DNA of 64,000 bases from the NCBI GenBank assembly GCA_001602645.1, contig LUYE01000010.1, positions 1 through 64,000 on the forward strand, written 5' to 3'. The DNA comes from Methanosarcinales archaeon Methan_01 (GTDB lineage: Archaea; Halobacteriota; Methanosarcinia; Methanotrichales; Methanotrichaceae). Under the pieces are notes generated by a model that saw nothing but the letters and a program-made list of their open reading frames with translations, was not told the origin of the DNA and made no database searches. Positions within the stretch are counted from its first letter, which is position 1, and every line of letters starts with the position of its first letter. The position numbers and the translations under genes were made by a program. Below are positions 1 to 64,000 of the stretch, in pieces.

Positions 1-311
1 GGCTTCTGGTCTGGGGGTCGAAGAGGTTCACACCGCCGGGGGAGGCGGTCGCCGTCGTCCTGGAGGCGGAGGGGGAGAGGGGCGGCGAAGAGGTCCTCGT
101 CCGCCTGAGGGCAGGCCACGACGACGTCTACGGCTTCACGGCGATGCCCGTCGTCGCCCTCCTCCTCCAGATCCTCGACGGGAAGGCGAGAACGCCGGGC
201 TTATCGATGATGGGCCACCTCGTCGACCCGGTGAGGCTCCTCGAGGACCTGGTCCGGATGGGGGCGGAGCTCGTGGAGGAGGTCCAGAGCTCATCCGGCC
301 CCGGAGGATAG
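1..311 (+). CDS. Saccharopine dehydrogenase-like protein, C-terminal part (5' end outside window)
   Basis: Only the last ~102 residues are present; the gene begins before the window. The open frame runs from base 3 to a TAG at 309-311. The stretch near the end with ARTPGL, MMGHLVDP and EDLVRMGAEL is typical of the C-terminal domain of the saccharopine dehydrogenase / carboxynorspermidine synthase-like Rossmann family, which acts on amino-acid or polyamine imines. The substrate cannot be told without the N-terminal NAD(P)-binding part. It ends 32 bases before the deaminase gene on the same strand, so the two may be co-transcribed. Confidence 0.6.
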   Translation, partial: LLVWGSKRFTPPGEAVAVVLEAEGERGGEEVLVRLRAGHDDVYGFTAMPVVALLLQILDGKARTPGLSMMGHLVDPVRLLEDLVRMGAELVEEVQSSSGPGG

Positions 312-343
312 GTGGATGGGGGTTGAGGCGGAGGGGCGGCGAG

Positions 344-781
344 ATGGAGGATAAGACGGCGGGCGGGATGAAGAGAGACCTCGAGTTCATGGGGGCGGCG
401 ATCGAGGAGGCGAGGGCGGGGCTCGCTGAGGGCGGCGTCCCCATAGGAGCAGTCCTGGTGGAGGATGGAAAGATAATCGGGAGGGGCAGAAACCGTCGGG
501 TCCAGGACGGAGATCAGCTTATCCACGCCGAGATCGACTGTCTCCGAAATGCGAGGCGAACGGGAGGCTACATCGGCACGACCCTCTACTCGACGATGAT
601 GCCCTGCCACCTCTGTGCCGGGGCCGCCGTCCAGTTCGGGATAAAGAGGGTAGTCGCCGGGGAGGCGGAGAGCGCCCCTGAGGCGGGGGCTTTCATGGAG
701 GCCTACGGGATCGAGGTCGTAGACCTGAATATCGAGGTCCCCAAGGAGCTCCTCGCCGAGGTGAGCCCCGATCTCTTCTGA
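344..781 (+). CDS. Nucleoside/cytosine deaminase-like zinc enzyme
   Basis: A 145-residue protein of the cytidine/deoxycytidylate deaminase fold. It shows the zinc and proton-shuttle motif HAE at residues 61-63 and the second zinc motif PCHLC at 87-91. The C-terminal pattern (VVAGEAES, then VVDLN) resembles yeast-type cytosine deaminase more than TadA, so a free-base or nucleoside substrate is likelier than tRNA, though that is inference. The ATG at 344 is preferred over an in-frame GTG/ATG further up because GGAGG at 331-335 lies at good distance. Its stop overlaps the next start (TGATG), which suggests translational coupling to the cupin gene. Confidence 0.75.
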   Translation: MEDKTAGGMKRDLEFMGAAIEEARAGLAEGGVPIGAVLVEDGKIIGRGRNRRVQDGDQLIHAEIDCLRNARRTGGYIGTTLYSTMMPCHLCAGAAVQFGIKRVVAGEAESAPEAGAFMEAYGIEVVDLNIEVPKELLAEVSPDLF

Positions 782-1176
782 TGGGCCACGAAGACCATTC
801 TGGTGAGAAGATGCTTGTCAAGAACCTGAGAAGATGTCGGCGGTTCGTCGCGGGGGACGGGACCGATATATGCGAGCTCCTCCACCCGGAACGGGAGGAG
901 GAGATATCCATGGGCTACAGCCTCGCTCACGCCCGGCTCGGCCCTGGCGAGGCCTCGGCCCCCCACCGGCTGAAGAGCTCCTCGGAGGTCTACTTCATCC
1001 TGGAGGGGAGGGGGAGGATGGAGATCGGCGGCGAGTCCGCCGAGGTGGTGGCGGGTCAGGCGATATACATCCCGCCGGGCGCAAGGCAGCATATCGAGAA
1101 CCGGGGAGATGGCCCCCTCGCCTTCCTCTGCATGGTCTCTCCGCCCTGGAGGGAGGAGGACGACGAGGCTGCCTGA
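781..1176 (+). CDS. Cupin-domain protein
   Basis: A 131-residue single-domain cupin. The first cupin motif is visible as HRLKSSSEVYFILEG and the second as a PPGARQHIEN stretch, giving His and Glu metal ligands. Small cupins are isomerases, dioxygenases or ligand-binding proteins; nothing here picks a substrate. The start overlaps the stop of the deaminase, so they are probably made together. About 100 bases follow before the next gene. Confidence 0.75.
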   Translation: MGHEDHSGEKMLVKNLRRCRRFVAGDGTDICELLHPEREEEISMGYSLAHARLGPGEASAPHRLKSSSEVYFILEGRGRMEIGGESAEVVAGQAIYIPPGARQHIENRGDGPLAFLCMVSPPWREEDDEAA

Positions 1177-1282
1177 CGTTCCCGGAGCTCCGGCTCGGAG
1201 CTGAAAGGCCCGAATCCCCGAGATTCATCAAATCAAAAAGTTTTAGTAGATTCGGGCGGATTATCCTCAGGAGGTGAATAGC

Positions 1283-1519
1283 TTGGAGGACAGCTTTGAC
1301 AGCACCTACATAATCCGAAAGGAGCATTACGACGAGTTCATTGAGGAAGCAAAGAAGGTCGCCCTCACCGCCTACACCGTTCCAGCCTTCGTAAAGATCG
1401 AGCTCTACAACATGATCGATATTGAGAGAGACATCGCCATGGTGGTGATCTGGAAGCCGGAGACGACGGTCCGAGAGATCAAAGAGTTCGACAAGAAGTG
1501 GTTCCTCGAGAAGTACTGA
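1283..1519 (+). CDS. Small conserved-looking acidic protein of unknown function
   Basis: A 78-residue protein I do not recognise. It is rich in Glu, Lys and aromatic residues, with no membrane segment or Cys motif. A strong GGAGGTGA at 1270-1277 sits 5 bases before TTG 1283, so TTG 1283 is a better start than GTG 1274, which lies inside the ribosome-binding site. A run of A/T bases upstream (around 1225-1245) may be its promoter. It is followed by a convergent hydrolase gene. Confidence 0.6.
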   Translation: MEDSFDSTYIIRKEHYDEFIEEAKKVALTAYTVPAFVKIELYNMIDIERDIAMVVIWKPETTVREIKEFDKKWFLEKY

Positions 1520-1571
1520 GCTTTTTGGGGCTACCAGCCAGGGATAGGTCTAACCAGCGGATTATGACCCG

Positions 1572-2387
1572 TCAGGAGGGGATCCTCATCTCCTCTTCCA
1601 GGATCTCGTAAAACCTATCCCTCGCCTGTCTCTCAACCCACGGCTTATGGCCGCACCCCTCCAGCAGGACGAACCTGTTGCTCTTCAGAACGGATGAGAG
1701 GGGGAGGCGGACCCCATCGGAGGGATGGGGGTCATACTCCCCGTGGATCGCCACCACAGGGCAGTCGATCCTTCTTCCGAGCACCAGGAGCCGGCCGCTC
1801 TTCCTCAGCTCCGCCGCCTCCCTCCAGACCGCCTGAAACGCCTCCACCTGGATGTCGACGTCGGCGGATTCGGATAATATGGGGTCGTACGAATCGGCCT
1901 TCGAGAGGATCGCCCCGAGCCTCCGGAGGGCCCCTTTGCTCTCCTCCGCCCCGGCATTTCCAGGCCCCACCAGGAGGCGGAGGATCGAAGAGGCCTCCCT
2001 CCTCTCCTCGGCCCCGAGGCGGCTCATCCTGGTGAGGTGGACGGCGGGAGCGTACCTCTCCTCGAAGGGGGGGCACCCTACGAGGATCAGCTTTCGGACG
2101 AGGTCGGGATATTCGGCCGCCAGGATGAAGCCGAGCCATCCGCCCCAGGAGAAGCCGATGAGGGTCATCGGCGGGTCTCCCGCCGCCTCCAGATCCCTTC
2201 TGAGCTCCTCGACCTGCCCCCGGACCGAGGTCGCCCTCTGGAGCGGCTCCAGGACGCCCCGGCTGGAAGAGAGGGCCCGCGCCACCGGCGCCATCTCCCC
2301 CCGGGCCCCCGGACCGCCGTGGAGGAGGGCGACGGCGTAGGGCGGCCTTCCATGCCGTCTCAGGTCGATGATCTCGTTCTCCGACAT
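1572..2387 (-). CDS. Alpha/beta hydrolase, proline iminopeptidase-like
   Basis: A 271-residue alpha/beta hydrolase. HGGPG at residues 23-27 is the oxyanion-hole motif of the S33 peptidase/proline-iminopeptidase branch. The nucleophile elbow is GFSWGG with Ser80; Asp219 (GEYDP) and His247 (GCGHK) complete the likely triad. Substrate unknown. It lies 16 bases downstream of the flavoprotein gene on the same strand. ATG 2387 avoids overlapping that gene; a TTG at 2429 is the alternative, with a 26-base overlap. Confidence 0.75.
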   Translation of the reverse strand: MSENEIIDLRRHGRPPYAVALLHGGPGARGEMAPVARALSSSRGVLEPLQRATSVRGQVEELRRDLEAAGDPPMTLIGFSWGGWLGFILAAEYPDLVRKLILVGCPPFEERYAPAVHLTRMSRLGAEERREASSILRLLVGPGNAGAEESKGALRRLGAILSKADSYDPILSESADVDIQVEAFQAVWREAAELRKSGRLLVLGRRIDCPVVAIHGEYDPHPSDGVRLPLSSVLKSNRFVLLEGCGHKPWVERQARDRFYEILEEEMRIPS

Positions 2388-2403
2388 AGACCACGTCCTC
2401 GGT

Positions 2404-3669
2404 TCACCTTCCGTCCTCCATTTCGGCAAGCCGCTTTTTGATCCTCTCTGCCGCCAAAAAACCCGTCGAGAAGGCGGCCTGGAGGTTGTAGCCGCCGGTA
2501 TCCCCGTCGACGTCCAGAACCTCCCCGGCGAAGTAGAGCCCCGGAACGAGCCTCGACTCCATCGACTTCGGGTCCACCTCCATCAAATCGACGCCGCCCC
2601 TGGTGACCATCGCCAGATCAAAGCCTCCGACCGCCTCGACGATCATGGGAAAACCGGAGAGATGGTCGGCGAGATCGATTCTCATCCGCCTCGTCATCGA
2701 GGCGCATTTTGTCTCCTGTGGAATCTCCAGGAGTTCGAGGACCCTCGACGCGAGCCTGGCGGGGATCGCGAGCTCCGCGAGGACAGACCTCAGGTTTCGG
2801 CCGCCCTCCTCCTCGGACCTCGCGAGAAGCCACCTCTCCATCTCCTCCTTCTTCCTGAGCCCTGCCAGCGATACCCTCAGGAGGTCCCCGGCCCAGATGT
2901 CCCTGGAGAGGTCGAGGATCCCGGGGCCGGAGAGGCCATCGTGGGTGAAGAGGACGTCCCCCGCTCCCTCCTTCACCTTCCGGCCCCGGAATATCGAGAC
3001 CCTGGCGCCGGGGAGGGAGATCCCCGCAAGGTCGGCGAAGGGATAATCCCTGATCCGGACGGGGGCGAGGGCGGGGCCGACCTCGGCGATGGCATGGCCG
3101 AGGGCCTCGGCGAAGCGGTAGCCGTCGCCGGCCGAGCCGGTGGCGGGGTACGACCGGCCTCCGGTGGCGATGACCAGGATGCGCGACCGATAGGCGTCAT
3201 CTCCGCAGGCGACGAGAAACTCATCCGCCGACTTCACTATAGACGTGACGGCCTTGCCGCAGGCGATCTCGACTCCCCAGGCCTCGCACTCCGCCAGAAG
3301 GACGTCCAGGACGTCCCGAGCCTTCTGGGTCTCGGGGAAGACCTTTCCCCCCTCCATCGTGATCATGGAGAGGTTTCTTTCCTCGAAGAAGGCGACGAGG
3401 TCGCGGTTGGTGAATCCCAGGAGGGCCGGGCGGAGGAAGCGCCCCGCTTCGCCGTAGTGGTCGAGGAAGGATCGAGGGTCGCCGTCGTGGGTCAGGTTGC
3501 ATCGGCCCGATCCCGAGATGAGGAGCTTTCGGCCGGGGGTTCTCTTCTTTTCCAGGACGAGGACCTTCCGGCCCCCGCCGGAGGCGCTGGCGGCGCAGAA
3601 GAGGCCGGCGGGGCCAGCTCCGACGACGATGAGGTCCCAGATTTCGTCCCTGCTCCTTTCCTCCCACAT
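2404..3669 (-). CDS. FAD-dependent oxidoreductase, HI0933/YhiN family
   Basis: A 421-residue flavoprotein with the dinucleotide-binding GAGPAG near residues 17-22, an RKLLISGSGRCNLTH stretch typical of the HI0933 (YhiN) family, ATGGRSYP in the middle, and a C-terminal GLYFAGEVLDVDGDTGGYN that closes the FAD site. Family members are often annotated as aminoacetone oxidase-like, but the real substrate is not established. The start at 3669 is chosen over upstream TTG codons because a TATA box on the minus strand (3699-3707) lies about 34 bases away, giving a very short leader. Likely first gene of a two-gene unit with the hydrolase. Confidence 0.8.
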   Translation of the reverse strand: MWEERSRDEIWDLIVVGAGPAGLFCAASASGGGRKVLVLEKKRTPGRKLLISGSGRCNLTHDGDPRSFLDHYGEAGRFLRPALLGFTNRDLVAFFEERNLSMITMEGGKVFPETQKARDVLDVLLAECEAWGVEIACGKAVTSIVKSADEFLVACGDDAYRSRILVIATGGRSYPATGSAGDGYRFAEALGHAIAEVGPALAPVRIRDYPFADLAGISLPGARVSIFRGRKVKEGAGDVLFTHDGLSGPGILDLSRDIWAGDLLRVSLAGLRKKEEMERWLLARSEEEGGRNLRSVLAELAIPARLASRVLELLEIPQETKCASMTRRMRIDLADHLSGFPMIVEAVGGFDLAMVTRGGVDLMEVDPKSMESRLVPGLYFAGEVLDVDGDTGGYNLQAAFSTGFLAAERIKKRLAEMEDGR

Positions 3670-3698
3670 AACGACGACCAGTTGGAATATCACGCGAT

Positions 3699-3707
3699 GA
3701 TATAAAA
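3699..3707 (-). promoter_or_regulatory. TATA box of the HI0933-family flavoprotein gene
   Basis: On the minus strand the sequence reads TTTTATATC, close to the archaeal TATA consensus. Its centre is 34 bases upstream of ATG 3669, so transcription would start about 8 bases before the start codon. This is what decides the start of that gene. Confidence 0.5.
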
Positions 3708-3841
3708 TCGCCATCCTGAGTTGGCGCATATAGAGCTGACCCATCCTCCATGAAGACGGGAACTGATCCTCCAACCGATGGGCAACCCTTTATCCATCCC
3801 ATCCCAAACCAGCCCGAAATGAGAATGAGAGGGGAAACCCG

Positions 3842-4432
3842 TTGATCTCCGAGACGAAAGAGCCCCAGCCAATCGAGAGCGAAGGAGGAGCCGCCCCATC
3901 CCTCCAGGCGATCCTGACCCTGGAGGAGGAGATCCGGAGGAGGGCCGACCGGATCGGAGAGCTCCTCCTCGTCGAGGTCGTCTCCGCCGGCCCCGACGGG
4001 ATGGTCTGCGAGAGGCTCGACCGGGAGGACCCCGTCCCCTTCAGGATCGATCCCTCCGCCTCCTCCGGCGGCGGCGCCTCCTGGCATCTGACCATCACCT
4101 ACGGCGGCCCCGCCGGCGACGCCCTGGGGGCCAGGGCCCGCTGGCTCGTCGGCGGGGAGGTCGCGGCCGAATGCATCATCGACGCCCCGGGCCTCGCCGA
4201 GGCCCTCGCCTCCGGAAGGCTCGCTGCCTTCTTCGAGGAGACCGCCTTCTGGCTCGCGTCGGAGGTCCGACCCCGGGGGCTCGCCACTCGCCAGCGGATG
4301 GAGGAGGCGGCCGGGATCGCGGCTGGCCTGGCAAGAGACCTCCGGAGGTGGGAGGATTCCGCGGGCGGCCCGAGATCAGACGGATTGAGGGGGGATGGGA
4401 TTGAAGGGAGGGATCGCGATCTGCGGGGCTGA
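3842..4432 (+). CDS. Hypothetical protein, unrecognised
   Basis: A 196-residue protein with no motif I recognise. It begins at TTG 3842 behind GAGAGGGGA. The N-terminal part is charged and probably helical (a LEEEIRRRADRIGELLL segment); the middle looks like alternating beta strands (SWHLTITYGG); the C-terminus is rich in Gly, Arg and Asp and may be disordered. No signal peptide or membrane segment. It is transcribed divergently from the flavoprotein, with a TTTATCC box near 3787. Confidence 0.55.
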   Translation: MISETKEPQPIESEGGAAPSLQAILTLEEEIRRRADRIGELLLVEVVSAGPDGMVCERLDREDPVPFRIDPSASSGGGASWHLTITYGGPAGDALGARARWLVGGEVAAECIIDAPGLAEALASGRLAAFFEETAFWLASEVRPRGLATRQRMEEAAGIAAGLARDLRRWEDSAGGPRSDGLRGDGIEGRDRDLRG

Positions 4433-4556
4433 CCTTCCCGACGCCCTCGAGGACCTCCAGGAGGAGGGCGGCGGCGGGGAGGAGGAAAGGCCGGCGAGAC
4501 CGGCGAAGAGAGGAGAGGGGGCGGCGAAGCCTGCAGATCGGGAAAAGACGGCCTGA
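4395..4556 (+). CDS. Possible small protein overlapping the end of the previous gene
   Basis: A 53-codon open frame beginning ATG 4395 behind a GAGGGGGG run and ending TGA 4554-4556. It starts with a short hydrophobic part (GGIAICGADLPDALEDL), followed by a Glu-, Lys-, Arg- and Gly-rich tail. It overlaps the last 38 bases of the upstream gene in another frame, which would fit translational coupling. It could also be chance in GC-rich DNA; no homologue is known to me. Confidence 0.35.
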   Translation: MGLKGGIAICGADLPDALEDLQEEGGGGEEERPARPAKRGEGAAKPADREKTA

Positions 4557-4711
4557 GCCGGTGGGGACGGATCGGCCGCTGAAGGTCCCAACGGCCTAGA
4601 ATAACTCAAATTCGCCTCCTCAGGGGATCGTCGGATCCGCCTCCGGAGGCTCCTGGGCCCTGGAAAATGGGAGAGGGACGGGTTATGGGAGATGGATCCA
4701 ACTCTCGCAGA

Positions 4712-4891
4712 TCACCTTCTCCAGATCGCCGCCGTGATGATGATGAGCATCATCCCCGTCAGCTCTATCAGCGGCTCAATGGTCAACTGGTTCGCATCGC
4801 TATACACGGCGGCTAAAAGCAGCAGGACGCTGCCCGCGATGAGGGGATACCGGAGCTGACGAGCATTGATATTTCGGCTGATTTGAATCAC
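4712..4891 (-). CDS. Small two-helix membrane protein, unrecognised
   Basis: A 59-residue frame on the minus strand, GTG 4891 to TGA 4712. It encodes two clear hydrophobic segments: about residues 15-30 (PLIAGSVLLLLAAVY) and 40-56 (PLIELTGMMLIIITAAIW). They are joined by a short polar loop (SDANQLTI) and end in RR. GGAGGT stands 11 bases before GTG, and a minus-strand TATA-like ACTTTTATAG lies at 4981-4990. The amino-acid pattern is far from what random GC-rich sequence gives, so I think it is real. Function unknown. Confidence 0.55.
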   Translation of the reverse strand: MIQISRNINARQLRYPLIAGSVLLLLAAVYSDANQLTIEPLIELTGMMLIIITAAIWRR

Positions 4892-4980
4892 CCGGCCTTG
4901 CTACCTCCGTCCTTTTGGTCCTCCCTTCGGTAGGGCGCCCTGGGGAAAGGGGAAGCGATTGGGCTGATAATGGTCTCCGA

Positions 4981-4990
4981 CTATAAAAGT
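4981..4990 (-). promoter_or_regulatory. Likely TATA box for the small membrane protein gene
   Basis: The minus strand reads ACTTTTATAG between the end of nadA and the small membrane gene. Transcription from it would begin near 4960 and leave a leader of roughly 70 bases before GTG 4891. Read-through from nadA is the alternative. Confidence 0.35.
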
Positions 4991-5009
4991 ATTGGTCCCG
5001 GAGGGAAGA

Positions 5010-5903
5010 TCAGATCGCGAGCATCCTCTCGATGGCAACCCTCGCCCGGTCCGCGATCCTCTGAGGGACGACGACCCTCGGCTCCGTGGTCTCGAGGGCG
5101 GCTCGGACCGTCGCGAGGCTCGTCTTCTTCATGTCGACGCAGACCGCTCTTTCGCTGAGGGGGTAAAACTCCTTTCCGGGGTTATCCTCCTTCAGCCTGT
5201 AGTTCATCCCCACCTCCGTCCCGATGATGAACTCCCGGGCCGGACTCTCCTTAGCGCGCCTCGCCATCCCCGAGGTGCTGTAGACGCCGTCGGCGAGGTC
5301 GATCACCTCGGGCCTGCACTCGGGGTGGACGAGAACCTCGGCCTCGGGGTGGAGGGCGCAAGCCCTGCGGACGTCCTCTGGGGTGTACCTGTCGTGGACG
5401 TAGCAGTACCCGTCCCAGGTTATGATCCTCTTATCGGTGAAGCGAGCGACGTACCTTCCCAGGTTCCTGTCGGGGACGAAGAGGACCGTCTCCTCCGAGA
5501 GGGATGCTACCACCTCGACCCCGTTGGCGGAGGTGCAGCAGATGTCGCTCTCCGCCTTGACCTCGGCGGAGGAGTTGACGTAGCAGACGACTGCTGCCCC
5601 CGGATTTTGGGCCTTGAACTCTCGGAGCTGTTGGGCCGTTATCATATGTGCCATGGGGCAGCCGGCTCCGGCCGCGGCCATGACCACCCTTTTATCAGGG
5701 GAGAGGATCGCCGCGGTCTCGGCCATGAAGTCGACGCCGCAGAAGACCAAAACCTCAGCCTCCTCCCTCGCCGCTGCCCGAGATAGCTCCAGGGAGTCGC
5801 CCCGGAGGTCTGCGACCTTCTGGACCTCTCCCGGCTGGTAGTTGTGGGCGAGGATGACGGCGTTCCTCTCTCTCTTCAACCTCAGTATATCGTCGGCGAG
5901 CAT
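5010..5903 (-). CDS. nadA: Quinolinate synthase
   Basis: A 297-residue protein that condenses iminoaspartate with dihydroxyacetone phosphate to quinolinate in NAD synthesis, using a [4Fe-4S] cluster. The expected cluster cysteines are visible at C82 (GAGCPMAH), C167 (WDGYCYVH) and C255 (RAVCVDMKK), with the conserved HPECRPE at 193-199. The length is normal for the compact archaeal/thermophile form. A minus-strand TATA (TTTTTAAAG, 5930-5938) is about 31 bases from ATG 5903, so the message is probably leaderless. nadB and nadC are not in the window. Confidence 0.95.
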   Translation of the reverse strand: MLADDILRLKRERNAVILAHNYQPGEVQKVADLRGDSLELSRAAAREEAEVLVFCGVDFMAETAAILSPDKRVVMAAAGAGCPMAHMITAQQLREFKAQNPGAAVVCYVNSSAEVKAESDICCTSANGVEVVASLSEETVLFVPDRNLGRYVARFTDKRIITWDGYCYVHDRYTPEDVRRACALHPEAEVLVHPECRPEVIDLADGVYSTSGMARRAKESPAREFIIGTEVGMNYRLKEDNPGKEFYPLSERAVCVDMKKTSLATVRAALETTEPRVVVPQRIADRARVAIERMLAI

Positions 5904-5995
5904 GGTTGGGGGCAGTGAGGGCGGGTTATCTTTAAAAACGCTCCCCTTGCCCCAGGGGGTGTAGGCGTTCCCCGGTCAAAGCGATGCCCGGCTGC

Positions 5996-7951
5996 TCACT
6001 CCGGAGAGGTCTTCCTCCTCTGCCGCTCGTCCTTCCTCCGCTCCGCCCGGTACTCCTGGATCATCCCCTCCAGCCACTCGGTCTTCCGTCTCGCATCTCG
6101 GACCACTTTTCGCTCCGACCACCGAGCAAGCGCCCCCTCCAGATCCTCAGGGTCGACGAGGGCGACCCCAGATACCCTCCGCACCGGCACCTCGCTGCTG
6201 GAGAGGACGGGGACGCCTCCGTCCATCAGATACCCCTCCACCGACGGCTCCATCTCCGTATCGACGACCACCGCCTCCACCTCGAGATCGATGAGAAGGT
6301 CTGCGGTGTTGGGGCCACCGCCGCTGGCGTCGATGAGGACGACAACATCTCCCTTCCGAACGCCTAGCTGCTCCGCCGCCTCCAGGATCGCCTCCCTGGA
6401 GAAGGAGGCGACCACCTTGGCGGGCCTTCCCACCGCCTCCTCCTCCAGCTCCTCGGCCCTCTTCTCCCTCCTGAGCCTCGCCTTCAGCCTGCGGTTCACC
6501 TTCCTCTCCTGCCGGAGGAGGCCCCGGAGCCTCTCGATCTCCTTCTCCCGGATCTTGATCTCCTGGTCCCTTTTGATCTCCCGGCGGGACCTATCCATCA
6601 GCCTCTCGATCTTAGCCTCCAGCCGTCGGCGGGCCGCCCTCTCCTCCGCGAGCTCGCCCTTCAGCTCTTCGACAAACTCCTTCAGCCTCCGGATCTGCTC
6701 TTGCTGACGTCGGTTCTCTCCAGCCAGGATGGAGTGATCGGCGTCTTCTGAGGATGGAGACTCCTGCGGGGGCGTGGGCCTCTCCTCCGCTGGCGGCAAC
6801 GCCATCCCGGAGATCGCCTGGTCTATCGAGAGGCCCCGGACCACCAGGGCCTTCACCTCCTCGGGGTCGAGATCCGGAGGGCATTTCCTCTCGACCTGCT
6901 GGAACTTGTTTCTGTACCTCTTGAAGGCGCTGGCCGCTGCCGCGAGGGCGTCGCGCTCGTGGTCGTTTCTGTAGCCGTACTCCCGGGCGAGGGCGATCTT
7001 CTCCTCGGCGCTGATATCGCTTCCCGGGGAGGAGAGGACGGCGGAGAAGGCCCTCTTCACCTTCTCGACGGCTCCCGGCGTGGGAAATACGTCCGTCGCC
7101 ACCAGCAGGGTCTTTCCGCGGGCCGCGAGCCACTCGATCACCTCCGGGGTGGCCATCGTCCTCGAGCTGGTGAGGTCCACCAGCTCCCCCCTCAGGTTGA
7201 GGGCGGCGATGGCGGTGGTGGTGCCGGGATCGATCCCGGCGATGATGTAACCCCGTCTCCTGCGGAGAGGCTCGAACTTGAGCCTCGGCCGCTCCACCCC
7301 CTCCACCCGGATCTGGGCGTCGCCGCGGTAGCCGGAGTGGAGGTGGACGAGGCTCCTATCCGCCTCCACCACGAACTCGCTCCTGATGTAGCCGCCGATA
7401 CCCTCCACCGAGCGGATGCTGAACCTGTGCCCCTCCTCCCGGAGCCTCTCCTCCACCTCTCGGGAGAGGGCCTTGACAGAGCCGTGGATCTTCCGGGTGT
7501 ACCTCTTCTGGCTCCAGCCGCCCCGACCGGGAGACCTCCGGCGGCTGACCTTGATCCAGGTCTGGTCCTCGAAGGCCGAGACGACGCTCCCGACGCCCCG
7601 GGAGGCGAGGCGGGCGCAGGCCTCGGCCTCGTCCATGGGGTCGAGCCGATCGAAGGCGATCCGGTGCCGCCGGGCGAGCCTGGCCAGGGGCTCGGCCCTC
7701 TCCCCTCCCGTCACCTGGACGACCCTCGTCCCCGGGGGCATCTGCCTCAGGAGCCAGACGAGGTCGGACCTGTCGGCGGCGAGCTCGTGGACGCTGTCGA
7801 CGGCGACGATCTCCGGCGCCCTCTGCCGGATCATCCTGATCAGCTTCTGCCTGCTGACCATGGGGTGGCGCTCTTCTCCGTCCCCGGAGATGATGAAGAG
7901 GGCATAGCTTGGGGCTTGCTTGCTCAAGGGCGAGCCGCTCGCGATGTCCAC
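5996..7951 (-). CDS. DUF460 protein (COG2433), RNase H-like predicted nuclease with coiled coil
   Basis: A 651-residue protein typical of archaeal DUF460. The N-terminal part (to ~residue 230) is a conserved archaeal domain. It is followed by an RNase H/RuvC-like fold beginning IAGIDPGTTTAIAALN and ending near a YGYRNDHERDALAAA motif. A long Arg/Glu-rich coiled coil covers roughly residues 400-490, and the C-terminal ~130 residues form a separate alpha/beta domain. The exact activity of the family is not established; structure-specific nuclease or RNA processing are guesses. GTG 7951 is the only plausible start. The gene lies 25 bases downstream of rio2, suggesting a shared message. Confidence 0.8.
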   Translation of the reverse strand: MDIASGSPLSKQAPSYALFIISGDGEERHPMVSRQKLIRMIRQRAPEIVAVDSVHELAADRSDLVWLLRQMPPGTRVVQVTGGERAEPLARLARRHRIAFDRLDPMDEAEACARLASRGVGSVVSAFEDQTWIKVSRRRSPGRGGWSQKRYTRKIHGSVKALSREVEERLREEGHRFSIRSVEGIGGYIRSEFVVEADRSLVHLHSGYRGDAQIRVEGVERPRLKFEPLRRRRGYIIAGIDPGTTTAIAALNLRGELVDLTSSRTMATPEVIEWLAARGKTLLVATDVFPTPGAVEKVKRAFSAVLSSPGSDISAEEKIALAREYGYRNDHERDALAAAASAFKRYRNKFQQVERKCPPDLDPEEVKALVVRGLSIDQAISGMALPPAEERPTPPQESPSSEDADHSILAGENRRQQEQIRRLKEFVEELKGELAEERAARRRLEAKIERLMDRSRREIKRDQEIKIREKEIERLRGLLRQERKVNRRLKARLRREKRAEELEEEAVGRPAKVVASFSREAILEAAEQLGVRKGDVVVLIDASGGGPNTADLLIDLEVEAVVVDTEMEPSVEGYLMDGGVPVLSSSEVPVRRVSGVALVDPEDLEGALARWSERKVVRDARRKTEWLEGMIQEYRAERRKDERQRRKTSPE

Positions 7952-7976
7952 CCCGAAGATCGATCCTGGGATGGCA

Positions 7977-8954
7977 TCACCCCTCGAGGATCCTATCTAC
8001 CCACCCCGTCTCACCCTCCTTCCTCCCTCCTCCATCATCTCCTACAACAGTTGCCAAAGCCTCTTGGTGGGGTACGACGAGGTGGTACTTCCTTGCGAAG
8101 TGGTCGAGGAGGTTCTTGACGTCCCTTTCGAGGAGCTCTTGGGCCCTGGGGTCCCTACTGGATACGGCCTGGGGCCAGTCGATGATGACTACCTCCCCGT
8201 CCTCCCCGACGAGGACGTTGTAGGCGCTGAGGTCAGCGTGGACGATCCCCCTCCTCCAGGCAGAGGCCACCTCCTTCAGGATCAGCTCTAAAAAGGGCTC
8301 AGGCTCCTCCAGCTCCACCTTGTAAAGCTCCGCCCCCCCCACATGCTCCATCACCACGGCGTGGTGGCTGAGGGCGACGGGCCTTGGGACCCTCACCTCC
8401 GGATGGAGGGCTTTGAGGGTCCTCCACTCCCTCGCCGCCCCGAGCCTCGCGGCATGGATCCAGGCGCACCGGGGCTGATCTCTCAGGTGGTCCCTCGCCC
8501 TCCGGACGTGCTTGAAGCTAGTCCTCCCCTGGCGGTGGAACTTGACCGCCAGGGGGACGAGGGGTGGCTCGTCCCTATTCGGCGGGGCTCCCGGCTCATC
8601 GGGTCCGGGAGCGCCGCTGCCGAGCGCCTCGAAGACGACCGACTCCTTCCCCACGCCCAGCAGGTCTCCGAGAAAGGCCACCACGTCCCGGTCGACGAGG
8701 TCGGAGAGGGCGACGAGGTCGTAGGCGGCAAAGCCGATCTGGTACCCCTCATAGGGCTCCGTGGTCCTCGATACGAGCTTCTTCTCCACCAGCCTCGAGA
8801 GGCCCGTGCTGGCCCCCTTCGGGGAGAGGCGAGCTATCGCTATCACATCCTCTATAGGGACCCACTCCGAGTGGCGCATCCCCCGTTCGATGGCCTTCAG
8901 GAGGGAGATATCCTTCCGATCCAGCCTCAGGAAAGCATCTGCCAGGTTCTCCAC
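7977..8954 (-). CDS. rio2: Rio2-type atypical protein kinase
   Basis: A 325-residue RIO kinase needed for late maturation of the small ribosomal subunit. The N-terminal ~85 residues form the Rio2-specific winged helix. The nucleotide loop is GVGKESVVFEA (100-110), followed by a proline-rich flexible loop, Lys138 in AVKFHRQG, the catalytic HADLSAYN (239-246) and the metal-binding IIDWPQ with Asp259. It begins at GTG 8954 with no ribosome-binding site; an A/T-rich TATA-like stretch at 8971-8980 suggests a leaderless message. The DUF460 gene follows 25 bases later. Confidence 0.92.
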   Translation of the reverse strand: MENLADAFLRLDRKDISLLKAIERGMRHSEWVPIEDVIAIARLSPKGASTGLSRLVEKKLVSRTTEPYEGYQIGFAAYDLVALSDLVDRDVVAFLGDLLGVGKESVVFEALGSGAPGPDEPGAPPNRDEPPLVPLAVKFHRQGRTSFKHVRRARDHLRDQPRCAWIHAARLGAAREWRTLKALHPEVRVPRPVALSHHAVVMEHVGGAELYKVELEEPEPFLELILKEVASAWRRGIVHADLSAYNVLVGEDGEVVIIDWPQAVSSRDPRAQELLERDVKNLLDHFARKYHLVVPHQEALATVVGDDGGGRKEGETGWVDRILEG

Positions 8955-9102
8955 GAGGAGTTATTTGTCGGTTATAATTGAAATTGGTTTCCGCCATCCG
9001 AGCTTCGGATTTGAAGGGACGGATTTTTCTGGCACTGAATAAAATGAAGGCCCAGAAACCCGCTCCGGGCCCATAAGCCGGCCCGGCCAGATTTCGGCCT
9101 CC

Positions 9103-10302
9103 TCACTGATAGCTCCTCCACCTCGCCTCCAGCTCCGGGTCCTGGAGGGCCTCCACGACGTAGTCGGCGAACTCGGCACCGGTGGCGCCGTCGGAACGGC
9201 CCGTCAGGACTACCTTCCTCTCGTACTGGCCGCAGATGTCGAGGGCCATCTCCAGCCTCCTCGCCTTATCGACGAAGCCTATGTGGCCGAGGAGCATCGC
9301 CGCCGCCCTCATCATGCTGGAGGGGTCGGCATATTGGGCTCGCCCCTCCTCCACCATCCTCGGAGCGGAGCCGTGGATCGCCTCGAACATGGCGTACCTC
9401 TTCCCGATGTTGGCGGAGCCGGCGGTTCCGACGCCGCCCTGGAACTCCGCCGCCTCGTCGGTGATGATGTCGCCGTATAAGTTCGGAAGGACGACGATCC
9501 GGAACTGGGTCCTCCGCTTCGGGTCGACGAGCTTTGCGGCCATGATGTCGATGAACCACTCGTCAAGCTCGATTTCGGGGTAGTCCTTTGCCACCTTCCT
9601 CGCCAACTCCAGGAACTTGCCGTCGCTGGTCTTGATGACGTTAGCCTTGGTGACGGCGGTGACCCGGTCGACCCCGTTCTTCTTGGCGTGCTCGAAGGCC
9701 AGCCTCGCTATCCTCTCCGCCCCCTGGCTGGTCGTCACCGTGAAGTCGAAGGCGATCTCGTCGGTGACGTTGAACCCCCTGCTCCCGAGGATGTACGCCC
9801 CCTCGGTGTTCTCCCTGAAGAAGGTCCAGTCGATCCCCTGGCTGGGGACCTTGACGGGCCGGACGTTGGCGAAGAGGTCCAGCTCCCGGCGCATCGCGAC
9901 GTTCGCGCTCTCCAGGTTCGGCCAGGGGTCCCCCTTCTTCGGGGTCGTCAGAGGCCCCTTGAGGATGGCGTGGCACCTCTTCAGCTCATCGAGGACTCCG
10001 TCGGGGATCGCTTTCATCGCCCTCGCCCTCTCCTCGATAGAGAGGCCGGAGACGTCCGTGATCTCCACCTTCCCTTCCGAGACCTCCGCCTTCAGCATCT
10101 GCTCGAGGACTCTCTTCGCCTCGGCGCTGATGTAGGGGCCGATCCCGTCCCCCCCCACCACTCCGATGACGATGGTTTTGATCATAGAGTAGTCGATCCA
10201 GTCCTCGGCGGCCTTCATCCGCTCCACCCGGTCCATCTGCTCGACGAGGAGTTCCTCGAAGTGGGCCTTCGCCCTCTCAATAGCCTCTCTTCTTCCGCTC
10301 AT
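9103..10302 (-). CDS. Isocitrate dehydrogenase-type NAD(P)-dependent decarboxylating dehydrogenase
   Basis: A 399-residue member of the isocitrate/isopropylmalate dehydrogenase family. The phosphate-binding loop has SANVAMRRELDLFANVRPVK, where Ser-x-Asn followed by Arg residues is the isocitrate-type pattern. NLYGDIITDEAAEFQGG and FEAIHGSAPR complete the substrate and cofactor sites. It has an unusual ~40-residue helical N-terminal extension before VIGVVGGDGIGP. Isocitrate dehydrogenase is the likeliest role (2-oxoglutarate supply in a partial oxidative branch); homoisocitrate or isopropylmalate is less likely. ATG 10302 has GAGGG nine bases upstream; ATG 10311 is the alternative. Confidence 0.8.
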   Translation of the reverse strand: MSGRREAIERAKAHFEELLVEQMDRVERMKAAEDWIDYSMIKTIVIGVVGGDGIGPYISAEAKRVLEQMLKAEVSEGKVEITDVSGLSIEERARAMKAIPDGVLDELKRCHAILKGPLTTPKKGDPWPNLESANVAMRRELDLFANVRPVKVPSQGIDWTFFRENTEGAYILGSRGFNVTDEIAFDFTVTTSQGAERIARLAFEHAKKNGVDRVTAVTKANVIKTSDGKFLELARKVAKDYPEIELDEWFIDIMAAKLVDPKRRTQFRIVVLPNLYGDIITDEAAEFQGGVGTAGSANIGKRYAMFEAIHGSAPRMVEEGRAQYADPSSMMRAAAMLLGHIGFVDKARRLEMALDICGQYERKVVLTGRSDGATGAEFADYVVEALQDPELEARWRSYQ

Positions 10303-10394
10303 CAAATCCATCCCTCATCTGAATCTAGCCTCCCCCTTATCCCCCCCTTTTCTATAATTAACCCTACCTCCGGGGCTTGGAGACCCCACCCATC

Positions 10395-10406
10395 AAAAAT
10401 ATAAAC
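10395..10406 (+). promoter_or_regulatory. TATA box before the 30-residue membrane peptide
   Basis: The sequence AAAAATATAAAC is a good archaeal TATA element. Its centre is 27 bases before ATG 10428, so the transcript would begin at or next to the start codon. It probably drives both the peptide and the nucleotidyltransferase behind it. Confidence 0.5.
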
Positions 10407-10427
10407 TTCGACATCCCAGGCGAGGCC

Positions 10428-10520
10428 ATGGAAACCCAGGAGATAATATTCTACGTCATAATATTCCTGATAGTCTTCATGATCACCCGGATAATAATCA
10501 AGATCAGGCGCGGTTACTGA
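10428..10520 (+). CDS. 30-residue single-span membrane peptide
   Basis: An open frame from ATG 10428 to TGA 10518-10520. The peptide starts METQE, continues with a hydrophobic span of ~20 residues rich in Ile, Phe and Val, and ends with a basic IKIRRGY tail, so an N-out/C-in single-pass orientation is expected. It sits in leaderless position behind a TATA box and stops 10 bases before the nucleotidyltransferase start. That makes it the first cistron of the unit. Its role is unknown; a membrane tether or small regulator of the next enzyme is a guess. Confidence 0.55.
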   Translation: METQEIIFYVIIFLIVFMITRIIIKIRRGY

Positions 10521-10530
10521 TGGAGTTGAG

Positions 10531-11802
10531 GTGAAGATGTTTCCACCGGTAATCGCCACCGTCGGCGGAGGAGGCACCAGACTCTATCCCCTCACCCTCG
10601 ACCAGCCCAAGCCCCTGGTGGACCTCTGCGACACCGCCATCATAGCCACCCTCTTCAGGGTCCTGGCAACCCAGGGGTGCAGGAGGTTCGTCCTGGGGAG
10701 CAAGGGGGCGGAGAACACCCTCCCCCTCAACAACTACTTCAAGGCTGGAGAGGGGTTCTTCAAGAGGCTGGGGATCACCGATATCGAGGAGTTCGCCTAT
10801 CAGCCCCAGTACCCGGACAAGGGAAGCGCGGACTCCCTGAGATACTGCGCGAACTACTTTGACATAAACGAGGATATGCTCGTGGTATCCGGCGACAACG
10901 TCATCGACATCAACCTCAAAAACTTCATTAATTTTCATAGAAATAAGGGGGCGGTCCTCACCGTCGCCCTGAAGGAGCTGGGAGGGGGGGAGGAGATATC
11001 CCAGTACGGGGTCGCCAAGATCGACGACGATCTGAGGATCAGGGGCTTCGTCGAGAAGCCAGCCCCCGGAAAGGAGCCGAGCAGGATGATCAACACCGCC
11101 TTTTACATCTTCTCCCCCGAGATCCGGAAGGTTCTCGCCGATATGGGAGACTCGGCCCGGGACATAGGGGGAGACCTGATCCCCTACCTCACAGAGCAGG
11201 GATACCCCGTCTACGGCTATCCGGTGAAAGGATACTGGATAGACATAGGCACCCCCGAAAGGCTTCTTTCGGCGGCGATGGACTTTCTCGGAGGGAAGGT
11301 GGAGCACTACGCCTTCAGGAACGAGTACCGTCCAGGTCAGTGGATCAACCCCACTACCCTCAGCCGGATGAAAAAGCACCTGGACTCCGGGGATATCGAG
11401 CTCCGGGGGAAGGTCTTCATCGGGAGAAACTGCAACATCGAGAAGGGGGTGATCATCGAAGACTCCCACATCGGCCATACCAGCCTCATCGAGAGGGGTT
11501 CGGTGATCAGAAAGAGCATGGTGATGAGCTTCGCCTCCATAAAGAGGGGATCGTACCTGAACAGGACGATCATGGGGAGGCACTCCACCATCGGGACGAA
11601 ATGCGTCCTCGACGCGGACCAGCCCTTCAACAAGGCCGGGAAGATCCCTGTGGTGGGAGAGAACGTCATCCTCCCCCAGGAGTCGGTGGTGGGGCCGGGG
11701 ACGAGGGTGGCCCCTCTAAAGTACAGCTACAAGATCCTGGCGACGGGGAAGTTCTCGCAGCTGGGAACCGACGACGAAAATATATATTTCTGCGAGAAGT
11801 GA
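10531..11802 (+). CDS. Sugar-phosphate nucleotidyltransferase with left-handed beta-helix tail
   Basis: A 423-residue enzyme of the glucose-1-phosphate thymidylyl/mannose-1-phosphate guanylyltransferase family. The N-terminal domain has the nucleotide-binding signature GGGGTRLYPLTLDQPKPLV, VVSGDNVID for metal binding, FVEKPAPG and a YWIDIGTPE substrate motif. From about residue 270 there are hexapeptide-like repeats (CNIEKGVIIEDSHIG and following) that form a beta-helix. The sugar is undetermined. The start is GTG 10531 (GGAG five bases upstream) or ATG 10537. It follows the 30-residue membrane peptide in the same unit and is probably used for cell-envelope sugars. Confidence 0.82.
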   Translation: MKMFPPVIATVGGGGTRLYPLTLDQPKPLVDLCDTAIIATLFRVLATQGCRRFVLGSKGAENTLPLNNYFKAGEGFFKRLGITDIEEFAYQPQYPDKGSADSLRYCANYFDINEDMLVVSGDNVIDINLKNFINFHRNKGAVLTVALKELGGGEEISQYGVAKIDDDLRIRGFVEKPAPGKEPSRMINTAFYIFSPEIRKVLADMGDSARDIGGDLIPYLTEQGYPVYGYPVKGYWIDIGTPERLLSAAMDFLGGKVEHYAFRNEYRPGQWINPTTLSRMKKHLDSGDIELRGKVFIGRNCNIEKGVIIEDSHIGHTSLIERGSVIRKSMVMSFASIKRGSYLNRTIMGRHSTIGTKCVLDADQPFNKAGKIPVVGENVILPQESVVGPGTRVAPLKYSYKILATGKFSQLGTDDENIYFCEK

Positions 11803-11804
11803 AC

Positions 11805-12038
11805 CTACCAGTAACGCTCCCATCCGCCGGTCTCCAGGGCCCTGACCCTGTACTTTTTGTCGTTCTCGATCAGGAACTTGTGGAGATCTTCTGGGCCCTT
11901 GAAGAAGGACTTGTCCCGCAGGTTGTTGTAGATCTCCTCCGAGGTGAATCCCGAGAGCTGACCCTTGCCGTAGACGATCCTCTCGATGGTGTAATACAAG
12001 TCGTCGAACTTTCTGAGGCTTCCGGTCCATTCTACCAT
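11805..12038 (-). CDS. Small protein, unrecognised
   Basis: A 77-residue protein from ATG 12038, with AAGGTGG five bases upstream on the minus strand, which favours this start over TTG/ATG codons further up. It is rich in aromatic and charged residues (FDDLYYTIERIVYGKG, then WERYW at the end), probably a compact helical domain. I do not recognise a family. It converges with the nucleotidyltransferase (2-base gap) and diverges from the uracil-DNA glycosylase. Confidence 0.55.
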   Translation of the reverse strand: MVEWTGSLRKFDDLYYTIERIVYGKGQLSGFTSEEIYNNLRDKSFFKGPEDLHKFLIENDKKYRVRALETGGWERYW

Positions 12039-12071
12039 TATAACCACCTTGGATGGGCGATTCTGGCTTAA

Positions 12072-12713
12072 ATGAATAAGAACGTTTCGTTCCATGAGGT
12101 GGATCGTACGATGTTCCATGAGGCGGATCATACCATAGTCGATGAGAGCTCGGGAGCGGAGACCCCCCGGAAGGTCAATGGCCCCCTAGACGCCCTTGCC
12201 GAGGTGATCGGATCGTGCCGCCGGTGTCCTCTCTCCGAGGGAAGAACTAAGGCTGTCCCCGGCGAGGGGCCGGCCGGGGCCGAGATCCTCCTGGTTGGCG
12301 AAGCTCCGGGGAGGGACGAGGACCGGCTGGGGAGGCCCTTCGTCGGTAGGGCCGGATCGATCCTCGACCGCTGCCTCCTGGATGCAGGGGTCGATAGGTC
12401 CCGGATCTACATCACCAACGTCGTCAAATGCAGGCCTCCAGGGAACAGGAGGCCGAATAGGACGGAGGTGGAGGCGTGCCGACCCTACCTACTAGCCCAG
12501 TTCGAACTCCTCAGGCCGAAGGTGGTGATCCTGATGGGGAACGCGGCGGCGAGGGCCGTCCTGGACGAGGAGGGGGTAGCCGAACTCCGGGGACGGATCC
12601 ACCGGGATCGGTTCCTCGTCACCTACCATCCAGCCGCCGTTCTAAGAGATGGAAACCTAAGGGCGGCCCTCGTCACCGACCTTCTCGCAGGAAGGAAGAT
12701 GGCAGAGGAGTAG
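12072..12713 (+). CDS. Type-4 uracil-DNA glycosylase with [4Fe-4S] cluster
   Basis: A 213-residue glycosylase that removes uracil from DNA to begin base-excision repair. The cluster cysteines are C49 and C52 (CRRCP) and C120 and C136 (VVKCRPPGNRRP, EACRPYL). Motif A is GEAPGRDED (76-84) with PFVGRAG after it, and motif B is YHPAAVLR (185-192). The first ~40 residues are not part of the fold and contain an eight-residue tandem repeat (FHEVDRTM/FHEADHTI), so the true start may lie further in. ATG 12072 has no clear ribosome-binding site. Confidence 0.88.
   Translation: MNKNVSFHEVDRTMFHEADHTIVDESSGAETPRKVNGPLDALAEVIGSCRRCPLSEGRTKAVPGEGPAGAEILLVGEAPGRDEDRLGRPFVGRAGSILDRCLLDAGVDRSRIYITNVVKCRPPGNRRPNRTEVEACRPYLLAQFELLRPKVVILMGNAAARAVLDEEGVAELRGRIHRDRFLVTYHPAAVLRDGNLRAALVTDLLAGRKMAEE
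12089..12136 (+). repeat. 24-base tandem duplication in the N-terminus of the glycosylase gene
   Basis: Two adjacent 24-base units, 12089-12112 and 12113-12136, match at 21 of 24 positions. The repeat is in frame with the glycosylase and adds eight residues. Confidence 0.7.
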
Positions 12714-12758
12714 ATGGGCCAGATGGGCCGGCGGTGATGCCGTTGGCCGGGCCCAAAA

Positions 12759-14084
12759 TCACTCGCCCCGATCGGCGGTGAAGAGGGCCTTCACCTTCGC
12801 CGATACCTTGGGGAGGGCCAGAACGAAGATCCTGTCCCCTTCCTTCACCTCCGTCTCCGAGGTGGGGATGATCGGCTGGCTGCCCCGCATGATCATCCCG
12901 AGGATCGCACCCTTCGGCATCTTCTCGGCGGCGTTCTTCCCCAGGATCTTCGCCTCCTTCTCGGCCCGAAACTCCAGCACCTCCGTCTCCTCCCTCCCGG
13001 CGGAGATCACCTCCTCTCCGCCCCTGATCAGCTTCAGGACGGCGTCGACGGTCACCCTCCCAGGGCTTATGGCGTGGTCGACTCCCACCATCTCGAAGAG
13101 GTCGATGTAGTCGCTCCTGTCGACCCTCGCCACGATCTTATCTGCCCCCAGCTGCTTTGCCAACAAAGAGCATAGCAGGTTCTTCTCGTCAAAGCCGGTG
13201 ACGGAGAAGACAGCGTCCATCGATCCGGCGTTCTCGGCCTTGATGAGGGAGATATCCGTTCCGTCGCCGTTGAGGATCAGGGTCTCGGGGAGCTCCTCCG
13301 CCAGCTCCTGGCAGCGGACGTTGTCGATCTCCAACAGCTTCAGGTCGAAGTCCATCTTCTCCAGCCACGTGGCGAGGTAGAAGCCGACAACCCCTCCCCC
13401 GACGATCATCACCTTGGAGGAGGCAGTATCCTCATGGATCATCCTCCTCAGCTTCGGCACCGACTTAGAGTCAGAGGTGAGGATCAGTCGGTCCCCGGCC
13501 CTGATCGACTCCTCTTTCCTGGCGATGAGAATCTCCTCTCCCCTCTTGATGGCGGCTAGCTTGCAGTTCTCGGGGAGCTCGAGGCTGGCTATCGGCCCCT
13601 CCAGGGGGGAGCCCTCGGCGACGGCGAGCTCGATCAGCTCGGCCTTCCCGCCAGCGAGCCTCCGACGTTCGACCATCGACGGGAAGTAGAGGTCCTTGAC
13701 GATCCGCTCGGCCATCACCAGCTCCGGACAGATCATGAGGCCGATACCGATCTGTTTTCGGTCCTTCATCGGCTGGTCGATGTAGTCGGAGTTGCTGACC
13801 CGAGCAATGGTCCTCTCGACGCCCAGGTGGCTTGCGGTGATGCATGTGATGATGTTCACCTCGTCGTTTCCGGTTACGGCGACGACGATGTCCGCGTCCT
13901 GGATCCCGGCCTCCATCAGGAGCTGGGCGTTGGCGGCGTTCCCCTGGAGGACCTTGACGTCGATCTCCTCCAGCCGCTCGCAGGCTCTGCTGTTCTGATC
14001 GATTACTGTGACGTCATAATCGCCAGATAGCTCGCGTGCCAGGTGGTAACCGACATCGCCAGCCCCGGTGATAAATATGTGCAT
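12759..14084 (-). CDS. trkA: TrkA-type potassium transport regulator with two NAD-binding domains
   Basis: A 441-residue peripheral membrane protein that gates Trk/Ktr potassium channels in response to nucleotides. It has the full-length duplicated layout. The first RCK/Rossmann domain opens with FITGAGDVGYHLARELS. A TrkA-C domain lies around residues 135-215. The second Rossmann domain starts near 225 with MIVGGGVVGFYLATWLE, and a final TrkA-C domain follows. ATG 14084 is preceded by GGAGGGAT. The TrkH/TrkG membrane partner is not adjacent and must lie elsewhere. Confidence 0.9.
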   Translation of the reverse strand: MHIFITGAGDVGYHLARELSGDYDVTVIDQNSRACERLEEIDVKVLQGNAANAQLLMEAGIQDADIVVAVTGNDEVNIITCITASHLGVERTIARVSNSDYIDQPMKDRKQIGIGLMICPELVMAERIVKDLYFPSMVERRRLAGGKAELIELAVAEGSPLEGPIASLELPENCKLAAIKRGEEILIARKEESIRAGDRLILTSDSKSVPKLRRMIHEDTASSKVMIVGGGVVGFYLATWLEKMDFDLKLLEIDNVRCQELAEELPETLILNGDGTDISLIKAENAGSMDAVFSVTGFDEKNLLCSLLAKQLGADKIVARVDRSDYIDLFEMVGVDHAISPGRVTVDAVLKLIRGGEEVISAGREETEVLEFRAEKEAKILGKNAAEKMPKGAILGMIMRGSQPIIPTSETEVKEGDRIFVLALPKVSAKVKALFTADRGE

Positions 14085-14212
14085 CAAATCCCTCCGATCC
14101 CGTTCCTAACGCCGGGAGCGATGATGAGCGAAGATTAGATCATGCCACCGGGAAAAGGCTTTCGAGTGGAGCGGGCAACTGGGGTCAAGGCCATGCGCCT
14201 GGAGGGATGAGG

Positions 14213-14932
14213 ATGGCATCTTTCGAAGATCTCTGCCGGTGGTTTGGAGCGCTGGAGGGGGTAGTGGTGGCCTTCTCGGGGGGGGTGGACAGCTCGGTCC
14301 TGGCGGCGGCGGCCAGACTCGCCGCAGGGGATCGAGCCATCGCCGCCATCGTCAAGACGGAGCTATTATCCGCGGCGGACCTGGCGAACGCTCGAAAGGT
14401 CGCCTCCGAGATCGGGATCGAGCACGTAATCGTTGAGGCTGAAGTCCTGGACCTCGTGGAGATCTCTGAAAACCTCCCCGATAGATGTCGAATCTGTAAG
14501 AGGATGATGGCCAAAAGGCTCCTAGAACTGGCGAGAATTCGGGGGGCGGAGATCGTCGTAGACGGCACCAACGCCTCCGATCGTCTGGAGGATCGGCCTG
14601 GCATGAGATCCCTCCTGGAGGCGGGCATCAGGATGCCCCTCCGGGAGGTGGGGGCGACGAAGGAGATGGTCCGAGAGATGGCGACGGCCTTGGGGCTCTC
14701 CAACGCCGATCGGCCTTCCAGGTCCTGCCTCGCCCCCAGGATTGAGGGCCCCCTCAGCCCCGAAAGGCTGAGGCGGGTCGAGGCTGCCGAGGAGCTTCTC
14801 CCCCTCGGCTGGCGGGTTTTAGATAGGGGAGATCGGCTCGAGGTGGAGGTTCCCGCTGGCTGCAGGCTGACCGAAGAGGCCGTCGCTGGCCTCAAGAGCC
14901 TCGGATACCGGGTGATCCTGGATGAAGGATGA
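14213..14932 (+). CDS. larE: LarE-type ATP-dependent sulfur transferase, three-cysteine form
   Basis: A 239-residue PP-loop protein. SGGVDSS at 22-28 is the ATP pyrophosphatase loop. The LarE signature RPSRSCLAPRI contains C172, the position of the sulfur-donating Cys in LarE, which converts the dicarboxylated pyridinium to a dithiocarboxylate in nickel-pincer cofactor synthesis. C92 and C95 (RCRICK) together with C172 fit the subclass proposed to hold a [4Fe-4S] cluster instead of sacrificing its own Cys. GGAGGG ends right at ATG 14207, so ATG 14213 is the better start. LarC is coded 25 kb away; LarB and LarA are not seen. Confidence 0.85.
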   Translation: MASFEDLCRWFGALEGVVVAFSGGVDSSVLAAAARLAAGDRAIAAIVKTELLSAADLANARKVASEIGIEHVIVEAEVLDLVEISENLPDRCRICKRMMAKRLLELARIRGAEIVVDGTNASDRLEDRPGMRSLLEAGIRMPLREVGATKEMVREMATALGLSNADRPSRSCLAPRIEGPLSPERLRRVEAAEELLPLGWRVLDRGDRLEVEVPAGCRLTEEAVAGLKSLGYRVILDEG

Positions 14933-15058
14933 CGTCCCTCAGAGGGTGGCGGTCTCCGATAAGATCTCCAAACCCCCGGACCAGATCGACGAGGGCTCCG
15001 GCCTGATCCTCTAGGCCAGAAACAGCTATTTCTATCATCATGCCGATCATCCGTCAGG

Positions 15059-16036
15059 ATGGAGATTCGAGAGGAAGAGTTCGGAAAGATGATCGGTGGT
15101 CGAAAGAGGGTCCTTTACCTCTGCCACAAGAACGCCGACCCGGATGCCTTGGGGGCAGCTTTCTCCCTCCGGGAGGCCTTCGGGGGTGACCTGGCGGCGG
15201 TGGAGGGGGTGAGCAAGACCGGAGGAAGCCTCCTGGAGGCGATCGGAGCGGAGGTATTGATCGATCCATCCGTCGAGGAGTACGATCTGGTGGTGGTTGT
15301 CGACACGGCGGTGGGGCTTCAGATTGGGGACCTCCCCCTCAAAGATTACGCTGTGATAGATCATCACCAGGAGGGTGACCTGCTGGATGGGGCGATCTTC
15401 CAGATCCAGAGGGCCGCCGACTCCACCTCTGAGATCGCCTGGGAGATTTTGGATAAAAGCGGGATCGGCCCGAGCCGGGAGGCGGCCCTCGCCCTTCTGG
15501 TGGGGATAATCACCGATACCGGAAGGTTCAAACACGCCCAAGCCTCCTCCTTCCGGACGGTGGCCGAGATCCTGGAGAGGTCGGATCTGGACTACGCCGA
15601 GGCCCTGGAGGTCCTCTCTCGGGTCCCGACCGACACTTCGAGGAGGATCGCCCTCCTGCGAGCCGCCTCTCGGGCCGAGATAGAGTGGAAGGGGGAATGG
15701 ATCGTCGTCACCTCGGAGGTCGGAGCCTTCGAGGGCTCCGCGGCGATGACCCTCGTCGAGATCGGGGCCGACGTCGCCCTCGTCGGGGGAGCCCACGGCG
15801 ACCTCTGCAGGATCAGCGGTCGGGCGAGGAGGGGCGCCGTCCTCGCCGGCCTTGACCTCTCGGCGATCCTCGAGGAGGTGGGGAGGGCGGCCGGGGGATC
15901 CGGGGGCGGCCACCGGGGAGCCGCCGGCCTGGAGGCTCCGGGAACCCCCAAGGAGATCCTAGCCGAAGTCAGGGTTCTGGTCCTGGAGGCCCTGGCAGGG
16001 CAGCGGCCCCACGGGGACGGCGATCCCTCCCCTTAA
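15059..16036 (+). CDS. DHH/DHHA1 family phosphoesterase
   Basis: A 325-residue protein with the DHH domain signature NADPDA (25-30), the VVVVDTA strand, the DHH-like IDHHQ, and a DHHA1 domain with GGGHR at 282-286. Such proteins hydrolyse nanoRNA, pAp or cyclic dinucleotides; archaeal relatives are oligoribonuclease-like or RecJ-like. The exact substrate cannot be read from the sequence. It is free-standing: the gene behind it is convergent. Confidence 0.82.
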   Translation: MEIREEEFGKMIGGRKRVLYLCHKNADPDALGAAFSLREAFGGDLAAVEGVSKTGGSLLEAIGAEVLIDPSVEEYDLVVVVDTAVGLQIGDLPLKDYAVIDHHQEGDLLDGAIFQIQRAADSTSEIAWEILDKSGIGPSREAALALLVGIITDTGRFKHAQASSFRTVAEILERSDLDYAEALEVLSRVPTDTSRRIALLRAASRAEIEWKGEWIVVTSEVGAFEGSAAMTLVEIGADVALVGGAHGDLCRISGRARRGAVLAGLDLSAILEEVGRAAGGSGGGHRGAAGLEAPGTPKEILAEVRVLVLEALAGQRPHGDGDPSP

Positions 16037-16073
16037 GGCCGTTCTTTTCACCCCTCTATGCCGGGACCGCGGG

Positions 16074-17291
16074 TCACTTCCTCCACCGCTGGGCCGCCCT
16101 CTTCAGCGCCTCGATCCCTGGGAGGAGGTCTCCGGATAGGTAGCTTATCGATGCTCCGCCGCCGGTGCTGACGTGGGAGAACTTGGACTCGAGACCCAGC
16201 TCTTCGATGGCGGCGCTGGTGTGCCCTCCGCCGGCGATGGAGAAGCCCGACTCGGTGGCGGCCTTCAGGGTCTCGGTCGTCCCCAGGGCGAACTTCTCGT
16301 TCTCGAAGATCCCGGCGGTGCCGTTGAGGACGACGATCTTAGCCTCCCGGATCCTCTTTGAGAAGTCGACTATCGTCTCAAGGCCGATGTCGGCGATCTG
16401 GAGATCTTGGGGTACCTTATCCATGGCGACGTCCAGCCTCTCGCCGTCCCTGTCCAGGGCGACGTCGGTGGGAACCACGATCTTTTCGGGGTTCTTCTCC
16501 AGGAGGTCTCGGGCGATCGCCACCTGGTCGGAGTAGTCTAGGCCGGCCACAAACTCGCGGTTTTTATCGCCTACGTTGACCCCCGCCGCCATCTGGAAGA
16601 CGGTGGCTACGACCCCGGTGACAAGGACCTGGTCGACGCCCCCTCGGCGGAAGACGTTCTGGATCACCTTGATCGAGTCGTCGGCCTTCGTCCCGCCGAG
16701 GACGAAGATCGAGGGGTGCTCGTTACCCCGGACGCCCTTGTCGAGGGAGTCGATCTCCTTCTCCATCAGCCTACCTGCGGCGCTGGGGAGAAACTCCGTG
16801 AAGCCGACGACGGATAGGTGAGAACGGTGGGAGACGGCGAAGGCATCGTTGACGAATAGGTCGAATAGCGGTGAAAGCTTGCGGACCATGTGGCTATTCG
16901 CGTGCTCCTCCGGCGATCGGCTGATGTTCTCCTCGGAGTAGAAGCGGGTGTTCTCGAGGAGGATGACGTCACCAGGCCTCATCGCCTTGATCGCCTCTCG
17001 GGCGCGGGAGCCGAAGATGTCGTCGACGTAGGCGATCTCGCGGTGGAGGAGCTGGCTGAGCCTTTTGGCGTGGGCCTCCAAGGTGGTGAAGTCCTTCTTG
17101 CCCGCCCGGCTCTGGTGGGCCATCAGGACGACCCGAGCCTCCTCTAGGTCGCGCAAGGTCGGGAGGTGGCTTCGAAACCTCTTGTCGTCGAGGATCTTTC
17201 CTTTCGGGTCCATGGGGGCGTTCAGGTCGACCCTCACCAGGATCCGCTGGTTCTTGATGGGGAAATCGTCTATCGTGAGATAATCCTTCAA
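16074..17291 (-). CDS. pgk: Phosphoglycerate kinase
   Basis: A 405-residue glycolytic/gluconeogenic kinase interconverting 1,3-bisphosphoglycerate and 3-phosphoglycerate; in a methanogen it mainly serves gluconeogenesis. The N-terminal VRVDLNAPMD, the substrate-binding HQSRAGKKD, VNDAFAVSHRSH, VLGGTKADDS and the nucleotide-binding GGGHTSAAIE near the C-terminus all match archaeal PGK. The start is TTG 17291 behind GGAGGGAG. TATA-like GAATAAACCC (17330-17339) gives a short leader; another A/T block lies at 17341-17350. Confidence 0.95.
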   Translation of the reverse strand: MKDYLTIDDFPIKNQRILVRVDLNAPMDPKGKILDDKRFRSHLPTLRDLEEARVVLMAHQSRAGKKDFTTLEAHAKRLSQLLHREIAYVDDIFGSRAREAIKAMRPGDVILLENTRFYSEENISRSPEEHANSHMVRKLSPLFDLFVNDAFAVSHRSHLSVVGFTEFLPSAAGRLMEKEIDSLDKGVRGNEHPSIFVLGGTKADDSIKVIQNVFRRGGVDQVLVTGVVATVFQMAAGVNVGDKNREFVAGLDYSDQVAIARDLLEKNPEKIVVPTDVALDRDGERLDVAMDKVPQDLQIADIGLETIVDFSKRIREAKIVVLNGTAGIFENEKFALGTTETLKAATESGFSIAGGGHTSAAIEELGLESKFSHVSTGGGASISYLSGDLLPGIEALKRAAQRWRK

Positions 17292-17350
17292 CGGACTCCC
17301 TCCTTCAGGGGGATTTTTACTATGCTAAGGGTTTATTCAAGATATATATC

Positions 17351-17751
17351 ACCTTTAGCCCCTCTGGGAGGTGGGGGGCGAGAGAGGCCCCCCCCGGCGG
17401 GCGCAGCCAGAGAAACGGAGATAAAACTAGCGCGCGAGCTTAAAGCTCTTTGAGGTGACCGGAACGATCGAGGAGAAGGACTCTGAGGGGTGATGGGTGG
17501 TCCAGGCCAGAGAGATTCTGCGGATGATCGAGAGGGTCGGGGATGTAAATATCGAGAATAGGGCAATTAAGGGCAATATCGTTTCTCTTCGAATGCTTCA
17601 GCCAAATGCAGGCGCAACACCCATTTTTCCGATGTAGCATTTAAAGACAGTATCTTTGATCGCCTCGATGGGTTCTCTACCAAACCATCCACCTCTAAAA
17701 ACGCTCCATTCCCCGAAGCCCTTTTTTCCCTTCGCAGCCAAACACCTCGCC
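17351..17751. other. Gene-poor interval between pgk and trmO
   Basis: About 400 bases without a convincing gene. The part at 17370-17400 is C/G-rich and can fold on itself (CCCCTCTGGGAGG... with GGCCCCCCCCGGCGGG). A minus-strand frame at 17440-17640 has no ribosome-binding site and an implausible composition. The A/T-rich CTCTAAAAAC near 17692-17701 may be a promoter element for trmO. Confidence 0.4.
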
Positions 17752-18204
17752 ATGAACCTGAAGCCTATAGGCGTAATCCACTCCCCATACAAGACCAGGG
17801 CCGAGGCCCCCTTCCAGGGGAGGCCCTCGGAGGAGGTCAGCGAGGTGGAGGTCTTCGACGAATTTTTGCCTGGCCTTGCGGACGTCGAGGGATGCACCCA
17901 CCTCTTCCTCCTCTACTGGCTCGACCGGGCCGACCGGAAGGTGCTGAAGGCCTTCCCACCCCACGACGGAAAGGAGCACGGCGTCTTCGCCACTCGTTCG
18001 CCGAATCGGCCAAACCCCATCGGCCTCGGGATCGTCGATCTGGTCGGCGTCGCCGGCGGGAGGCTGAGGGTCCGGGGGCTCGACGCCCTGGAGGGCACCC
18101 CGCTCCTGGACATCAAGCCGTACTTCTCGGAGGTGGACAGCATCCCCGACGCCTCCGTCGGCTGGAGGAACGGAGGCGAATCGAAGAGGAACGACGGTAG
18201 GTGA
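17752..18204 (+). CDS. trmO: TrmO-type tRNA methyltransferase (YaeB/TsaA family)
   Basis: A 150-residue protein. The family methylates N6-threonylcarbamoyladenosine at tRNA position 37 using S-adenosylmethionine. Signature parts are IGVIHSPYKTRAEAPFQG at the N-terminus, the HLFLLYWLDRADR segment, and FATRSPNRPNPIGLGIVDL followed by LDALEGTPLLDIKPY. ATG 17752 matches the family's usual N-terminus; in-frame codons upstream add nothing conserved. Many archaea carry this short single-domain form. Confidence 0.88.
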   Translation: MNLKPIGVIHSPYKTRAEAPFQGRPSEEVSEVEVFDEFLPGLADVEGCTHLFLLYWLDRADRKVLKAFPPHDGKEHGVFATRSPNRPNPIGLGIVDLVGVAGGRLRVRGLDALEGTPLLDIKPYFSEVDSIPDASVGWRNGGESKRNDGR

Positions 18205-18309
18205 AGATATGCTGGGTTCGCCGCCGGTGATGGGATCGCCGAAGATACGAAAAATAAGAGGCCAGAGCCGAAAGGCTGCAGGGACAAAGCCTTCCGGTCC
18301 AGGATCCGA

Positions 18310-20094
18310 TCAGGCGGCAGCGGCCGTCGGGACAAATATCTGCTGCTTCTTCTCCTGCACCAAGTCTATCCTCCCCATCGGCGGAGGGGAGACGGGAGAA
18401 CGCGCCTCCAGGTAATCCAGGAGGGCGTCAAAGTCGGAGGCGCCGCCGACCCGATCGACCCCCTCAGCGAAGGTGGCAAACCCGTCCCCCCCTTCGGCGA
18501 GGAAGTAGTTGGCCGCCACCCTGTAGATCCCCTCGGGATCCAGGGAGACCCCGTCGATCTTGATGCTGGAGATATCGACCTTATCTCCCGTCGGGGCCGA
18601 CCTCCTCCAGGCGTAGGTGAAGCCCTCAGAGACCTGGAGGATCCGGTTTCGTCCCGGGGAGGGGTTGTCGAACTGCTCCTCGAGGACTGCCTTGATCTCC
18701 TCGCCGGTCAGGTTCATGATGATGAGGATGTTCTCGAAGGGCTGGACGTTGAAGGCCTCCTGGCGGGTCACCTCCCCCGGCCCCTCTCCGCCCCCGACCT
18801 GATCGAAGAGGAGGTCGGCTCTAATCCCCCCGGGGTTAGTGAAGGCGACGACAGCGCCATCTCCATTCCGTTTCACCCCGCCTTGGGTGGCTAGGAGCTG
18901 AGCATCAGCGATCAGGTTTCCCAGGGCCGATTCGCCCGATTCGGAGGCGTTCCTAGTTATGTCGGCGGTGACGGAACCTACGACCTCGTCGGCCATGGGT
19001 CCCATGATTCTTCGGTACTTATCCAGAAGCTCGGATATTGCTGGGTCCGTGGGGACATCTCTCGTCACCGGGACGTTCTTAGCCCTCACCTCGACGACAT
19101 CGCCGGTCGCCGGGCTGATCACCAGGTCGACGTCCGTTACGAACTTCCCATGAGATCCGGCCTGGGTGACGAGCCTTCCGTCCACCGTCGATATATACGC
19201 CTGGTGGCTGTGGCCCGTAATGAAGAGGTCCACCTCTCCGTCGGTCCGGCGGACGATATCCTCTAGAAGCTCCCAGGGCTCCATCTCCTCGTTCGGAAGC
19301 CCTGCCGAGAAGCCGCCCTGGTGGAGGAGGACCACGATCGTCTCGACCCCCGCCTCTTTCAGAGCCCCTACGCACCCGTTGATAGCTTCGGCCTCGTCGG
19401 TGAACAGGAGCCCCGCCACCCCCCAGGGGACGACAATCGCCGGGGTGCTATTCAACGATACGCCTATGAAGGCCACCGGCACCCCTCCGACTTCCCTGAT
19501 GGCGTAGGGGGGGAATAAAGTCTCTCCAGTCGTCTCGTCGATGACGTTGGCGGCCAGGTACCTGAAACCAGCCCCTACAAAGCGGTCCCCGTCCTGGCAA
19601 CCGGCCTCTGGATGGCAGCAGCCCCGCTGCATCCTCAAAAGCTCCTCGGGCCCCTCGTCGAACTCGTGGTTTCCGACGGCGGAGTAATCAAACCCCATCA
19701 GGGATAAGGCCTCGATCGTCGGCTCGTCGTGAAAGAGGGCGGAGACTAGGGGGCTTGCTCCTATGTTATCCCCCGCCGAGACGAGGATCGTATCGGGGTT
19801 TGTGGCGACGAGCCCCTTTATGATCGTAGATAGATATTCCGCGCCACCCACCTCCACCTGGAAGGGCTCGCATCTGCTGTCATATCCGACGGTCGCCTTC
19901 CCCTGGGGCGGCTCCAGCTGGCCGCGGAGATCGTTTATCGCCAGGATCTGGACCTCGAAGGTCTCGTTCCCCGAGGCGTTGGGAGATGATGAGGCCGGGC
20001 CCGTCAGCGCAACGCCGATCAGGGCCGATAGACAGAGATATGCGAATAAAGTGCCTGAAGTTCTACATCCGGGATTGAAGGCTGGTAGCGTCAA
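18310..20094 (-). CDS. Secreted 5'-nucleotidase/UshA-like metallophosphoesterase, with altered metal motif
   Basis: A 594-residue exported protein. Residues 1-36 form a signal peptide with a hydrophobic core (LFAYLCLSALIGVAL). A calcineurin-like phosphoesterase domain follows, with AGDN (107-110) and GNHEFDEG (141-148), VVLLHQGG, and TGHSHQAY. A 5'-nucleotidase C-terminal domain begins near residue 370 (DITRNASESGESALGNLIAD, FNVQPFENILI). The first metal motif reads INDLRG (53-58), where family members have Asp-x-His-Gly, so a usual metal-binding His is Arg. The start is TTG 20094 behind GGAGGAG. Probably a nucleotide or sugar-nucleotide scavenging enzyme at the cell surface. Confidence 0.82.
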   Translation of the reverse strand: MTLPAFNPGCRTSGTLFAYLCLSALIGVALTGPASSSPNASGNETFEVQILAINDLRGQLEPPQGKATVGYDSRCEPFQVEVGGAEYLSTIIKGLVATNPDTILVSAGDNIGASPLVSALFHDEPTIEALSLMGFDYSAVGNHEFDEGPEELLRMQRGCCHPEAGCQDGDRFVGAGFRYLAANVIDETTGETLFPPYAIREVGGVPVAFIGVSLNSTPAIVVPWGVAGLLFTDEAEAINGCVGALKEAGVETIVVLLHQGGFSAGLPNEEMEPWELLEDIVRRTDGEVDLFITGHSHQAYISTVDGRLVTQAGSHGKFVTDVDLVISPATGDVVEVRAKNVPVTRDVPTDPAISELLDKYRRIMGPMADEVVGSVTADITRNASESGESALGNLIADAQLLATQGGVKRNGDGAVVAFTNPGGIRADLLFDQVGGGEGPGEVTRQEAFNVQPFENILIIMNLTGEEIKAVLEEQFDNPSPGRNRILQVSEGFTYAWRRSAPTGDKVDISSIKIDGVSLDPEGIYRVAANYFLAEGGDGFATFAEGVDRVGGASDFDALLDYLEARSPVSPPPMGRIDLVQEKKQQIFVPTAAAA

Positions 20095-20321
20095 AACTCC
20101 TCCTCAAAAGGTTCGAAGGAGGGCCAACGGATATATCTTTGTATCTTTTTAATTCGTCCCATAGTTTAATGGAGCGTGTCGGATCAATCGAGATAATCCA
20201 GGAGGCTTGGCTTCGGTCAGGTCGGGGAGGCCGATCCGGCGGCTCAGGAAGGAAAAGCGTATATATTTCCCATCACTTCAGGTAGCGTCCTTGGAGGCCA
20301 GCCTTCAGGGAGAAATCCGCG

Positions 20322-21617
20322 GTGAGCCATAACCTCATGTTCCAGATGTCATTCCTGCTTCAGCCGAGCTTCTCTGCCGGAGACTTCTCCCTCATCGTCC
20401 TCGCCGCCGTTCTAGTCACCATCGCCGCCCGACAGCTTTTCAGGACGAGGGTGATGATCTGGCAGATCATGGTCGCGGGGGCCGTCGTCGTCCTCCTCGC
20501 GGGCTCGATCTCCCCGGCCGAGGCCCTCGGGGCGATCAACGTGGACGTGATGCTCTTTCTCTTTGGGATGTTCGTCGTCGGGGTGGCCCTGGAGGAGAGC
20601 GGCTACCTCGCCAGCCTCTCTTACCGGCTCCTGAGGCGGGCGAGGAACGTCGACCAGCTCGTCATCGCGATCCTCTTCGGGGCAGGTTTTCTATCCGCCC
20701 TCCTGATGAACGACACCCTGGCTATCGTCGGAACACCTCTACTGATCCACATCGCTAGGAAGTACGAGGTCTCCGCCAGGCTCCTCCTCCTCTCCCTCGC
20801 CTTCGGGGTGACCATTGGAAGCGTCGCAAGCCCCATCGGAAACCCCCAGAACCTGCTCATCGCCGTCGGCGGGGGGGTCCCAAACCCCTTCGTCACCTTC
20901 TTCCGGTATCTTGCCCTCCCGACGGCCATAAACCTCCTCCTCGCCTATGGGGTCTTGAGGCTCCTCTGCGGCGGGGAGTTTGGTCGCCAGACCTTAAACC
21001 ACATCCAGGAGACAGTGGTCGATCCGGACCTCGCCCTCCTCTCGAAGCTCTCCCTGGTGGTGGTGATGGTCCTGATCGCCTTCAAGATAGTCTCCGTCTC
21101 CCTGGGCTTTCCGTCCCCCCTCGGCCTGACGGAGATCGCCCTCTTCTCCGCCCTCCCCATCCTCCTCTGTAGCCCCAGGAGGCTGGAGCTCGTGAGGAAG
21201 GTGGATTGGCGAACCCTCGCCTTCTTCGCCTCCATGTTCGTCCTGATGGAGAGCGTCTGGAACTCCGGCCACCTCCAGGCTGCGATGAACGGCTCGGGGT
21301 TTGAGGCCACCTCGATCCCGGTGATCCTGGCGACGAGCGCCATCGCGAGCCAGCTGGTATCGAACGTCCCCTTCGTCGCCCTCTACCTCCCCCTCTTATC
21401 CACCCTCGACTCCTCGGTGGAGGCGATGATGGCCCTCGCCGCCGGGTCCACCATCGCCGGGAACCTGACGATCATCGGGGCGGCGTCCAACGTCATCATC
21501 GTCCAGAACGGCGAGAAGAGGGGGGCGGCCATCACCTTCACCGACTTCATGAAGGTCGGGATCCCCCTGACGGCCGCAAACCTCCTAGTCTACTGGATCT
21601 TCCTATCTCTCCTCTGA
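20322..21617 (+). CDS. ArsB/NhaD-type ion transporter (SLC13-like permease)
   Basis: A 431-residue membrane protein with about 11 hydrophobic segments. Characteristic loops of the ion-transporter superfamily are visible: MNDTLAIVGTPLL, SPIGNPQNLLIA, LVSNVPFVALYLPLL and GNLTIIGAASNVIIVQ. These are the paired re-entrant motifs of ArsB, NhaD and dicarboxylate carriers. The transported ion (arsenite, sodium, anion) cannot be told. The start is GTG 20322 or ATG 20337. A TATA-like GCGTATATATTTCC lies around 20258-20271. Confidence 0.78.
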   Translation: MSHNLMFQMSFLLQPSFSAGDFSLIVLAAVLVTIAARQLFRTRVMIWQIMVAGAVVVLLAGSISPAEALGAINVDVMLFLFGMFVVGVALEESGYLASLSYRLLRRARNVDQLVIAILFGAGFLSALLMNDTLAIVGTPLLIHIARKYEVSARLLLLSLAFGVTIGSVASPIGNPQNLLIAVGGGVPNPFVTFFRYLALPTAINLLLAYGVLRLLCGGEFGRQTLNHIQETVVDPDLALLSKLSLVVVMVLIAFKIVSVSLGFPSPLGLTEIALFSALPILLCSPRRLELVRKVDWRTLAFFASMFVLMESVWNSGHLQAAMNGSGFEATSIPVILATSAIASQLVSNVPFVALYLPLLSTLDSSVEAMMALAAGSTIAGNLTIIGAASNVIIVQNGEKRGAAITFTDFMKVGIPLTAANLLVYWIFLSLL

Positions 21618-21799
21618 ATCTATATCGATTCTATCGGAGGGACGGGGAGAAACCCGACATGTATTTAGGGGCAGACGGAGGAGTTGGTAGGGGCGATCCG
21701 CCTGCCGTCCCACCCTCGCCCGGAGGACCAGCCCAAAAACCACCGGTGGGAGAGGATTCAAAGATCAAGAACGGATTCAAGCTGAAGAGTTGATAACCG

Positions 21800-23011
21800 A
21801 TGATGCTCAGATCCTGCATAAAGAAGTATAAGACCGACACCCACCGAGCTTTTTCTCCTGAGGAGACCCTCGAACGGATAGCCCCCAAGATGGAGCTCGC
21901 GGGGATCACCAGGGTGGCTGACATCACCAACCTCGACCGGATTGGGATACCGGTCTTCTCCAGCATCAGGCCCGCAGCGGAGAAGGGGGCGATATCCGTC
22001 TACAACGGCAAAGGCGCCACCCCAGCCGAGGCGAGGGTCTCGGCGATGATGGAGGGGATAGAGCGGTACTCCGCCGAGGTCCACGATAGGGAGCTCCTGG
22101 TGGAGAGCCATTCGAAGGTTCGGGCCGGGGTCGAGGCCGTCGACCCCAGGGACCTCGCCCTCCCCGAGGGGGCGGACCCGGAGAAGCCTATCCCCTGGGT
22201 CGCCGGTTACGATCTGATCGGAAAGGAGGAGGTGATGGTCCCGGCGAGCGCCGTCTTCCATCCGCTCTCGAGGGAGTACCCGCAGCTCTTCAGGACGAAC
22301 ACCAACGGCCTCGCCTCGGGGAACGTCCTGGAGGAGGCGGTCTTCCACGGCCTCTCCGAGGTGATCGAGCGGGACGCCTGGTCCCTCGCCGAGGCGGTGA
22401 AGAGGACGGGCCCCGTCGTCTCGGAGGTGGAGGACGGCCTCGCCCACTCCCTCCTGGAGAAGTTCGCCCGGGCGGAGGTGGACGTCCGGATCAAGGACAT
22501 CACCAGCGACATTGGTGTCCCCACCATCGCCGCCGCCTCCGACGACCTGATGCTGAAGGACCCCGCCCTCCTCACCATCGGGATGGGGACCCACACCAAC
22601 GCCGGAGTGGCCGTCCTCCGCGCCCTGACGGAGGTCGCCCAGTCGAGGCTGACCCAGATCCACGGGGCGAGGGAGGATACGACGACGGCGGACTTCCGGA
22701 GGCAGATCGGTTACGAGAGGACGAAGAGGCTGAACCGTCACTGGTTTGAGTCCACCGGGAAGAGGCCCTTTGGGGAGATCAGGTCCCAGGATTCCGACGA
22801 CTTCCTCGACGACATCAACCTCATGCTGAAACGGCTCGGAGAGGCGGGGCTGGACCGGGCGATCGTCGTCGACCTCACCCGCCCGGAGATCGGCGTCCCG
22901 GTGGTCCGGGTCGTCGTCCCGGGCCTTGAGATGAGCGCCATGGACCCGGAGAGGAGGGGGAGGCGGTGGAGAGATGAGGTCAAAAGAAATCGTCGTCTTC
23001 CTCGGCCCTAG
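21800..23011 (+). CDS. ycaO: YcaO-family enzyme, probable McrA thioglycine synthase component
   Basis: A 403-residue YcaO cyclodehydratase-type ATPase, known in methanogens as methanogenesis marker 1. With TfuA it installs the thioglycine in methyl-coenzyme M reductase. It has the YcaO ATP-binding features [23 protein letters not shown], the [17 protein letters not shown] stretch and [22 protein letters not shown], and ends Pro-rich (RLPRP) as many YcaO proteins do. Its end overlaps tfuA by 38 bases. It heads an eight-gene run of sulfur-transfer-type genes. Confidence 0.92.
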
Positions 23012-23627
23012 CCTCGATAGGTCCTCGGCCGAGATGATCCTCCAGGCCGACTACCGTCCACCGGCGGCGAGGGGCGACCTCCTGAGGGCGGTGGAGGAGG
23101 GGGCTAGGATAGTAGGGCTGATCGACGGGGTATTCTTCCAGGAGAGCGCCGTCGCCCACAAGGAGGTTCTCCGGGCCCTGGAGATGGGGGTCGCCGTCGT
23201 CGGCGCCTCCAGCATGGGGGCGCTCCGGGCGGCGGAGCTCGCGAGATTCGGGATGGAGGGGGTCGGCGAGATCTTCCGTCTCTACCGGGATGGGGTCCTC
23301 ATCTCCGACGACGAGGTGGCCCTCATCTTCGATCCGATCAGCTACGCCCCCCTATCCGAGCCCCTGGTGAACGTCAGGGAGAACGTCCGGGCCGCCCGGG
23401 AGAGGGGGGCGATCGACGCCGTCTCCGCGGAGAAGATCCTGGCGGCGGGATCCTCTCTGTACTTCCCCAAGAGGAGCTACGACAGGATCATCGAGGCGGC
23501 GGACCTCGACGGAGGGAACCAGGAGGGCTTTTCGAGTTTTCTCCGCAACGAGAGGAGAGACCTCAAGCGGGAAGACGCCCTCCGGGCCCTGGAGAGGATA
23601 AAGGAGATGGCGGAGCGGTCATGCTGA
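22974..23627 (+). CDS. tfuA: TfuA-like partner of YcaO
   Basis: A 217-residue TfuA-domain protein. In methanogens it works with YcaO in McrA thioamidation and is thought to deliver or activate sulfide. Typical parts are [13 protein letters not shown] at the N-terminus, [35 protein letters not shown] and [15 protein letters not shown]. It overlaps ycaO by 38 bases and the downstream ubiquitin-like gene by 7 bases, a strong sign of coupled translation. Confidence 0.9.
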
Positions 23628-23899
23628 TCAGGATAAAGGCCTTTGCCAGGTATAGAGCCCTCCTCGGGGAAGCGTCGGAGGTGGAGCTTTCGGATGGGGC
23701 CTTCGTCTCCGACCTTCTGGAGAGCCTCGCCACCCGGTCCTGGGAGCTCCGGGGCCAGATCTTCGACGGCTCTGGAAGGGTCCGGGAGGACGTGAACGTC
23801 ATGGTCAACGGGAGGCACTTCCTATCCCTGGCAGGGCCAGCGACGCCTCTGGCGGAGGGGGACGAGGTCGCCCTCTTCCCGGCGGTGGTGGGGGGCTGA
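23621..23899 (+). CDS. Ubiquitin-fold sulfur carrier (MoaD/ThiS/SAMP type), first copy
   Basis: A 92-residue beta-grasp protein ending in Gly-Gly, the tail that E1-like enzymes adenylate and turn into a thiocarboxylate or protein conjugate. MoaD features are [32 protein letters not shown] and EGDEVALFPAVVGG. It overlaps the tfuA end by 7 bases and is followed by the E1-like gene, so it is the natural substrate of that E1. It could serve molybdopterin synthesis, thiolation or, by context, YcaO. Confidence 0.82.
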   Translation: MLIRIKAFARYRALLGEASEVELSDGAFVSDLLESLATRSWELRGQIFDGSGRVREDVNVMVNGRHFLSLAGPATPLAEGDEVALFPAVVGG

Positions 23900-23937
23900 A
23901 GGGGGCCGTCCCATCATCCATCAGGGAGGAGTGAGAG

Positions 23938-24663
23938 TTGGAGGACGGTACTAGGTACGACCGGCAGATCCCCCTCTTCGGGGAGGAGGGGCAGAGGAGG
24001 CTGGCGAGGTCAACGGCCCTGGTAGTCGGGGCGGGGGGGCTCGGCTCCGCCGTCTCGGTCTATCTGGCCACTGCAGGGGTGGGGAGGATCGTCGTCGTCG
24101 ACGGCGACGTCGTCGAGGTGAGCAACCTCAACCGGCAGATCCTCCACTGGCAGGAGGACCTCGGCCGTCCCAAGGCCGCCTCGGCGGCCGATACCCTCCG
24201 GGGGCTGAACCCCGAGGTAGAGGTGGAGGCGGTCCCCCTATTCGCCGACGAGGATAACCTGGAGGAGCTGGTGGCCGGGTCCGACGCGGTGGTGGACGCC
24301 CTCGACAACTTCGACACCAGGCACCTCCTCAACGGGTCGGCCCTGGCCGCAGGCGTCCCCCTATTCCACGGGGCGATCTCCGGCCTCGACGGCCAGGCGA
24401 CGACGATCGTCCCCGGAATGACGCCATGCCTCCGATGCATCTTCCCCCGGCCGCCGCCGAAGGAGCAGGTACCAGCCCTCGGCGCCACCTGTGGGGTGAT
24501 CGGCTCGATCCAGGCGACGGAGGTAGTAAAGCACCTGACGGGGTTGGGGGCGTCCCTGGCGGGGAGGCTCCTCCTCTGGGACGGCTACCGGGGGAGGTGC
24601 GACGAGATCCCCCTGGAGAGGAACCCCGGCTGCCCGGACTGCGGCCGGGGAAGAGAGCTTTAA
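23938..24663 (+). CDS. E1-like adenylyltransferase (HesA/MoeB/ThiF family)
   Basis: A 241-residue protein that adenylates the C-terminal Gly of ubiquitin-like carriers. GAGGLGS at 31-37 is the nucleotide loop. DGDVVEVSNLNRQ is the conserved ATP/metal segment, and zinc cysteines are C164/C167 (CLRC) and C232/C235 (CPDC). C185 in GATCGVIG is the candidate catalytic Cys. There is no rhodanese domain, as in most archaeal forms. TTG 23938 has GGAGGAGTGA just upstream. Two ubiquitin-like genes flank it. Confidence 0.88.
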   Translation: MEDGTRYDRQIPLFGEEGQRRLARSTALVVGAGGLGSAVSVYLATAGVGRIVVVDGDVVEVSNLNRQILHWQEDLGRPKAASAADTLRGLNPEVEVEAVPLFADEDNLEELVAGSDAVVDALDNFDTRHLLNGSALAAGVPLFHGAISGLDGQATTIVPGMTPCLRCIFPRPPPKEQVPALGATCGVIGSIQATEVVKHLTGLGASLAGRLLLWDGYRGRCDEIPLERNPGCPDCGRGREL

Positions 24664-24688
24664 GTAGCTCCGGGGCCGATGGAGGGCC

Positions 24689-25156
24689 ATGGAGAGTTCT
24701 GGTGAAGTATCGCCCGGGAGGAGGCGGGCCCTCATCCTCCTCGGCTGCCCCGAGGTCCCCGTCCAGACCAGCATCGCCCTCTACCTCGCCTTTCGGCTGA
24801 GGGAGAGGGGGGACGAGGTGGTGGTGGCGGGGACCGGCGCCGCCCTCAAGCTGACGAAGCTCGCTGACCCCCGGGGCCACTACCTCGGGGAGACGATGAA
24901 CATCGACCGGTGCATCGCCTCCATATCGGAAGGGAAGGCCGACTTCGACCAGTGCTTCGCCTTCGCCCACAGCGACGCCGGGATAACCTACGCCGGGACG
25001 ATCGGCTACATCTCCAGGGCCGAGCTCTTCGTCCTGATCTTCGGGAGGTCCGCCGAGGAGCTGGCTGAGACGGTGGAGTTCGACTGCAGAAAGCTCGTCG
25101 CCAAGGCCGTCCACGACCCCCTGCCGCTGAAGAGGCTTTTAGATGAGGTGATCTGA
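24689..25156 (+). CDS. DUF1890 protein, methanogen-type, function unknown
   Basis: A 155-residue protein I place in DUF1890, a family seen mainly in methanogens. The N-terminal ALILLGCPEVPVQTSIALYL with C20, a DEVVVAGTGAALKL strand and conserved DRC and DQC cysteines give it the look of a DsrE/flavodoxin-like alpha/beta fold. That would suit sulfur handling, but this is inference. GGAGGG precedes ATG 24689. The DUF1894 gene starts on the very next base after its stop. Confidence 0.8.
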   Translation: MESSGEVSPGRRRALILLGCPEVPVQTSIALYLAFRLRERGDEVVVAGTGAALKLTKLADPRGHYLGETMNIDRCIASISEGKADFDQCFAFAHSDAGITYAGTIGYISRAELFVLIFGRSAEELAETVEFDCRKLVAKAVHDPLPLKRLLDEVI

Positions 25157-25429
25157 TTGGGCTGCCTAGAGGAGATGAAGTATGAAGTCCTCCTATCCCA
25201 GTGCTCCTTCAAAGAGGCGAGAGAATACATAAAGAAGAACTTCAATGAGATTGTCGAGGTCCCTCCGGGGTACAGGCTCCTGAACGTCCATCTGATCGGG
25301 GTCCCTCCCCTCCTCATCGGGATCGATGGGGATAGGGTGATCTTCCCCTATACGAAGCCCTGCTACGGAACCTTCGTCCTGCAGGTGGAGGCGTTGGACG
25401 AGATCGGGAGGCTGAGGTCGAAGAGATGA
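25157..25429 (+). CDS. DUF1894 protein, methanogen-type, function unknown
   Basis: A 90-residue protein of the DUF1894 family, which regularly accompanies DUF1890. It has Cys at positions 3, 16 and ~69, a PPGYRLLNVHLIGVPPLLIG core and a YTKPCYGTFVLQV segment. The start is TTG 25157, directly after the DUF1890 stop; its end overlaps the next start by four bases (ATGA). The tight coupling suggests the two DUF proteins form a complex. Confidence 0.78.
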   Translation: MGCLEEMKYEVLLSQCSFKEAREYIKKNFNEIVEVPPGYRLLNVHLIGVPPLLIGIDGDRVIFPYTKPCYGTFVLQVEALDEIGRLRSKR

Positions 25430-25692
25430 GGGTGGTGGTGAGGGCCTTCGCCAGGTTTCGAGAGATGGCGGGGGAGGAGGCGACCCTCGAACTCCCGGAG
25501 GGGTCCACCCTCGCCGACCTTCTGGAAGAGGTCGTCTCCTCCCATCCCGGCCTGAAGAAAGCCTTATCCGGGCCGGACGGGCCGATCGGCGGGAGGGCGA
25601 TGGTCCTTCTGAACCGGCGGGGCGCAGACCCCTCCGACGTCCTGGAGGAGGGGGACGAGGTGGCGATCCTCCCCCCCTTCTCCGGAGGATGA
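25426..25692 (+). CDS. Ubiquitin-fold sulfur carrier (MoaD type), second copy
   Basis: An 88-residue beta-grasp protein with a Gly-Gly end (PPFSGG). The N-terminus RVVVRAFARFREMAGEEATLEL and EGDEVAILPPFSGG are classical MoaD features. It is a paralogue of the carrier at 23621 but clearly diverged. Because moaE follows, this copy is the better candidate for the small subunit of molybdopterin synthase. It overlaps DUF1894 by four bases. Confidence 0.85.
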   Translation: MRVVVRAFARFREMAGEEATLELPEGSTLADLLEEVVSSHPGLKKALSGPDGPIGGRAMVLLNRRGADPSDVLEEGDEVAILPPFSGG

Positions 25693-25720
25693 GATTCTCG
25701 CGGCCCCATGGTGAGGTCTT

Positions 25721-26113
25721 ATGGCGATTGAGATAACCGACCGGGAGTTCTCCATCGAGGATCTGGTGGCCGGAGCGAAGCGGCCCGACGCCGGGGCGGT
25801 CGTCGCCTTCCTCGGGACCGTCAGGGACGACGGGATATCCGGGGTCGAGGTGGAGGCCTACCGGGAGGTGGCAGAGGAGGAGCTGGCGAGGATCCGGGAC
25901 GAGGCGATGGCGACCTTTGACCTCAAGTCCGTCGACGTCGTCCACAGGGTCGGGAGCCTCGGAGTGGGAGAGGCTATCGTCCTCATCGTCGCCACCGCAC
26001 CCCACCGGCAGGCCGCCTTCCGGGGATGCGAGTTTGTCCTGGAGGAGATAAAGAGACGGGCTCCGATCTGGAAGAAGGAGATCAGATCAGACGGCGGCGA
26101 GAGGTGGATCTGA
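25721..26113 (+). CDS. moaE: Molybdopterin synthase catalytic subunit
   Basis: A 130-residue MoaE. It takes sulfur from thiocarboxylated MoaD to build the dithiolene of molybdopterin. The family motifs GAVVAFLGTVRDD, the VHRVGSLGVGEAIVLIV block with HRVG at 75-78, and the catalytic Lys pair in PIWKKE (118-119) are present. It closes the eight-gene run 28 bases after the second carrier. The pterin is needed for the Fmd and Fdh enzymes coded 15-28 kb away. Confidence 0.92.
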   Translation: MAIEITDREFSIEDLVAGAKRPDAGAVVAFLGTVRDDGISGVEVEAYREVAEEELARIRDEAMATFDLKSVDVVHRVGSLGVGEAIVLIVATAPHRQAAFRGCEFVLEEIKRRAPIWKKEIRSDGGERWI

Positions 26114-26174
26114 AAAGTCGAAACCGTCTCCTGCCTTCAGGAGGCGATCGCCTCCACGAGACCCCACCCCAGCG

Positions 26175-27545
26175 TCAGACTATGGGAACGAGGCGGATGT
26201 TCCCCCTCTCGTCTCTGACCATGTAGTGGGGCTCCGTCCGGGGTATCAGGCCGTAGAGGCAGAGCCCCCCGTTCAGCTCTTTGATGACGAAGTAGGTATC
26301 GGCGATGTGGGAGGTCATCCGGATGCTCTTCTGCCCTGACTTCACCACCACCACGTTGACGTCGCTCGTCTCCTTCCACTTCTGGAACATCCGGCTGGTG
26401 GAGTTGAGCATCCTCTCGTAGCCGAAGGCGAACTCCATCGAGTCGAGCCCCAGGATGTTGAGGATCGGCCTGCCCGTCCTCTCTCGGAGGGAGTCCCAGT
26501 GTTTGAAGAGGGTCTCATACCACTGGTCCCGGTCGCCCCCCGGCTCCAGGACCATCACGTTCGATGGGACGAAGACGTCCCTGGGGGCGAGCTGGTAGCC
26601 GATGCTCGGAACGATGTGGACCGCCCTCCCGTTCTTGACGGAGTTGGACGCTAGAGCCGTCAGGACCTGGTAGTACCTCTTGCCGACGCCGTGATCGATC
26701 TCCAGGACGTTGCAGGAGCCGAAGTTGAGCCCCCCCGTGATGCCGTCGAAGTCGCCGATCCCGGTGGAGATGGAGTCTTCTCGGGGGTCTGATATCCTGT
26801 CCAGGTCGCAGACGATCCCGATCTTGGGGCTGACGTTCTCGAGGGCGGGCTCGAAGTAGCAGAACCTTCCGTCGTGGAGGGTGCAGGTGTATATCTTCTG
26901 CTTGATCTCCACCCCCCTCAGCTTGTCCAGCCTGATCTCCCGGGAGTACCTGGTGGTCATCCCCTCGGGGCGGTTCTCGCCGGAGAGGGGGGCTGCCATC
27001 CTGACGTTCTTGAGGGTGACGACGCCGTCGACGATGTAGTCGAGGGGCAGAAGATCTGCCGACTCGCTGACGAAGATCAGGTGGATCCCCATGTCCCGGG
27101 CGAACTCGCAGATGTTCTGCTCGAGGCTGTGCTGGGCATCTCCGAGGGTGGCAGCGGTGTAGTTTATGATGGCGTCCCAGCTGTCGATGACTATCATAGG
27201 GTCGTCCATGTCCCCGGCCTGGTCGAGGAAGGTCTTGAAGAAGTAGAGGACCGTTTCGTAGCTGGACCCCTCCCGGCCCACGTTCCTGAGGCTCTCGAGG
27301 AGCATCTTCTGGGTGGCGTTGACGACGTTGGTGGTGGGGATGATCTCGCCGATCCAGGGGAACATGGCGTAGACCCGGCTGGGATTGACCCGGGTGGAGA
27401 TGTACATTCCGTTCTCCCTCTCGCAGACGGAGCACATGATCTCCAGGGCCAGGGTCGTCTTCCCGGTTCCGGGCATCCCCTTGATGAGGAGGGTCTGCCC
27501 CTCCTCCACCCGGAAGAAGTCGTGGATCTCAGAAGGTATCCGCAT
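26175..27545 (-). CDS. Two-domain RAD55/KaiC-like ATPase, second P-loop degenerate
   Basis: A 456-residue RecA-superfamily protein. The first domain has a normal Walker A (GMPGTGKTT, 23-31) and Walker B (PMIVIDSWDA). The second domain, from about residue 255, keeps the shape, but its P-loop reads IDHGVGKRY (283-291), lacking the Thr/Ser after Lys, so it probably does not hydrolyse ATP. Archaeal members include GvpD-like and KaiC-like signalling proteins; the role is unknown. A minus-strand TATA (CCTTATATAAG) lies around 27588-27598. The HTH gene upstream on the same strand is a plausible partner. Confidence 0.75.
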   Translation of the reverse strand: MRIPSEIHDFFRVEEGQTLLIKGMPGTGKTTLALEIMCSVCERENGMYISTRVNPSRVYAMFPWIGEIIPTTNVVNATQKMLLESLRNVGREGSSYETVLYFFKTFLDQAGDMDDPMIVIDSWDAIINYTAATLGDAQHSLEQNICEFARDMGIHLIFVSESADLLPLDYIVDGVVTLKNVRMAAPLSGENRPEGMTTRYSREIRLDKLRGVEIKQKIYTCTLHDGRFCYFEPALENVSPKIGIVCDLDRISDPREDSISTGIGDFDGITGGLNFGSCNVLEIDHGVGKRYYQVLTALASNSVKNGRAVHIVPSIGYQLAPRDVFVPSNVMVLEPGGDRDQWYETLFKHWDSLRERTGRPILNILGLDSMEFAFGYERMLNSTSRMFQKWKETSDVNVVVVKSGQKSIRMTSHIADTYFVIKELNGGLCLYGLIPRTEPHYMVRDERGNIRLVPIV

Positions 27546-27654
27546 AACTCGAATCCACCGTCTTTAACCCTCTCTGATATCCCGTATCTTATATAAGGCT
27601 AATTTCGGGTCTTCCCACTCGCGCTTTTCAATGGCGACCCCCCCACTTTCGGAG

Positions 27655-28080
27655 CTATGGGGTCTCCACCTTTTTGAGATTCTTCTTCATCAGGTCCACG
27701 AGGGCGTCGACCTTATCGGCCCTGACCTTGAAGGAGAAGGAGATGGTGACATCTTCGGAGATCTCCTCGAGGCGGGCTATGATCGATAAATTTATGGGAG
27801 CCTCGGAGGCTCCTCCGCCCCTCATCAGGGCCGCCTCGAACTCCTTCAGCCCCTCGAGATCCTCTCCGGCCCTTCCGAGATCTTCTGGCCTCTTTGTCCT
27901 CCTCCAGAGCTTGGAGGGGCCCACCTCTACAAATTCGCATTTTCCTTCGGACTTGAGGACTGAGAGGTACTTTATGGCTGTCGTCTTGCTGACCCCCGCC
28001 TGCTTCGCTACGTCCACGGTCGTCAGCCCAACTTCAGAATCCTCAATCGCCTGGAGGATCCGCTCCTCGTAAGATGCCAT
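27655..28080 (-). CDS. Winged-helix/HTH transcriptional regulator-like protein
   Basis: A 141-residue protein. The N-terminal ~60 residues form an HTH (VGLTTVDVAKQAGVSKTTAIKYLSVLKSEG without interruption in the frame). A basic KLWRRTKRP follows, then a variable linker and a C-terminal ~50-residue domain (IARLEEISEDVTISFSFKV...). It is likely a DNA-binding regulator whose effector domain is unknown. It is 110 bases upstream of the RAD55-like ATPase, transcribed the same way. Both start regions hold A/T-rich TATA-like sequence. Confidence 0.65.
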   Translation of the reverse strand: MASYEERILQAIEDSEVGLTTVDVAKQAGVSKTTAIKYLSVLKSEGKCEFVEVGPSKLWRRTKRPEDLGRAGEDLEGLKEFEAALMRGGGASEAPINLSIIARLEEISEDVTISFSFKVRADKVDALVDLMKKNLKKVETP

Positions 28081-28170
28081 CTATCTCTCATCCTCTGCAC
28101 CGGCGACCCCATGGGGCCATCCCACGCCGGATCTGCAGAACTTTCCCAATTAATCTTCAAGTGCTCCCTT

Positions 28171-28183
28171 TTTGTATATAAGC
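28171..28183 (+). promoter_or_regulatory. Strong TATA element between the HTH gene and the MtrA homologue
   Basis: TTTTGTATATAAG is nearly symmetrical and could serve both directions. For the MtrA-like gene it would give a start near 28208 and a leader of ~33 bases. A second TATA-like TTTATAG at 28224-28230 would instead suit ATG 28262. Confidence 0.45.
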
Positions 28184-28240
28184 CTCTTGTTGAGATGGCT
28201 ATAATTCGGTTGAGCGACGACGGTTTATAGCATTTCAACC

Positions 28241-28939
28241 ATGGAGTCCTGGGGCGGGAGGATGGGCGGCGAACATCCAGACATTTCAGATGAAGAATCC
28301 GGGGCGGAGGGGGTGAAAGGCGTCTGTGTCGAAGGCGGGGGGCCTTCAGGCCTTGAGAACTGGCCGCCCATCAGGGGGGATTACAGCCTCGGAGACCCCC
28401 GATCGAGGATCGCAGTGGTTACCCTGGCAAGCTCCCTTCGGGCTCCTGGGGCGGCCATCTGGGGCCCCTGCAAGACCGAGAACCTCGGGGTCGAGAAGGT
28501 GGTCGCAAACCTCATCGCAAACTCGAACATCCGGTTCCTCCTCGTCTGCGGCGAGGAGTCGAAGGGCCACCTCCCCGGCGACTCCATCCTCGCCCTCCAC
28601 CGAAACGGGATCGACGACGACGGGAGGATCTCTGGGTCGAGGGGGGCGATCCCCTTCATCGAGAACCTCTCGGCAGCGGCGATCGGAAGGTTCCAGCGGC
28701 AGGTGGAGGTGATCGACCGGATCGGGCTCGTCGACGAGGGCGAGATCGAGAGGATCGTCCTGGAACTCCGGTTCCTTTCAGAGCCCTTCCCCGAGCCACC
28801 TATGGAGGTGGTCAAGAGGAGGGCGAGGCGGGGGATGGACGAGGCGTCCAGAGGGGACGCCACCTTCGGCGGGGGTGCCTATCTCGACGGTTCCGCCTGG
28901 GTCGTGGCGGAGGCGAAAGACGGCGCAGCCCCATCTTAG
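28241..28939 (+). CDS. Stand-alone MtrA-like corrinoid protein (no membrane anchor)
   Basis: A 232-residue homologue of MtrA, the corrinoid subunit of the sodium-pumping tetrahydromethanopterin:coenzyme M methyltransferase. The conserved core is clear: WPPIRGDYSLGDPRSRIAVV, WGPCKTENLGVEKVVANLIA, the KGH motif with His110 (the cobalt-ligand position) and GAIPFIENL with FQRQVE. The C-terminal membrane helix of true MtrA is absent, and no other mtr genes are near. It is therefore likely a soluble methyl-corrinoid protein of another methyl-transfer reaction. The first ~35 residues are unconserved; ATG 28262 is an alternative start. Confidence 0.82.
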   Translation: MESWGGRMGGEHPDISDEESGAEGVKGVCVEGGGPSGLENWPPIRGDYSLGDPRSRIAVVTLASSLRAPGAAIWGPCKTENLGVEKVVANLIANSNIRFLLVCGEESKGHLPGDSILALHRNGIDDDGRISGSRGAIPFIENLSAAAIGRFQRQVEVIDRIGLVDEGEIERIVLELRFLSEPFPEPPMEVVKRRARRGMDEASRGDATFGGGAYLDGSAWVVAEAKDGAAPS

Positions 28940-29099
28940 ATGGCGACCGATCCAATCATCTGAAGGAGAACGAAGTTTTTATAATGTGGGGCGAGACCAA
29001 TTCCATTTTAGGCTAGCCGGGAATAGAGGGCATTTGGGCGGTCTTGGGCCGCGGACTATCTGAGGGCTGGACCTTTCGTCCCCGAGGTGGCTGAGTGAT

Positions 29100-29885
29100 A
29101 TGGCAGAAGACAGGTTTACTGAGGGCATCTTCCTGATGCACACGGACAGGTTCGAGGAGGCGGTGGAGTTCTTCAAGGAGATCGTCGAGGCCGACCCCTC
29201 CGACGTCGGGGGGTGGTACAAGCTGGCGGTGGCCTACCTGGGGGCGGGGAGGCTCGACGAGGGGCGGGCCAGCGCCGAGCGGGCCTTCGAACTCCGCCCC
29301 GACGATCCGGAGATCCTGGACCTCCTCGGAGGGATATCCTCCCTCAAGAACGACGACGAGGGGGCCCTGGAGTACTTCGATAGGGCCATCGAGGCAAAGC
29401 CCGACGACCTTCGGGGCTGGATTTCGAAGATCATGACCCTCCGGAACCTCGACCGGGTCGAGGAGGCGAAGGACGCTTATCGTTCGGGCGTAAAACAGGC
29501 TCCGGCCCTCCGAGACCCCGAGGATTGGAACGACCTCGCAGGGGCGATCTTCGACCGGGGAGACTGGCAGGCGACGATCGAATTCCTAGACTTCCTCCTG
29601 GAGCTAGAGCCGGAGGAGCCGAGCTACAAGTTCAACAAGCTCGGGCCCCTCTCGAAGCTGAAGAGGTACGACGCCGTCGCCGACCTCGCCGAGGAGCTCG
29701 TCGAGGCGATGCCCGACTTCGTCCCCGGCTGGATGGTGAAGGGTATCGCCCTCATCGGCCTTGAGAGGTACGAGGAGGCGGTAGAGGCCTTCGACCGGGC
29801 GATCCTCCTCGACCCCACAGGCAATGAGGCCCGGGAGATGAGAGAGAGGACTCTGGAGTACCTTAAAGAGGCGAAGAGGGGTTGA
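29100..29885 (+). CDS. TPR-repeat protein
   Basis: A 261-residue soluble protein made almost wholly of tetratricopeptide repeats. Units start near residues 4, 38, 72, 113, 145 and 212, with the usual W/L/G/Y-A-P spacing (for example GWYKLAVAYLGAGRLDEG and ALEYFDRAIEAKPDD). TPR proteins are scaffolds for protein contacts; no enzymatic domain is present. A TATA-like GTTTTTATAATG lies about 115-125 bases upstream, near 28974-28985. It stops 41 bases before uvrB, possibly on the same message. Confidence 0.82.
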   Translation: MAEDRFTEGIFLMHTDRFEEAVEFFKEIVEADPSDVGGWYKLAVAYLGAGRLDEGRASAERAFELRPDDPEILDLLGGISSLKNDDEGALEYFDRAIEAKPDDLRGWISKIMTLRNLDRVEEAKDAYRSGVKQAPALRDPEDWNDLAGAIFDRGDWQATIEFLDFLLELEPEEPSYKFNKLGPLSKLKRYDAVADLAEELVEAMPDFVPGWMVKGIALIGLERYEEAVEAFDRAILLDPTGNEAREMRERTLEYLKEAKRG

Positions 29886-29926
29886 GAGGTCGGAGGCGCT
29901 AAAATGAATCGAGCCCCGGTGACGCC

Positions 29927-31936
29927 ATGACGAGACCTGCCCAATCTTTTGAACCGTCTACCAGGCCAGAGTTTGCCATCGCCTCCGACTTCGAGCCGAA
30001 GGGATCCCAGCCCGAGGCGATCGATAAGCTCGTCCGCGGCCTTGAATCCGGCCAGCGCCTCCAAACCCTCCTCGGGGTCACCGGCTCGGGGAAGACCTAC
30101 ACCATAGCGAAGGTCATCGACGCCGTCAAAAAGCCGACCCTGGTCATCGCCCACAACAAGACCCTGGCGGCCCAGCTCTACAATGAGTTTCGAGAGTTCT
30201 TCCCCGAGAACCGGGTCGAGTACTTCGTCTCCTACTACGACTACTACCAGCCCGAGTCCTACATCCCGGCAAAAGACCAGTACATCGAGAAGGACGCCAC
30301 CATCAACCCCAAGATCGAGCAGATGCGGCTTGCGGCGACAGCATCCCTATTGTCGCGAAAAGACGTCATCGTCGTCGCCTCCGTCTCCTGCATCTACGGC
30401 CTCGGAAATCCTGAGAACTTCATGAAGATGGGCTTTGAGCTGAAGGTCGGCGACCGCGTATCCCGGCGGGAGATCCTGGAGCGGCTCGTCTCGATCCAGT
30501 ACGAGAGAAACGAGATGGAGCTCGCGCCGGGCCGATTCCGGGCGAAGGGGGAGACGATCGACCTCGTCCCCGGCTACTTCAACAACATCGTTCGGGTGGA
30601 ACTATTCGGCGACGAGGTGGAGCGGATATCCGAGATCGACCGGCAGACCGGCGCCCGTCGCGAGGATATGAGGTACTTCTACGTCTACCCCGCCCGCCAC
30701 TACGTCATCCCCGAGGAGGAGCAGAAGGGGGCGATCGAGTCGATCCTGGCGGAGCTGGAGGATAGGTTGCCGGAGCTTGGGATGCTGGAGGCTCACCGCC
30801 TGAAACAGAGGACCCTTTACGACATCGAGATGATCGGCGAGACCGGAAGCTGCAAGGGGATCGAGAACTACTCCCGCCACTTCGACGGCAGGCGGCCTGG
30901 GGAACCACCCTACTGCCTCCTCGACTACTTCCCCGACGACTTCCTCCTCGTCATCGACGAGAGCCACCAGACGATCCCCCAGCTCCGGGCCATGTACAAG
31001 GGCGACCGGTCCAGGAAGAAGAGCCTCGTCGACTACGGTTTTAGATTACCAAGCGCCTTCGACAACCGGCCCCTGAGGTTCGAGGAGTTCGAGCGGTTCA
31101 TGAGACGGGTCATCTTCGTCTCGGCGACCCCCGGCCCCTACGAGCTGGAGAGGTCCAGCCAAATAGTCGAGCAGATCATCAGGCCGACGGGGCTCTTGGA
31201 CCCGATAGTCGAGGTCCGGCCCGTCGAGGGGCAGGTCCGGGACGTGATGCTGGAGATAGAACGGGTGGTCGCCGTTGGGGATCGCGCCCTGGTGACGACC
31301 CTGACGAAGAAGCTCGCAGAAGAGCTGACCGATTTTCTCGCGAAGAACGGGATCCGCGCCCGCTACCTCCACTCCGAGATCCAGACGATCGAGAGGACCG
31401 AGATCATCCGCGAACTCCGGCTGGGCAAGTTCGACGTCCTCGTCGGGATCAACCTCCTCCGGGAGGGGCTCGACATCCCCGAGGTCGGCTTCATCGGGAT
31501 CTTGGACGCCGACAAGGAGGGTTTCCTCCGGGACGAGAGGAGCCTCATCCAGACCATCGGCCGGGCGTCGCGGAACGCCAGCTCCCGGGTCGTCCTCTAC
31601 GCCGACCGGATGACCGACTCCGTCCGGTCTGCCGTCGAGAAGACCGAGGAGAGGCGGGCCCTCCAGATGCGGTATAACCGGGACCACGGGATCGTCCCTG
31701 CGACGATCATAAAGCCGATCCGGGAGAAGGAGGTCGAGATCACCGACACCCGGCACATACCGAAGTCCGATATCCCGAACGTGGTGATCGAGCTGGAGGC
31801 CGAGATGAGGGCGGCGGCTGACGCCCTCGACTTCGAGCGGGCTATTCAGCTGAGGGAGACGATAAAGAAGCTGGAGAAGGATTTGAGAGAGAAGGAGATG
31901 AAGGTGGCGTTAAGGGCCGATCCTGAAGGTCCGTGA
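29927..31936 (+). CDS. uvrB: Excinuclease ABC subunit B
   Basis: A 669-residue UvrB, the damage-verifying helicase-like subunit of bacterial-type nucleotide excision repair. Walker A is [10 protein letters not shown] (50-59), and the beta-hairpin is [14 protein letters not shown]. Helicase motifs ([49 protein letters not shown]) are intact. The C-terminal UVR domain that binds UvrC is [21 protein letters not shown]. Full length, no damage. Mesophilic methanogens acquired uvrABC from bacteria; uvrA and uvrC are not in the window. Confidence 0.96.
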
Positions 31937-31958
31937 CCGGCCCTACGCCCAAGCTGAT

Positions 31959-32276
31959 CTACTTCAGCTCGTACAGGATCTTCATCGCCTTGGTGAAGGG
32001 GGGCATCCCCGACGTCAGAAGAACGACCCTCAGGACGTCGACGATCTCGTCCTTGGTGACCCCGAACTCCTTTTTGGCGCTCATCATCTGCTTCATCGTC
32101 GCCCTCTCGTCGGAGGAGGAGGCGGCGATCCCCAGGGCGATCAGCTTCTGGGTTTTGTAGTCGAGAACCTTTCCGGTGTACGTCGCCTCGTTGAGGCCGA
32201 CGATCGCCTCGTAGAGGTCGGGGTAATCCTTCTTGACGCCGACCATCCCTTCGCCGAAGAAAACCTCTTCTTTCAT
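31959..32276 (-). CDS. Carboxymuconolactone decarboxylase/AhpD-like protein without catalytic cysteines
   Basis: A 105-residue CMD-fold protein (YEAIVGLNEATY, LDYKTQKLIALGIA, EFGVTKDEIVDVLRV). In AhpD-like members a CxxC/His pair follows the ALGIAAS helix. Here that place reads SSSDERATMKQ and the protein has no Cys at all, so peroxidase-type chemistry is unlikely. It is probably a lactonase-type or binding member. ATG 32276 has GGAGG nine bases upstream, and a minus-strand TATA (GCTATAAAATATAAG) lies at 32306-32320. It converges with uvrB. Confidence 0.75.
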   Translation of the reverse strand: MKEEVFFGEGMVGVKKDYPDLYEAIVGLNEATYTGKVLDYKTQKLIALGIAASSSDERATMKQMMSAKKEFGVTKDEIVDVLRVVLLTSGMPPFTKAMKILYELK

Positions 32277-32305
32277 CTTTGAGCCTCCTGCATAATCTCT
32301 GCCCT

Positions 32306-32320
32306 CTTATATTTTATAGC
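32306..32320 (-). promoter_or_regulatory. TATA box of the CMD-like gene
   Basis: The minus strand reads CTATAAAATATAAG, about 35-40 bases upstream of ATG 32276. A Shine-Dalgarno GGAGG lies between, so the message has a short leader. Confidence 0.5.
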
Positions 32321-32445
32321 TTTCTCCGGCGCTACGTCTGATCTTCCGTCCCAGTCCCAGAGGACGAGATGGGACCGGGCGGAAGAAGGGGAGGAAAATT
32401 TAACCCCCTCCCTTCGCCGTTGGCCTCGCCGGGATCCGCGACCGC

Positions 32446-34524
32446 CTAGATGGCGCCCTCACCTTCGGCGTCGCTCTTTTCGTCAACTCCTTCGGCGGGG
32501 CCTTCCCGGTCCTTCAGGGCCCCCGCCCCAGGCCGGGGGTACCTCATGGGGTCCCGGAAGAGGTACCTCGTCATGGCTATCTGCTCCGAGGTGCCGAGGA
32601 GGAGAAGGACGTCTCCGGCCTCGATCTCCGTCTCCTTGACGGGGTTGAGGATGTTCCCCGAGTCCCGGAGGATCCCGATGACGTTCACCCCCAGCTTCTT
32701 TCGCAGCTCCAGCTCCGCTAGAGCCTTACCAGAGGCCGGAGCCTTCTCCTCGACCTTGACGGTGACGACCTCGACGTTGGGGAGGTACCGCCTCAGGTCC
32801 GAGATCTTCGACGGCTCGATCTCAGCGTTCAGGAACATGTCGTAGCCGAGGGACCGGACCTCTACGATCATCTTCTCGATCTCGGTCCTGGGGACGAGGT
32901 ACTTGGCGAGGACCCTGGAGAAGATCCCCACCGAGGTCTCAAACTCCTCGGGTACGACCTCGTCCGCCCCCAGGTCGTAGAGGGGACCCGCCTCGGCGAG
33001 GTGGCGGACCCGGGCCATGATGTAGACCTTGGGGTTGATCCTCCTCGCCAGCTCGACGATCCTCCGGGTCGCCATCTCGTCGGAGACGGCGACGACGACG
33101 ACCCTCGCCGTATCGACGTCGGCGTGCCGGAGGACTATCTCCTGGGTGGCATCGCCGTAGTGGATCGGCACTCCATTCGTCCTCTCCCCCCTCACCTTCT
33201 CGGGGTTCATCTCCAGGACCATGTAGGAGAGATCTCCGACCTTGGCTGCCCTCGCCAGGGTCCTTCCGACGAAGCCGTAGCCGACGATCACGAGGTGGTT
33301 CTCCCTCTTCTCAGGGATCGCCGCAAAGGGGAGGCCCGACCTCAGCTTCTCCGGGATGGGAAGGAGGTAGAGGAGGTCTGCGGCCTTCGGCGAGGCGGCG
33401 ATGACGAAGGGGGTTGCCGCCATCGTCAGAATCGAGAGCGCCAGAAATAGCTGGTACTCGCCCCGGCCCATGATCCCGGATTCGACCCCGGTCTTAGAGA
33501 GGATGAAGGAGAACTCTCCGATCTGGGCGAGGGCGAGCCCCGCCAGGACCCCCGTCCTGACGGGGTAGCCGAGGAGGACGGAGACCCCCCCGGCGACGAC
33601 GGCCTTCACCAGAATGACCCCCAGCGCCGCCGCCGCCACCAGCTCGAAATTTTCTACGAAGAAGCCGGCATCCAGGAGCATCCCGATGGAGACGAAGAAG
33701 AAGCTGGTGAAGACGTCCTTGAAGGGGATGACGTTCCCCAGAGCCTGGTAGCTGTAATCCGACTCAGAGATGATCAGCCCCGCGAGGAACGCTCCCAGGG
33801 CGAGGGAGAGGCCGGCGGAGTAGGAGACCCAGGCGACGGCGAGGCAGATGAGGATCACCGTCAGGAGGAATAGCTCGCTCGACCGGAGGCGGACGACCTG
33901 GTAGAGGAGGGCAGGGACGAAAAGCTTCGCGCTCACTATCACCAGGACGACTATTCCGACGCCCTTCGCCAGCATCGTCAGGAGGGCTATCGATAGGCCC
34001 GTCGACTCCTCCGCCGCCAGGAGGGGGACGAAGAGCATCATGGGGACGACGGCGATGTCCTGAAAGATCAGCATCCCCAGGGTGTTTCCGCCGTGGGGGG
34101 TGTCCACCTCATCCCGATCCTGGAGGATCTTGAGGACCACCGCCGTGCTGCTGAGGGCGATGAGAAATCCAGCGAAGATCGATTCGTTGACGGGCAGCCC
34201 CAATTCGATGCCGATGAGGGTGGTCGCAAGAAGGGTTATGGCGACCTGGAGGGGCCCCCCCACCAGGGCCGCCCGTCTGATCCGCAGAAGCCTCTCGAAG
34301 GAGAACTCGATCCCGATGGCGAAGAGGAGGAGGACCACCCCCACTTCGGCGAGGAACTCGATCTGTTCCACCTCGTGGACGAGCCGGAGGCCGTGGGGGC
34401 CGGCGACGATCCCCGTCACCAGGAACCCCACCACCACCGGGACCCGGAGCCTCGCCCCGATGAAGATGGCGATGATCGAGATGAGGAAGATGACGATGAT
34501 GTCGTTGAGGAGGTGTATGGGCAT
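32446..34524 (-). CDS. CPA2-family cation:proton antiporter with TrkA domains (KefB-like)
   Basis: A 692-residue membrane protein. Residues 1-~390 hold 12-13 transmembrane segments of a Na+/H+ exchanger (VVGFLVTGIVAGPHGL, LLFAIGIEFSFERLLR, ALSSTAVVLKILQD, LIFQDIAVVPMM). A TrkA-N/RCK domain follows (HLVIVGYGFVGRTLA, ~405-530) and then a TrkA-C domain (~570-650). This is the KefB/potassium-efflux layout, controlled by nucleotide binding. The tail is acidic. It is transcribed alone; A/T-rich sequence just upstream (near 34552-34560) may be its promoter. Confidence 0.88.
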   Translation of the reverse strand: MPIHLLNDIIVIFLISIIAIFIGARLRVPVVVGFLVTGIVAGPHGLRLVHEVEQIEFLAEVGVVLLLFAIGIEFSFERLLRIRRAALVGGPLQVAITLLATTLIGIELGLPVNESIFAGFLIALSSTAVVLKILQDRDEVDTPHGGNTLGMLIFQDIAVVPMMLFVPLLAAEESTGLSIALLTMLAKGVGIVVLVIVSAKLFVPALLYQVVRLRSSELFLLTVILICLAVAWVSYSAGLSLALGAFLAGLIISESDYSYQALGNVIPFKDVFTSFFFVSIGMLLDAGFFVENFELVAAAALGVILVKAVVAGGVSVLLGYPVRTGVLAGLALAQIGEFSFILSKTGVESGIMGRGEYQLFLALSILTMAATPFVIAASPKAADLLYLLPIPEKLRSGLPFAAIPEKRENHLVIVGYGFVGRTLARAAKVGDLSYMVLEMNPEKVRGERTNGVPIHYGDATQEIVLRHADVDTARVVVVAVSDEMATRRIVELARRINPKVYIMARVRHLAEAGPLYDLGADEVVPEEFETSVGIFSRVLAKYLVPRTEIEKMIVEVRSLGYDMFLNAEIEPSKISDLRRYLPNVEVVTVKVEEKAPASGKALAELELRKKLGVNVIGILRDSGNILNPVKETEIEAGDVLLLLGTSEQIAMTRYLFRDPMRYPRPGAGALKDREGPAEGVDEKSDAEGEGAI

Positions 34525-34723
34525 CCCTCAGCCCATCATCATCATCCCCAGTTAAAGCTTAGGGTCGGAGGACGACAGGAACTGGAGAATGAAGTGAAAA
34601 CGAGTACCACCAACAGCCCGATGACGCCGCCCCCGCAGGAGGGCGCCGACCGGGGCAGGCGACGGGGTCGCCTACAAAATCGAAGGTCAGCGGCCGCCGA
34701 AGCGGTCCGCCGTTGATAATCGA

Positions 34724-34837
34724 TTATACGCAGCCGTCGAGGAGCCTCTTTCTTCCACCGCGCTTCTCGCTCGGCTTAATCGGTTCCACCTTTGCTACCT
34801 CTTCCTCTTTCTTCTCCTTCTTCTTCTCTTCCGCCAT
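34724..34837 (-). CDS. 37-residue Lys/Glu-rich peptide with C-terminal Cys-Val
   Basis: A short gene on the minus strand, ATG 34837 to TAA 34724. The first half is a Lys/Glu repeat (MAEEKKKEKKEEEVAKVE). The second half is basic (KPSEKRGGRKRLLDGCV), ending in a single Cys next to the terminus. It has a very good ribosome-binding site (AGAGGTGATT, 34841-34850) and its own TATA (AGTTTAATAAACG, 34871-34883). The expression signals are better than those of most genes here, so I am fairly sure it is real. Not recognised. It follows the ahbC-hemL operon by 229 bases. Confidence 0.6.
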   Translation of the reverse strand: MAEEKKKEKKEEEVAKVEPIKPSEKRGGRKRLLDGCV

Positions 34838-34870
34838 CGAAATCACCTCTGTCATTAATTCGGCTGTACT

Positions 34871-34883
34871 CGTTTATTAAACT
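34871..34883 (-). promoter_or_regulatory. TATA box of the 37-residue peptide gene
   Basis: The minus strand reads AGTTTAATAAACG. It is 40 bases from ATG 34837 and would start transcription near 34851, just ahead of the Shine-Dalgarno sequence. Confidence 0.5.
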
Positions 34884-35066
34884 TTCCGATACCGTGGCCA
34901 TCCTTTTTCGATCCTGAGGATGGGATAATCTCAGGCCATCCCAAAAGGTCGATTCTGGGTTTTAGATCCCGCCTCTATGCCGGCGATGGGGACAGATATC
35001 AGATCCGGCCTCTAGATCGCTATAAAAAATTGGCTGATGTCTCAGGGACGATCCAGGAGGAAGGCC

Positions 35067-36236
35067 TCATCTCCGCAACAGGTCCTTTACCACGCAGGTC
35101 GGATCCTCCCCGCAAACGTCTCCGCAGTAGTAACGAGCCTTCTGCCGACATCCGCCGCAGACGTCTAAGTATTCGCATTCGCCGCAGGCTCCCTTGAGCC
35201 TAGACCTTATATCCCTCAGAGCCAAGAGCTCCGGGGAGGGATCGTCGATCCAGATCTCCTTGAAGCTCCTATCCCGGACGTTCCCGACGACCACCTCGGG
35301 CATGAAGTGGCAGGGGAGGACGTCCCCCCGATGGTTTATGTTGGCGACCTTCACCCCGGCGGTGCACCCTCCGGCGTTCAGAAGGAGCTGGCGGACCCGC
35401 TCCCGCCTCTCCGGCTCCTCCTTCAGCATCTCCAGGAGGTACGCCCCGTCCATGGGGGAGTCGGTGGAGAGGATCTCTATCTCCCGGTCCTTCAGCTCGA
35501 CCGCCGCCTCCGCCAGGAACCTGATGACGCTCCGCCTCTCCTCGGGGGAGACGTCCCGGTCGGAGATCTCCGCCCCCCTCCCCACGGGGACGAGGTGGTA
35601 GAGGCAGAACCTCGGGACCCCCAGCTCCAGGGCGAGGTCGAGGAGGGCGGGGACCTCGTGCCAGTTATCCTTGGTGAGGGTGACCCTCAGGCCGGTCTTG
35701 AGGCCGGCGTCCCGGGCGTTCACGAGGCCGTCGATCGCCCTATCGTAGGCGCCCTTCACGCCCCGGAATCTGTCGTGGGCCTCGGGCCTGCAGGAGTCGA
35801 GGGAGACCCCGACGTACCTGATCTCCGCCTCTTTGAGAAGGCGTGCCACCTCCGGAGTGATGAGGGTCCCGTTCGTCGAGATGACCGTCCGCAAGCCTAT
35901 CTCTTTGGCATGAAATGCGTAGGCATAGAAGTTCCTGCTCAGGAGGGGTTCCCCTCCGGTGAGGATCAGCATCGGCATCTTGAGAGCCGCGAGCTCGTCG
36001 ATGAGCCTTATCCCCTCTTCGAGCCTCAGCTCCTCCGCCGCGGCTTCCGTGGCGTCGATGTAGCAGTGGTCACAATTGAGGTTGCAGTGGCGGGTGATGT
36101 TCCACATCACCACCGGCTTCTTCTCTCCTGAGAACCTGATCATCTCGTCGGGGACGGGCCCTTCCCTCCCTTCAGCGGCCCTGATCGAGTCCCAGACCGT
36201 CGCCTGGTCTGCCAGGGCCTTGGAGAATATTATCAT
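35067..36236 (-). CDS. ahbC: Radical SAM 12,18-didecarboxysiroheme deacetylase (AhbC)
   Basis: A 389-residue radical SAM enzyme. The cluster motif is C51-x3-C55-x2-C58 (RHCNLNCDHC), with LTGGEPLL and VISTNGTLI for SAM binding. The C-terminal extension has the SPASM-like cysteines CGECEYLDVCGGC and a further YYCGDVCGEDPTC. With hemL, hemC and a cobA-hemD fusion directly upstream, AhbC of the alternative siroheme-to-heme route fits best. AhbD (heme synthase) is the alternative. It overlaps cobA-hemD by four bases (ATGA). Confidence 0.82.
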   Translation of the reverse strand: MIIFSKALADQATVWDSIRAAEGREGPVPDEMIRFSGEKKPVVMWNITRHCNLNCDHCYIDATEAAAEELRLEEGIRLIDELAALKMPMLILTGGEPLLSRNFYAYAFHAKEIGLRTVISTNGTLITPEVARLLKEAEIRYVGVSLDSCRPEAHDRFRGVKGAYDRAIDGLVNARDAGLKTGLRVTLTKDNWHEVPALLDLALELGVPRFCLYHLVPVGRGAEISDRDVSPEERRSVIRFLAEAAVELKDREIEILSTDSPMDGAYLLEMLKEEPERRERVRQLLLNAGGCTAGVKVANINHRGDVLPCHFMPEVVVGNVRDRSFKEIWIDDPSPELLALRDIRSRLKGACGECEYLDVCGGCRQKARYYCGDVCGEDPTCVVKDLLRR

Positions 36237-37705
36237 CCTCTCCTCCTCAGCTCTTCCAGCATGGCTCTGAAGGTGTACCTCTCCGGCATCACGTCCACCC
36301 TCACCCCCAAATCCTCCAGAACCGCCCTGGTGGGGGGGCCGATCGCCGCCACCTTCGCCTCGGAAAGCCTCCCCCGGAGGCGGCCCTCGGCGCCGAGCTC
36401 CTTCGCCCTCGCGAGGATGTTCCTGGCCGTGGAGCCGCTGGTGAAGGCGAAGACGTCCGGGGTCCCCCGGAGGATCAGCCAGTCCAGTTTTGGGTCGCCG
36501 GAGGGGGCGATGTCGTAGAGGTGGACCTCGTCCACCTCGACCCCAGCCTCTTCGAGGATCTCCACCAGCTCGGGGCTTCCCTTGGCGCTCCGGAGGAGGA
36601 GGACTCTTTTGAACCGGGGCGCCAGGGCGAGGGCGAGACCCCGGGAGCTGAAGCTCTCGGGAACGATGGACGCCGAGAGCCCCCGCTCTGCCAGAGCCTC
36701 CTCCGTCCGGGGGCCGATGGTGGCGAGGACCGACCTCCTCAGAGGGGCCGCCAGCCTATCGTCCCGGAGGGCGATCTCCGCCCCGGTGGCGCTGGTGAAG
36801 ACGACGCAGTCGGCCGCCTCGATCCTCTTGGGGAGGTCTGCCGGGAGGGGCAGCTCAGAGAAGGATATCGAGGGGGCGAGGATCGGCCTGAAGCCGAGGG
36901 ATCGAGCGATCCTCTCGGACTCCTCCCCCCGATTGTCCGGCCTCAGGATGGCGATCGTAGGCTGCCTCAGCCTCTCCGATAGGGCTACCACCTCCCCCAC
37001 CACCAGGATCGCCGGGGCCTGGACTTCTTGCTCTTTCGCCCTCTCGACGATCTCGCCGAGGGTTTCGACGACGACCCTCTCCTTGGGGCTCCATCCCCTC
37101 TCGATGAGGGCGGCCGGGGTCTTTGGGTCGCGGCCACCCCGAAGGAGGGCGGAGACGTTCTCTGCGAGCCTAGAGACCCCCATCAAGACGACGATGGTTC
37201 CCCCGACCCGGGCCAGGGCCTCCCAGTCCAGCTCATCCTCCTTCCCCGGTTCCTCGTGGCCGGTGACGACGGTGAAGGCCGTGGCGACAGACCGGTGGGT
37301 GACGGGGATCCCCGCCCCCGCCGGGACGGATATAGCCGAGGTGACCCCCGGAACGACCTCGAAGGGCACCTTCGCCGCGGCGAGGGCGAGCCCCTCCTCT
37401 CCACCCCTCCCGAAGACGAAAGGATCGCCCCCCTTCAGTCGTACGACGATCTTCCCCTCCCTCCCTTTCTCCACCAGGAGGGCGTTGATCTCCTCTTGGG
37501 TGAGCTTGTGGCGGCCGGGAAGCTTCCCGACGTCGATCATCTCCGCTCCCTCGCCAGCCCATCCGAGGATCTCGGGGGAGAGGAGCCGGTCGAAGAGGAT
37601 AACATCGGCCTCTTCGAGGAGCCGCCTCGCCTTCAGCGTCAAGAGCTCCGGGTCGCCGGGTCCGGCGCCGACGAGCCATACCTTCCCGCATTCAGTCCGA
37701 TCCAA
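36233..37705 (-). CDS. cobA-hemD: Fused uroporphyrinogen-III methyltransferase and uroporphyrinogen-III synthase
   Basis: A 490-residue two-domain protein. Residues 1-~240 are SUMT/CobA (WLVGAGPGDPELLTLKA, VVRLKGGDPFVFGRGGEE, GIPVTHRSVAT, PAALIERGWSPKE), which methylates uroporphyrinogen III to precorrin-2. Residues ~250-490 are HemD, which closes hydroxymethylbilane to uroporphyrinogen III (VFTSATGAEIALRD, ATIGPRTEEAL, VFAFTSGSTARNIL, AIGPPTRAVLEDLG). One chain thus does two successive steps. It overlaps hemC by 14 bases. Confidence 0.92.
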   Translation of the reverse strand: MDRTECGKVWLVGAGPGDPELLTLKARRLLEEADVILFDRLLSPEILGWAGEGAEMIDVGKLPGRHKLTQEEINALLVEKGREGKIVVRLKGGDPFVFGRGGEEGLALAAAKVPFEVVPGVTSAISVPAGAGIPVTHRSVATAFTVVTGHEEPGKEDELDWEALARVGGTIVVLMGVSRLAENVSALLRGGRDPKTPAALIERGWSPKERVVVETLGEIVERAKEQEVQAPAILVVGEVVALSERLRQPTIAILRPDNRGEESERIARSLGFRPILAPSISFSELPLPADLPKRIEAADCVVFTSATGAEIALRDDRLAAPLRRSVLATIGPRTEEALAERGLSASIVPESFSSRGLALALAPRFKRVLLLRSAKGSPELVEILEEAGVEVDEVHLYDIAPSGDPKLDWLILRGTPDVFAFTSGSTARNILARAKELGAEGRLRGRLSEAKVAAIGPPTRAVLEDLGVRVDVMPERYTFRAMLEELRRRG

Positions 37706-38597
37706 CTTCCCTCACCGCCTCTTCTGCCAGATCCCGTCCGCCCATCGCCACCAGCCTTCTGGAGAGCTCTCTTGCCCCCCTAAGGTGGTCGGCGGACGAT
37801 ATCGGTTCATCCACCCTCACATACCTCGATCCGTCGAGGGATAAGACCTCCGCCATGACCGAGATCTCCTCCCCATCAAGCCTGGCGAAGGCGGCCATGG
37901 GGACGACGCAGGAGCCGCCGATCTCCTCCAGGATAACCCGCTCGCACTCCGCCTCCTTCCTCGTCGGGGGGTGGTCGATCTCGTGGACAAGCTCCTCTGC
38001 CCTCCCTTCCGTCGCCACCACGGCGATCGCCCCCTGGTTTGCGGAGGGGACGAACCTCTCGGGGTCCAAGACGGCGTAGCTGGGATGATAGCCCATCCTC
38101 TCGATCCCCGCCAGGGCGAGGACTATCGCCCGATACCTTCCCTCTTCGAGCTTCCGGAGCCTCGTCTCCAGGTTACCTCGGAGGGATTCGATTACGAGGT
38201 CGGGCCTCGCCCTCCGCAGCTGCGCCGCCCTCCTCATGCTGCAGGTTCCGACGACCGCTCCTTCCTCCAGCCCGTCGATGGAGACGCCGTCGTCACTCAC
38301 CAGGACGTCCAGGGGAGAGTCCCTTGGAAGGATGGCTCCGATGACGAGCCCATCGGGCCTCTTGGATGGGAGGTCCTTCATGCTATGGACGGCGACGTCG
38401 ATCTCGCCTGCCAGCATCAGGTCGTCGATCTCCTTGACGAAGAGCCCCCTCCCCGAGACCCGATGGAGAGGCAGGTCCAGGACGTGGTCTCCCTTAGTCT
38501 TGACGACCTTGAGCTCGGTTCCGATCCCCATCCCCTCCAGAAGGGTGATGGCGGTCCTCGTCTGCCGCAGAGCCAGAGGGCTTCCGCGGCTTCCCAC
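37692..38597 (-). CDS. hemC: Porphobilinogen deaminase
   Basis: A 301-residue hydroxymethylbilane synthase. N-terminal GSRGSPLALRQT, GRGLFVKEIDDLML, AVHSMKDLP, LRGNLETRLRKL and the dipyrromethane-binding Cys in EEIGGSCVVPMAA are all present. GTG 38597 is the only usable start; it lies two bases after the hemL stop. It lies between hemL and cobA-hemD in the tetrapyrrole operon. Confidence 0.95.
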   Translation of the reverse strand: MGSRGSPLALRQTRTAITLLEGMGIGTELKVVKTKGDHVLDLPLHRVSGRGLFVKEIDDLMLAGEIDVAVHSMKDLPSKRPDGLVIGAILPRDSPLDVLVSDDGVSIDGLEEGAVVGTCSMRRAAQLRRARPDLVIESLRGNLETRLRKLEEGRYRAIVLALAGIERMGYHPSYAVLDPERFVPSANQGAIAVVATEGRAEELVHEIDHPPTRKEAECERVILEEIGGSCVVPMAAFARLDGEEISVMAEVLSLDGSRYVRVDEPISSADHLRGARELSRRLVAMGGRDLAEEAVREVGSD

Positions 38598-38599
38598 GA

Positions 38600-39868
38600 T
38601 CAGCCTAACAGGTTTGACTGGTAAGCCTCCAGGGTCTCGTTTATAATATCGTCGGTGTGAGCGGCGGATAAGAAGTTCGTCTCATACTGGCTGGGGGGGA
38701 GAAATACGCCGGATTTCAGCATCCTCCGGAAGAAGGCGAGGTATCCCTCCTTGTCGCAGTTCAGAGCCTCGACGTAGTTCTTTGGAGCATCGCCGAAGAA
38801 GATCTTGAAGATGGAGGCCGTCCCCACCACCGAGTAGCCTAGGCCCAGATCCTCGACGATCTGAGCCAGGGCCTTCCGGAGATCGTCCCCCGTGGAGTTC
38901 AGCCTCTCCAGGGTCCTCTCCTCCTCCAGGACGTCGAGGGTCGCCATCCCGGCGGCAAGAGAGACGGGGCTGCCGTTGAAGGTCCCCGCCTGGTATATCC
39001 CGCCGCTGGGGGCGACCATCTCCATCAGCTCACGCCTCCCGCCCACGACCCCAATGGGAAAGCCACCACCGATGATCTTCCCCAGGGTCGTCATATCCGG
39101 GACGACGCCGTACCGGGCCTGAGCGCCGCCGAGGCTGAGCCGGAATCCGGTGATCACCTCGTCGAAGATGAGGAGGACGCCGTGCTCCCTTGTGAGCCTT
39201 CTCATCCCCTCCAGGTAGCCCGGCTCGGGGAGGACGGGGCCGATGTTTCCCAGGACCGGCTCCATGATCACCGCCGCCACCTCGCCGTCGAACCCCGACA
39301 GGGCAGCCTCGATCGCCGCGAGGTCGTTGTACGGGACCTGGATCGTATTTTTGGCCGTGTCCCTCGGCACCCCCAGGGAGTCGGGAACTCCCAGGGTCGT
39401 CGCCCCTGAGCCGGCCTTCACCAGGACCGCATCGTGGGCGCCGTGGAACCCCCCCTCCACCTTGACGATCTTGTCTTTTCTGGTGTAGCCCCGGGCGATC
39501 CTGAGGGCGGCCATCGTCGCCTCCGTCCCGGTATTGACGAACCTGAGCATATCGATGCTGGGGTAGTGGCCGACGATCCTCTCGGCGAGGGAGACCTCCA
39601 ACTCCGAGGGGGTGCCGTAGAGCCAGCCCCGCTCCATCTGGCGGACGACCCGCTCCATCACGACGGGGTGTCTATGGCCGAGGATCATGGGGCCGTAGGC
39701 GAGGCAGTAGTCGATGAGCCTTTGGCCATCTTTGGTCCAGAGGTGAGGGCCCTCGGCCCTGGAGACGTAGAAGGGGTAGGGGGATATCGCCCGGACCGGG
39801 CTGCTGACGCCCCCCGGCATCAGCCGCTTGGCGACCTCGAAGAGCTGGCTAGAGGCATCAGAAGTCAT
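38600..39868 (-). CDS. hemL: Glutamate-1-semialdehyde 2,1-aminomutase
   Basis: A 422-residue PLP enzyme making 5-aminolevulinate. The N-terminus [18 protein letters not shown], the [16 protein letters not shown] stretch, [10 protein letters not shown] and the PLP lysine in [14 protein letters not shown] are diagnostic. First gene of the hemL-hemC-cobA/hemD-ahbC unit, with a minus-strand TATA-like TCTATAACG about 30 bases upstream (near 39894-39903). hemA and hemB are not in the window. Confidence 0.95.
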
Positions 39869-40057
39869 GAAACCTTCACCGGGGAGGATGTCCCGTTATA
39901 GATAGAAGAACCTTGCGATTAGATCCGATCCCCGTAATAATCTTTGATCCGCCCTTCCGCCGGTTTGGGGTAAGGAGACAGAAAAGCGTTAGGCCGAGAG
40001 GGCCTCCAGCCTCTATGATATCCGCTCCCTCCCCCTCTCCCCTTGGGCGATGAGAGG

Positions 40058-41260
40058 TCAGCCGAGATCCCGCCAGGCCCGCTCCTCCGCCCTCCTCACC
40101 ACCTCCCTCAGGGGGAGGCCGCTCTCTCGCGCGATCCTCTTGCAGTCGTCGTGCTCGGCCTTGATCTGGAGAACTTCGTCGCTGATGGAGCTCACCTTCG
40201 CCCGGACCGAGAACGTCCGGCCACCGATCTCGACTGAGATCACCCTCTCCTCCCTTTCGGCGACGAACCTGTGGAGGGACGGAAAGATCCTGATCCCCAG
40301 GCTTCCCGTCTCCCTCATGACGATCCGGGCGAGGCGGTCCGCATCCTCACCCCTCGCCAGGACCTGGACGAGGCTTGCGGGCCTCCCTTTCTTCATCAGG
40401 GCCGGGACGATGGCGACGTCCAGGGCCCCCTCCTCCATCAGGAGGTCGAGCAAACTTCCTAGAACCTCGCCGGTGACGTCGTCGACGTTCGTCTCCAGCT
40501 GGACGACGCGGTCTTGGTTGTTGGGATGACGGGGGGTTTGCCCCGTCTCCTTCGCTTCGCCGATGACGGCCCGGAGGAGGTTTGGGATCTCTAAGTCCTT
40601 GGTTCCGGCTCCGTATCCCGAGGCCTCGGCTCGGATCAGAGGATATTCCGCGGCGACGTCGTCCGCAAAACCCGCCAGGATCGCCGCCCCCGTGGGGGTC
40701 AAGAGCTCTCCCTCGACGGGCCCGCCCTTCCAGAGGAGGCCGGAGGCGGAGAGGACCTCCAGGGCCGCGGGGGCCGGGACTGGGAGGCGGCCGTGGGCGG
40801 CGATGACGGTTCCCGAGCCGACGGATATCGGGAGGACGACGACCTTATCGGCTTCCAGGCTATCGAGGGCGGCGACGCTTCCGGCGATGTCCGCCAGGGC
40901 GTCCAGGGCCCCGATCTCGTGGAACCGCGCCTCCTCTCTGGCAACGCCGTGGACCCTCCCTTCCGCCTCGGCCAGGATCTCGACGATCTTAATGGCCCGG
41001 TCGAGGGCCGGAGGCGAAAGGCACGCAGCCGCTAGGATCGACCTCGCCTCCGCCAGGGTCTTGTACCTCTTCCCGCGAGCATGGACCCTCACCCTGGCCG
41101 CTTCGATGTGGTGCTTCTCCGCCCTGGAGATATCGAGGCCGCAGCCGACCGCCTCGACGGCTTTTCTGACGGCATCGGGGTCGGCCCCCAGGTCGAGGAG
41201 GGATGCCATGATCATGTCGCCGGAGGCGCCGGAGGAGGGGTCGAAGAGGAGGAGTCTCAT
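40058..41260 (-). CDS. larC: LarC, nickel insertion enzyme of nickel-pincer cofactor synthesis
   Basis: A 400-residue protein that inserts nickel into the pincer cofactor with CTP. LFDPSSGASGDMIMASLLDLG at the N-terminus, FHEIGALDALADI, SVGSGTV, LLTPTGAAILAGF and LETNVDDVTGEVLG are family marks. It is one uninterrupted frame, unlike the frameshifted LarC of some lactobacilli. Its partner LarE is 25 kb away. A minus-strand TATA (CGTATTTAAAAAAG, 41281-41294) implies an essentially leaderless message. Confidence 0.88.
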   Translation of the reverse strand: MRLLLFDPSSGASGDMIMASLLDLGADPDAVRKAVEAVGCGLDISRAEKHHIEAARVRVHARGKRYKTLAEARSILAAACLSPPALDRAIKIVEILAEAEGRVHGVAREEARFHEIGALDALADIAGSVAALDSLEADKVVVLPISVGSGTVIAAHGRLPVPAPAALEVLSASGLLWKGGPVEGELLTPTGAAILAGFADDVAAEYPLIRAEASGYGAGTKDLEIPNLLRAVIGEAKETGQTPRHPNNQDRVVQLETNVDDVTGEVLGSLLDLLMEEGALDVAIVPALMKKGRPASLVQVLARGEDADRLARIVMRETGSLGIRIFPSLHRFVAEREERVISVEIGGRTFSVRAKVSSISDEVLQIKAEHDDCKRIARESGLPLREVVRRAEERAWRDLG

Positions 41261-41280
41261 GGTTGGATGGTGATGTTCCG

Positions 41281-41294
41281 CTTTTTTAAATACG
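41281..41294 (-). promoter_or_regulatory. TATA box of larC
   Basis: The minus strand reads CGTATTTAAAAAAG, about 27 bases upstream of ATG 41260, the spacing expected of a leaderless archaeal gene. Confidence 0.5.
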
Positions 41295-41529
41295 AATTGG
41301 TCTTCGCCAGATCAATTTTGGTTTGAATTCCCGGCGGCCTGCAGCTTGGAGGTGATCACCGGCAGGGATCCCCGTCAGATTCCTTCTCGCCTAAAGAGAT
41401 GGAAGCGATCATGAAAAAGTCCGGGAGGGCATCTGCTCGGCGATTTCCATGAGGGATCAGTTTGCACAAACCCGGCCCCGTCCCCTCCCTCAACGGTGAT
41501 CCTGAAATAGAGATCCCTCGGGACTCTCG

Positions 41530-44283
41530 TCAAACTATCTTCTCTATGCGGATGGCGCATGCCTTATACTCAGGGGTCTTTGCCTGAGGGTCTAGGGCGG
41601 GGTTGGTGAGGAGGTTGGTGAGAACGTCCTGGTAGTGGAAAGACATGAACGCCACGCCGCGGGACGACTTATCGGTGACCCTCACCTTCGGTCTCACCTC
41701 GCCCCGCCTGGACTTGACGAGAACCGTCTCGCCGTCAGAAACCCCCAGATCGTCGGCGTCCTGTGGGCTTATCTCTATCGCCTCCTCCGGCCATATCCAC
41801 ATTATCCCTTTTGAGCGGCGGGTCATGGAACCGCAGTTGTAGTGCTCCCTTCTTCTGCCGGTGGTGAGGATCAATGGATAGTCGGGATCGGTCTCCTCGG
41901 CGGGAGGCCTATGCTCGACGGCGTTGAACTTTCCTAGCCCCCGGCTGAAACACCCGACGTGCATCGTCTCAGTCCCCGGGTGGTCGTCGCATATGCAGGG
42001 CCACTGCAGGCCTCGGGCGACCAGCCGCGGAAAGCTCACTCCCGCGAAGATCGGAGCAAGGGACGCGATCTCGTCCATGATCTCCGATGGGTGGCTGTAA
42101 TCCATAGGATAGCCCATCTTCTGAGCTATGAGGGAGATAGTCTCCCAGTTCGCATGGCCAGAGATCGGAGAGATCGCCCTATTTACCCGCTGAATCCGCC
42201 GCTCGCCGTTGGTGAAGGTCCCATCGCACTCCGCAAAGCTCGCGGCAGGCAGGATGACGTCGGCGTATCTCGTCGTCTCGGTGGGGAATATCTCCTGGAC
42301 GACGAGGAAGTCCAGGGCTTCGAGGGAAGACCGGACCCGGTTGGTGTCGGGGTCGGTCTGGGCGGGATCCTCCCCCAGGATGTAAAGCCCCCTGATCCCT
42401 CTCCCACAAGCGAGCTGCTCCAGCATCTCTGTGGAGGTGAGGCCGGGGTTCGCGGGGAGCCGGACCTTCCACGCCTCTTCGAACTTGGACCGGAGATCGG
42501 GGTTTGTCACCGGCTGATAGCCGACGTAGGCATTGGGGAGAGCCCCCATATCGCAGGCCCCCTGGACGTTGTTCTGCCCCCGGAGAGGCATTATCCCCGT
42601 CGAGCGGCGGCCGACGTTCCCCGTCAGCATCGCCAGGTTTCCGAGCGACATCACGTTGGCGGTTCCGGTGACGTGCTCGGTCATCCCCAGGCTGTAGATG
42701 ATCATCGCCTTCTCAGCCCCGGCGTAGAGCCGGGCCGCCTCGACGATATCTCCTTCGGGAACTCCGGTTATTTCGGCAGCCGTCTCGGGCGGATACTCCA
42801 TGACCACCTTCCGGAGCTCCTCAAACCCCTCCGTCCGGCTGGAGATGAACTCCCGATCCTCCAGCCCCTCCCTGAGGATGACGTTCATCATCCCGTTCAG
42901 GAGGGCGATGTTGGTTCCAGGCCGGAGGTTCAGCCAGACCTTCGCCCGGTCGACGAGCTCGATTTTGCGGGGGTCGGCGACGATGATCTTTGTCCCCTGG
43001 TTGGCCGCCTTGATCACCTTCAGCCCCACTATGGGATGGGCCTCGGTGGTATTGGATCCGATGATGAATAGGACGTCGGCGTCTTCGATCTGGTCGAAGG
43101 AGTTGGTGGCCGCACCGCTGCCGAAGCAGGCGGCCAGGCCGGTTACGGAAGGGGCGTGGCAGACTCGGGCGCAGTTGTCCACGTTGTTCGTGCCGAAGAC
43201 GGCCCGGGCGAGCTTCTGGACCAGGTAGTTCTCCTCGTTGGTGCATCGAGAGGAGGAGAGGGCTCCCAGGGAGTCGGGACCGTATCTCTCTCGGATCTCG
43301 GAGAACCTTCTCGCGACGAGGTCGAGGGCCTCCTCCCAGGTAGCCTCGAGAAGCCTCCCGTTCCGTCTTATCTGGGGGGTGGTGATGCGGTCGGGATGAT
43401 GGACGATCTCATCCAGCCCAAAACGGCCTTTGACGCACAACTGACCACTATTCACCGGGCCTTCTCGATCTGGATAGACGGAGACGATCCTGTCGTCCTC
43501 GACCCCGAGGACCAGCCGGCAGCCGACGCCGCAGTAGGGGCAGACGGTGGAGACTGTATTATCCGGCCGCGCCCATTTATCGGACCGGACGGAGAGGGCG
43601 CCGGTGGGGCAGATGTCCACACACGCGCCGCAGAACTTGCAGTCCGAATCCACCAGAGATGAGGGTCCTATCCAGTGCATCCGGTGAAAGTCGGGATTGC
43701 TCTTGAGGACCCCCTCCCCGCGGACCTCCTCGCATACTCGCACGCAGCGGCTGCACATGATGCAGAGGTTGTAGTTGCGGTCGAAGAAGGGCTCTCTCAA
43801 AACAGGCATATTCCTGAATTGGAGCTGATATCTGACCTTCTCCAGGCCGACGAACTGGACCGCCTTCTGCAGCTCGCAGGACCCATCCCGGGGGCAGAAC
43901 TTGCAGCCCACGGTCACCGGAAACTTCCTCATGCACTCCCGCAGGTCGGTGCAATCGTCCTTTCTATCGCAGAAAAGGCATGAGGTGGGATGGTTGGTGA
44001 GAGCCAGGAGCATCTCCAGGGTGTGTCGTCTCATCTCCTGCAGCTCCTCTGTCCTGGTCTCCACCACCATCCCCTCTTCCGCCAGAGTATTGCAGGATGT
44101 AGGATAGCGATCAAATCCCTCTACAGAGACGATGCAGAGCTTGCAGGAGCCTATGGGCTTCAAATCCGGGTGGTGGCAGAGCGACGGCACATAAGAGCCC
44201 GCTTTGCAAGCAGCATCGAGAATGGTAGCCCCCGCTGGGACCGTTACCTCTCGACCATCAATGGTAAGCCTTATTTCAAACAT
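41530..44283 (-). CDS. fdhA: Long formate dehydrogenase alpha subunit with NuoG-like N-terminus
   Basis: A 917-residue Mo/W-bis-pterin oxidoreductase. Residues 1-~75 are a [2Fe-2S] ferredoxin domain (C36, C47, C50, C64). A NuoG-type cluster region follows (CLFCDRKDDC, CKFCPRDGSC) and then two [4Fe-4S] motifs (CIMCSRCVRVC, CKFCGACVDIC). The catalytic part begins CPYCGVGC, and the metal-ligand position is Cys, not selenocysteine, in CARVCHAPSVTGL. The C-terminal domain has GSMTRRSKG and VAFMSFHYQDV. Such chains oxidise formate or reduce CO2 with an electron partner. No fdhB is adjacent. The gene lies 60 bases after the DUF364-type gene on the same strand. Confidence 0.88.
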   Translation of the reverse strand: MFEIRLTIDGREVTVPAGATILDAACKAGSYVPSLCHHPDLKPIGSCKLCIVSVEGFDRYPTSCNTLAEEGMVVETRTEELQEMRRHTLEMLLALTNHPTSCLFCDRKDDCTDLRECMRKFPVTVGCKFCPRDGSCELQKAVQFVGLEKVRYQLQFRNMPVLREPFFDRNYNLCIMCSRCVRVCEEVRGEGVLKSNPDFHRMHWIGPSSLVDSDCKFCGACVDICPTGALSVRSDKWARPDNTVSTVCPYCGVGCRLVLGVEDDRIVSVYPDREGPVNSGQLCVKGRFGLDEIVHHPDRITTPQIRRNGRLLEATWEEALDLVARRFSEIRERYGPDSLGALSSSRCTNEENYLVQKLARAVFGTNNVDNCARVCHAPSVTGLAACFGSGAATNSFDQIEDADVLFIIGSNTTEAHPIVGLKVIKAANQGTKIIVADPRKIELVDRAKVWLNLRPGTNIALLNGMMNVILREGLEDREFISSRTEGFEELRKVVMEYPPETAAEITGVPEGDIVEAARLYAGAEKAMIIYSLGMTEHVTGTANVMSLGNLAMLTGNVGRRSTGIMPLRGQNNVQGACDMGALPNAYVGYQPVTNPDLRSKFEEAWKVRLPANPGLTSTEMLEQLACGRGIRGLYILGEDPAQTDPDTNRVRSSLEALDFLVVQEIFPTETTRYADVILPAASFAECDGTFTNGERRIQRVNRAISPISGHANWETISLIAQKMGYPMDYSHPSEIMDEIASLAPIFAGVSFPRLVARGLQWPCICDDHPGTETMHVGCFSRGLGKFNAVEHRPPAEETDPDYPLILTTGRRREHYNCGSMTRRSKGIMWIWPEEAIEISPQDADDLGVSDGETVLVKSRRGEVRPKVRVTDKSSRGVAFMSFHYQDVLTNLLTNPALDPQAKTPEYKACAIRIEKIV

Positions 44284-44343
44284 CTTCCCAACCGCGCCTG
44301 ATATTGTTCTTTTTTCGCCTTGGATCTATATGGGACAGGAAGG

Positions 44344-45126
44344 TCACTCCGAACAGAAGCACCACCTCTCTAAGCCGAGGAGGCGAGCGGCCCCTGCGAT
44401 GGTAGTTCCGTAGAAGACGACCCGGTTTTCGAACCGATCAGCCAGCTCCAGAAGGCCGTCGATGGTGCCATTTACGAGGGTCGTGCCTGTGATCAGAACG
44501 ATGGGGCACCTCTCAAAGAGGGGTTCGGGCCGGGAGCCGTCCAGGACTTTGATCCCCGAACGGATCTCCCCGGCGGAAACCAGGTCCGAGACCATCACCC
44601 TCTCGGGGCCGAAGATCTCGACGAGAGACGAGAGGATGGCGGGCTGCATCCCCACAAGCCCCGCAGGACAGATTCTCTCTCTCCTCATCAATTGGCCCAA
44701 GAGTGCGGCGCAGTCTCGGGGGCCTGCATCCCTGCAGTGGACCGTCCCCTCCACGAGCCCCAAATGTCTCATTACTCCGTTGATGGTGGATACGAGGACC
44801 GCCCGCTCGAAGGTCTTCTCCAGAGGCAGCTTCAGCACCTCCTCCAGGGTTCCGCTGAAGACTCCGCGGGCGGAGGTGAAGGCCTGGCCGCAGGATCCCC
44901 GGTAATTCGCCTCCATCAGAACCTCCTTTCCCCTCAGGAGGGGGAAGTCGTCCCTCTCGGGGTTTCCGATCGCCTCAGTGCTGCTGAGGGGGCGGGTCGC
45001 TACCACCTGGTCATCCAGCTCATCTCTCGGAACGTCCCTCTGGTCGCACCAGCGGTCCAGTTCGGAGATGAAACGCAATCGTGCGATCTTCAAAAGGTCC
45101 GGCTTCTCCGTATTTTCGTTCTTCAT
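44344..45126 (-). CDS. DUF364/DUF4213-type Rossmann-like protein, possible metal chelation
   Basis: A 260-residue protein resembling the DUF4213/DUF364 family of putative heavy-metal chelating proteins: EVLMEANYRGSCGQAFTS, AVLVSTINGVMRHLGL, and a C-terminal Rossmann-like half with GLVGMQPAILSSLVE, VMVSDL and VLITGTTLVNGTIDGLL. Relatives often neighbour Mo/W or cobalamin genes. ATG 45126 has GGGTAAGG right before it and follows the fdhD stop by 43 bases; a farther start would overlap fdhD. A role in Mo/W handling for the Fdh/Fmd proteins is inferred from position only. Confidence 0.65.
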   Translation of the reverse strand: MKNENTEKPDLLKIARLRFISELDRWCDQRDVPRDELDDQVVATRPLSSTEAIGNPERDDFPLLRGKEVLMEANYRGSCGQAFTSARGVFSGTLEEVLKLPLEKTFERAVLVSTINGVMRHLGLVEGTVHCRDAGPRDCAALLGQLMRRERICPAGLVGMQPAILSSLVEIFGPERVMVSDLVSAGEIRSGIKVLDGSRPEPLFERCPIVLITGTTLVNGTIDGLLELADRFENRVVFYGTTIAGAARLLGLERWCFCSE

Positions 45127-45169
45127 CCTTACCCTCACGCTTTGGATCCAAAAGAGTTCGGCGCCATCG

Positions 45170-45940
45170 TCATAAGATCCTCTCTTCGCCAGCGTAGACA
45201 TAGAGGTTGGGCCTTCTCGCGAAGGCGGCCAAGGTCATCCCCCGCCTATCGGCCAGGTCTATTCCGGCCTTCAGGGGGGCTGCTCTGCTGACGAGAACGG
45301 GGACTTTCGCCATAGCCGCCTTGGAGACGATGACCGATGAGAGCCTTCCCGTCGTTATCAGAACAGACCTCGATAGATCGGCTCCTGCCATGAGGGCCGA
45401 CCCAACGGCCTTGTCCACCGCCGAAGATCTGCTCACATCCTCGCAGAAAGATCGTATAGCCCCGTCCTCATCAACCACCAGAGCCGAGTGAGGGCCCCCG
45501 GTCCTCCTCCAGATGATGGCGGACACATTGATCTCGTCGAGGGCTCTGAAGATCGCCTCAGGACTGACTTTGAGGTCTGAGGCCGTCGGACGAGCCTCCC
45601 TCATTATTACTTCGCCTCTCCCCTCACAGAATATGTTTTTGCCATCCACCCTCGCCGAGACGAGATCTTCGATCCCTCCGAGGTGCCCCTCGCAGACAAG
45701 ATGGCCTACCGCCAGCTCTTCGAGCTGGGAGGGGAGGCAGAAGAGCTCCGCCACCTTCACGCCATCCAGGATCAGGGCAACCCTCTCCTCGACGGCGACG
45801 TCCACCTCCAGGCTTCGCCTCGCAGAGTTCGAGATCTCGATGCACTTCACCGTCTGAAAGGTGGCGGCCGGATCGAGCTGCTCATCTCTCCAGAACTCCT
45901 CCGCCTCCTCGATCCTGTCGGCGTGCCAGCTATCCTTCAT
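45170..45940 (-). CDS. fdhD: FdhD-like protein lacking the CxxC sulfurtransferase motif
   Basis: A 256-residue FdhD-family protein. FdhD passes sulfur to bis-MGD before its insertion in formate dehydrogenase. Family parts seen are SLEVDVAVEERVALILDG, LEELAVGHLVCEG, WRRTGGPHSALVVDEDG, SFCEDVSRSSAVDKAVG, TTGRLSSVIVSKAAMAKVPVLVSRAAP and GMTLAAFARRPNLYVYAG. The CxxC that carries the persulfide in E. coli FdhD should fall before TGGPHS, but there the chain reads MREARPTASDLKVSPE with no Cys. It is 11 bases downstream of the short fdhA. Confidence 0.82.
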   Translation of the reverse strand: MKDSWHADRIEEAEEFWRDEQLDPAATFQTVKCIEISNSARRSLEVDVAVEERVALILDGVKVAELFCLPSQLEELAVGHLVCEGHLGGIEDLVSARVDGKNIFCEGRGEVIMREARPTASDLKVSPEAIFRALDEINVSAIIWRRTGGPHSALVVDEDGAIRSFCEDVSRSSAVDKAVGSALMAGADLSRSVLITTGRLSSVIVSKAAMAKVPVLVSRAAPLKAGIDLADRRGMTLAAFARRPNLYVYAGEERIL

Positions 45941-45951
45941 CCCTCGGGCCC

Positions 45952-47994
45952 TCAGGACTTCACCGATATTCTACAGGCTGCCATCTTATATTCCGGGATC
46001 TTGGCGACGGGGTCGAGGGCATCGGAGGTGATGACGTTCGTCGCCTGCCAGTGGAAGGGCATGAAGACCATCCCCGGCTTCACCCTTTTCGTCACTCGGG
46101 CCCGGGCCTCGACCTCCCCCCGGACCGTCTTGACCTTTACCATATCTCCTTCGGAGACCAAGAGCCTCGCCGCATCCTCTGGATTGATCTCGACGTAGAG
46201 CTCAGGGTCTCTATCCAGGAGGGAGGGGCTCCGCCTCGTCATGGAGCCGCTGTTGTAGTGGACCACGATCCTTCCGGTGGAGAGGAGGATCGGATACTCG
46301 GGGCTCGTCTCCTCGGCTGCGGGCCTGTTATCCGCGGAGGCGATATTCGCCCTGCCGCTGGGGGTGGAGAACCTCTCTTGATGGAGGATCTCGGTCCCAG
46401 GATGGCTTCCGTCAGGGCAGGGCCAGAGGAGGCCCCCCACCCGGGAGATACGCTCCCGGGTCATGCCGCCGTACTGGGGCACTGTCCTGTTTATCTCTTT
46501 GAGGACCAGATCGGGACTCTCGCCTTTGAGATCCAAACCCATCCTCTTGCCGATCTCGTTTATGATCCAGAGCCCCTCCTTCGCCTCGCCGACGGGAGGG
46601 ACTGCCTTGTCGATCCACTGGACCCGCCGCTCCATGGAGGTGTAGCTTCCGTCCTTCTCCGCCCAGGCGGCCGCCGGCAGGACGAGATCGGCCATCCTGG
46701 CGGTGGCGGTCATGAAGATCTCCTGGACGATCAGAAAGTCGAGGCTCTCGAGGGCGGCTTTAGTCTTGTTGATATTGGCATCGCAGGTGACGGGATCTTC
46801 TCCTATGATGTACATCGCCCTGATCTTCCCCTCCAGCGCCGCCTCCGTCATCTCCGTGGCTGTGAGCCCCGGCCCCGGGGGCAGGTCCTCCACATCCCAA
46901 GCGGCCTTGAAAAATTCGATCGATCTCGGGTCTGAGGCTCTCCTGTAGCCTGGATAAAACTCGGCCATGCCGCCCATATCACAATTTCCCTGGACGTTGT
47001 TCTGGCCGCGCATCGGCCAGACGCCGGCCCCCGGCCTTCCCATCTGGCCGGCGATCAAGGCCAATGTGGCGCATGCCTTCACATTGTCGGTGCCGCAGAC
47101 GTGCTGGGTTATGCCCATGGAGTAGAGGAGAGAGGAGGCGGGAGACTGGGCATAGATTCGAGCGGCCTTGGCGATCTCTTCAGCGGAGACGCCCGTCACC
47201 TCAGCCGCCCTCTCCAGGGAATAGCCGCGGAGGTTTTCAGAAAGCGTTTCGAAGCCCTCCGTCCTCTCTTCGATGACCTTCTCATCGGCCAGCCCTTCAA
47301 CCACGATCACCTTCATCATCCCCCTCAAGAGATCGATGTCGCTTCCAGGGTTGATCCGGAGGTGCAGATCTGCCATCCAGGATGTGGATGTGATCCGCGG
47401 ATCAGCGACGATCACCTTCGCGCCATTCTCCTTCGCCTTTTGCACCCAGCGGGAGACGACGGGATGAGCCTCGGCGAAGTTTGTGCCTATGGCAAAGATG
47501 CACCTTGAGTTTTTGAGGTCTATGAGGTTGTTGGTCATGGCTCCTGTCCCCAGGACCGCGCCCAGGCCTACGACGGTAGGCGAATGGCAGAGGCGGGCGC
47601 AGTTGTCTACGTTGGGTGAGCCCAGGAGGCGGGCGAGCTTCTCCATCAGATAGTTCTCTTCGTTATTGCATCGAGATGAGGCCAAAAAGCCCAGGGATTT
47701 TGGCCCGTGGTCTTTTATGTTGCGGGCCAGGCCCTTTGCAGCCAGATCGAGGGCCTCCTCCCAGGAGATCCTCTCAAATTCGTCTCCTCTCCTCTTCAAG
47801 GGATATTTGAGCCGGTCCTCACTATTCAAGATCTCAAGGACGGCATTGCCTTTGGGGCAGAGGGCTCCCTCACAGGTCGGGTGGTCTTTCATATACTCAA
47901 CGCCGACGGCTTTGCCCCTCTCCACAACGAGGTAATAACCACAACCTACTGCACAGTAAGGGCAAAGAGATGGCACCATTTTTGTGGACAATTC
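45952..47994 (-). CDS. fdhA: Short formate dehydrogenase alpha subunit
   Basis: A 680-residue catalytic subunit of the formate dehydrogenase type with one N-terminal [4Fe-4S] motif (CPYCAVGCGYYL and CPKG) and the bis-pterin domains. The metal ligand is Cys in CARLCHSPTVVGLG. GQNNVQGNCDMGGM and the C-terminal NSGSMTRRS, FMPFHWQATNVI are typical. It lacks the NuoG-like extension of the other copy. GGAGGATATGAA stands ahead of TTG 47994; TTG 48015, directly after the fmdB stop, and ATG 47979 are alternatives. Its position right behind fmdB suggests it works with the formylmethanofuran dehydrogenase. Confidence 0.88.
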   Translation of the reverse strand, partial: ELSTKMVPSLCPYCAVGCGYYLVVERGKAVGVEYMKDHPTCEGALCPKGNAVLEILNSEDRLKYPLKRRGDEFERISWEEALDLAAKGLARNIKDHGPKSLGFLASSRCNNEENYLMEKLARLLGSPNVDNCARLCHSPTVVGLGAVLGTGAMTNNLIDLKNSRCIFAIGTNFAEAHPVVSRWVQKAKENGAKVIVADPRITSTSWMADLHLRINPGSDIDLLRGMMKVIVVEGLADEKVIEERTEGFETLSENLRGYSLERAAEVTGVSAEEIAKAARIYAQSPASSLLYSMGITQHVCGTDNVKACATLALIAGQMGRPGAGVWPMRGQNNVQGNCDMGGMAEFYPGYRRASDPRSIEFFKAAWDVEDLPPGPGLTATEMTEAALEGKIRAMYIIGEDPVTCDANINKTKAALESLDFLIVQEIFMTATARMADLVLPAAAWAEKDGSYTSMERRVQWIDKAVPPVGEAKEGLWIINEIGKRMGLDLKGESPDLVLKEINRTVPQYGGMTRERISRVGGLLWPCPDGSHPGTEILHQERFSTPSGRANIASADNRPAAEETSPEYPILLSTGRIVVHYNSGSMTRRSPSLLDRDPELYVEINPEDAARLLVSEGDMVKVKTVRGEVEARARVTKRVKPGMVFMPFHWQATNVITSDALDPVAKIPEYKMAACRISVKS

Positions 47995-48015
47995 ATATCC
48001 TCCGGAAGTGAGCAA

Positions 48016-49341
48016 TTAGTCTTCGGAAAGCGTTGAAGGCCTTCTGCCCTCTTTTACACGATCGAATATCTGTCTTAGGGTGTCTTCGTTGCTCCCGGTG
48101 AAGGAGAAGGGGGAGGTGGTGAACGGGGTGAAGTAGACCGGGACGTCGTCGAGCCGGTAGAAGGTCCCATCGCACTCCATGGCGTCGATCACTCCAGGCA
48201 GAACGACCTCGGAGACCATGGTGGTGGGACAGGGAGCGACATCGATACAGACCACCGGGATCTCGGCGAGACGCTCCGCGCAAACCGCCGGGAAGTGGGA
48301 GACGAGGTCTGCGGAGACGATCAGAGCCGCGTCGACATCCCTTTCTCGCAAGAGGTCCACGGCGGTGTACTCCCCGGGGTTGTAGCGGGGGTAGCCCCGG
48401 GCGAAGTCGAGGCCGAAGGGGTATCCGTAGAGGTAGGAGGCCACCTGGTTGAACCCGGCGACGTTGCAGTGCCCCCTCAGGGCCCCGATGACGAACTTGG
48501 TGTGACCGTTCAGCTCCTTGACCAGGTTGAAGGCGAGCTCCGCGTTCCGGTGCTTTCCGTAGGATGAGGCGATGCCGAGGCCGACGTATATCGTCCCGAA
48601 GTTGCACCCCTTCATCATATCGAGCATCTCCTCCATGACGGAGATGGGAACCCCTGTCACATCCTCGACGGAATGATGAGGTCTCCGACCGTGGAGGAGG
48701 GTTAGGAGGGCCGAGAGGAGCTCGTAGTCGGAGTTGGGCTTCAGCTGGACGTGAAGGTCGGAGTTTTCGGCCGTAGGCGACCTCCGGGGGTCGACGGTGA
48801 TCACCGTCCGATCAAACCTCCCCCGCCGGGTCCAGTGCCCCCTCGGGTATATCGCATACCTGGACATGTGGCGCGGCATCGACTCCAGGGGGTTGGACCC
48901 CCAGTAGACAGCGAGGTCGCCTCTGATCTTGCTGTTTCCCGCCGTCGCCCCGACCCTTCCCGCCTCCTGGATCCCCATGGCCGTCGGCCCGTGGCAGACG
49001 GTGGAGTTGGAGTCGACGGCGGCGCCGAGAAATTCGCCCAGGTGGAGGCCGACCTCCATCGCCTCGCAGCTGGTCTCGCTCCCCATGAATAGGAGGGGTC
49101 GCTTCGATTCGATCAGGATCTCGGCCGCCCTCTCGATCGCCTCAGCCCAGGGGACGGCCCTCTGCTCGCCGTCCACGGTCATCATAGGCTCTCGAATCCT
49201 GTGGGCGCTCACCAGCTCCTGGAACTTGGCGTTTCCCATCTTGCAGGCGTTCTTGACCGTCAGGTGACTCCCATCCAGCTCCACCTGGATGTCGTCGCAG
49301 GAGGCGCCGCAGACCGGACATATGATGTTCTTATAGACCAA
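48016..49341 (-). CDS. fmdB: Formylmethanofuran dehydrogenase subunit B (catalytic, Mo/W pterin)
   Basis: A 441-residue subunit holding the Mo/W-bis-pterin that reduces CO2 to formate inside the complex, the first step of CO2-reducing methanogenesis (or the last of methyl oxidation). N-terminal cluster cysteines are C8, C11, C15 (CPVCGASC) and C33. The metal ligand is C116 in STVCHGPT. Selenocysteine is not used. TTG 49341 follows GGGTGA. It is last of the six fmd genes and stops immediately before the short fdhA. Confidence 0.93.
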   Translation of the reverse strand: MVYKNIICPVCGASCDDIQVELDGSHLTVKNACKMGNAKFQELVSAHRIREPMMTVDGEQRAVPWAEAIERAAEILIESKRPLLFMGSETSCEAMEVGLHLGEFLGAAVDSNSTVCHGPTAMGIQEAGRVGATAGNSKIRGDLAVYWGSNPLESMPRHMSRYAIYPRGHWTRRGRFDRTVITVDPRRSPTAENSDLHVQLKPNSDYELLSALLTLLHGRRPHHSVEDVTGVPISVMEEMLDMMKGCNFGTIYVGLGIASSYGKHRNAELAFNLVKELNGHTKFVIGALRGHCNVAGFNQVASYLYGYPFGLDFARGYPRYNPGEYTAVDLLRERDVDAALIVSADLVSHFPAVCAERLAEIPVVCIDVAPCPTTMVSEVVLPGVIDAMECDGTFYRLDDVPVYFTPFTTSPFSFTGSNEDTLRQIFDRVKEGRRPSTLSED

Positions 49342-49344
49342 CGT

Positions 49345-49737
49345 TCACCCCCTCCTCATAATCATCTTTGTGATCTCTCCAGCGCTCAAAACCTCATCCT
49401 CGGTGGGCTCGATCAACACCTGTGCCCCCTTGTAGAGGGGCGAGCCCGTCGAGAAGGTCTCGGGATCGACGACGACGTTCGCCCAGATCGCCCGCGGCAT
49501 GAAGACCTGCCCCGGCGGGAGAGACCCGTCATCTCTGGCACGGACTGCCACGCTCCGGCTTCCGTCCAATGCCGCGACCCTGACCCTACTGGGCCGTCCC
49601 AGGGCCTCGAAGTCTGCTGGATTTATGGCGCAGACGGCGCACTCCTCAGTGTAATCCGCGGTGAGCTTGTCTCCGCCCTTGGCGAGCCTCCCCTCGTTTA
49701 TGGTGCTACCGCTGTTCAGCTGAACGACCAGGCTCAT
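49345..49737 (-). CDS. fmdD: Formylmethanofuran dehydrogenase subunit D
   Basis: A 130-residue molybdopterin-dinucleotide-binding subunit, equal to the C-terminal domain of larger pterin enzymes. QLNSGSTINEGRLAKGGDK, CAVCAINPADFEALG and PPGQVFMPRAIWANVVVDPETF match FmdD/FwdD. It overlaps fmdC by four bases and sits three bases before fmdB. Confidence 0.92.
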   Translation of the reverse strand: MSLVVQLNSGSTINEGRLAKGGDKLTADYTEECAVCAINPADFEALGRPSRVRVAALDGSRSVAVRARDDGSLPPGQVFMPRAIWANVVVDPETFSTGSPLYKGAQVLIEPTEDEVLSAGEITKMIMRRG

Positions 49738-50552
49738 ATCATCGCCTCCCTGGCGTAGAGGACCCCCTTCGGGCTCTTGCTTATGGCGTAATCTCCGGTG
49801 AACTTTGCAAACCTCCCCTCGATCTTCCGGTCTCCGATCGTCGGGTCGACCTCGGAGCCCGCGGCACCAAAGCCGGGGGTGAACTGGTGAATCCTGCCGA
49901 GGACGACGATCGATCCCCCGACCATCTCGGCCCCGACCCCCCTGACGGCGTCTTTTCCCACCACGATCAGGCCGCCATTCTGCCGGATGCCGCAGAAGTT
50001 CTCGACGCTGCCTCCGACGACGATCTCGCCGCCTGCCATCCCCCCGCCGAGCTGGCTTCTGGCGTTCCCGTGGATCAGGATCTTCCCGCCGGTCATGCCG
50101 CGCCAGCTACCCCGGTAAGCGGATCCGGCGTGGTCTCCGGCGTCTCCTCCGACCTCCAGGAGGCCTCCGGTCATGTTCATCCCCGCCCAGGGACCGGCGT
50201 TCCCCCTCACTCGGATCTCGCCTCCGGCCATCTCAGACCCGAGGTGCATCCCAGCCGAGCCCAGGATCTCGATCCTGCCGGAGGTCATCCTCTGGCCGAT
50301 CCTCTTGACCCGAGACGCGTCGCCGTCGATCAGGATATCGACCGCCGATACCCCATCTCCTGTCTCCTCCTCGGTCACATCAATCTCGAAGAATTCCAGA
50401 AGCTGCGCCTCTCTCGGCCCCTGCCAGACCGCAAGTCTGCCGATCTCCATCTCCGACTTTCCGGCGAAGGTGTCCGGTGAGATCGACTCCGCCTCGATCA
50501 TGATCTCGATCTCGCCCTTTGGGGAGAGCCTCACTTTCCTGGTCAGAACCAT
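49734..50552 (-). CDS. fmdC: Formylmethanofuran dehydrogenase subunit C
   Basis: A 272-residue subunit related to the glutamate synthase C-terminal beta-helix. Repeats of the form MAGGEIRVRGNAGPWAG, MTGGLLEVGGDAGDHAG and MTGGKILIHGNARSQLG are obvious across residues ~90-210. It is a structural subunit of the complex. ATG 50552 overlaps the fmdA stop as TGATG, with GAGGGGGG seven bases upstream; in-frame codons farther up lie within fmdA. Confidence 0.92.
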   Translation of the reverse strand: MVLTRKVRLSPKGEIEIMIEAESISPDTFAGKSEMEIGRLAVWQGPREAQLLEFFEIDVTEEETGDGVSAVDILIDGDASRVKRIGQRMTSGRIEILGSAGMHLGSEMAGGEIRVRGNAGPWAGMNMTGGLLEVGGDAGDHAGSAYRGSWRGMTGGKILIHGNARSQLGGGMAGGEIVVGGSVENFCGIRQNGGLIVVGKDAVRGVGAEMVGGSIVVLGRIHQFTPGFGAAGSEVDPTIGDRKIEGRFAKFTGDYAISKSPKGVLYAREAMI

Positions 50553-52321
50553 CACCATCCCCCCTCGGCGCCGTTGACGACGATTGCCTCCGGTTTCCTC
50601 AGATACTTGTCCGGCACCGGATAGTTCGCAAACCCGATGGTGTAGTACTTGAACCACTCACGAACGTCAGCCATCATATCTTTCGCTAGCCCCTCGTCGA
50701 CCTCGGGCTTGCAGTAGTACCTCCTCCCTTCGGGGATGGCGACGACCTCGCCCTGCCGCGCCACGACCATGCCATCCTTTATGGTTAGATCGGCCCGGCT
50801 GAAGGCCCTGATCACTTCATCGGAGTCGGCGGGGTTGAAATTCTCGGGGTCGATGTCGTAGACGGCGACATCCCCGTCAGCCCCCTCCCCCAGGTGGCCC
50901 TTCCGATACGCCATGCCGATGGTCCTGGCGGTGTTCGCTCGGGTGAGGATCGCTATCTCAAAGAGGGTCATCTCCCTCTCGACCCCGCCGAGGCTGGACC
51001 TGTCGTACCCCCATTTGTGGCACTCGGCGGCGGTCGCATCCCTCGCCCGCCTCGACATCAGCCAGGCTATAACCTGGGGGTACTTGGTGAAGACTCCGCC
51101 GTTGGGGTGGTCTGTGGTCATGATCGTCTTCCAGGGGTCTTCCACCAGAAGAAGCATCTCCAGGCCTATCGCCCACTGGACGGCGCTGATGGGGTTACCT
51201 TTCAGGTAGGTGAAGGGGATCACCCCCGATCCACACTCCAGCTCCACGTCGGTGTTCGACCACTTCTGCCCCCCGATACCGGCGAGGACGTAGAGGTCGT
51301 GTATCGAGGGGCCGTCGCCGGTCATGCAGGTGGCGGGCCCGAAGGGGACGGCACCGTTGTCGATCACCACGTGGTCGGCCTTGTTTACGTACCTGGCCAG
51401 CCCAGCGGCCCCGGACTCGAAGTCCCTCCAGCTCGTTCCGCCGAAGGCGTTGAACTGGGCGTGGGCGAGGTAGACGCTCTGGGCTCGATGGGGGTCCAGT
51501 TTCGTCTCGGCCCACTCTACCCCCATCTTCTGGGAGGGGACGACGTCTGAGGGGACCTCCAGAGACTCCTTTGTGATCTCCGCATTTCCTGGGTGGCCAA
51601 GGTTGTTTGCGTGCAAGTGGAGCGAGATCGGCATTCCCAGCCTCTCGTTCACCTCGGCGAGGCCGTGGATCACCTCCCTTGCCGTCACCTCGAAGTGGAT
51701 GTTCGGCTCGTCGAGGGAGTGGACATTTCTTCCCCAGCCCCAGTTCTCGACCCCGGCGGGGTTGACGCACTTGATCCCGTAGGCTTTGTGGGCCTTCATC
51801 ATCCAGGCGACGTAGGCGGCGGCCTTCTCGACCTCCCCTTCATGGAGGTAGCGCATCAAAAACCAGTTGTTTCCGAGGACGAGGTAGGCCCCCATGTCGA
51901 GCATCGGCGTCGACCTCATCTCCTCGTGGGTGTGCCGGGCCTCCAGGGGCGGCATCGCCGCCTCAAAGACGGTGGTGTAGCCCATCGCCGAGTAGTCATA
52001 CCCCTGCTTGTAGACGGTGGGAACTGTATAGCCGGAGCCCGAGTGGGTGATCTCGGTCCTCTGCCTCACGGAGCCGATATGGTCTTCGGGGCGCATCAGC
52101 CTTCCGGCGTTCACCTTCGCTCCGGCGACATGGGCGTGAGAGTCGACGCCCCCCGGCATCACCGTCTTTCCCCTAGCGTCGATCGCCTTGGCCCTCGCGA
52201 GATCGGCTCTGGTGAGGTCTTCTACAACTTTTCCGTCCTTTATGAAGACGTCCATCACCTCGCCGTCGATCTCGTTCAGGGGGTCGAAGACGTGCCCGTT
52301 CTTTATGACCATCGTCGGCAT
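50552..52321 (-). CDS. fmdA: Formylmethanofuran dehydrogenase subunit A (amidohydrolase)
   Basis: A 589-residue dinuclear-metal amidohydrolase that condenses formate with methanofuran in the complex. PGGVDSHAHVAG gives the metal-binding histidines, YGIKCVNPAG the likely bridging Lys, LHLHANNLGHPGN and LAHAQFNAFGG more ligands, and MTTDHPNGG the Asp. ATG 52321 overlaps the fmdF stop (TGATG) and has GGGAGGTGG ahead of it, so upstream in-frame codons are not needed. Confidence 0.95.
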   Translation of the reverse strand: MPTMVIKNGHVFDPLNEIDGEVMDVFIKDGKVVEDLTRADLARAKAIDARGKTVMPGGVDSHAHVAGAKVNAGRLMRPEDHIGSVRQRTEITHSGSGYTVPTVYKQGYDYSAMGYTTVFEAAMPPLEARHTHEEMRSTPMLDMGAYLVLGNNWFLMRYLHEGEVEKAAAYVAWMMKAHKAYGIKCVNPAGVENWGWGRNVHSLDEPNIHFEVTAREVIHGLAEVNERLGMPISLHLHANNLGHPGNAEITKESLEVPSDVVPSQKMGVEWAETKLDPHRAQSVYLAHAQFNAFGGTSWRDFESGAAGLARYVNKADHVVIDNGAVPFGPATCMTGDGPSIHDLYVLAGIGGQKWSNTDVELECGSGVIPFTYLKGNPISAVQWAIGLEMLLLVEDPWKTIMTTDHPNGGVFTKYPQVIAWLMSRRARDATAAECHKWGYDRSSLGGVEREMTLFEIAILTRANTARTIGMAYRKGHLGEGADGDVAVYDIDPENFNPADSDEVIRAFSRADLTIKDGMVVARQGEVVAIPEGRRYYCKPEVDEGLAKDMMADVREWFKYYTIGFANYPVPDKYLRKPEAIVVNGAEGGW

Positions 52322-53349
52322 CAGACCACCTCCCTTCTCTCGAGCCATATCGCCTCGGTCGGGCAGATCAGGCTGCAGGTGGCGCAGGAGCCGCAGGCAT
52401 CCTGGTCGACCACCACGATCGCCCCATTCTCCACCTCCAGGAGGGGCTTCTTCTCCAGCTCGTTGAGGTGGCCCGCTGCGAGGTACGGATCGGAGAGGGC
52501 GTTGACGGGACAGACGATGACGCAGTTTCCGCAGCCGAGGCAGGCGTCCCGGTCGGTCATCAAGATGGAGGTGAGGTCCGGCCGGGGCGCGGCCTCGGAG
52601 AGCTTCCTCTCGAAGGCCTTCTTCCCCTTCATCTCTGGGAGGATGGCCGTCTTCTTCACAACTATCGCGGCCACCGGGCAGGCCTGGGCACAGGCTCCAC
52701 AGTAGATGCAGGCATCTATTCGGTGGGTCACCTTCTCGACGATCTCACCCTGCTGCCAATCGCGGTTGAAGAGGGCGTTGGCTGGACAGACATCGACGCA
52801 TGTCCGGCAGGCCTGGCAGATTTGATCGTTCCGGGAAAATTCTCCGGCAAAGGGTTTCTGAAACGTGATGGCATCTTTCGGACAGACGGCGGCACACCAG
52901 CCACAGTGAACGCATCGATCGAGATCTATCAGGGTCTTTCCCTCAAGTCTCAGGCTGCCATCTCCGGCGAGCCGCCTATCCTCGAGCTCGATGCAGCCCC
53001 ATGGGCAGACCTCGGCGCATAGCCCACAGTGGACGCATCTTTCATCTACCAGGGTGGGATTCAGGGCGAAGCTGAGATAGGAATCGTCCTTTTCCGCCTT
53101 GCCCGCAACTCTCATCTCCAGCGCCCCTGTGGGGCAAACCCGAGCGCATAAGGCGCAAAAGACACATGCTCCAGTCATTCGCTTCTCGATGAACTCCTTA
53201 TCGATCAGCCCCCGGGCGACGGCCCCCACCGAACCTATCACCAACTCGCCTTTGGGACATATCTGGACGCAGGTTCCGCAACCAATGCACTTCTCGGGAA
53301 GATAGACCTGCGTTCTCTCCTCCCTTTCGTCCAGAATCACCGCTCTCAT
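52321..53349 (-). CDS. fmdF: Formylmethanofuran dehydrogenase subunit F (polyferredoxin)
   Basis: A 342-residue polyferredoxin with eight CxxCxxCxxxCP motifs, for example CIGCGTCVQICP, CVFCALCARVCP, CVHCGLCAEVCP, CQACRTCVDVCP and CGSCATCSLICP. It should carry eight [4Fe-4S] clusters and wire electrons to fmdB. In known complexes it also links to heterodisulfide reductase or dehydrogenases. It begins directly after fmdE. Confidence 0.94.
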   Translation of the reverse strand: MRAVILDEREERTQVYLPEKCIGCGTCVQICPKGELVIGSVGAVARGLIDKEFIEKRMTGACVFCALCARVCPTGALEMRVAGKAEKDDSYLSFALNPTLVDERCVHCGLCAEVCPWGCIELEDRRLAGDGSLRLEGKTLIDLDRCVHCGWCAAVCPKDAITFQKPFAGEFSRNDQICQACRTCVDVCPANALFNRDWQQGEIVEKVTHRIDACIYCGACAQACPVAAIVVKKTAILPEMKGKKAFERKLSEAAPRPDLTSILMTDRDACLGCGNCVIVCPVNALSDPYLAAGHLNELEKKPLLEVENGAIVVVDQDACGSCATCSLICPTEAIWLERREVV

Positions 53350-53982
53350 TTAACCCCCCGTCAAATCGATCTGGATATTTTTGCTCGATCTTTCAGCGCA
53401 GCCTCTGCAGAGCCCCTCATCACCCCGAAGAACGAAGCTTTCGCCGCACTCCCTGCAGACTGCGATCCTCTTCACCGGCTTTTCCGGTACCTTGACGTCC
53501 ACCATCTCCCAGGTGTAAACCCCGTCTTCGGCCCTGATCAGGTCTGAGATCGCCTCCTCGTGGGAGACCAGCCCAGCATTCATGTACCAGGAATGAAGCC
53601 TTGGATAAGAGGCGGTCTTAGCTGGGTCGAGGACAATCCTTACTCCTTTGGCTGTAGCCGCACCTTTCGGAGCCCTCCTGGAGATCGTCGCTGCCATCTT
53701 GCCATGATCCTCAATCTTGAGCCCTTTATTTCCGATGGTGCAACCCCCCAGAACCTGAAGGGCGTCAGGCATGCAGCTTAAAGTCTCGCAGGTGACGAAG
53801 AGCCTATCTCCTTCCGAAAATCCCAACGACCTTCTGGCGATGTTATAGATCTGGATGCCGACGAAGACTCCTGTGCTGAGGTAGCCGTGAAAGGGGACGA
53901 CCCTCTCGATCTGCGAAAGCATCTCCGGGTCGGTTATCGATCTTATGACCTCCTCCAAGGAAGGAAACCTCCTCCCGCCCAT
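53350..53982 (-). CDS. fmdE: FmdE, formylmethanofuran dehydrogenase-associated protein with zinc ribbon
   Basis: A 210-residue protein. The N-terminal FmdE domain has VPFHGYLSTGVFVGIQIYN, the conserved CETLSCMPDALQVLGGCTIGN and an LRIVL-like strand (VRIVLDP). The C-terminal zinc ribbon is CRECGESF and CRGC. Its exact function in the complex is unsettled. ATG 53982 is 30 bases from a minus-strand TATA (AATATACAAA, 54007-54016), so it is the leaderless first gene of the fmdEFACDB array, the order described for the molybdenum operon of Methanosarcina barkeri. Confidence 0.9.
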   Translation of the reverse strand: MGGRRFPSLEEVIRSITDPEMLSQIERVVPFHGYLSTGVFVGIQIYNIARRSLGFSEGDRLFVTCETLSCMPDALQVLGGCTIGNKGLKIEDHGKMAATISRRAPKGAATAKGVRIVLDPAKTASYPRLHSWYMNAGLVSHEEAISDLIRAEDGVYTWEMVDVKVPEKPVKRIAVCRECGESFVLRGDEGLCRGCAERSSKNIQIDLTGG

Positions 53983-54006
53983 CAAGTATCAGAAGGTTTA
54001 AGAAGG

Positions 54007-54016
54007 TTTGTATATT
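54007..54016 (-). promoter_or_regulatory. TATA box of the fmd operon
   Basis: The minus strand reads AATATACAAA, centred 30 bases upstream of ATG 53982. No ribosome-binding site lies between, so fmdE is probably read from a leaderless message. Confidence 0.5.
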
Positions 54017-54019
54017 CGC

Positions 54020-54600
54020 TTGCTTGAAGGGAGATATGCCGGCGTCTGCATTTGCTGATGGCGAGGGGCAGGCCCTCTCCAAGATGGGATCTCCGAGGGG
54101 GTGATAACGCGAACCTGTTCGAGATCCTCATCGATGGCAGGTAGGTCGATTCGACGGACTGAAACGGCTGTACCGATCCACCTCCCTGCACAGGAGAGGC
54201 TGTGGCAGAAGTTTCCATGAGAGGAAGGGCGGATCCATTCCCTCGCCGTAGAGGCAGCGGCGAGGGACTTTCCAGGATCGTCGAAGGCCGACCCCAGGGA
54301 GCGGGGAGACCTCCTCCGCCGAGGGGCGGAAGCGGTCCGGGATAGGATCGAAGAGATCGCTCATCCATGGGATTAGCGAGGAGGGATCGTCCTCCAGGTC
54401 CCCCTCCGACGGCGGGAAGGATAGCGGAATCGATCGCCGGCGGTCCCCGACCGCCCTCCGCGAGTACATGGAGGAGAAGCAGATCCGGATAGGTCTGAGG
54501 GGAATAGATTTTAAGCCCCCTTTTGGGGCTGCTCACCTGCCAATTTTGCAAGAGGGGTCTTCTGCCGCCTGAATCTGAGCAGATAGGATCTCGGTCAGCT
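54020..54600 (+). other. Interval between fmdE and the mod operator with traces of a decayed gene
   Basis: No intact gene. Short plus-strand fragments in different frames look like coding remnants: ANLFEILIDGR near 54113-54156, and ALREYMEEKQIRIGLRGIDF near 54450-54515. The latter resembles the C-terminal end of archaeal AAA-type (DUF4143-like) ATPases. Stops and frame changes separate them. This is weak evidence. The stretch 54225-54330 is GC-rich with self-complementary parts. Confidence 0.25.
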
Positions 54601-54612
54601 GAGGGGAACCTT

Positions 54613-54680
54613 CTTATAAGTTCACATATATGCTCACTTAATCGAAAAAAGTAAGCATATATGCTTACATATATGGTGAG
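54613..54680 (+). promoter_or_regulatory. Mod promoter with palindromic operator (three CATATATG cores)
   Basis: TTATAAG at 54614-54620 is a TATA-like element. Around it lie three CATATATG cores at 54625-54632, 54656-54663 and 54668-54675. The middle one is within a perfect 18-base palindrome, GTAAGCATATATGCTTAC (54651-54668), and the first lies in a 14/18 match to the same sequence. The sites overlap the expected transcription start of modA. This looks like a dimeric repressor site for Mo/W response; the regulator is not identified here. Confidence 0.65.
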
Positions 54681-54705
54681 CGGACATTCTGGAGGATGAT
54701 GATTG

Positions 54706-55554
54706 ATGATCAAGAGACTTGTATTGTTGGCCTCGATGGCTGTCCTGGTTTTTTCCTCGTCTGCGGTATCGGCTGATGAGCCAGAAGAGCTCGTAGTCTT
54801 CACAGCGGCGTCGTTGACGGGCGCTTTCAGCGAGATAGCGGAGATGTATGAGGATGAGACCGGCATCAAGGTCGTCTCCAACTTCGACGGCTCCCAGGCT
54901 CTCCGCACTCAGATAGAACATGGGGCCTACGCCGACGTCTTCGCCTCTGCCAATAATAAGCAGATGAATGCTCTAAAGGATCTTGGGCTCATGAACAACA
55001 GCAGCGTCTCCATCTTCACCAGGAATAAGCTGTCGTTGATAATTCCCAAGGATAATCCGGCGGAGATATCCAACCTTCGCGACATTGTGAAGCCAGGAGT
55101 GAAGATTGTTATAGGGACGAAGGATGTGCCCGTTGGCGATTATGCGCTACAAATCATAGACAAGCTGGGAAATGATTCTGCTTATGGTCCTGAATATAAA
55201 GAAAAGGTCCTGGCCAACATAATCTCCCAGGAGACGAACGTCAACTATGTTGTGACCAAGATCGCTCTGGGGGAGGCCGATGTGGGCTTTGCCTATGTAT
55301 CCGATGTCACCCTGGAGCTGTCGAGCAGGGTCAGCCAGATCGAGATACCAGACGAGTACAACATCATCGCTGAGTATCCCATAGGAATAACGACCGAATC
55401 CAGATACGCCGCAGAAGCTCTAGACTTCATAAATTTGGTGAAGTCAGAAGAGGGCAGAGCCGTTTTGGAGAGATACGGATTCTCTCCGGTATTGGATTCT
55501 GTCGCTGCATCAGAGGTATCCGGCACCACAGAGGAGCCGATGGCAGCCGCTTGA
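54706..55554 (+). CDS. modA: Molybdate/tungstate ABC transporter, substrate-binding protein
   Basis: A 282-residue exported binding protein. Residues 1-~23 are a signal peptide ending VSA. The mature part has LVVFTAASLTGAFSEIAE, the oxyanion Ser residues in AASL, NFDGSQALRTQIEHGAYADVFAS, and DVGFAYVSDV: the ModA/WtpA pattern. Whether molybdate or tungstate is preferred cannot be read. The C-terminus is Ala-rich without a lipobox at the start. GGAGGATGAT lies before ATG 54706. Preceded by the palindromic operator. Confidence 0.93.
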   Translation: MIKRLVLLASMAVLVFSSSAVSADEPEELVVFTAASLTGAFSEIAEMYEDETGIKVVSNFDGSQALRTQIEHGAYADVFASANNKQMNALKDLGLMNNSSVSIFTRNKLSLIIPKDNPAEISNLRDIVKPGVKIVIGTKDVPVGDYALQIIDKLGNDSAYGPEYKEKVLANIISQETNVNYVVTKIALGEADVGFAYVSDVTLELSSRVSQIEIPDEYNIIAEYPIGITTESRYAAEALDFINLVKSEEGRAVLERYGFSPVLDSVAASEVSGTTEEPMAAA

Positions 55555-55723
55555 GATAGGTGCTCCGTCCGGGCACAAGCAGGCAAAGATCGCCTGCCTG
55601 CCCTTTGATTTGAATTAGATGGATTTAAATCGGTTCAAGCCGCAAGTTGTCGAGGCATATTTTCACATGTATTTTCATCTATATTAAATACTATTTAAGT
55701 CAATATTGGATGTGGTGATTGAA

Positions 55724-56521
55724 ATGGAGCGAAAATATAATGGACGGCTGGAAGGGAGGACGGCGATAGTTACCGGATCGACTTACGGGATAGGGGAAGC
55801 CATAGCAAAAGTGCTGTCAAGCGAAGGCGCAATCTCGATCATTACCGAGAGGACGGATGAGGAGGGCGAGAGGGTCGCTGAGGAGATAAAATCAGCTTCT
55901 GGAGCCGCAGAGTTCCATCATGTGGACGAGACGGATGAGAGGGAGGTCGGCGAGGTCGCCCGAGCCACCTACGAGAGATACGGCAAGATAGACATCCTGG
56001 TGAACAATGCAGGCATAGCGGGTCCAAACAAGCCAACCCACGAGTACACTAAGGACGAATGGGAGCACGTCTTTGACGTGAACGTCACGGGGGCATTCCT
56101 CTGCACCAAGCATGTTGTCCCTTACATGAAGAAGGGCGGAGGCGGAAATATCGTCTACATATCATCGATATATGGAATAGTAGGAGCCCAAGACATTCCC
56201 GCCTACCACGCAACGAAGGCCTCGAACAGGATAATGGCCAAGATAGATGCCCTCCTCTATGCGAAGGACAATATAAGGGTCAACTCAGTCCATCCGGGTC
56301 TCATCTGGACCCCGCTGGTCAAGGATTTCCTCAAAGATCAGTCTGAAAAGTCGGCGGTTCCCATCGAGGATCTGAGAAGAGAGCTGGACGCAGAGCATCC
56401 AATAGGCCACATCGGAGAGCCGAATGACATCGCCCGCGGTGTGTTGTACCTCGTCTCGGACGAGGCGAAGTTCGTCACCGGAGAGGAGCTGGTCATAGAC
56501 GGGGGGTACACCAGCAGGTGA
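55724..56521 (+). CDS. Short-chain dehydrogenase/reductase inside the mod gene group
   Basis: A 265-residue classical SDR. The cofactor motif is TGSTYGIG (17-24), then LVNNAGIAG, ISSIYGIVG with the active Ser, and the YHATK Tyr/Lys pair; it closes with ELVIDGGYTSR. The acidic residue pattern after strand 2 (ITERTDEEGE) does not settle NAD versus NADP. Substrate unknown. It has its own A/T-rich promoter region (55678-55700) and GGTGAT ahead of ATG 55724. It separates modA from modB, which normally adjoin, so it is likely an insertion into the operon. Confidence 0.85.
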   Translation: MERKYNGRLEGRTAIVTGSTYGIGEAIAKVLSSEGAISIITERTDEEGERVAEEIKSASGAAEFHHVDETDEREVGEVARATYERYGKIDILVNNAGIAGPNKPTHEYTKDEWEHVFDVNVTGAFLCTKHVVPYMKKGGGGNIVYISSIYGIVGAQDIPAYHATKASNRIMAKIDALLYAKDNIRVNSVHPGLIWTPLVKDFLKDQSEKSAVPIEDLRRELDAEHPIGHIGEPNDIARGVLYLVSDEAKFVTGEELVIDGGYTSR

Positions 56522-56652
56522 CTTCATTGAGAAGTTATAATGCCGTCTCTTGGAGGCTCTGCCAGGAAGCCGACCCTCTTACGTCAACTACAGCGAGGAG
56601 AGGATCTCATGACGATGGCGTCTAGCTCTCTTGAAGTTCGAGGACGGATCTC

Positions 56653-57450
56653 TTGAGGGAGATAGCTCTGAAGGCGGCGATCGCCTTGGTCATCTGCCTG
56701 ACCATGGCTTTCATAGCTTTGCCGATAGCATCTCTCTTCCTTAAAAACTCCCCGGATGCAGTGCTCCGGTCCATGAACGATCCAGCGGTGAAGGACGCCC
56801 TCCGGCTGAGCCTTACGACCTCAACCCTCACCACGTTGATAGTCATCCTCATGGGGACGCCCGTGGCTTACGTAAACGCCCGTTTCAGCTATTTTGGCAA
56901 AGAGATGGTGGATTCCTTAATCGATCTGCCGGTGATCATGCCCCCGGCAGTTGCTGGAATTGCGCTCCTGATGGCATTTGGGCGGATGGGAATAGTCGGG
57001 CAACACCTGAACGCCCTCGGCTTTTCCATCGCCTTCACCACCCTGGCGGTGATCTTCGCCCAGGTATTTGTATCCTCCCCATTTTACATCCGCCAAGCCA
57101 GGACGAGCTTCGAAGACGTCGATCTATCCTTCGAAAATGCTGCGCGGACCCTGGGGGCCTCCAGGATCTATGCCTTCTTCCACGTCACCCTGCCCATGGC
57201 CATGAACGGCCTGATCTCCGGGGCCATCATGGCCTTTGCCCGCTCTCTGGGCGAGTTCGGTGCCACAATAATGTTCGCCGGCAACTTCCAGGGAAGGACG
57301 CAGACCATGCCTCTGGCCATTTACACGACGATGCAGGGAGATCTGGATGTGGCTCTCTGTCTTGCTCTGATCCTGGTTGCCATCTCATTTCTGATCATCG
57401 CGCTGGTAAAAAACCTTACCCGCCGGATGTATAAAAATGTTAGAAATTGA
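56653..57450 (+). CDS. modB: Molybdate/tungstate ABC transporter, permease
   Basis: A 265-residue membrane protein with about six transmembrane helices. It has the permease signature loop ENAARTLGASRIYAFFHVTLP (the EAA motif, given here in pieces: ENAARTLGAS and FFHVTLP) that contacts the ATPase, and LPVIMPPAVAGIALL. The start is TTG 56653. A TATA-like AGTTATAATG lies around 56532-56541. It overlaps modC by 14 bases. Confidence 0.92.
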   Translation: MREIALKAAIALVICLTMAFIALPIASLFLKNSPDAVLRSMNDPAVKDALRLSLTTSTLTTLIVILMGTPVAYVNARFSYFGKEMVDSLIDLPVIMPPAVAGIALLMAFGRMGIVGQHLNALGFSIAFTTLAVIFAQVFVSSPFYIRQARTSFEDVDLSFENAARTLGASRIYAFFHVTLPMAMNGLISGAIMAFARSLGEFGATIMFAGNFQGRTQTMPLAIYTTMQGDLDVALCLALILVAISFLIIALVKNLTRRMYKNVRN

Positions 57451-58165
57451 TGTCAAGAAAAAGCTGAGGGATTTCGATCTTGAATTGAGTATCAAGATTT
57501 CTAGGGGGGAGATCCTCATGCTGGTGGGAGATAACGGTTGCGGAAAGACCACCCTGCTGAACATGATAGCTGGCCTCATCGAACCCGATTCAGGGATGAT
57601 AGGGTTAGATGGAAGACCGCTATTTGATTCAAGCATCAAAATAGATATCGCTCCGGAGAGGAGGAGGATCGGGTATGTCTTTCAAAGCTATGCGCTCTTC
57701 CCCCACATGAGCGTCTACGAGAACGTGGCCTTTGGCCTGCGGACCCGCAATCTATCGAATAGAGAGATCGAACTCCTGGTGAGGGACCACCTCGCCGATG
57801 CCGGCCTCTGGGAGATCAGGAATGCCCGAGCCATGAAGATCTCTGGTGGCCAAAAGCAGCGTGTAGCCCTGGCGAGGGCGCTAATAATTGAGCCAGATAT
57901 CCTCCTGCTGGACGAACCGCTATCCTCCCTGGACATCAGAAAGCAGGCTGAAATGAGAAGAGAGCTTCGAGAAAAGCTCCGTTCTTACGCCGTTCCAAGC
58001 ATCATGGTCACTCATGATCTCAGGGACGTGGCGTCCATAGGGGACAGGGCATGCCTCATGGAGAGGGGAAAGATCGCGCTGGAGGGGAGAGTGGAGGATG
58101 TTATGAGTTGGGCTTCGGTCCATTCTGAAATAGAAGGAGAGGATAGTGGCTCCCTCATGAGATGA
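57437..58165 (+). CDS. modC: Molybdate/tungstate ABC transporter, ATP-binding subunit
   Basis: A 242-residue ABC ATPase. Walker A is GDNGCGKTT (31-39), Q-loop FQSYALFPH (82-90), signature ISGGQKQR (135-142, first residue Ile rather than Leu), Walker B ILLLDEP (155-161), and switch His in VTHD. It has no C-terminal Mop/TOBE regulatory domain, unlike E. coli ModC. It overlaps modB by 14 bases and is the last gene of the transporter. Confidence 0.92.
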   Translation: MLEIDVKKKLRDFDLELSIKISRGEILMLVGDNGCGKTTLLNMIAGLIEPDSGMIGLDGRPLFDSSIKIDIAPERRRIGYVFQSYALFPHMSVYENVAFGLRTRNLSNREIELLVRDHLADAGLWEIRNARAMKISGGQKQRVALARALIIEPDILLLDEPLSSLDIRKQAEMRRELREKLRSYAVPSIMVTHDLRDVASIGDRACLMERGKIALEGRVEDVMSWASVHSEIEGEDSGSLMR

Positions 58166-58253
58166 TCAAACCATAATCCTTCAAGGTGAGTGTTGTCGTT
58201 TTACGTTTTCATCGGAGGAACTGAATCGCAGGATCACGAATGAGGGGATTGAT

Positions 58254-58484
58254 GACAGATATTACCTCCTACTCCTTGACGAGCCCCTCCCGACCCTGGA
58301 CCTGAAGCAGCGATCCATGATGAAGAAGGAGCTGAGGAGGCGGGTCCGTGAGCAGCAACTCCCAAGCATCATCGTCACCCACGACCTCCGGGATGTCGCT
58401 GGGTTAGGGGATCGGGTCTGCCTCCTGGAGAAGGGTCGGCCGGCCCTGATCTGCGACGTCGAAGAGTTGAGGGCCGAGGTGGGT
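58254..58484 (+). pseudogene. Remnant of a second modC-like ATPase gene (C-terminal half only)
   Basis: The frame encodes YLLLLDEPLPTLDLKQRS, then KKELRRRVREQQLPSIIVTHD and LRDVAGLGDRVCLLEKG. These align one-for-one with the Walker B to switch-His part of the intact modC just upstream (LLLDEPLSSLDIRKQ, VPSIMVTHDLRDVASIGDR). The Walker A, Q-loop and signature parts are missing, and there is no start or ribosome-binding site. It is therefore a 5'-truncated duplicate. After ~58484 the frame runs antisense to the amidotransferase gene and has no meaning. Confidence 0.75.
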
Positions 58485-58682
58485 AGGGCGCCATCAGGAG
58501 AGGGCTATGAGCTGTGGGATACCTCCCCAAAGCTATCCGATGCAGGGCGTCCAGTTTCATCTGATGGGCTCCAGGTACATAGGGACGACACAATGACGGA
58601 CCGCTATCGTGGGTCCAGGTCCCTGCCGTCGCCAGGTCGAGATGGACCTTCCCGTCGCTATCCCCCCCGACCTCGGCCTCCG

Positions 58683-59234
58683 CTAGAGAGAAACGAATTT
58701 CTCCACTATCCACCTGTTCCTCACTTCGGGGTGGAATATGATCCCGGATATCGGCCTATCAGGGTGCTGGAAGGCCTCGACCCCGTCGGGACTCCCTGCG
58801 ACGAGGACGAAGCCCGGCGGCAGGGTGACCCCGAAGTTGTGGAGGTGATACCCCTCGATCCGCCGGGGGGGGCCGAGGAGAGGGGTCTCCTCGACGATAT
58901 CGATGCCTTCGAGGCCGATCTTCGGCTGGGGGAAGATCTTGCCGCCGAAGACGGCAGCTATCACCTGCATCCCGGCGCAGATCCCGAGGATCGGGCGTTC
59001 CGAGTCCCGGATCCAGGTGAAGAGATCGATTCTTTTGGAGTACGAATCGTCCTTCAGGGCTGTGCCGCAGAGGATGATCCGGTCTGCCCCCTGGACGGCT
59101 TCTTCGGAGAGCTTGAAGAAGTGGACGACCTGGCAATCGGACCCCGAGCGGCTCAGGATCCCGGCGATCGGATCGACGAACTCGCGCCTCGAGAGGGACC
59201 GGGGCCTGAAGCATAGGTCGACGAGGAGGATCAT
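58683..59234 (-). CDS. Class I glutamine amidotransferase, free-standing
   Basis: A 183-residue GATase. The nucleophile is C86 in GICAGMQ, with H168 and E170 in FHPEVRN completing the triad; IILCGTALKDD forms the oxyanion side. It resembles the TrpG/GuaA-A group but has no synthase domain, so it should pass ammonia to a partner. Its ATG overlaps the dph6 stop (ATGA), making Dph6, which uses ammonia, the obvious candidate partner. It could also be a GMP synthase subunit A paralogue. Confidence 0.8.
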   Translation of the reverse strand: MILLVDLCFRPRSLSRREFVDPIAGILSRSGSDCQVVHFFKLSEEAVQGADRIILCGTALKDDSYSKRIDLFTWIRDSERPILGICAGMQVIAAVFGGKIFPQPKIGLEGIDIVEETPLLGPPRRIEGYHLHNFGVTLPPGFVLVAGSPDGVEAFQHPDRPISGIIFHPEVRNRWIVEKFVSL

Positions 59235-59911
59235 CTCTCCACCAGCCGCGCTTCTTTGATTATAAGCCGCCCTCTATAATTATCGTACTCCTTCACCGCC
59301 TTCAGGACCTCGACCCTCCTTCTGAAGATGGGGCCGTCGAGGACTATCGTCTCGATCTCGCCGCCCTCCCCGGAGGGGTTGATGGCGTACTGGTCCCGAA
59401 GGCCTTCGAGCTTTTTGATCAGAGGGCCATCGATCCTGGCTCCGACGAAGGATTCGTCGAGGGGGTAGGCGAAGACCCCCGTGACGATCACCTCGAACCC
59501 CTCGGAGACGAGGAGTTTGAGATAATCGACCTGGTCGATCTGCCAGAGGGGGTTGAAGCACCAGAGGTCCAGCTCCCGGCAGATCCGTTGGACCCGAACC
59601 GCCTGGTAGACCGACTCTATCGCCCCCGTAACGATCCCATCGATCCCGTATCTCTCCTTCGCGCTGGCGATGGCCTCCCGGAGGTCGGCGAGCTCCGCCT
59701 CCTCCTCCCCCAAAGTCGGCCATGAAAGCTGAGGGACGCCGATCGCATCAGCTATGAGCCCCGCCCAGGCGACGTTGGGGGTGTGGAACATGTAGCTATC
59801 GGGGTCGGCGGATACCATCGTTATGAGGCAGGCAACCGAATCGGTCTCCATCGCCCGTCGAGCTGCGTATACCGAGTCTTTCCCGCCGGAGAAGAGGACG
59901 CCAAGGAGCAC
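59231..59911 (-). CDS. dph6: Dph6-type diphthine-ammonia ligase
   Basis: A 226-residue ATP-pyrophosphatase-fold protein. SGGKDS (8-13) is the PP-loop. CLITMVSADPDSYMFHTPN, VTGAIESVYQAVRVQRIC, CFNPLWQIDQVDYLKLLV and the DGPIFRRRVEV end are those of the MJ0570/Dph6 family. It amidates diphthine to diphthamide on elongation factor 2. The start is GTG 59911. It overlaps the amidotransferase by four bases. Dph2 and Dph5 are not in the window. Confidence 0.88.
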   Translation of the reverse strand: MLLGVLFSGGKDSVYAARRAMETDSVACLITMVSADPDSYMFHTPNVAWAGLIADAIGVPQLSWPTLGEEEAELADLREAIASAKERYGIDGIVTGAIESVYQAVRVQRICRELDLWCFNPLWQIDQVDYLKLLVSEGFEVIVTGVFAYPLDESFVGARIDGPLIKKLEGLRDQYAINPSGEGGEIETIVLDGPIFRRRVEVLKAVKEYDNYRGRLIIKEARLVER

Positions 59912-59983
59912 GGCCTGGTCTTGGCCCAGCCGTCTAAAAAAGGTGTTGGTGACCGGGCAACGCCACCACTCTCAGGATTAATC

Positions 59984-59992
59984 ATTTATATC
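59984..59992 (+). promoter_or_regulatory. TATA box upstream of the acyl-CoA synthetase region
   Basis: ATTTATATC is a good TATA match. The implied start near 60015 is either at ATG 60017 of a short frame or leaves a ~265-base leader before the synthetase start at 60280. Confidence 0.45.
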
Positions 59993-60016
59993 AAAGCTCC
60001 TTCTAATCGGGAGGCG

Positions 60017-60193
60017 ATGCGGGGCTGCATCCTTGGATTATGCCGTCGGGATATGGAGGAGGTCGATGGCTCGATCTCGGCCCCCTGGGAAGGTCGGCGG
60101 CGGAGGTCGGCGAGAGGGAGACGTCCGTGGGCCAAAAATGAGCTGCAGGCCCAAGAGACGATTACGGTTCAAGGCGAACTCCGGAGGAGCTGA
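60017..60193 (+). CDS. Possible leaderless small Arg-rich protein
   Basis: A 58-codon frame from ATG 60017, placed 25-33 bases after a TATA box as leaderless genes are. It begins MRGCILGLCRRD and then becomes Arg-, Gly- and Gln-rich with no hydrophobic core, so composition does not support a folded protein. It may be an upstream regulatory frame of the synthetase or chance. Confidence 0.25.
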   Translation: MRGCILGLCRRDMEEVDGSISAPWEGRRRRSARGRRPWAKNELQAQETITVQGELRRS

Positions 60194-60279
60194 AGAGGCT
60201 CTTCTCCCCCGAAGCATGAACGCCACCCGAGGCCTCGTCAGAGGGCAGGCCACCAGGCCCCGCGCCAGGAAGGGTCGAT

Positions 60280-61962
60280 ATGTCGTCATTGGTTTCCAGG
60301 TTCGTATCAGGGACGGAATTCGAGGCTTACGAAGAATTTAAAAATAATATGAAGATAATGGTGCCAGCGAGGTTCAACTTCGCCTTCGACGTGGTGGACG
60401 TCTACGCCGAAACGGCACCGGATAAGAAAGCCCTCGTCTGGTGCAACGACCGAGGCGACGAGCTGATCCTCACCTTCGGGGAGCTGAAGCGGAAGAGCGA
60501 TCAGGCGGCTAACTTATTCAAAAATTCTGGCATCAAAAAGGGAGACTGCGTCATGCTGACCCTCAAGGGGCGGTACGACTTCTGGATATGCATGGTGGGG
60601 CTCCACAAGCTCGGAGCGGTGGCGATACCAGCGACCCACATGCTGAGGGCGAAGGACATCGCCTACCGGATCAGCAAGGCGAACCTCAAGATGATCGTCT
60701 CGATCGCAGAGGACGGCGTCCCCAACGAGGTCGACGGAGCCTGCCGGGAGGTGGAGGGGGCAAAGCCCGTCAGGGCCCTCGTCGGCGACGGCGTCGAGAG
60801 GCCTGGCTGGCTCGACTTCCGCCGGGAGCTGGAGGCGGAATCGCCGGATTTTGAGAGGCCTCAGGGCCGAGAGGCAACTGTGAACGGGGACGTCCTCCTC
60901 GCCTACTTCACCTCCGGGACCACCGGCTACCCCAAGATGGTGAAGCACGATCAGACTTATCCCCTCGGCCACATCCTGACGGCCAAGTTCTGGCAGAACG
61001 TCCTCGAGGACGGCCTCCACTACACCGTCGCCGACACCGGCTGGGCGAAGTGCGTCTGGGGCCAGATCTACGGCCAGTGGATCGCGGGCTCCGCGGTCTT
61101 CGCCTACGACTACGACCGGTTCGACGCCGGCAGGATGATGGAGATGGCGACGAAGTTTGGGGTCACCACCTTCTGTGCCCCCCCCACCATCTACCGGTTC
61201 ATGATCAAGGGGGATATGTCGAGGTACGACTTCTCCTCCCTCAAGTATGCCGTCACCGCCGGCGAGCCCCTCAATCCCACCGTCTACGACCGGTTCTTAG
61301 AGGCTACAGGGCTGCGGTTGATGGAGGGGTACGGCCAAACGGAGACGGTCGTCGCCATCGCCAACTTTCCGATGATGAACCCGAAGCCTGGATCGATGGG
61401 GAAGCCGTCGCCCGGCTACGACATAGTCCTCGTCGACAAGGACGACCGGATCTGCGAGGTCGGCGAGGAGGGGGAGATCGTCATCAGGACCGACGAGGGG
61501 AAGCCTCCGGGGCTCTTCATCGACTACCACCTCGACGCCGAGAGGATGAGGAACACCTGGCACGACGACTACTACCACACCGGGGACACCGCCTGGATCG
61601 ACGAGGACGGCTACCTCTGGTTCATCGGGCGGACCGACGACATGATCAAGAGCTCCGGTTATAGGGTCGGCCCCTTCGAGGTGGAGAACGCCCTGATGAG
61701 CCACCCAGCGGTGATGGAGTGCGCCGTCACCGGCGTCGCTGACCCCCTCCGGGGTCAGGTGGTGAAGGCGACGGTCGTCCTGACGAAGGGTCACAAGCCG
61801 TCGGAAGAGCTGAAGGCCGAGCTCCAAAACCACGTCAAGAAGGTGACCGCCCCCTACAAATACCCGAGGGTCATTGAGTTCGTGGAGGCCCTCCCCAAGA
61901 CGATCAGCGGCAAGATAAGAAGAATCGAGATCCGGGAGAAGGACGAGACGAGGAGCGGATGA
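60280..61962 (+). CDS. AMP-forming acyl-CoA synthetase, medium-chain type
   Basis: A 560-residue adenylate-forming enzyme. The P-loop is [15 protein letters not shown], then TAGEPLNP, the EGYGQTET motif, [10 protein letters not shown], and the hinge [18 protein letters not shown]. The catalytic Lys is in KTISGKIRR near the end. At 560 residues it is shorter than acetyl-CoA synthetase (~650) and resembles the medium/branched-chain synthetase characterised from Methanosarcina acetivorans. The substrate is probably an acyl longer or more branched than acetate. ATG 60280 follows GGAAGGG. An HprK-like protein follows 12 bases later. Confidence 0.88.
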
Positions 61963-61974
61963 ATCCCCCGATGG

Positions 61975-62994
61975 TTGAATAGCCCTTTGGAGGGGATGGG
62001 GGCCAAAGCCCAGGAGGCGAAAGATACGGTATACCAGGTGAAGCTGATATCGATGGAGGAGAAGGGAGCCCTGGCGGAGCGGTGCGGTCTCCAGGTGAGG
62101 TACGAGGTGAAGTCGGAGATCTACGGCTGCTGCATCAAGCTCCTCACCGGATCGGCGGAGGTGAGAGATCGGTGGATGGAGAGCTTCTACTTCATATCCC
62201 AGAACATAAGGTCCCACGCCAGGCTCTACGTCGTCAGCGACCCCGTGATGGGGGACGACCTCGTCTTCTATGACCCCCAGTCCAAGACCGCCTTCCTCGT
62301 CAACGTCACCTATTACGGCTGGATCAAGTCCCTCGCCCTCAGCGCCGCGGGGGACGTCCTGGAGGACCAGCACGGGATCTACTCCGTCCACGGAGCCTGC
62401 CTCGACCTCCGGGGCCGCGGGATCTGCCTCCTGGGCGGGTCGGGGGCGGGGAAGACGACCCACACCTACGGCCTCCTGAGGAGGCCCGAGACCAGGGTCG
62501 TCTCCGACGACTGGTTCTTCGCCCGGATCTACGGCGACGACGTCCTGGCCTTCGGCTCGGAGAAGAACTTCTACATCAGGGCGGAGCTCTCGGAGATCTG
62601 GAGGGAGTTCTCGGGGCTCATCGAGAAGGCCGAGTTCGACGGGGAGGGGAGAGGGGTCGTCGACCTCCGTCTCGCCATCGGCAAGGGCCGGATCCTCCCC
62701 CTAACCACCCTGTCGGCGGTGATCGTCCTCAAGCGCGACCCCAATGACGAGGTGATAACGAGGAGGCTCTCCCCCGGAGAGGCCCTCTCGATCCTGGAGG
62801 AGGACGGCTACTTCAACCCTCACCTCCTGGTGAAGGGCGAGTTCAAGGGGTCCCTCCGGAGCGGATTCTTCCGGGAGCTCTTCTCCAGGGTCCCAGCCTT
62901 CATCGTCAACACCGTCAACGAACCCGAGGAGAGCCAGAGGGCGATAGGAGATCTCTTATCCGAAAGCCTCCGGCTGGACGGAGGGCTTCCGTAA
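61975..62994 (+). CDS. HprK/PEPCK-like P-loop kinase-type protein
   Basis: A 339-residue protein. The P-loop GGSGAGKTT (154-162) is followed by VVSDDW (175-180), where paired Asp residues stand in HPr kinase/phosphorylase and PEP carboxykinase-like folds. The N-terminal ~130 residues are a separate alpha/beta domain. There is no HPr in this kind of organism as far as I know, so the target is different. It starts 12 bases after the acyl-CoA synthetase and is probably co-expressed; control of that enzyme is a guess. TTG 61975 lacks a ribosome-binding site; ATG 61996 or 62053 may be real. Confidence 0.65.
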   Translation: MNSPLEGMGAKAQEAKDTVYQVKLISMEEKGALAERCGLQVRYEVKSEIYGCCIKLLTGSAEVRDRWMESFYFISQNIRSHARLYVVSDPVMGDDLVFYDPQSKTAFLVNVTYYGWIKSLALSAAGDVLEDQHGIYSVHGACLDLRGRGICLLGGSGAGKTTHTYGLLRRPETRVVSDDWFFARIYGDDVLAFGSEKNFYIRAELSEIWREFSGLIEKAEFDGEGRGVVDLRLAIGKGRILPLTTLSAVIVLKRDPNDEVITRRLSPGEALSILEEDGYFNPHLLVKGEFKGSLRSGFFRELFSRVPAFIVNTVNEPEESQRAIGDLLSESLRLDGGLP

Positions 62995-63071
62995 GATGGA
63001 CGGTGATCCGGTCCCGGAGGATCGGGGTTTGAGCTGGCCCGTCCTTCGCCTCCCCTCCGACCACCGGGCGG

Positions 63072-63413
63072 CTAGGGCCTGACGTAGGCCCATCCTTCCG
63101 TCTGCCTCTTCACGAGTTCCCCCGTCCCGGTGGGGACGACCTCGGCGACGGCGATCAGCTCCTCTTCTTTCAGCCCCATGGATCCGAGGGTCTTAGAACA
63201 TACGGCGAAGCGGACGCCCCGGGCGGCCAGCCCCTCGACCCTATCGTCGAAGGGCCCGGCCTTGAGGAGGGCTGTCACCCCCTCGGAGTTGGCAAGAAGC
63301 TCCGCCTCCACCTGGTCGTCCCCCAGCTCTGCCAGGAGATTTCTTATGTTGTTCAGGGCCAGGCTGGCCCGGTCCTTCTCTGCAAGATGGAAGATGGCTC
63401 GATATCTCTTCAA
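63072..63413 (-). CDS. DsrE/DsrF-like small protein
   Basis: A 113-residue DsrE-fold protein. LNNIRNLLAELGDDQVEAELLANSEGV (start of the fold), then VEGLAARGVRFAVCSKTLGSMG with C72 at the place of the persulfide-carrying Cys of TusD/DsrE. It is probably in sulfur transfer or redox sensing; partners are not seen. It ends against the HprK-like gene (convergent). Confidence 0.75.
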   Translation of the reverse strand: MKRYRAIFHLAEKDRASLALNNIRNLLAELGDDQVEAELLANSEGVTALLKAGPFDDRVEGLAARGVRFAVCSKTLGSMGLKEEELIAVAEVVPTGTGELVKRQTEGWAYVRP

Positions 63414-63913
63414 GGGTCATTCCTCCCATTTTATTATCTCCATCCTGGACCTCCTCCTTATTTTAACCTCCCCTAACCTCCCCTCGCCACCTGCCTTTAG
63501 GAGGAGGGGATCAGATCCTCCTAGGATCTATTGAGACTGAAGGGTCTGATTATATTGGAATTTGGAAGTTGTTGATGCTTTTATCCAGAAGAAAAAAAAA
63601 GAATGGAGGGGGTATAGGAGGGAGGATTGGCAGCCGACAACTGCCGTATACCACTACGGCATCTGTCTTATATAAGGGTTTCGGTCTCCGGAGCTTCTGG
63701 TCCGGGGTCCAGGATAGTCTAATCCAGAGCTGGGGAAGGTTCTCGCTCCCGATTCGGATTTATGGGAGGTCTGATCCCGGATACAGGTCAGAAACGGGAC
63801 AATGGCTCGATCCCTAAAATGGGATCTGATCCTGGATGTGGTTTTGATGCGGACGATTTGCCCCGATCCAGACCGATAGTTTGATCTCGCCTTCGATTTT
63901 ACAGTCCCCTACA
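63414..63913. other. Gene-poor interval before the last gene, with a strong TATA-like site
   Basis: About 500 bases without a convincing gene. It has an A-run (63590-63600) and CTTATATAAGG at 63667-63677, a very good TATA on either strand. No plausible protein frame follows: the 82-codon frame crossing it (63569-63817) has no ribosome-binding site and odd composition. The 240 bases after the TATA could be a long leader of the last gene or a small RNA; I see no clear RNA fold family. Confidence 0.35.
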
Positions 63914-64000
63914 ATGTCCGGCGATCTGGCGGTGGTATTTGACGTTGCTGGCACCATGCTGGAGATGTACCGGGTGGCGAAGGAGATCTCCAAGGACGGC
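63914..64000 (+). CDS. HAD-superfamily-type protein, N-terminal 29 residues (cut by window end)
   Basis: Only the start is present, from ATG 63914. LAVVFDVAGTMLEMYRVAKE carries the HAD-like DxxGT motif with its nucleophile-position Asp. Archaeal members of this type are annotated as HAD hydrolases; the rest of the chain lies outside the window. Confidence 0.6.
   Translation, partial: MSGDLAVVFDVAGTMLEMYRVAKEISKDG

Follow-up and report, generated by a model that had tools for sequence, protein, structure and literature searches.

The window analysed here, the whole stretch of 64 kb, carries a predicted operator between two gene sets, with a formylmethanofuran dehydrogenase (fmd) operon that includes an fdhA-like gene on the minus strand to its left, and with modA, a short-chain dehydrogenase gene, modB and modC to its right. 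The molybdate-binding protein gene modA (54703-55554, plus strand) and the permease gene modB (56653-57450, plus strand) are matched above their model cut-offs (TIGR01256, 156.8 bits against 62.5; TIGR02141, 225.7 bits against 182.6), and the ATPase gene modC (57437-58165, plus strand) has TIGR02142 modC as its best NCBIfam match, at 206.7 bits under a cut-off of 285. The short-chain dehydrogenase gene lies at 55706-56521, between modA and modB, and a gene of the same cluster occupies this place in the congener G005 (L057:3604-4413). The first gene of the fmd operon is fmdE (53350-53985, minus strand; PF02663, 109 bits), and the operon ends with an fdhA-type formate dehydrogenase gene (45952-48015; TIGR01591, 829 bits), which is unexpected in a group of acetate-using methanogens.

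Operator sites and chance

Upstream of modA, GTAAGCATATATGCTTAC forms a perfect 18-bp palindrome at 54651-54668, as an earlier sequence-only reading had claimed, and CATATATG, which that reading took for the core of a triple operator with steps of 31 and 12 bases, is present exactly three times in the window (54625, 54656 and 54668). The palindrome is the second of two 18-bp dyads that share one frame at an offset of 31 bp, GTTCAC-N6-GCTCAC (site 1, 54620-54637) and GTAAGC-N6-GCTTAC (site 2, 54651-54668), with a composite span of 49 bp. Site 1 (GTTCAC-ATATAT-GCTCAC) is the weaker dyad with a strong right half; it scores 13.5 by a matrix made from site-2 sequences of modA promoters, the second-best position of the window, and its frame is kept in G005 (GTTTACATTAATGCTTAC) and others. 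Site 2 (GTAAGC-ATATAT-GCTTAC) has arms that are kept and a core that varies in relatives. The pair at 54620/54651 fits a GTnAnC-N6-GnTnAC-like pattern with a spacing of 31 or 32 bp, and a molybdate/tungstate (Mo/W) transporter operon, modABC, lies downstream of it. The third CATATATG, at 54668-54675, is unconserved (G005 has CTTATAA and G007 CATGCCC at that place) and is probably fortuitous. From its position and its conservation in aligned modA promoters, where most relatives have TTAATAAG or TTAAATAAG, CTTATAAG at 54613-54620 (plus strand) is the putative archaeal TATA box of modA. Since it stands directly before site 1, transcription would be expected to start between the two sites, about 26 bp past the TATA centre, at roughly 54641-54645. 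A predicted ribosome-binding site, GGAGG, follows at 54691-54695 (plus strand).

Neither the three cores at these steps nor the palindrome has a counterpart by chance, be it in the window or in the genome. In shuffled windows CATATATG occurred 0.13 times on average and none of 100 shuffles reached three, and the palindromic 18-mer, with up to three mismatches, had a single match in the window and a single match in the 2.61-Mb host genome, which was itself. The A/T-rich block to which the earlier reading had pointed does stand out (67% A+T at 54606-54690 vs 38% for the window), and the unrelated genome-wide copies that it had named as counter-evidence were not found in the host. Neither chance nor other genomic copies explain the palindrome and the three cores. 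Exact arms with a free 6-base spacer occur once in the host genome, with three further sites at one mismatch; arms at two mismatches, tried as a whole-genome pattern, gave 170 sites against 114 for a reversed control and were rejected as too loose. Over 50 Methanotrichaceae genomes exact arms matched at 23 sites and the reversed control at 17, and 10 of the 23 precede modA. None of the remaining 13 adjoins Mo/W genes, which places single sites elsewhere at background level. One strong single site (score 25.1; G009:C40, L037) stands alone, with no partner site, ahead of a gene for a secreted protein unrelated to Mo/W. The pair score at 54620/54651 is 41.8, and none of 349 control regions reached it.

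Conservation and regulon

modA was sought in 60 relatives (37 taken to be Methanotrichaceae, 2 of a second family, f2, and 21 of a third, probably Methanosarcinaceae), with a match in 46 of them. The DNA ahead of modA was read in either orientation, after which 28 promoter rows were scanned, a score of at least 9 counting as a site. Sites were found in 21 of the 28 rows, a count that is partly circular, as the matrix was trained on 14 typed modA sites; this circularity affects neither the spacing nor the rows for tup/wtp. The seven rows without a site comprise the downstream member of a modA tandem (second gene, G030), divergent second copies in G032, G014, G031, G022 and G028, and G033b, where the contig ends. 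In the relatives the arms are constant (GTAAGC/GCTTAC, or GTAAAC/GTTTAC, GTAATC) and the six central bases change (AAATGT, ACTAAT, GTTTGT and GTTTTT before modA). With fixed arms, a variable core and an unconserved third copy, we rejected the idea that the regulator recognises a triple CATATATG.

Spacing was examined as the distance from the best site of a promoter to its best partner in a range of 18-70 bp. Among modA promoters the partner lies exactly 31 or 32 bp off in 16 of 21, and among tupA/wtpA/fmd promoters in 12 of 21. This compares with 19 of 349 control regions, some of which contain sites of these promoters viewed from an adjacent ORF. The controls include ORFs that overlap or face these sites (pair sums of 27.7, 24.4, 22.8 and 19.8 match L170, L174, L177 and L165), so the contrast is understated rather than overstated, and this applies equally to the 359 comparison genes of the tupA/wtpA scan below; the genomes in all of these counts are related and not independent.

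The modA-only matrix was applied to 35 named Methanotrichaceae-type loci (L150-L184), in which WtpA was assigned above its cut-off and TupA by best NCBIfam match under the model cut-off. Scores of at least 10 were found in 12 of 19 tupA/wtpA promoters and, for the remaining genes at these loci, in 11 of 359. In a scan of 18 tfx loci, sites precede tupABC-tfx (G013, G018, G021, G023 and G028), wtpABC-tfx (G020), tupA of G007 and an fdhB/fmdB operon of G009, and the other loci of this set have no such site. An operator at the transcription start of modA and tied to Mo/W genes, as the sequence-only reading proposed, thus holds up: it is unique in the host genome, and paired dyads recur before the molybdate/tungstate transporter operons of relatives. 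In the host, the two top sites of the tupA promoter and those of a second modA-like gene are weak and 32 bp apart in each case, with pair sums of 10.2 and 10.4 that 6 of 349 control regions reach; tupA promoters of the host's own genus are generally weak by the matrix. The second modA-like transporter (L062:9396-12123, on G000:C34) is 30% identical and adjoins a CBS-domain protein and a ferredoxin, both named by eye. Among distant lineages, a single site (15.9-16.4) of the GTAAACATATTCGATTTC type precedes tfx by about 70 bp in each of three Bathyarchaeota loci (L191:7922, L194:7918 and L195:1632), which suggests that tfx may be autoregulated there; the distant-lineage loci L207, L211, L212, L214 and L215 have no full matrix match.

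It had also been proposed that the modA operator may act on the divergent fmd operon. This part is weak for the window, where about 630 bp separate the operator from fmdE, the remains of an aldehyde dehydrogenase gene lie between, and fmdE has only a weak, half-conserved site of its own (54006-54023; GCAAGCGAATATACAAAC on the fmd strand), which at 9.3 is the third-best matrix position of the window. This site is stronger in the two congeners G005 and G007 (GTAAGCGAATATACAAAC, 13.2). The remains, outside the operator at 54124-54503 (plus strand), were recognised by tblastn with the protein of the intact G005 gene (L057:954-2384); they align at residues 1-79 and 440-475 only and contain internal stops. 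A link between such sites and fmd genes finds support in other relatives, including the G009 operon: in G014 a dyad pair lies between divergent modA and fmdE and is common to both, and in G032 a site scoring 25.5 stands 81 bp before fmdF.

Candidate regulator

The regulator profiles covered Tfx and ModE/HTH_1. Tfx belongs to a family of archaeal DNA-binding proteins whose role is poorly known, and the host encodes one outside the window (G000:C53:11145-11543; TIGR00721, 137 bits against a cut-off of 60.25; TFX_C, 98 bits), whose closest named relative is that of Methanothrix harundinacea. TIGR00721 matched 36 of 37 Methanotrichaceae, both f2 genomes (G037 and G039), where tfx is divergent and adjoins modA, and none of the 21 genomes of f3, the third family. 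HTH_1, the ModE domain, matched in all 21 f3 genomes and in 13 of 37 Methanotrichaceae. Fifteen HTH_1 loci were translated: the six from f3 look like ModE, and the nine from Methanotrichaceae, a set that omits the remaining weak matches of that family, are not ModE (presumably eight CARF-HTH-like proteins and one LysR-like regulator). The TIGR00637 (ModE) search found nothing in the host genome (assembly 98.95% complete) and was positive in Methanosarcina acetivorans and E. coli. Among the 60 genomes ModE is replaced exactly where Tfx is present, except for one Methanotrichaceae genome with neither.

An alignment scan for Tfx of 84,980 genomes gave 66 loci in named archaea, many of them on short contigs. 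A tup, wtp or mod transporter gene lies in the fetched flanks of tfx at 25 of the 66, often with tfx last in tupABC-tfx, and tfx is the only DNA-binding gene that repeatedly occurs in or beside these operons, including the far lineages L207, L211, L212, L214 and L215. In the host itself tfx has no Mo/W gene near it, and the matrix scan of its locus gave no good site nearby. Host Tfx matches EnfR (PDB 8HNO) and MTH0916 (1NR3) over nearly the full length. Of the DNA-contacting arginines of EnfR, Arg35 and Arg44 are kept and Arg43 is lysine in the host (residue numbers follow the printed alignment, with Phe6 and Glu42 of the EnfR paper as a check).

Comparison with described systems

The original work on Tfx and fmdECB is reportedly that of Hochheimer et al. 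(1999). The accessible part of a later article states that the fmdECB promoter of Methanothermobacter has Tfx bound on its downstream side and that tfx transcription is repressed by tungstate (PMC3087415). Protein family (TIGR00721, PF14601), a target downstream of a Mo/W-gene promoter and tungstate-linked expression, as far as that part goes, are what the present system would share. Unlike the fmdECB enzyme operon described there, the predicted targets here are the uptake operons modABC, tupABC-tfx and wtpABC-tfx, with some fmd genes. The accessible text of PMC3087415 gives no target sequence for Tfx, and a paired 18-bp dyad is described here.

EnfR (TON_1525) of Thermococcus onnurineus, as described in the accessible part of PMC10570040, is a dimeric Tfx-family repressor with a minimal site of 18 bp that protects positions -44 to +3 and represses by road-block or hindrance. 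Its authors see no effector-binding domain, and they state that no target DNA sequence of the Tfx family had been reported before theirs (PMC10570040). From that part of the article, family, dimeric state, 18-bp minimal site, a symmetrical target just before the gene and repression are points of likeness; unlike the modA operator, EnfR controls a codh cluster, and the accessible text mentions no Mo/W link. The 36-bp EnfR target holds the half-site GTTTACAT of the modA operator, as did 70 of 20,000 shuffles, and against the full dyad it does no better than shuffles (279 of 5000 reach its match).

TunR and NrpR are among the other archaeal regulators that act as small dimeric repressors, their operons serving metal or nitrogen metabolism; TunR belongs to the ModE-type HTH_1. 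E. coli ModE has a palindromic operator at the modA transcription start. The present operator resembles ModE/modA, of E. coli and of f3, in this position and in presumed repression by Mo/W; unlike ModE/modA it has another sequence and sites paired at 31-32 bp, in a family where the ModE gene was not found. In the open-licence literature we found no publication on this modA operator or on a Mo/W role of Tfx in Methanotrichaceae, and no Mo/W regulator of that family.

Interpretation

We consider it probable that the paired dyads form a two-site operator for Mo/W-responsive control of modABC, with Tfx as the most likely regulator, a reading that draws on the computed sites and their conservation, on how the pairs are spaced, on the tie to Mo/W transport genes, and on Tfx being present where ModE was not found. 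By sequence, the dyads are almost certainly an operator, their membership of a molybdate/tungstate-uptake regulon is very likely, and Tfx is likely to be the binder; position and gene function point to repression and to a Mo/W signal. Two dimers of one regulator, proposed to be the host Tfx, would occupy the two dyads on the same face of the DNA, as 31 bp correspond to three helical turns. Site 1 would lie between the TATA box and the expected start and site 2 just past that start. A regulator sitting there should obstruct RNA polymerase, and modABC uptake would be switched off at Mo/W sufficiency.

The most serious alternative, which we judge unlikely, keeps the operator and the Mo/W regulon and has another regulator bind them, tfx being merely a co-transcribed member. 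The unlinked host tfx without a site and the failure of the mapped EnfR site to match the full dyad fit this alternative, and since nearly all Methanotrichaceae genomes have Tfx, its presence alone does not discriminate. It is the recurrence of tfx, as the sole DNA-binding gene, in or beside transporter operons even of distant lineages, and its distribution where ModE is replaced, that argue for Tfx. That ModE itself, the classical molybdate repressor, binds here on a TATA-like palindrome is very improbable: the target gene is the same and the dyad similarly A/T-rich, and ModE-like sites (CGTTATGT-N8-ACATAACG) stand in the seven f3 modA loci read (L025-L031), but the host search was negative and the translated HTH_1 proteins of its family are not ModE. 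The operator sequence was also rejected as ModE-like, as the host arms GTAAGC/GCTTAC differ from the f3 CGTTATGT/ACATAACG.

Two further readings were weighed. CATATATG resembles archaeal TATA boxes and the region is a promoter, so the repeats might be TATA boxes of alternative promoters or simply A/T-rich promoter DNA; with a separate conserved TATA box upstream, arms fixed around a varying core, and a matrix that predicts tup/wtp sites, there is very little chance of this. An RNA element (a 5' leader hairpin, riboswitch or terminator-like structure) is the least probable of all. Site 2 lies past the expected start and can fold, and a pattern scan scored it as terminator-like on the minus strand, but site 1 would precede the start, and the helical spacing of 31-32 bp, like the presence of such sites ahead of different genes, favours an element that acts as DNA. 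A molybdenum-cofactor riboswitch was sought in 53900-54800, with no Rfam match up to E = 1.

Returning to Tfx as the regulator, a broader proposal is possible, and we put it forward tentatively: Tfx may be the Mo/W regulator that replaces ModE in Methanotrichaceae and several other archaeal lineages, repressing all oxyanion uptake operons, including its own, by way of 18-bp sites paired at three helical turns, and acting on fmd from a site in another position. The supply of Mo and W would then be balanced by one small protein in which no effector domain has been recognised. With this prediction, both an operator and a function become testable for the Tfx family. Methanothrix-type archaea produce, from acetate, much of biological methane, and how they are supplied with Mo/W matters in practice for digesters.

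Several observations concern neighbouring genes. modA adjoins nitrogenase-looking genes in many relatives (L048, L049, L050, L052, L053, L054, L058 and L059), which we take from gene sizes and clusters to be nifHDKEN with PII-type genes, and the site GTAAACATATATGTTTAC is found in G002 and G005 where modA has such neighbours. In some relatives modC is followed by a protein (L049:7174-7974, L055:454-1221) that we presume to be probably of the DUF4213/DUF364 kind and that may belong to Mo handling. In the window, the protein encoded at 61975-62994 gives a weak match, under the cut-off, to the HPr-kinase C-terminal domain, here in an archaeon.
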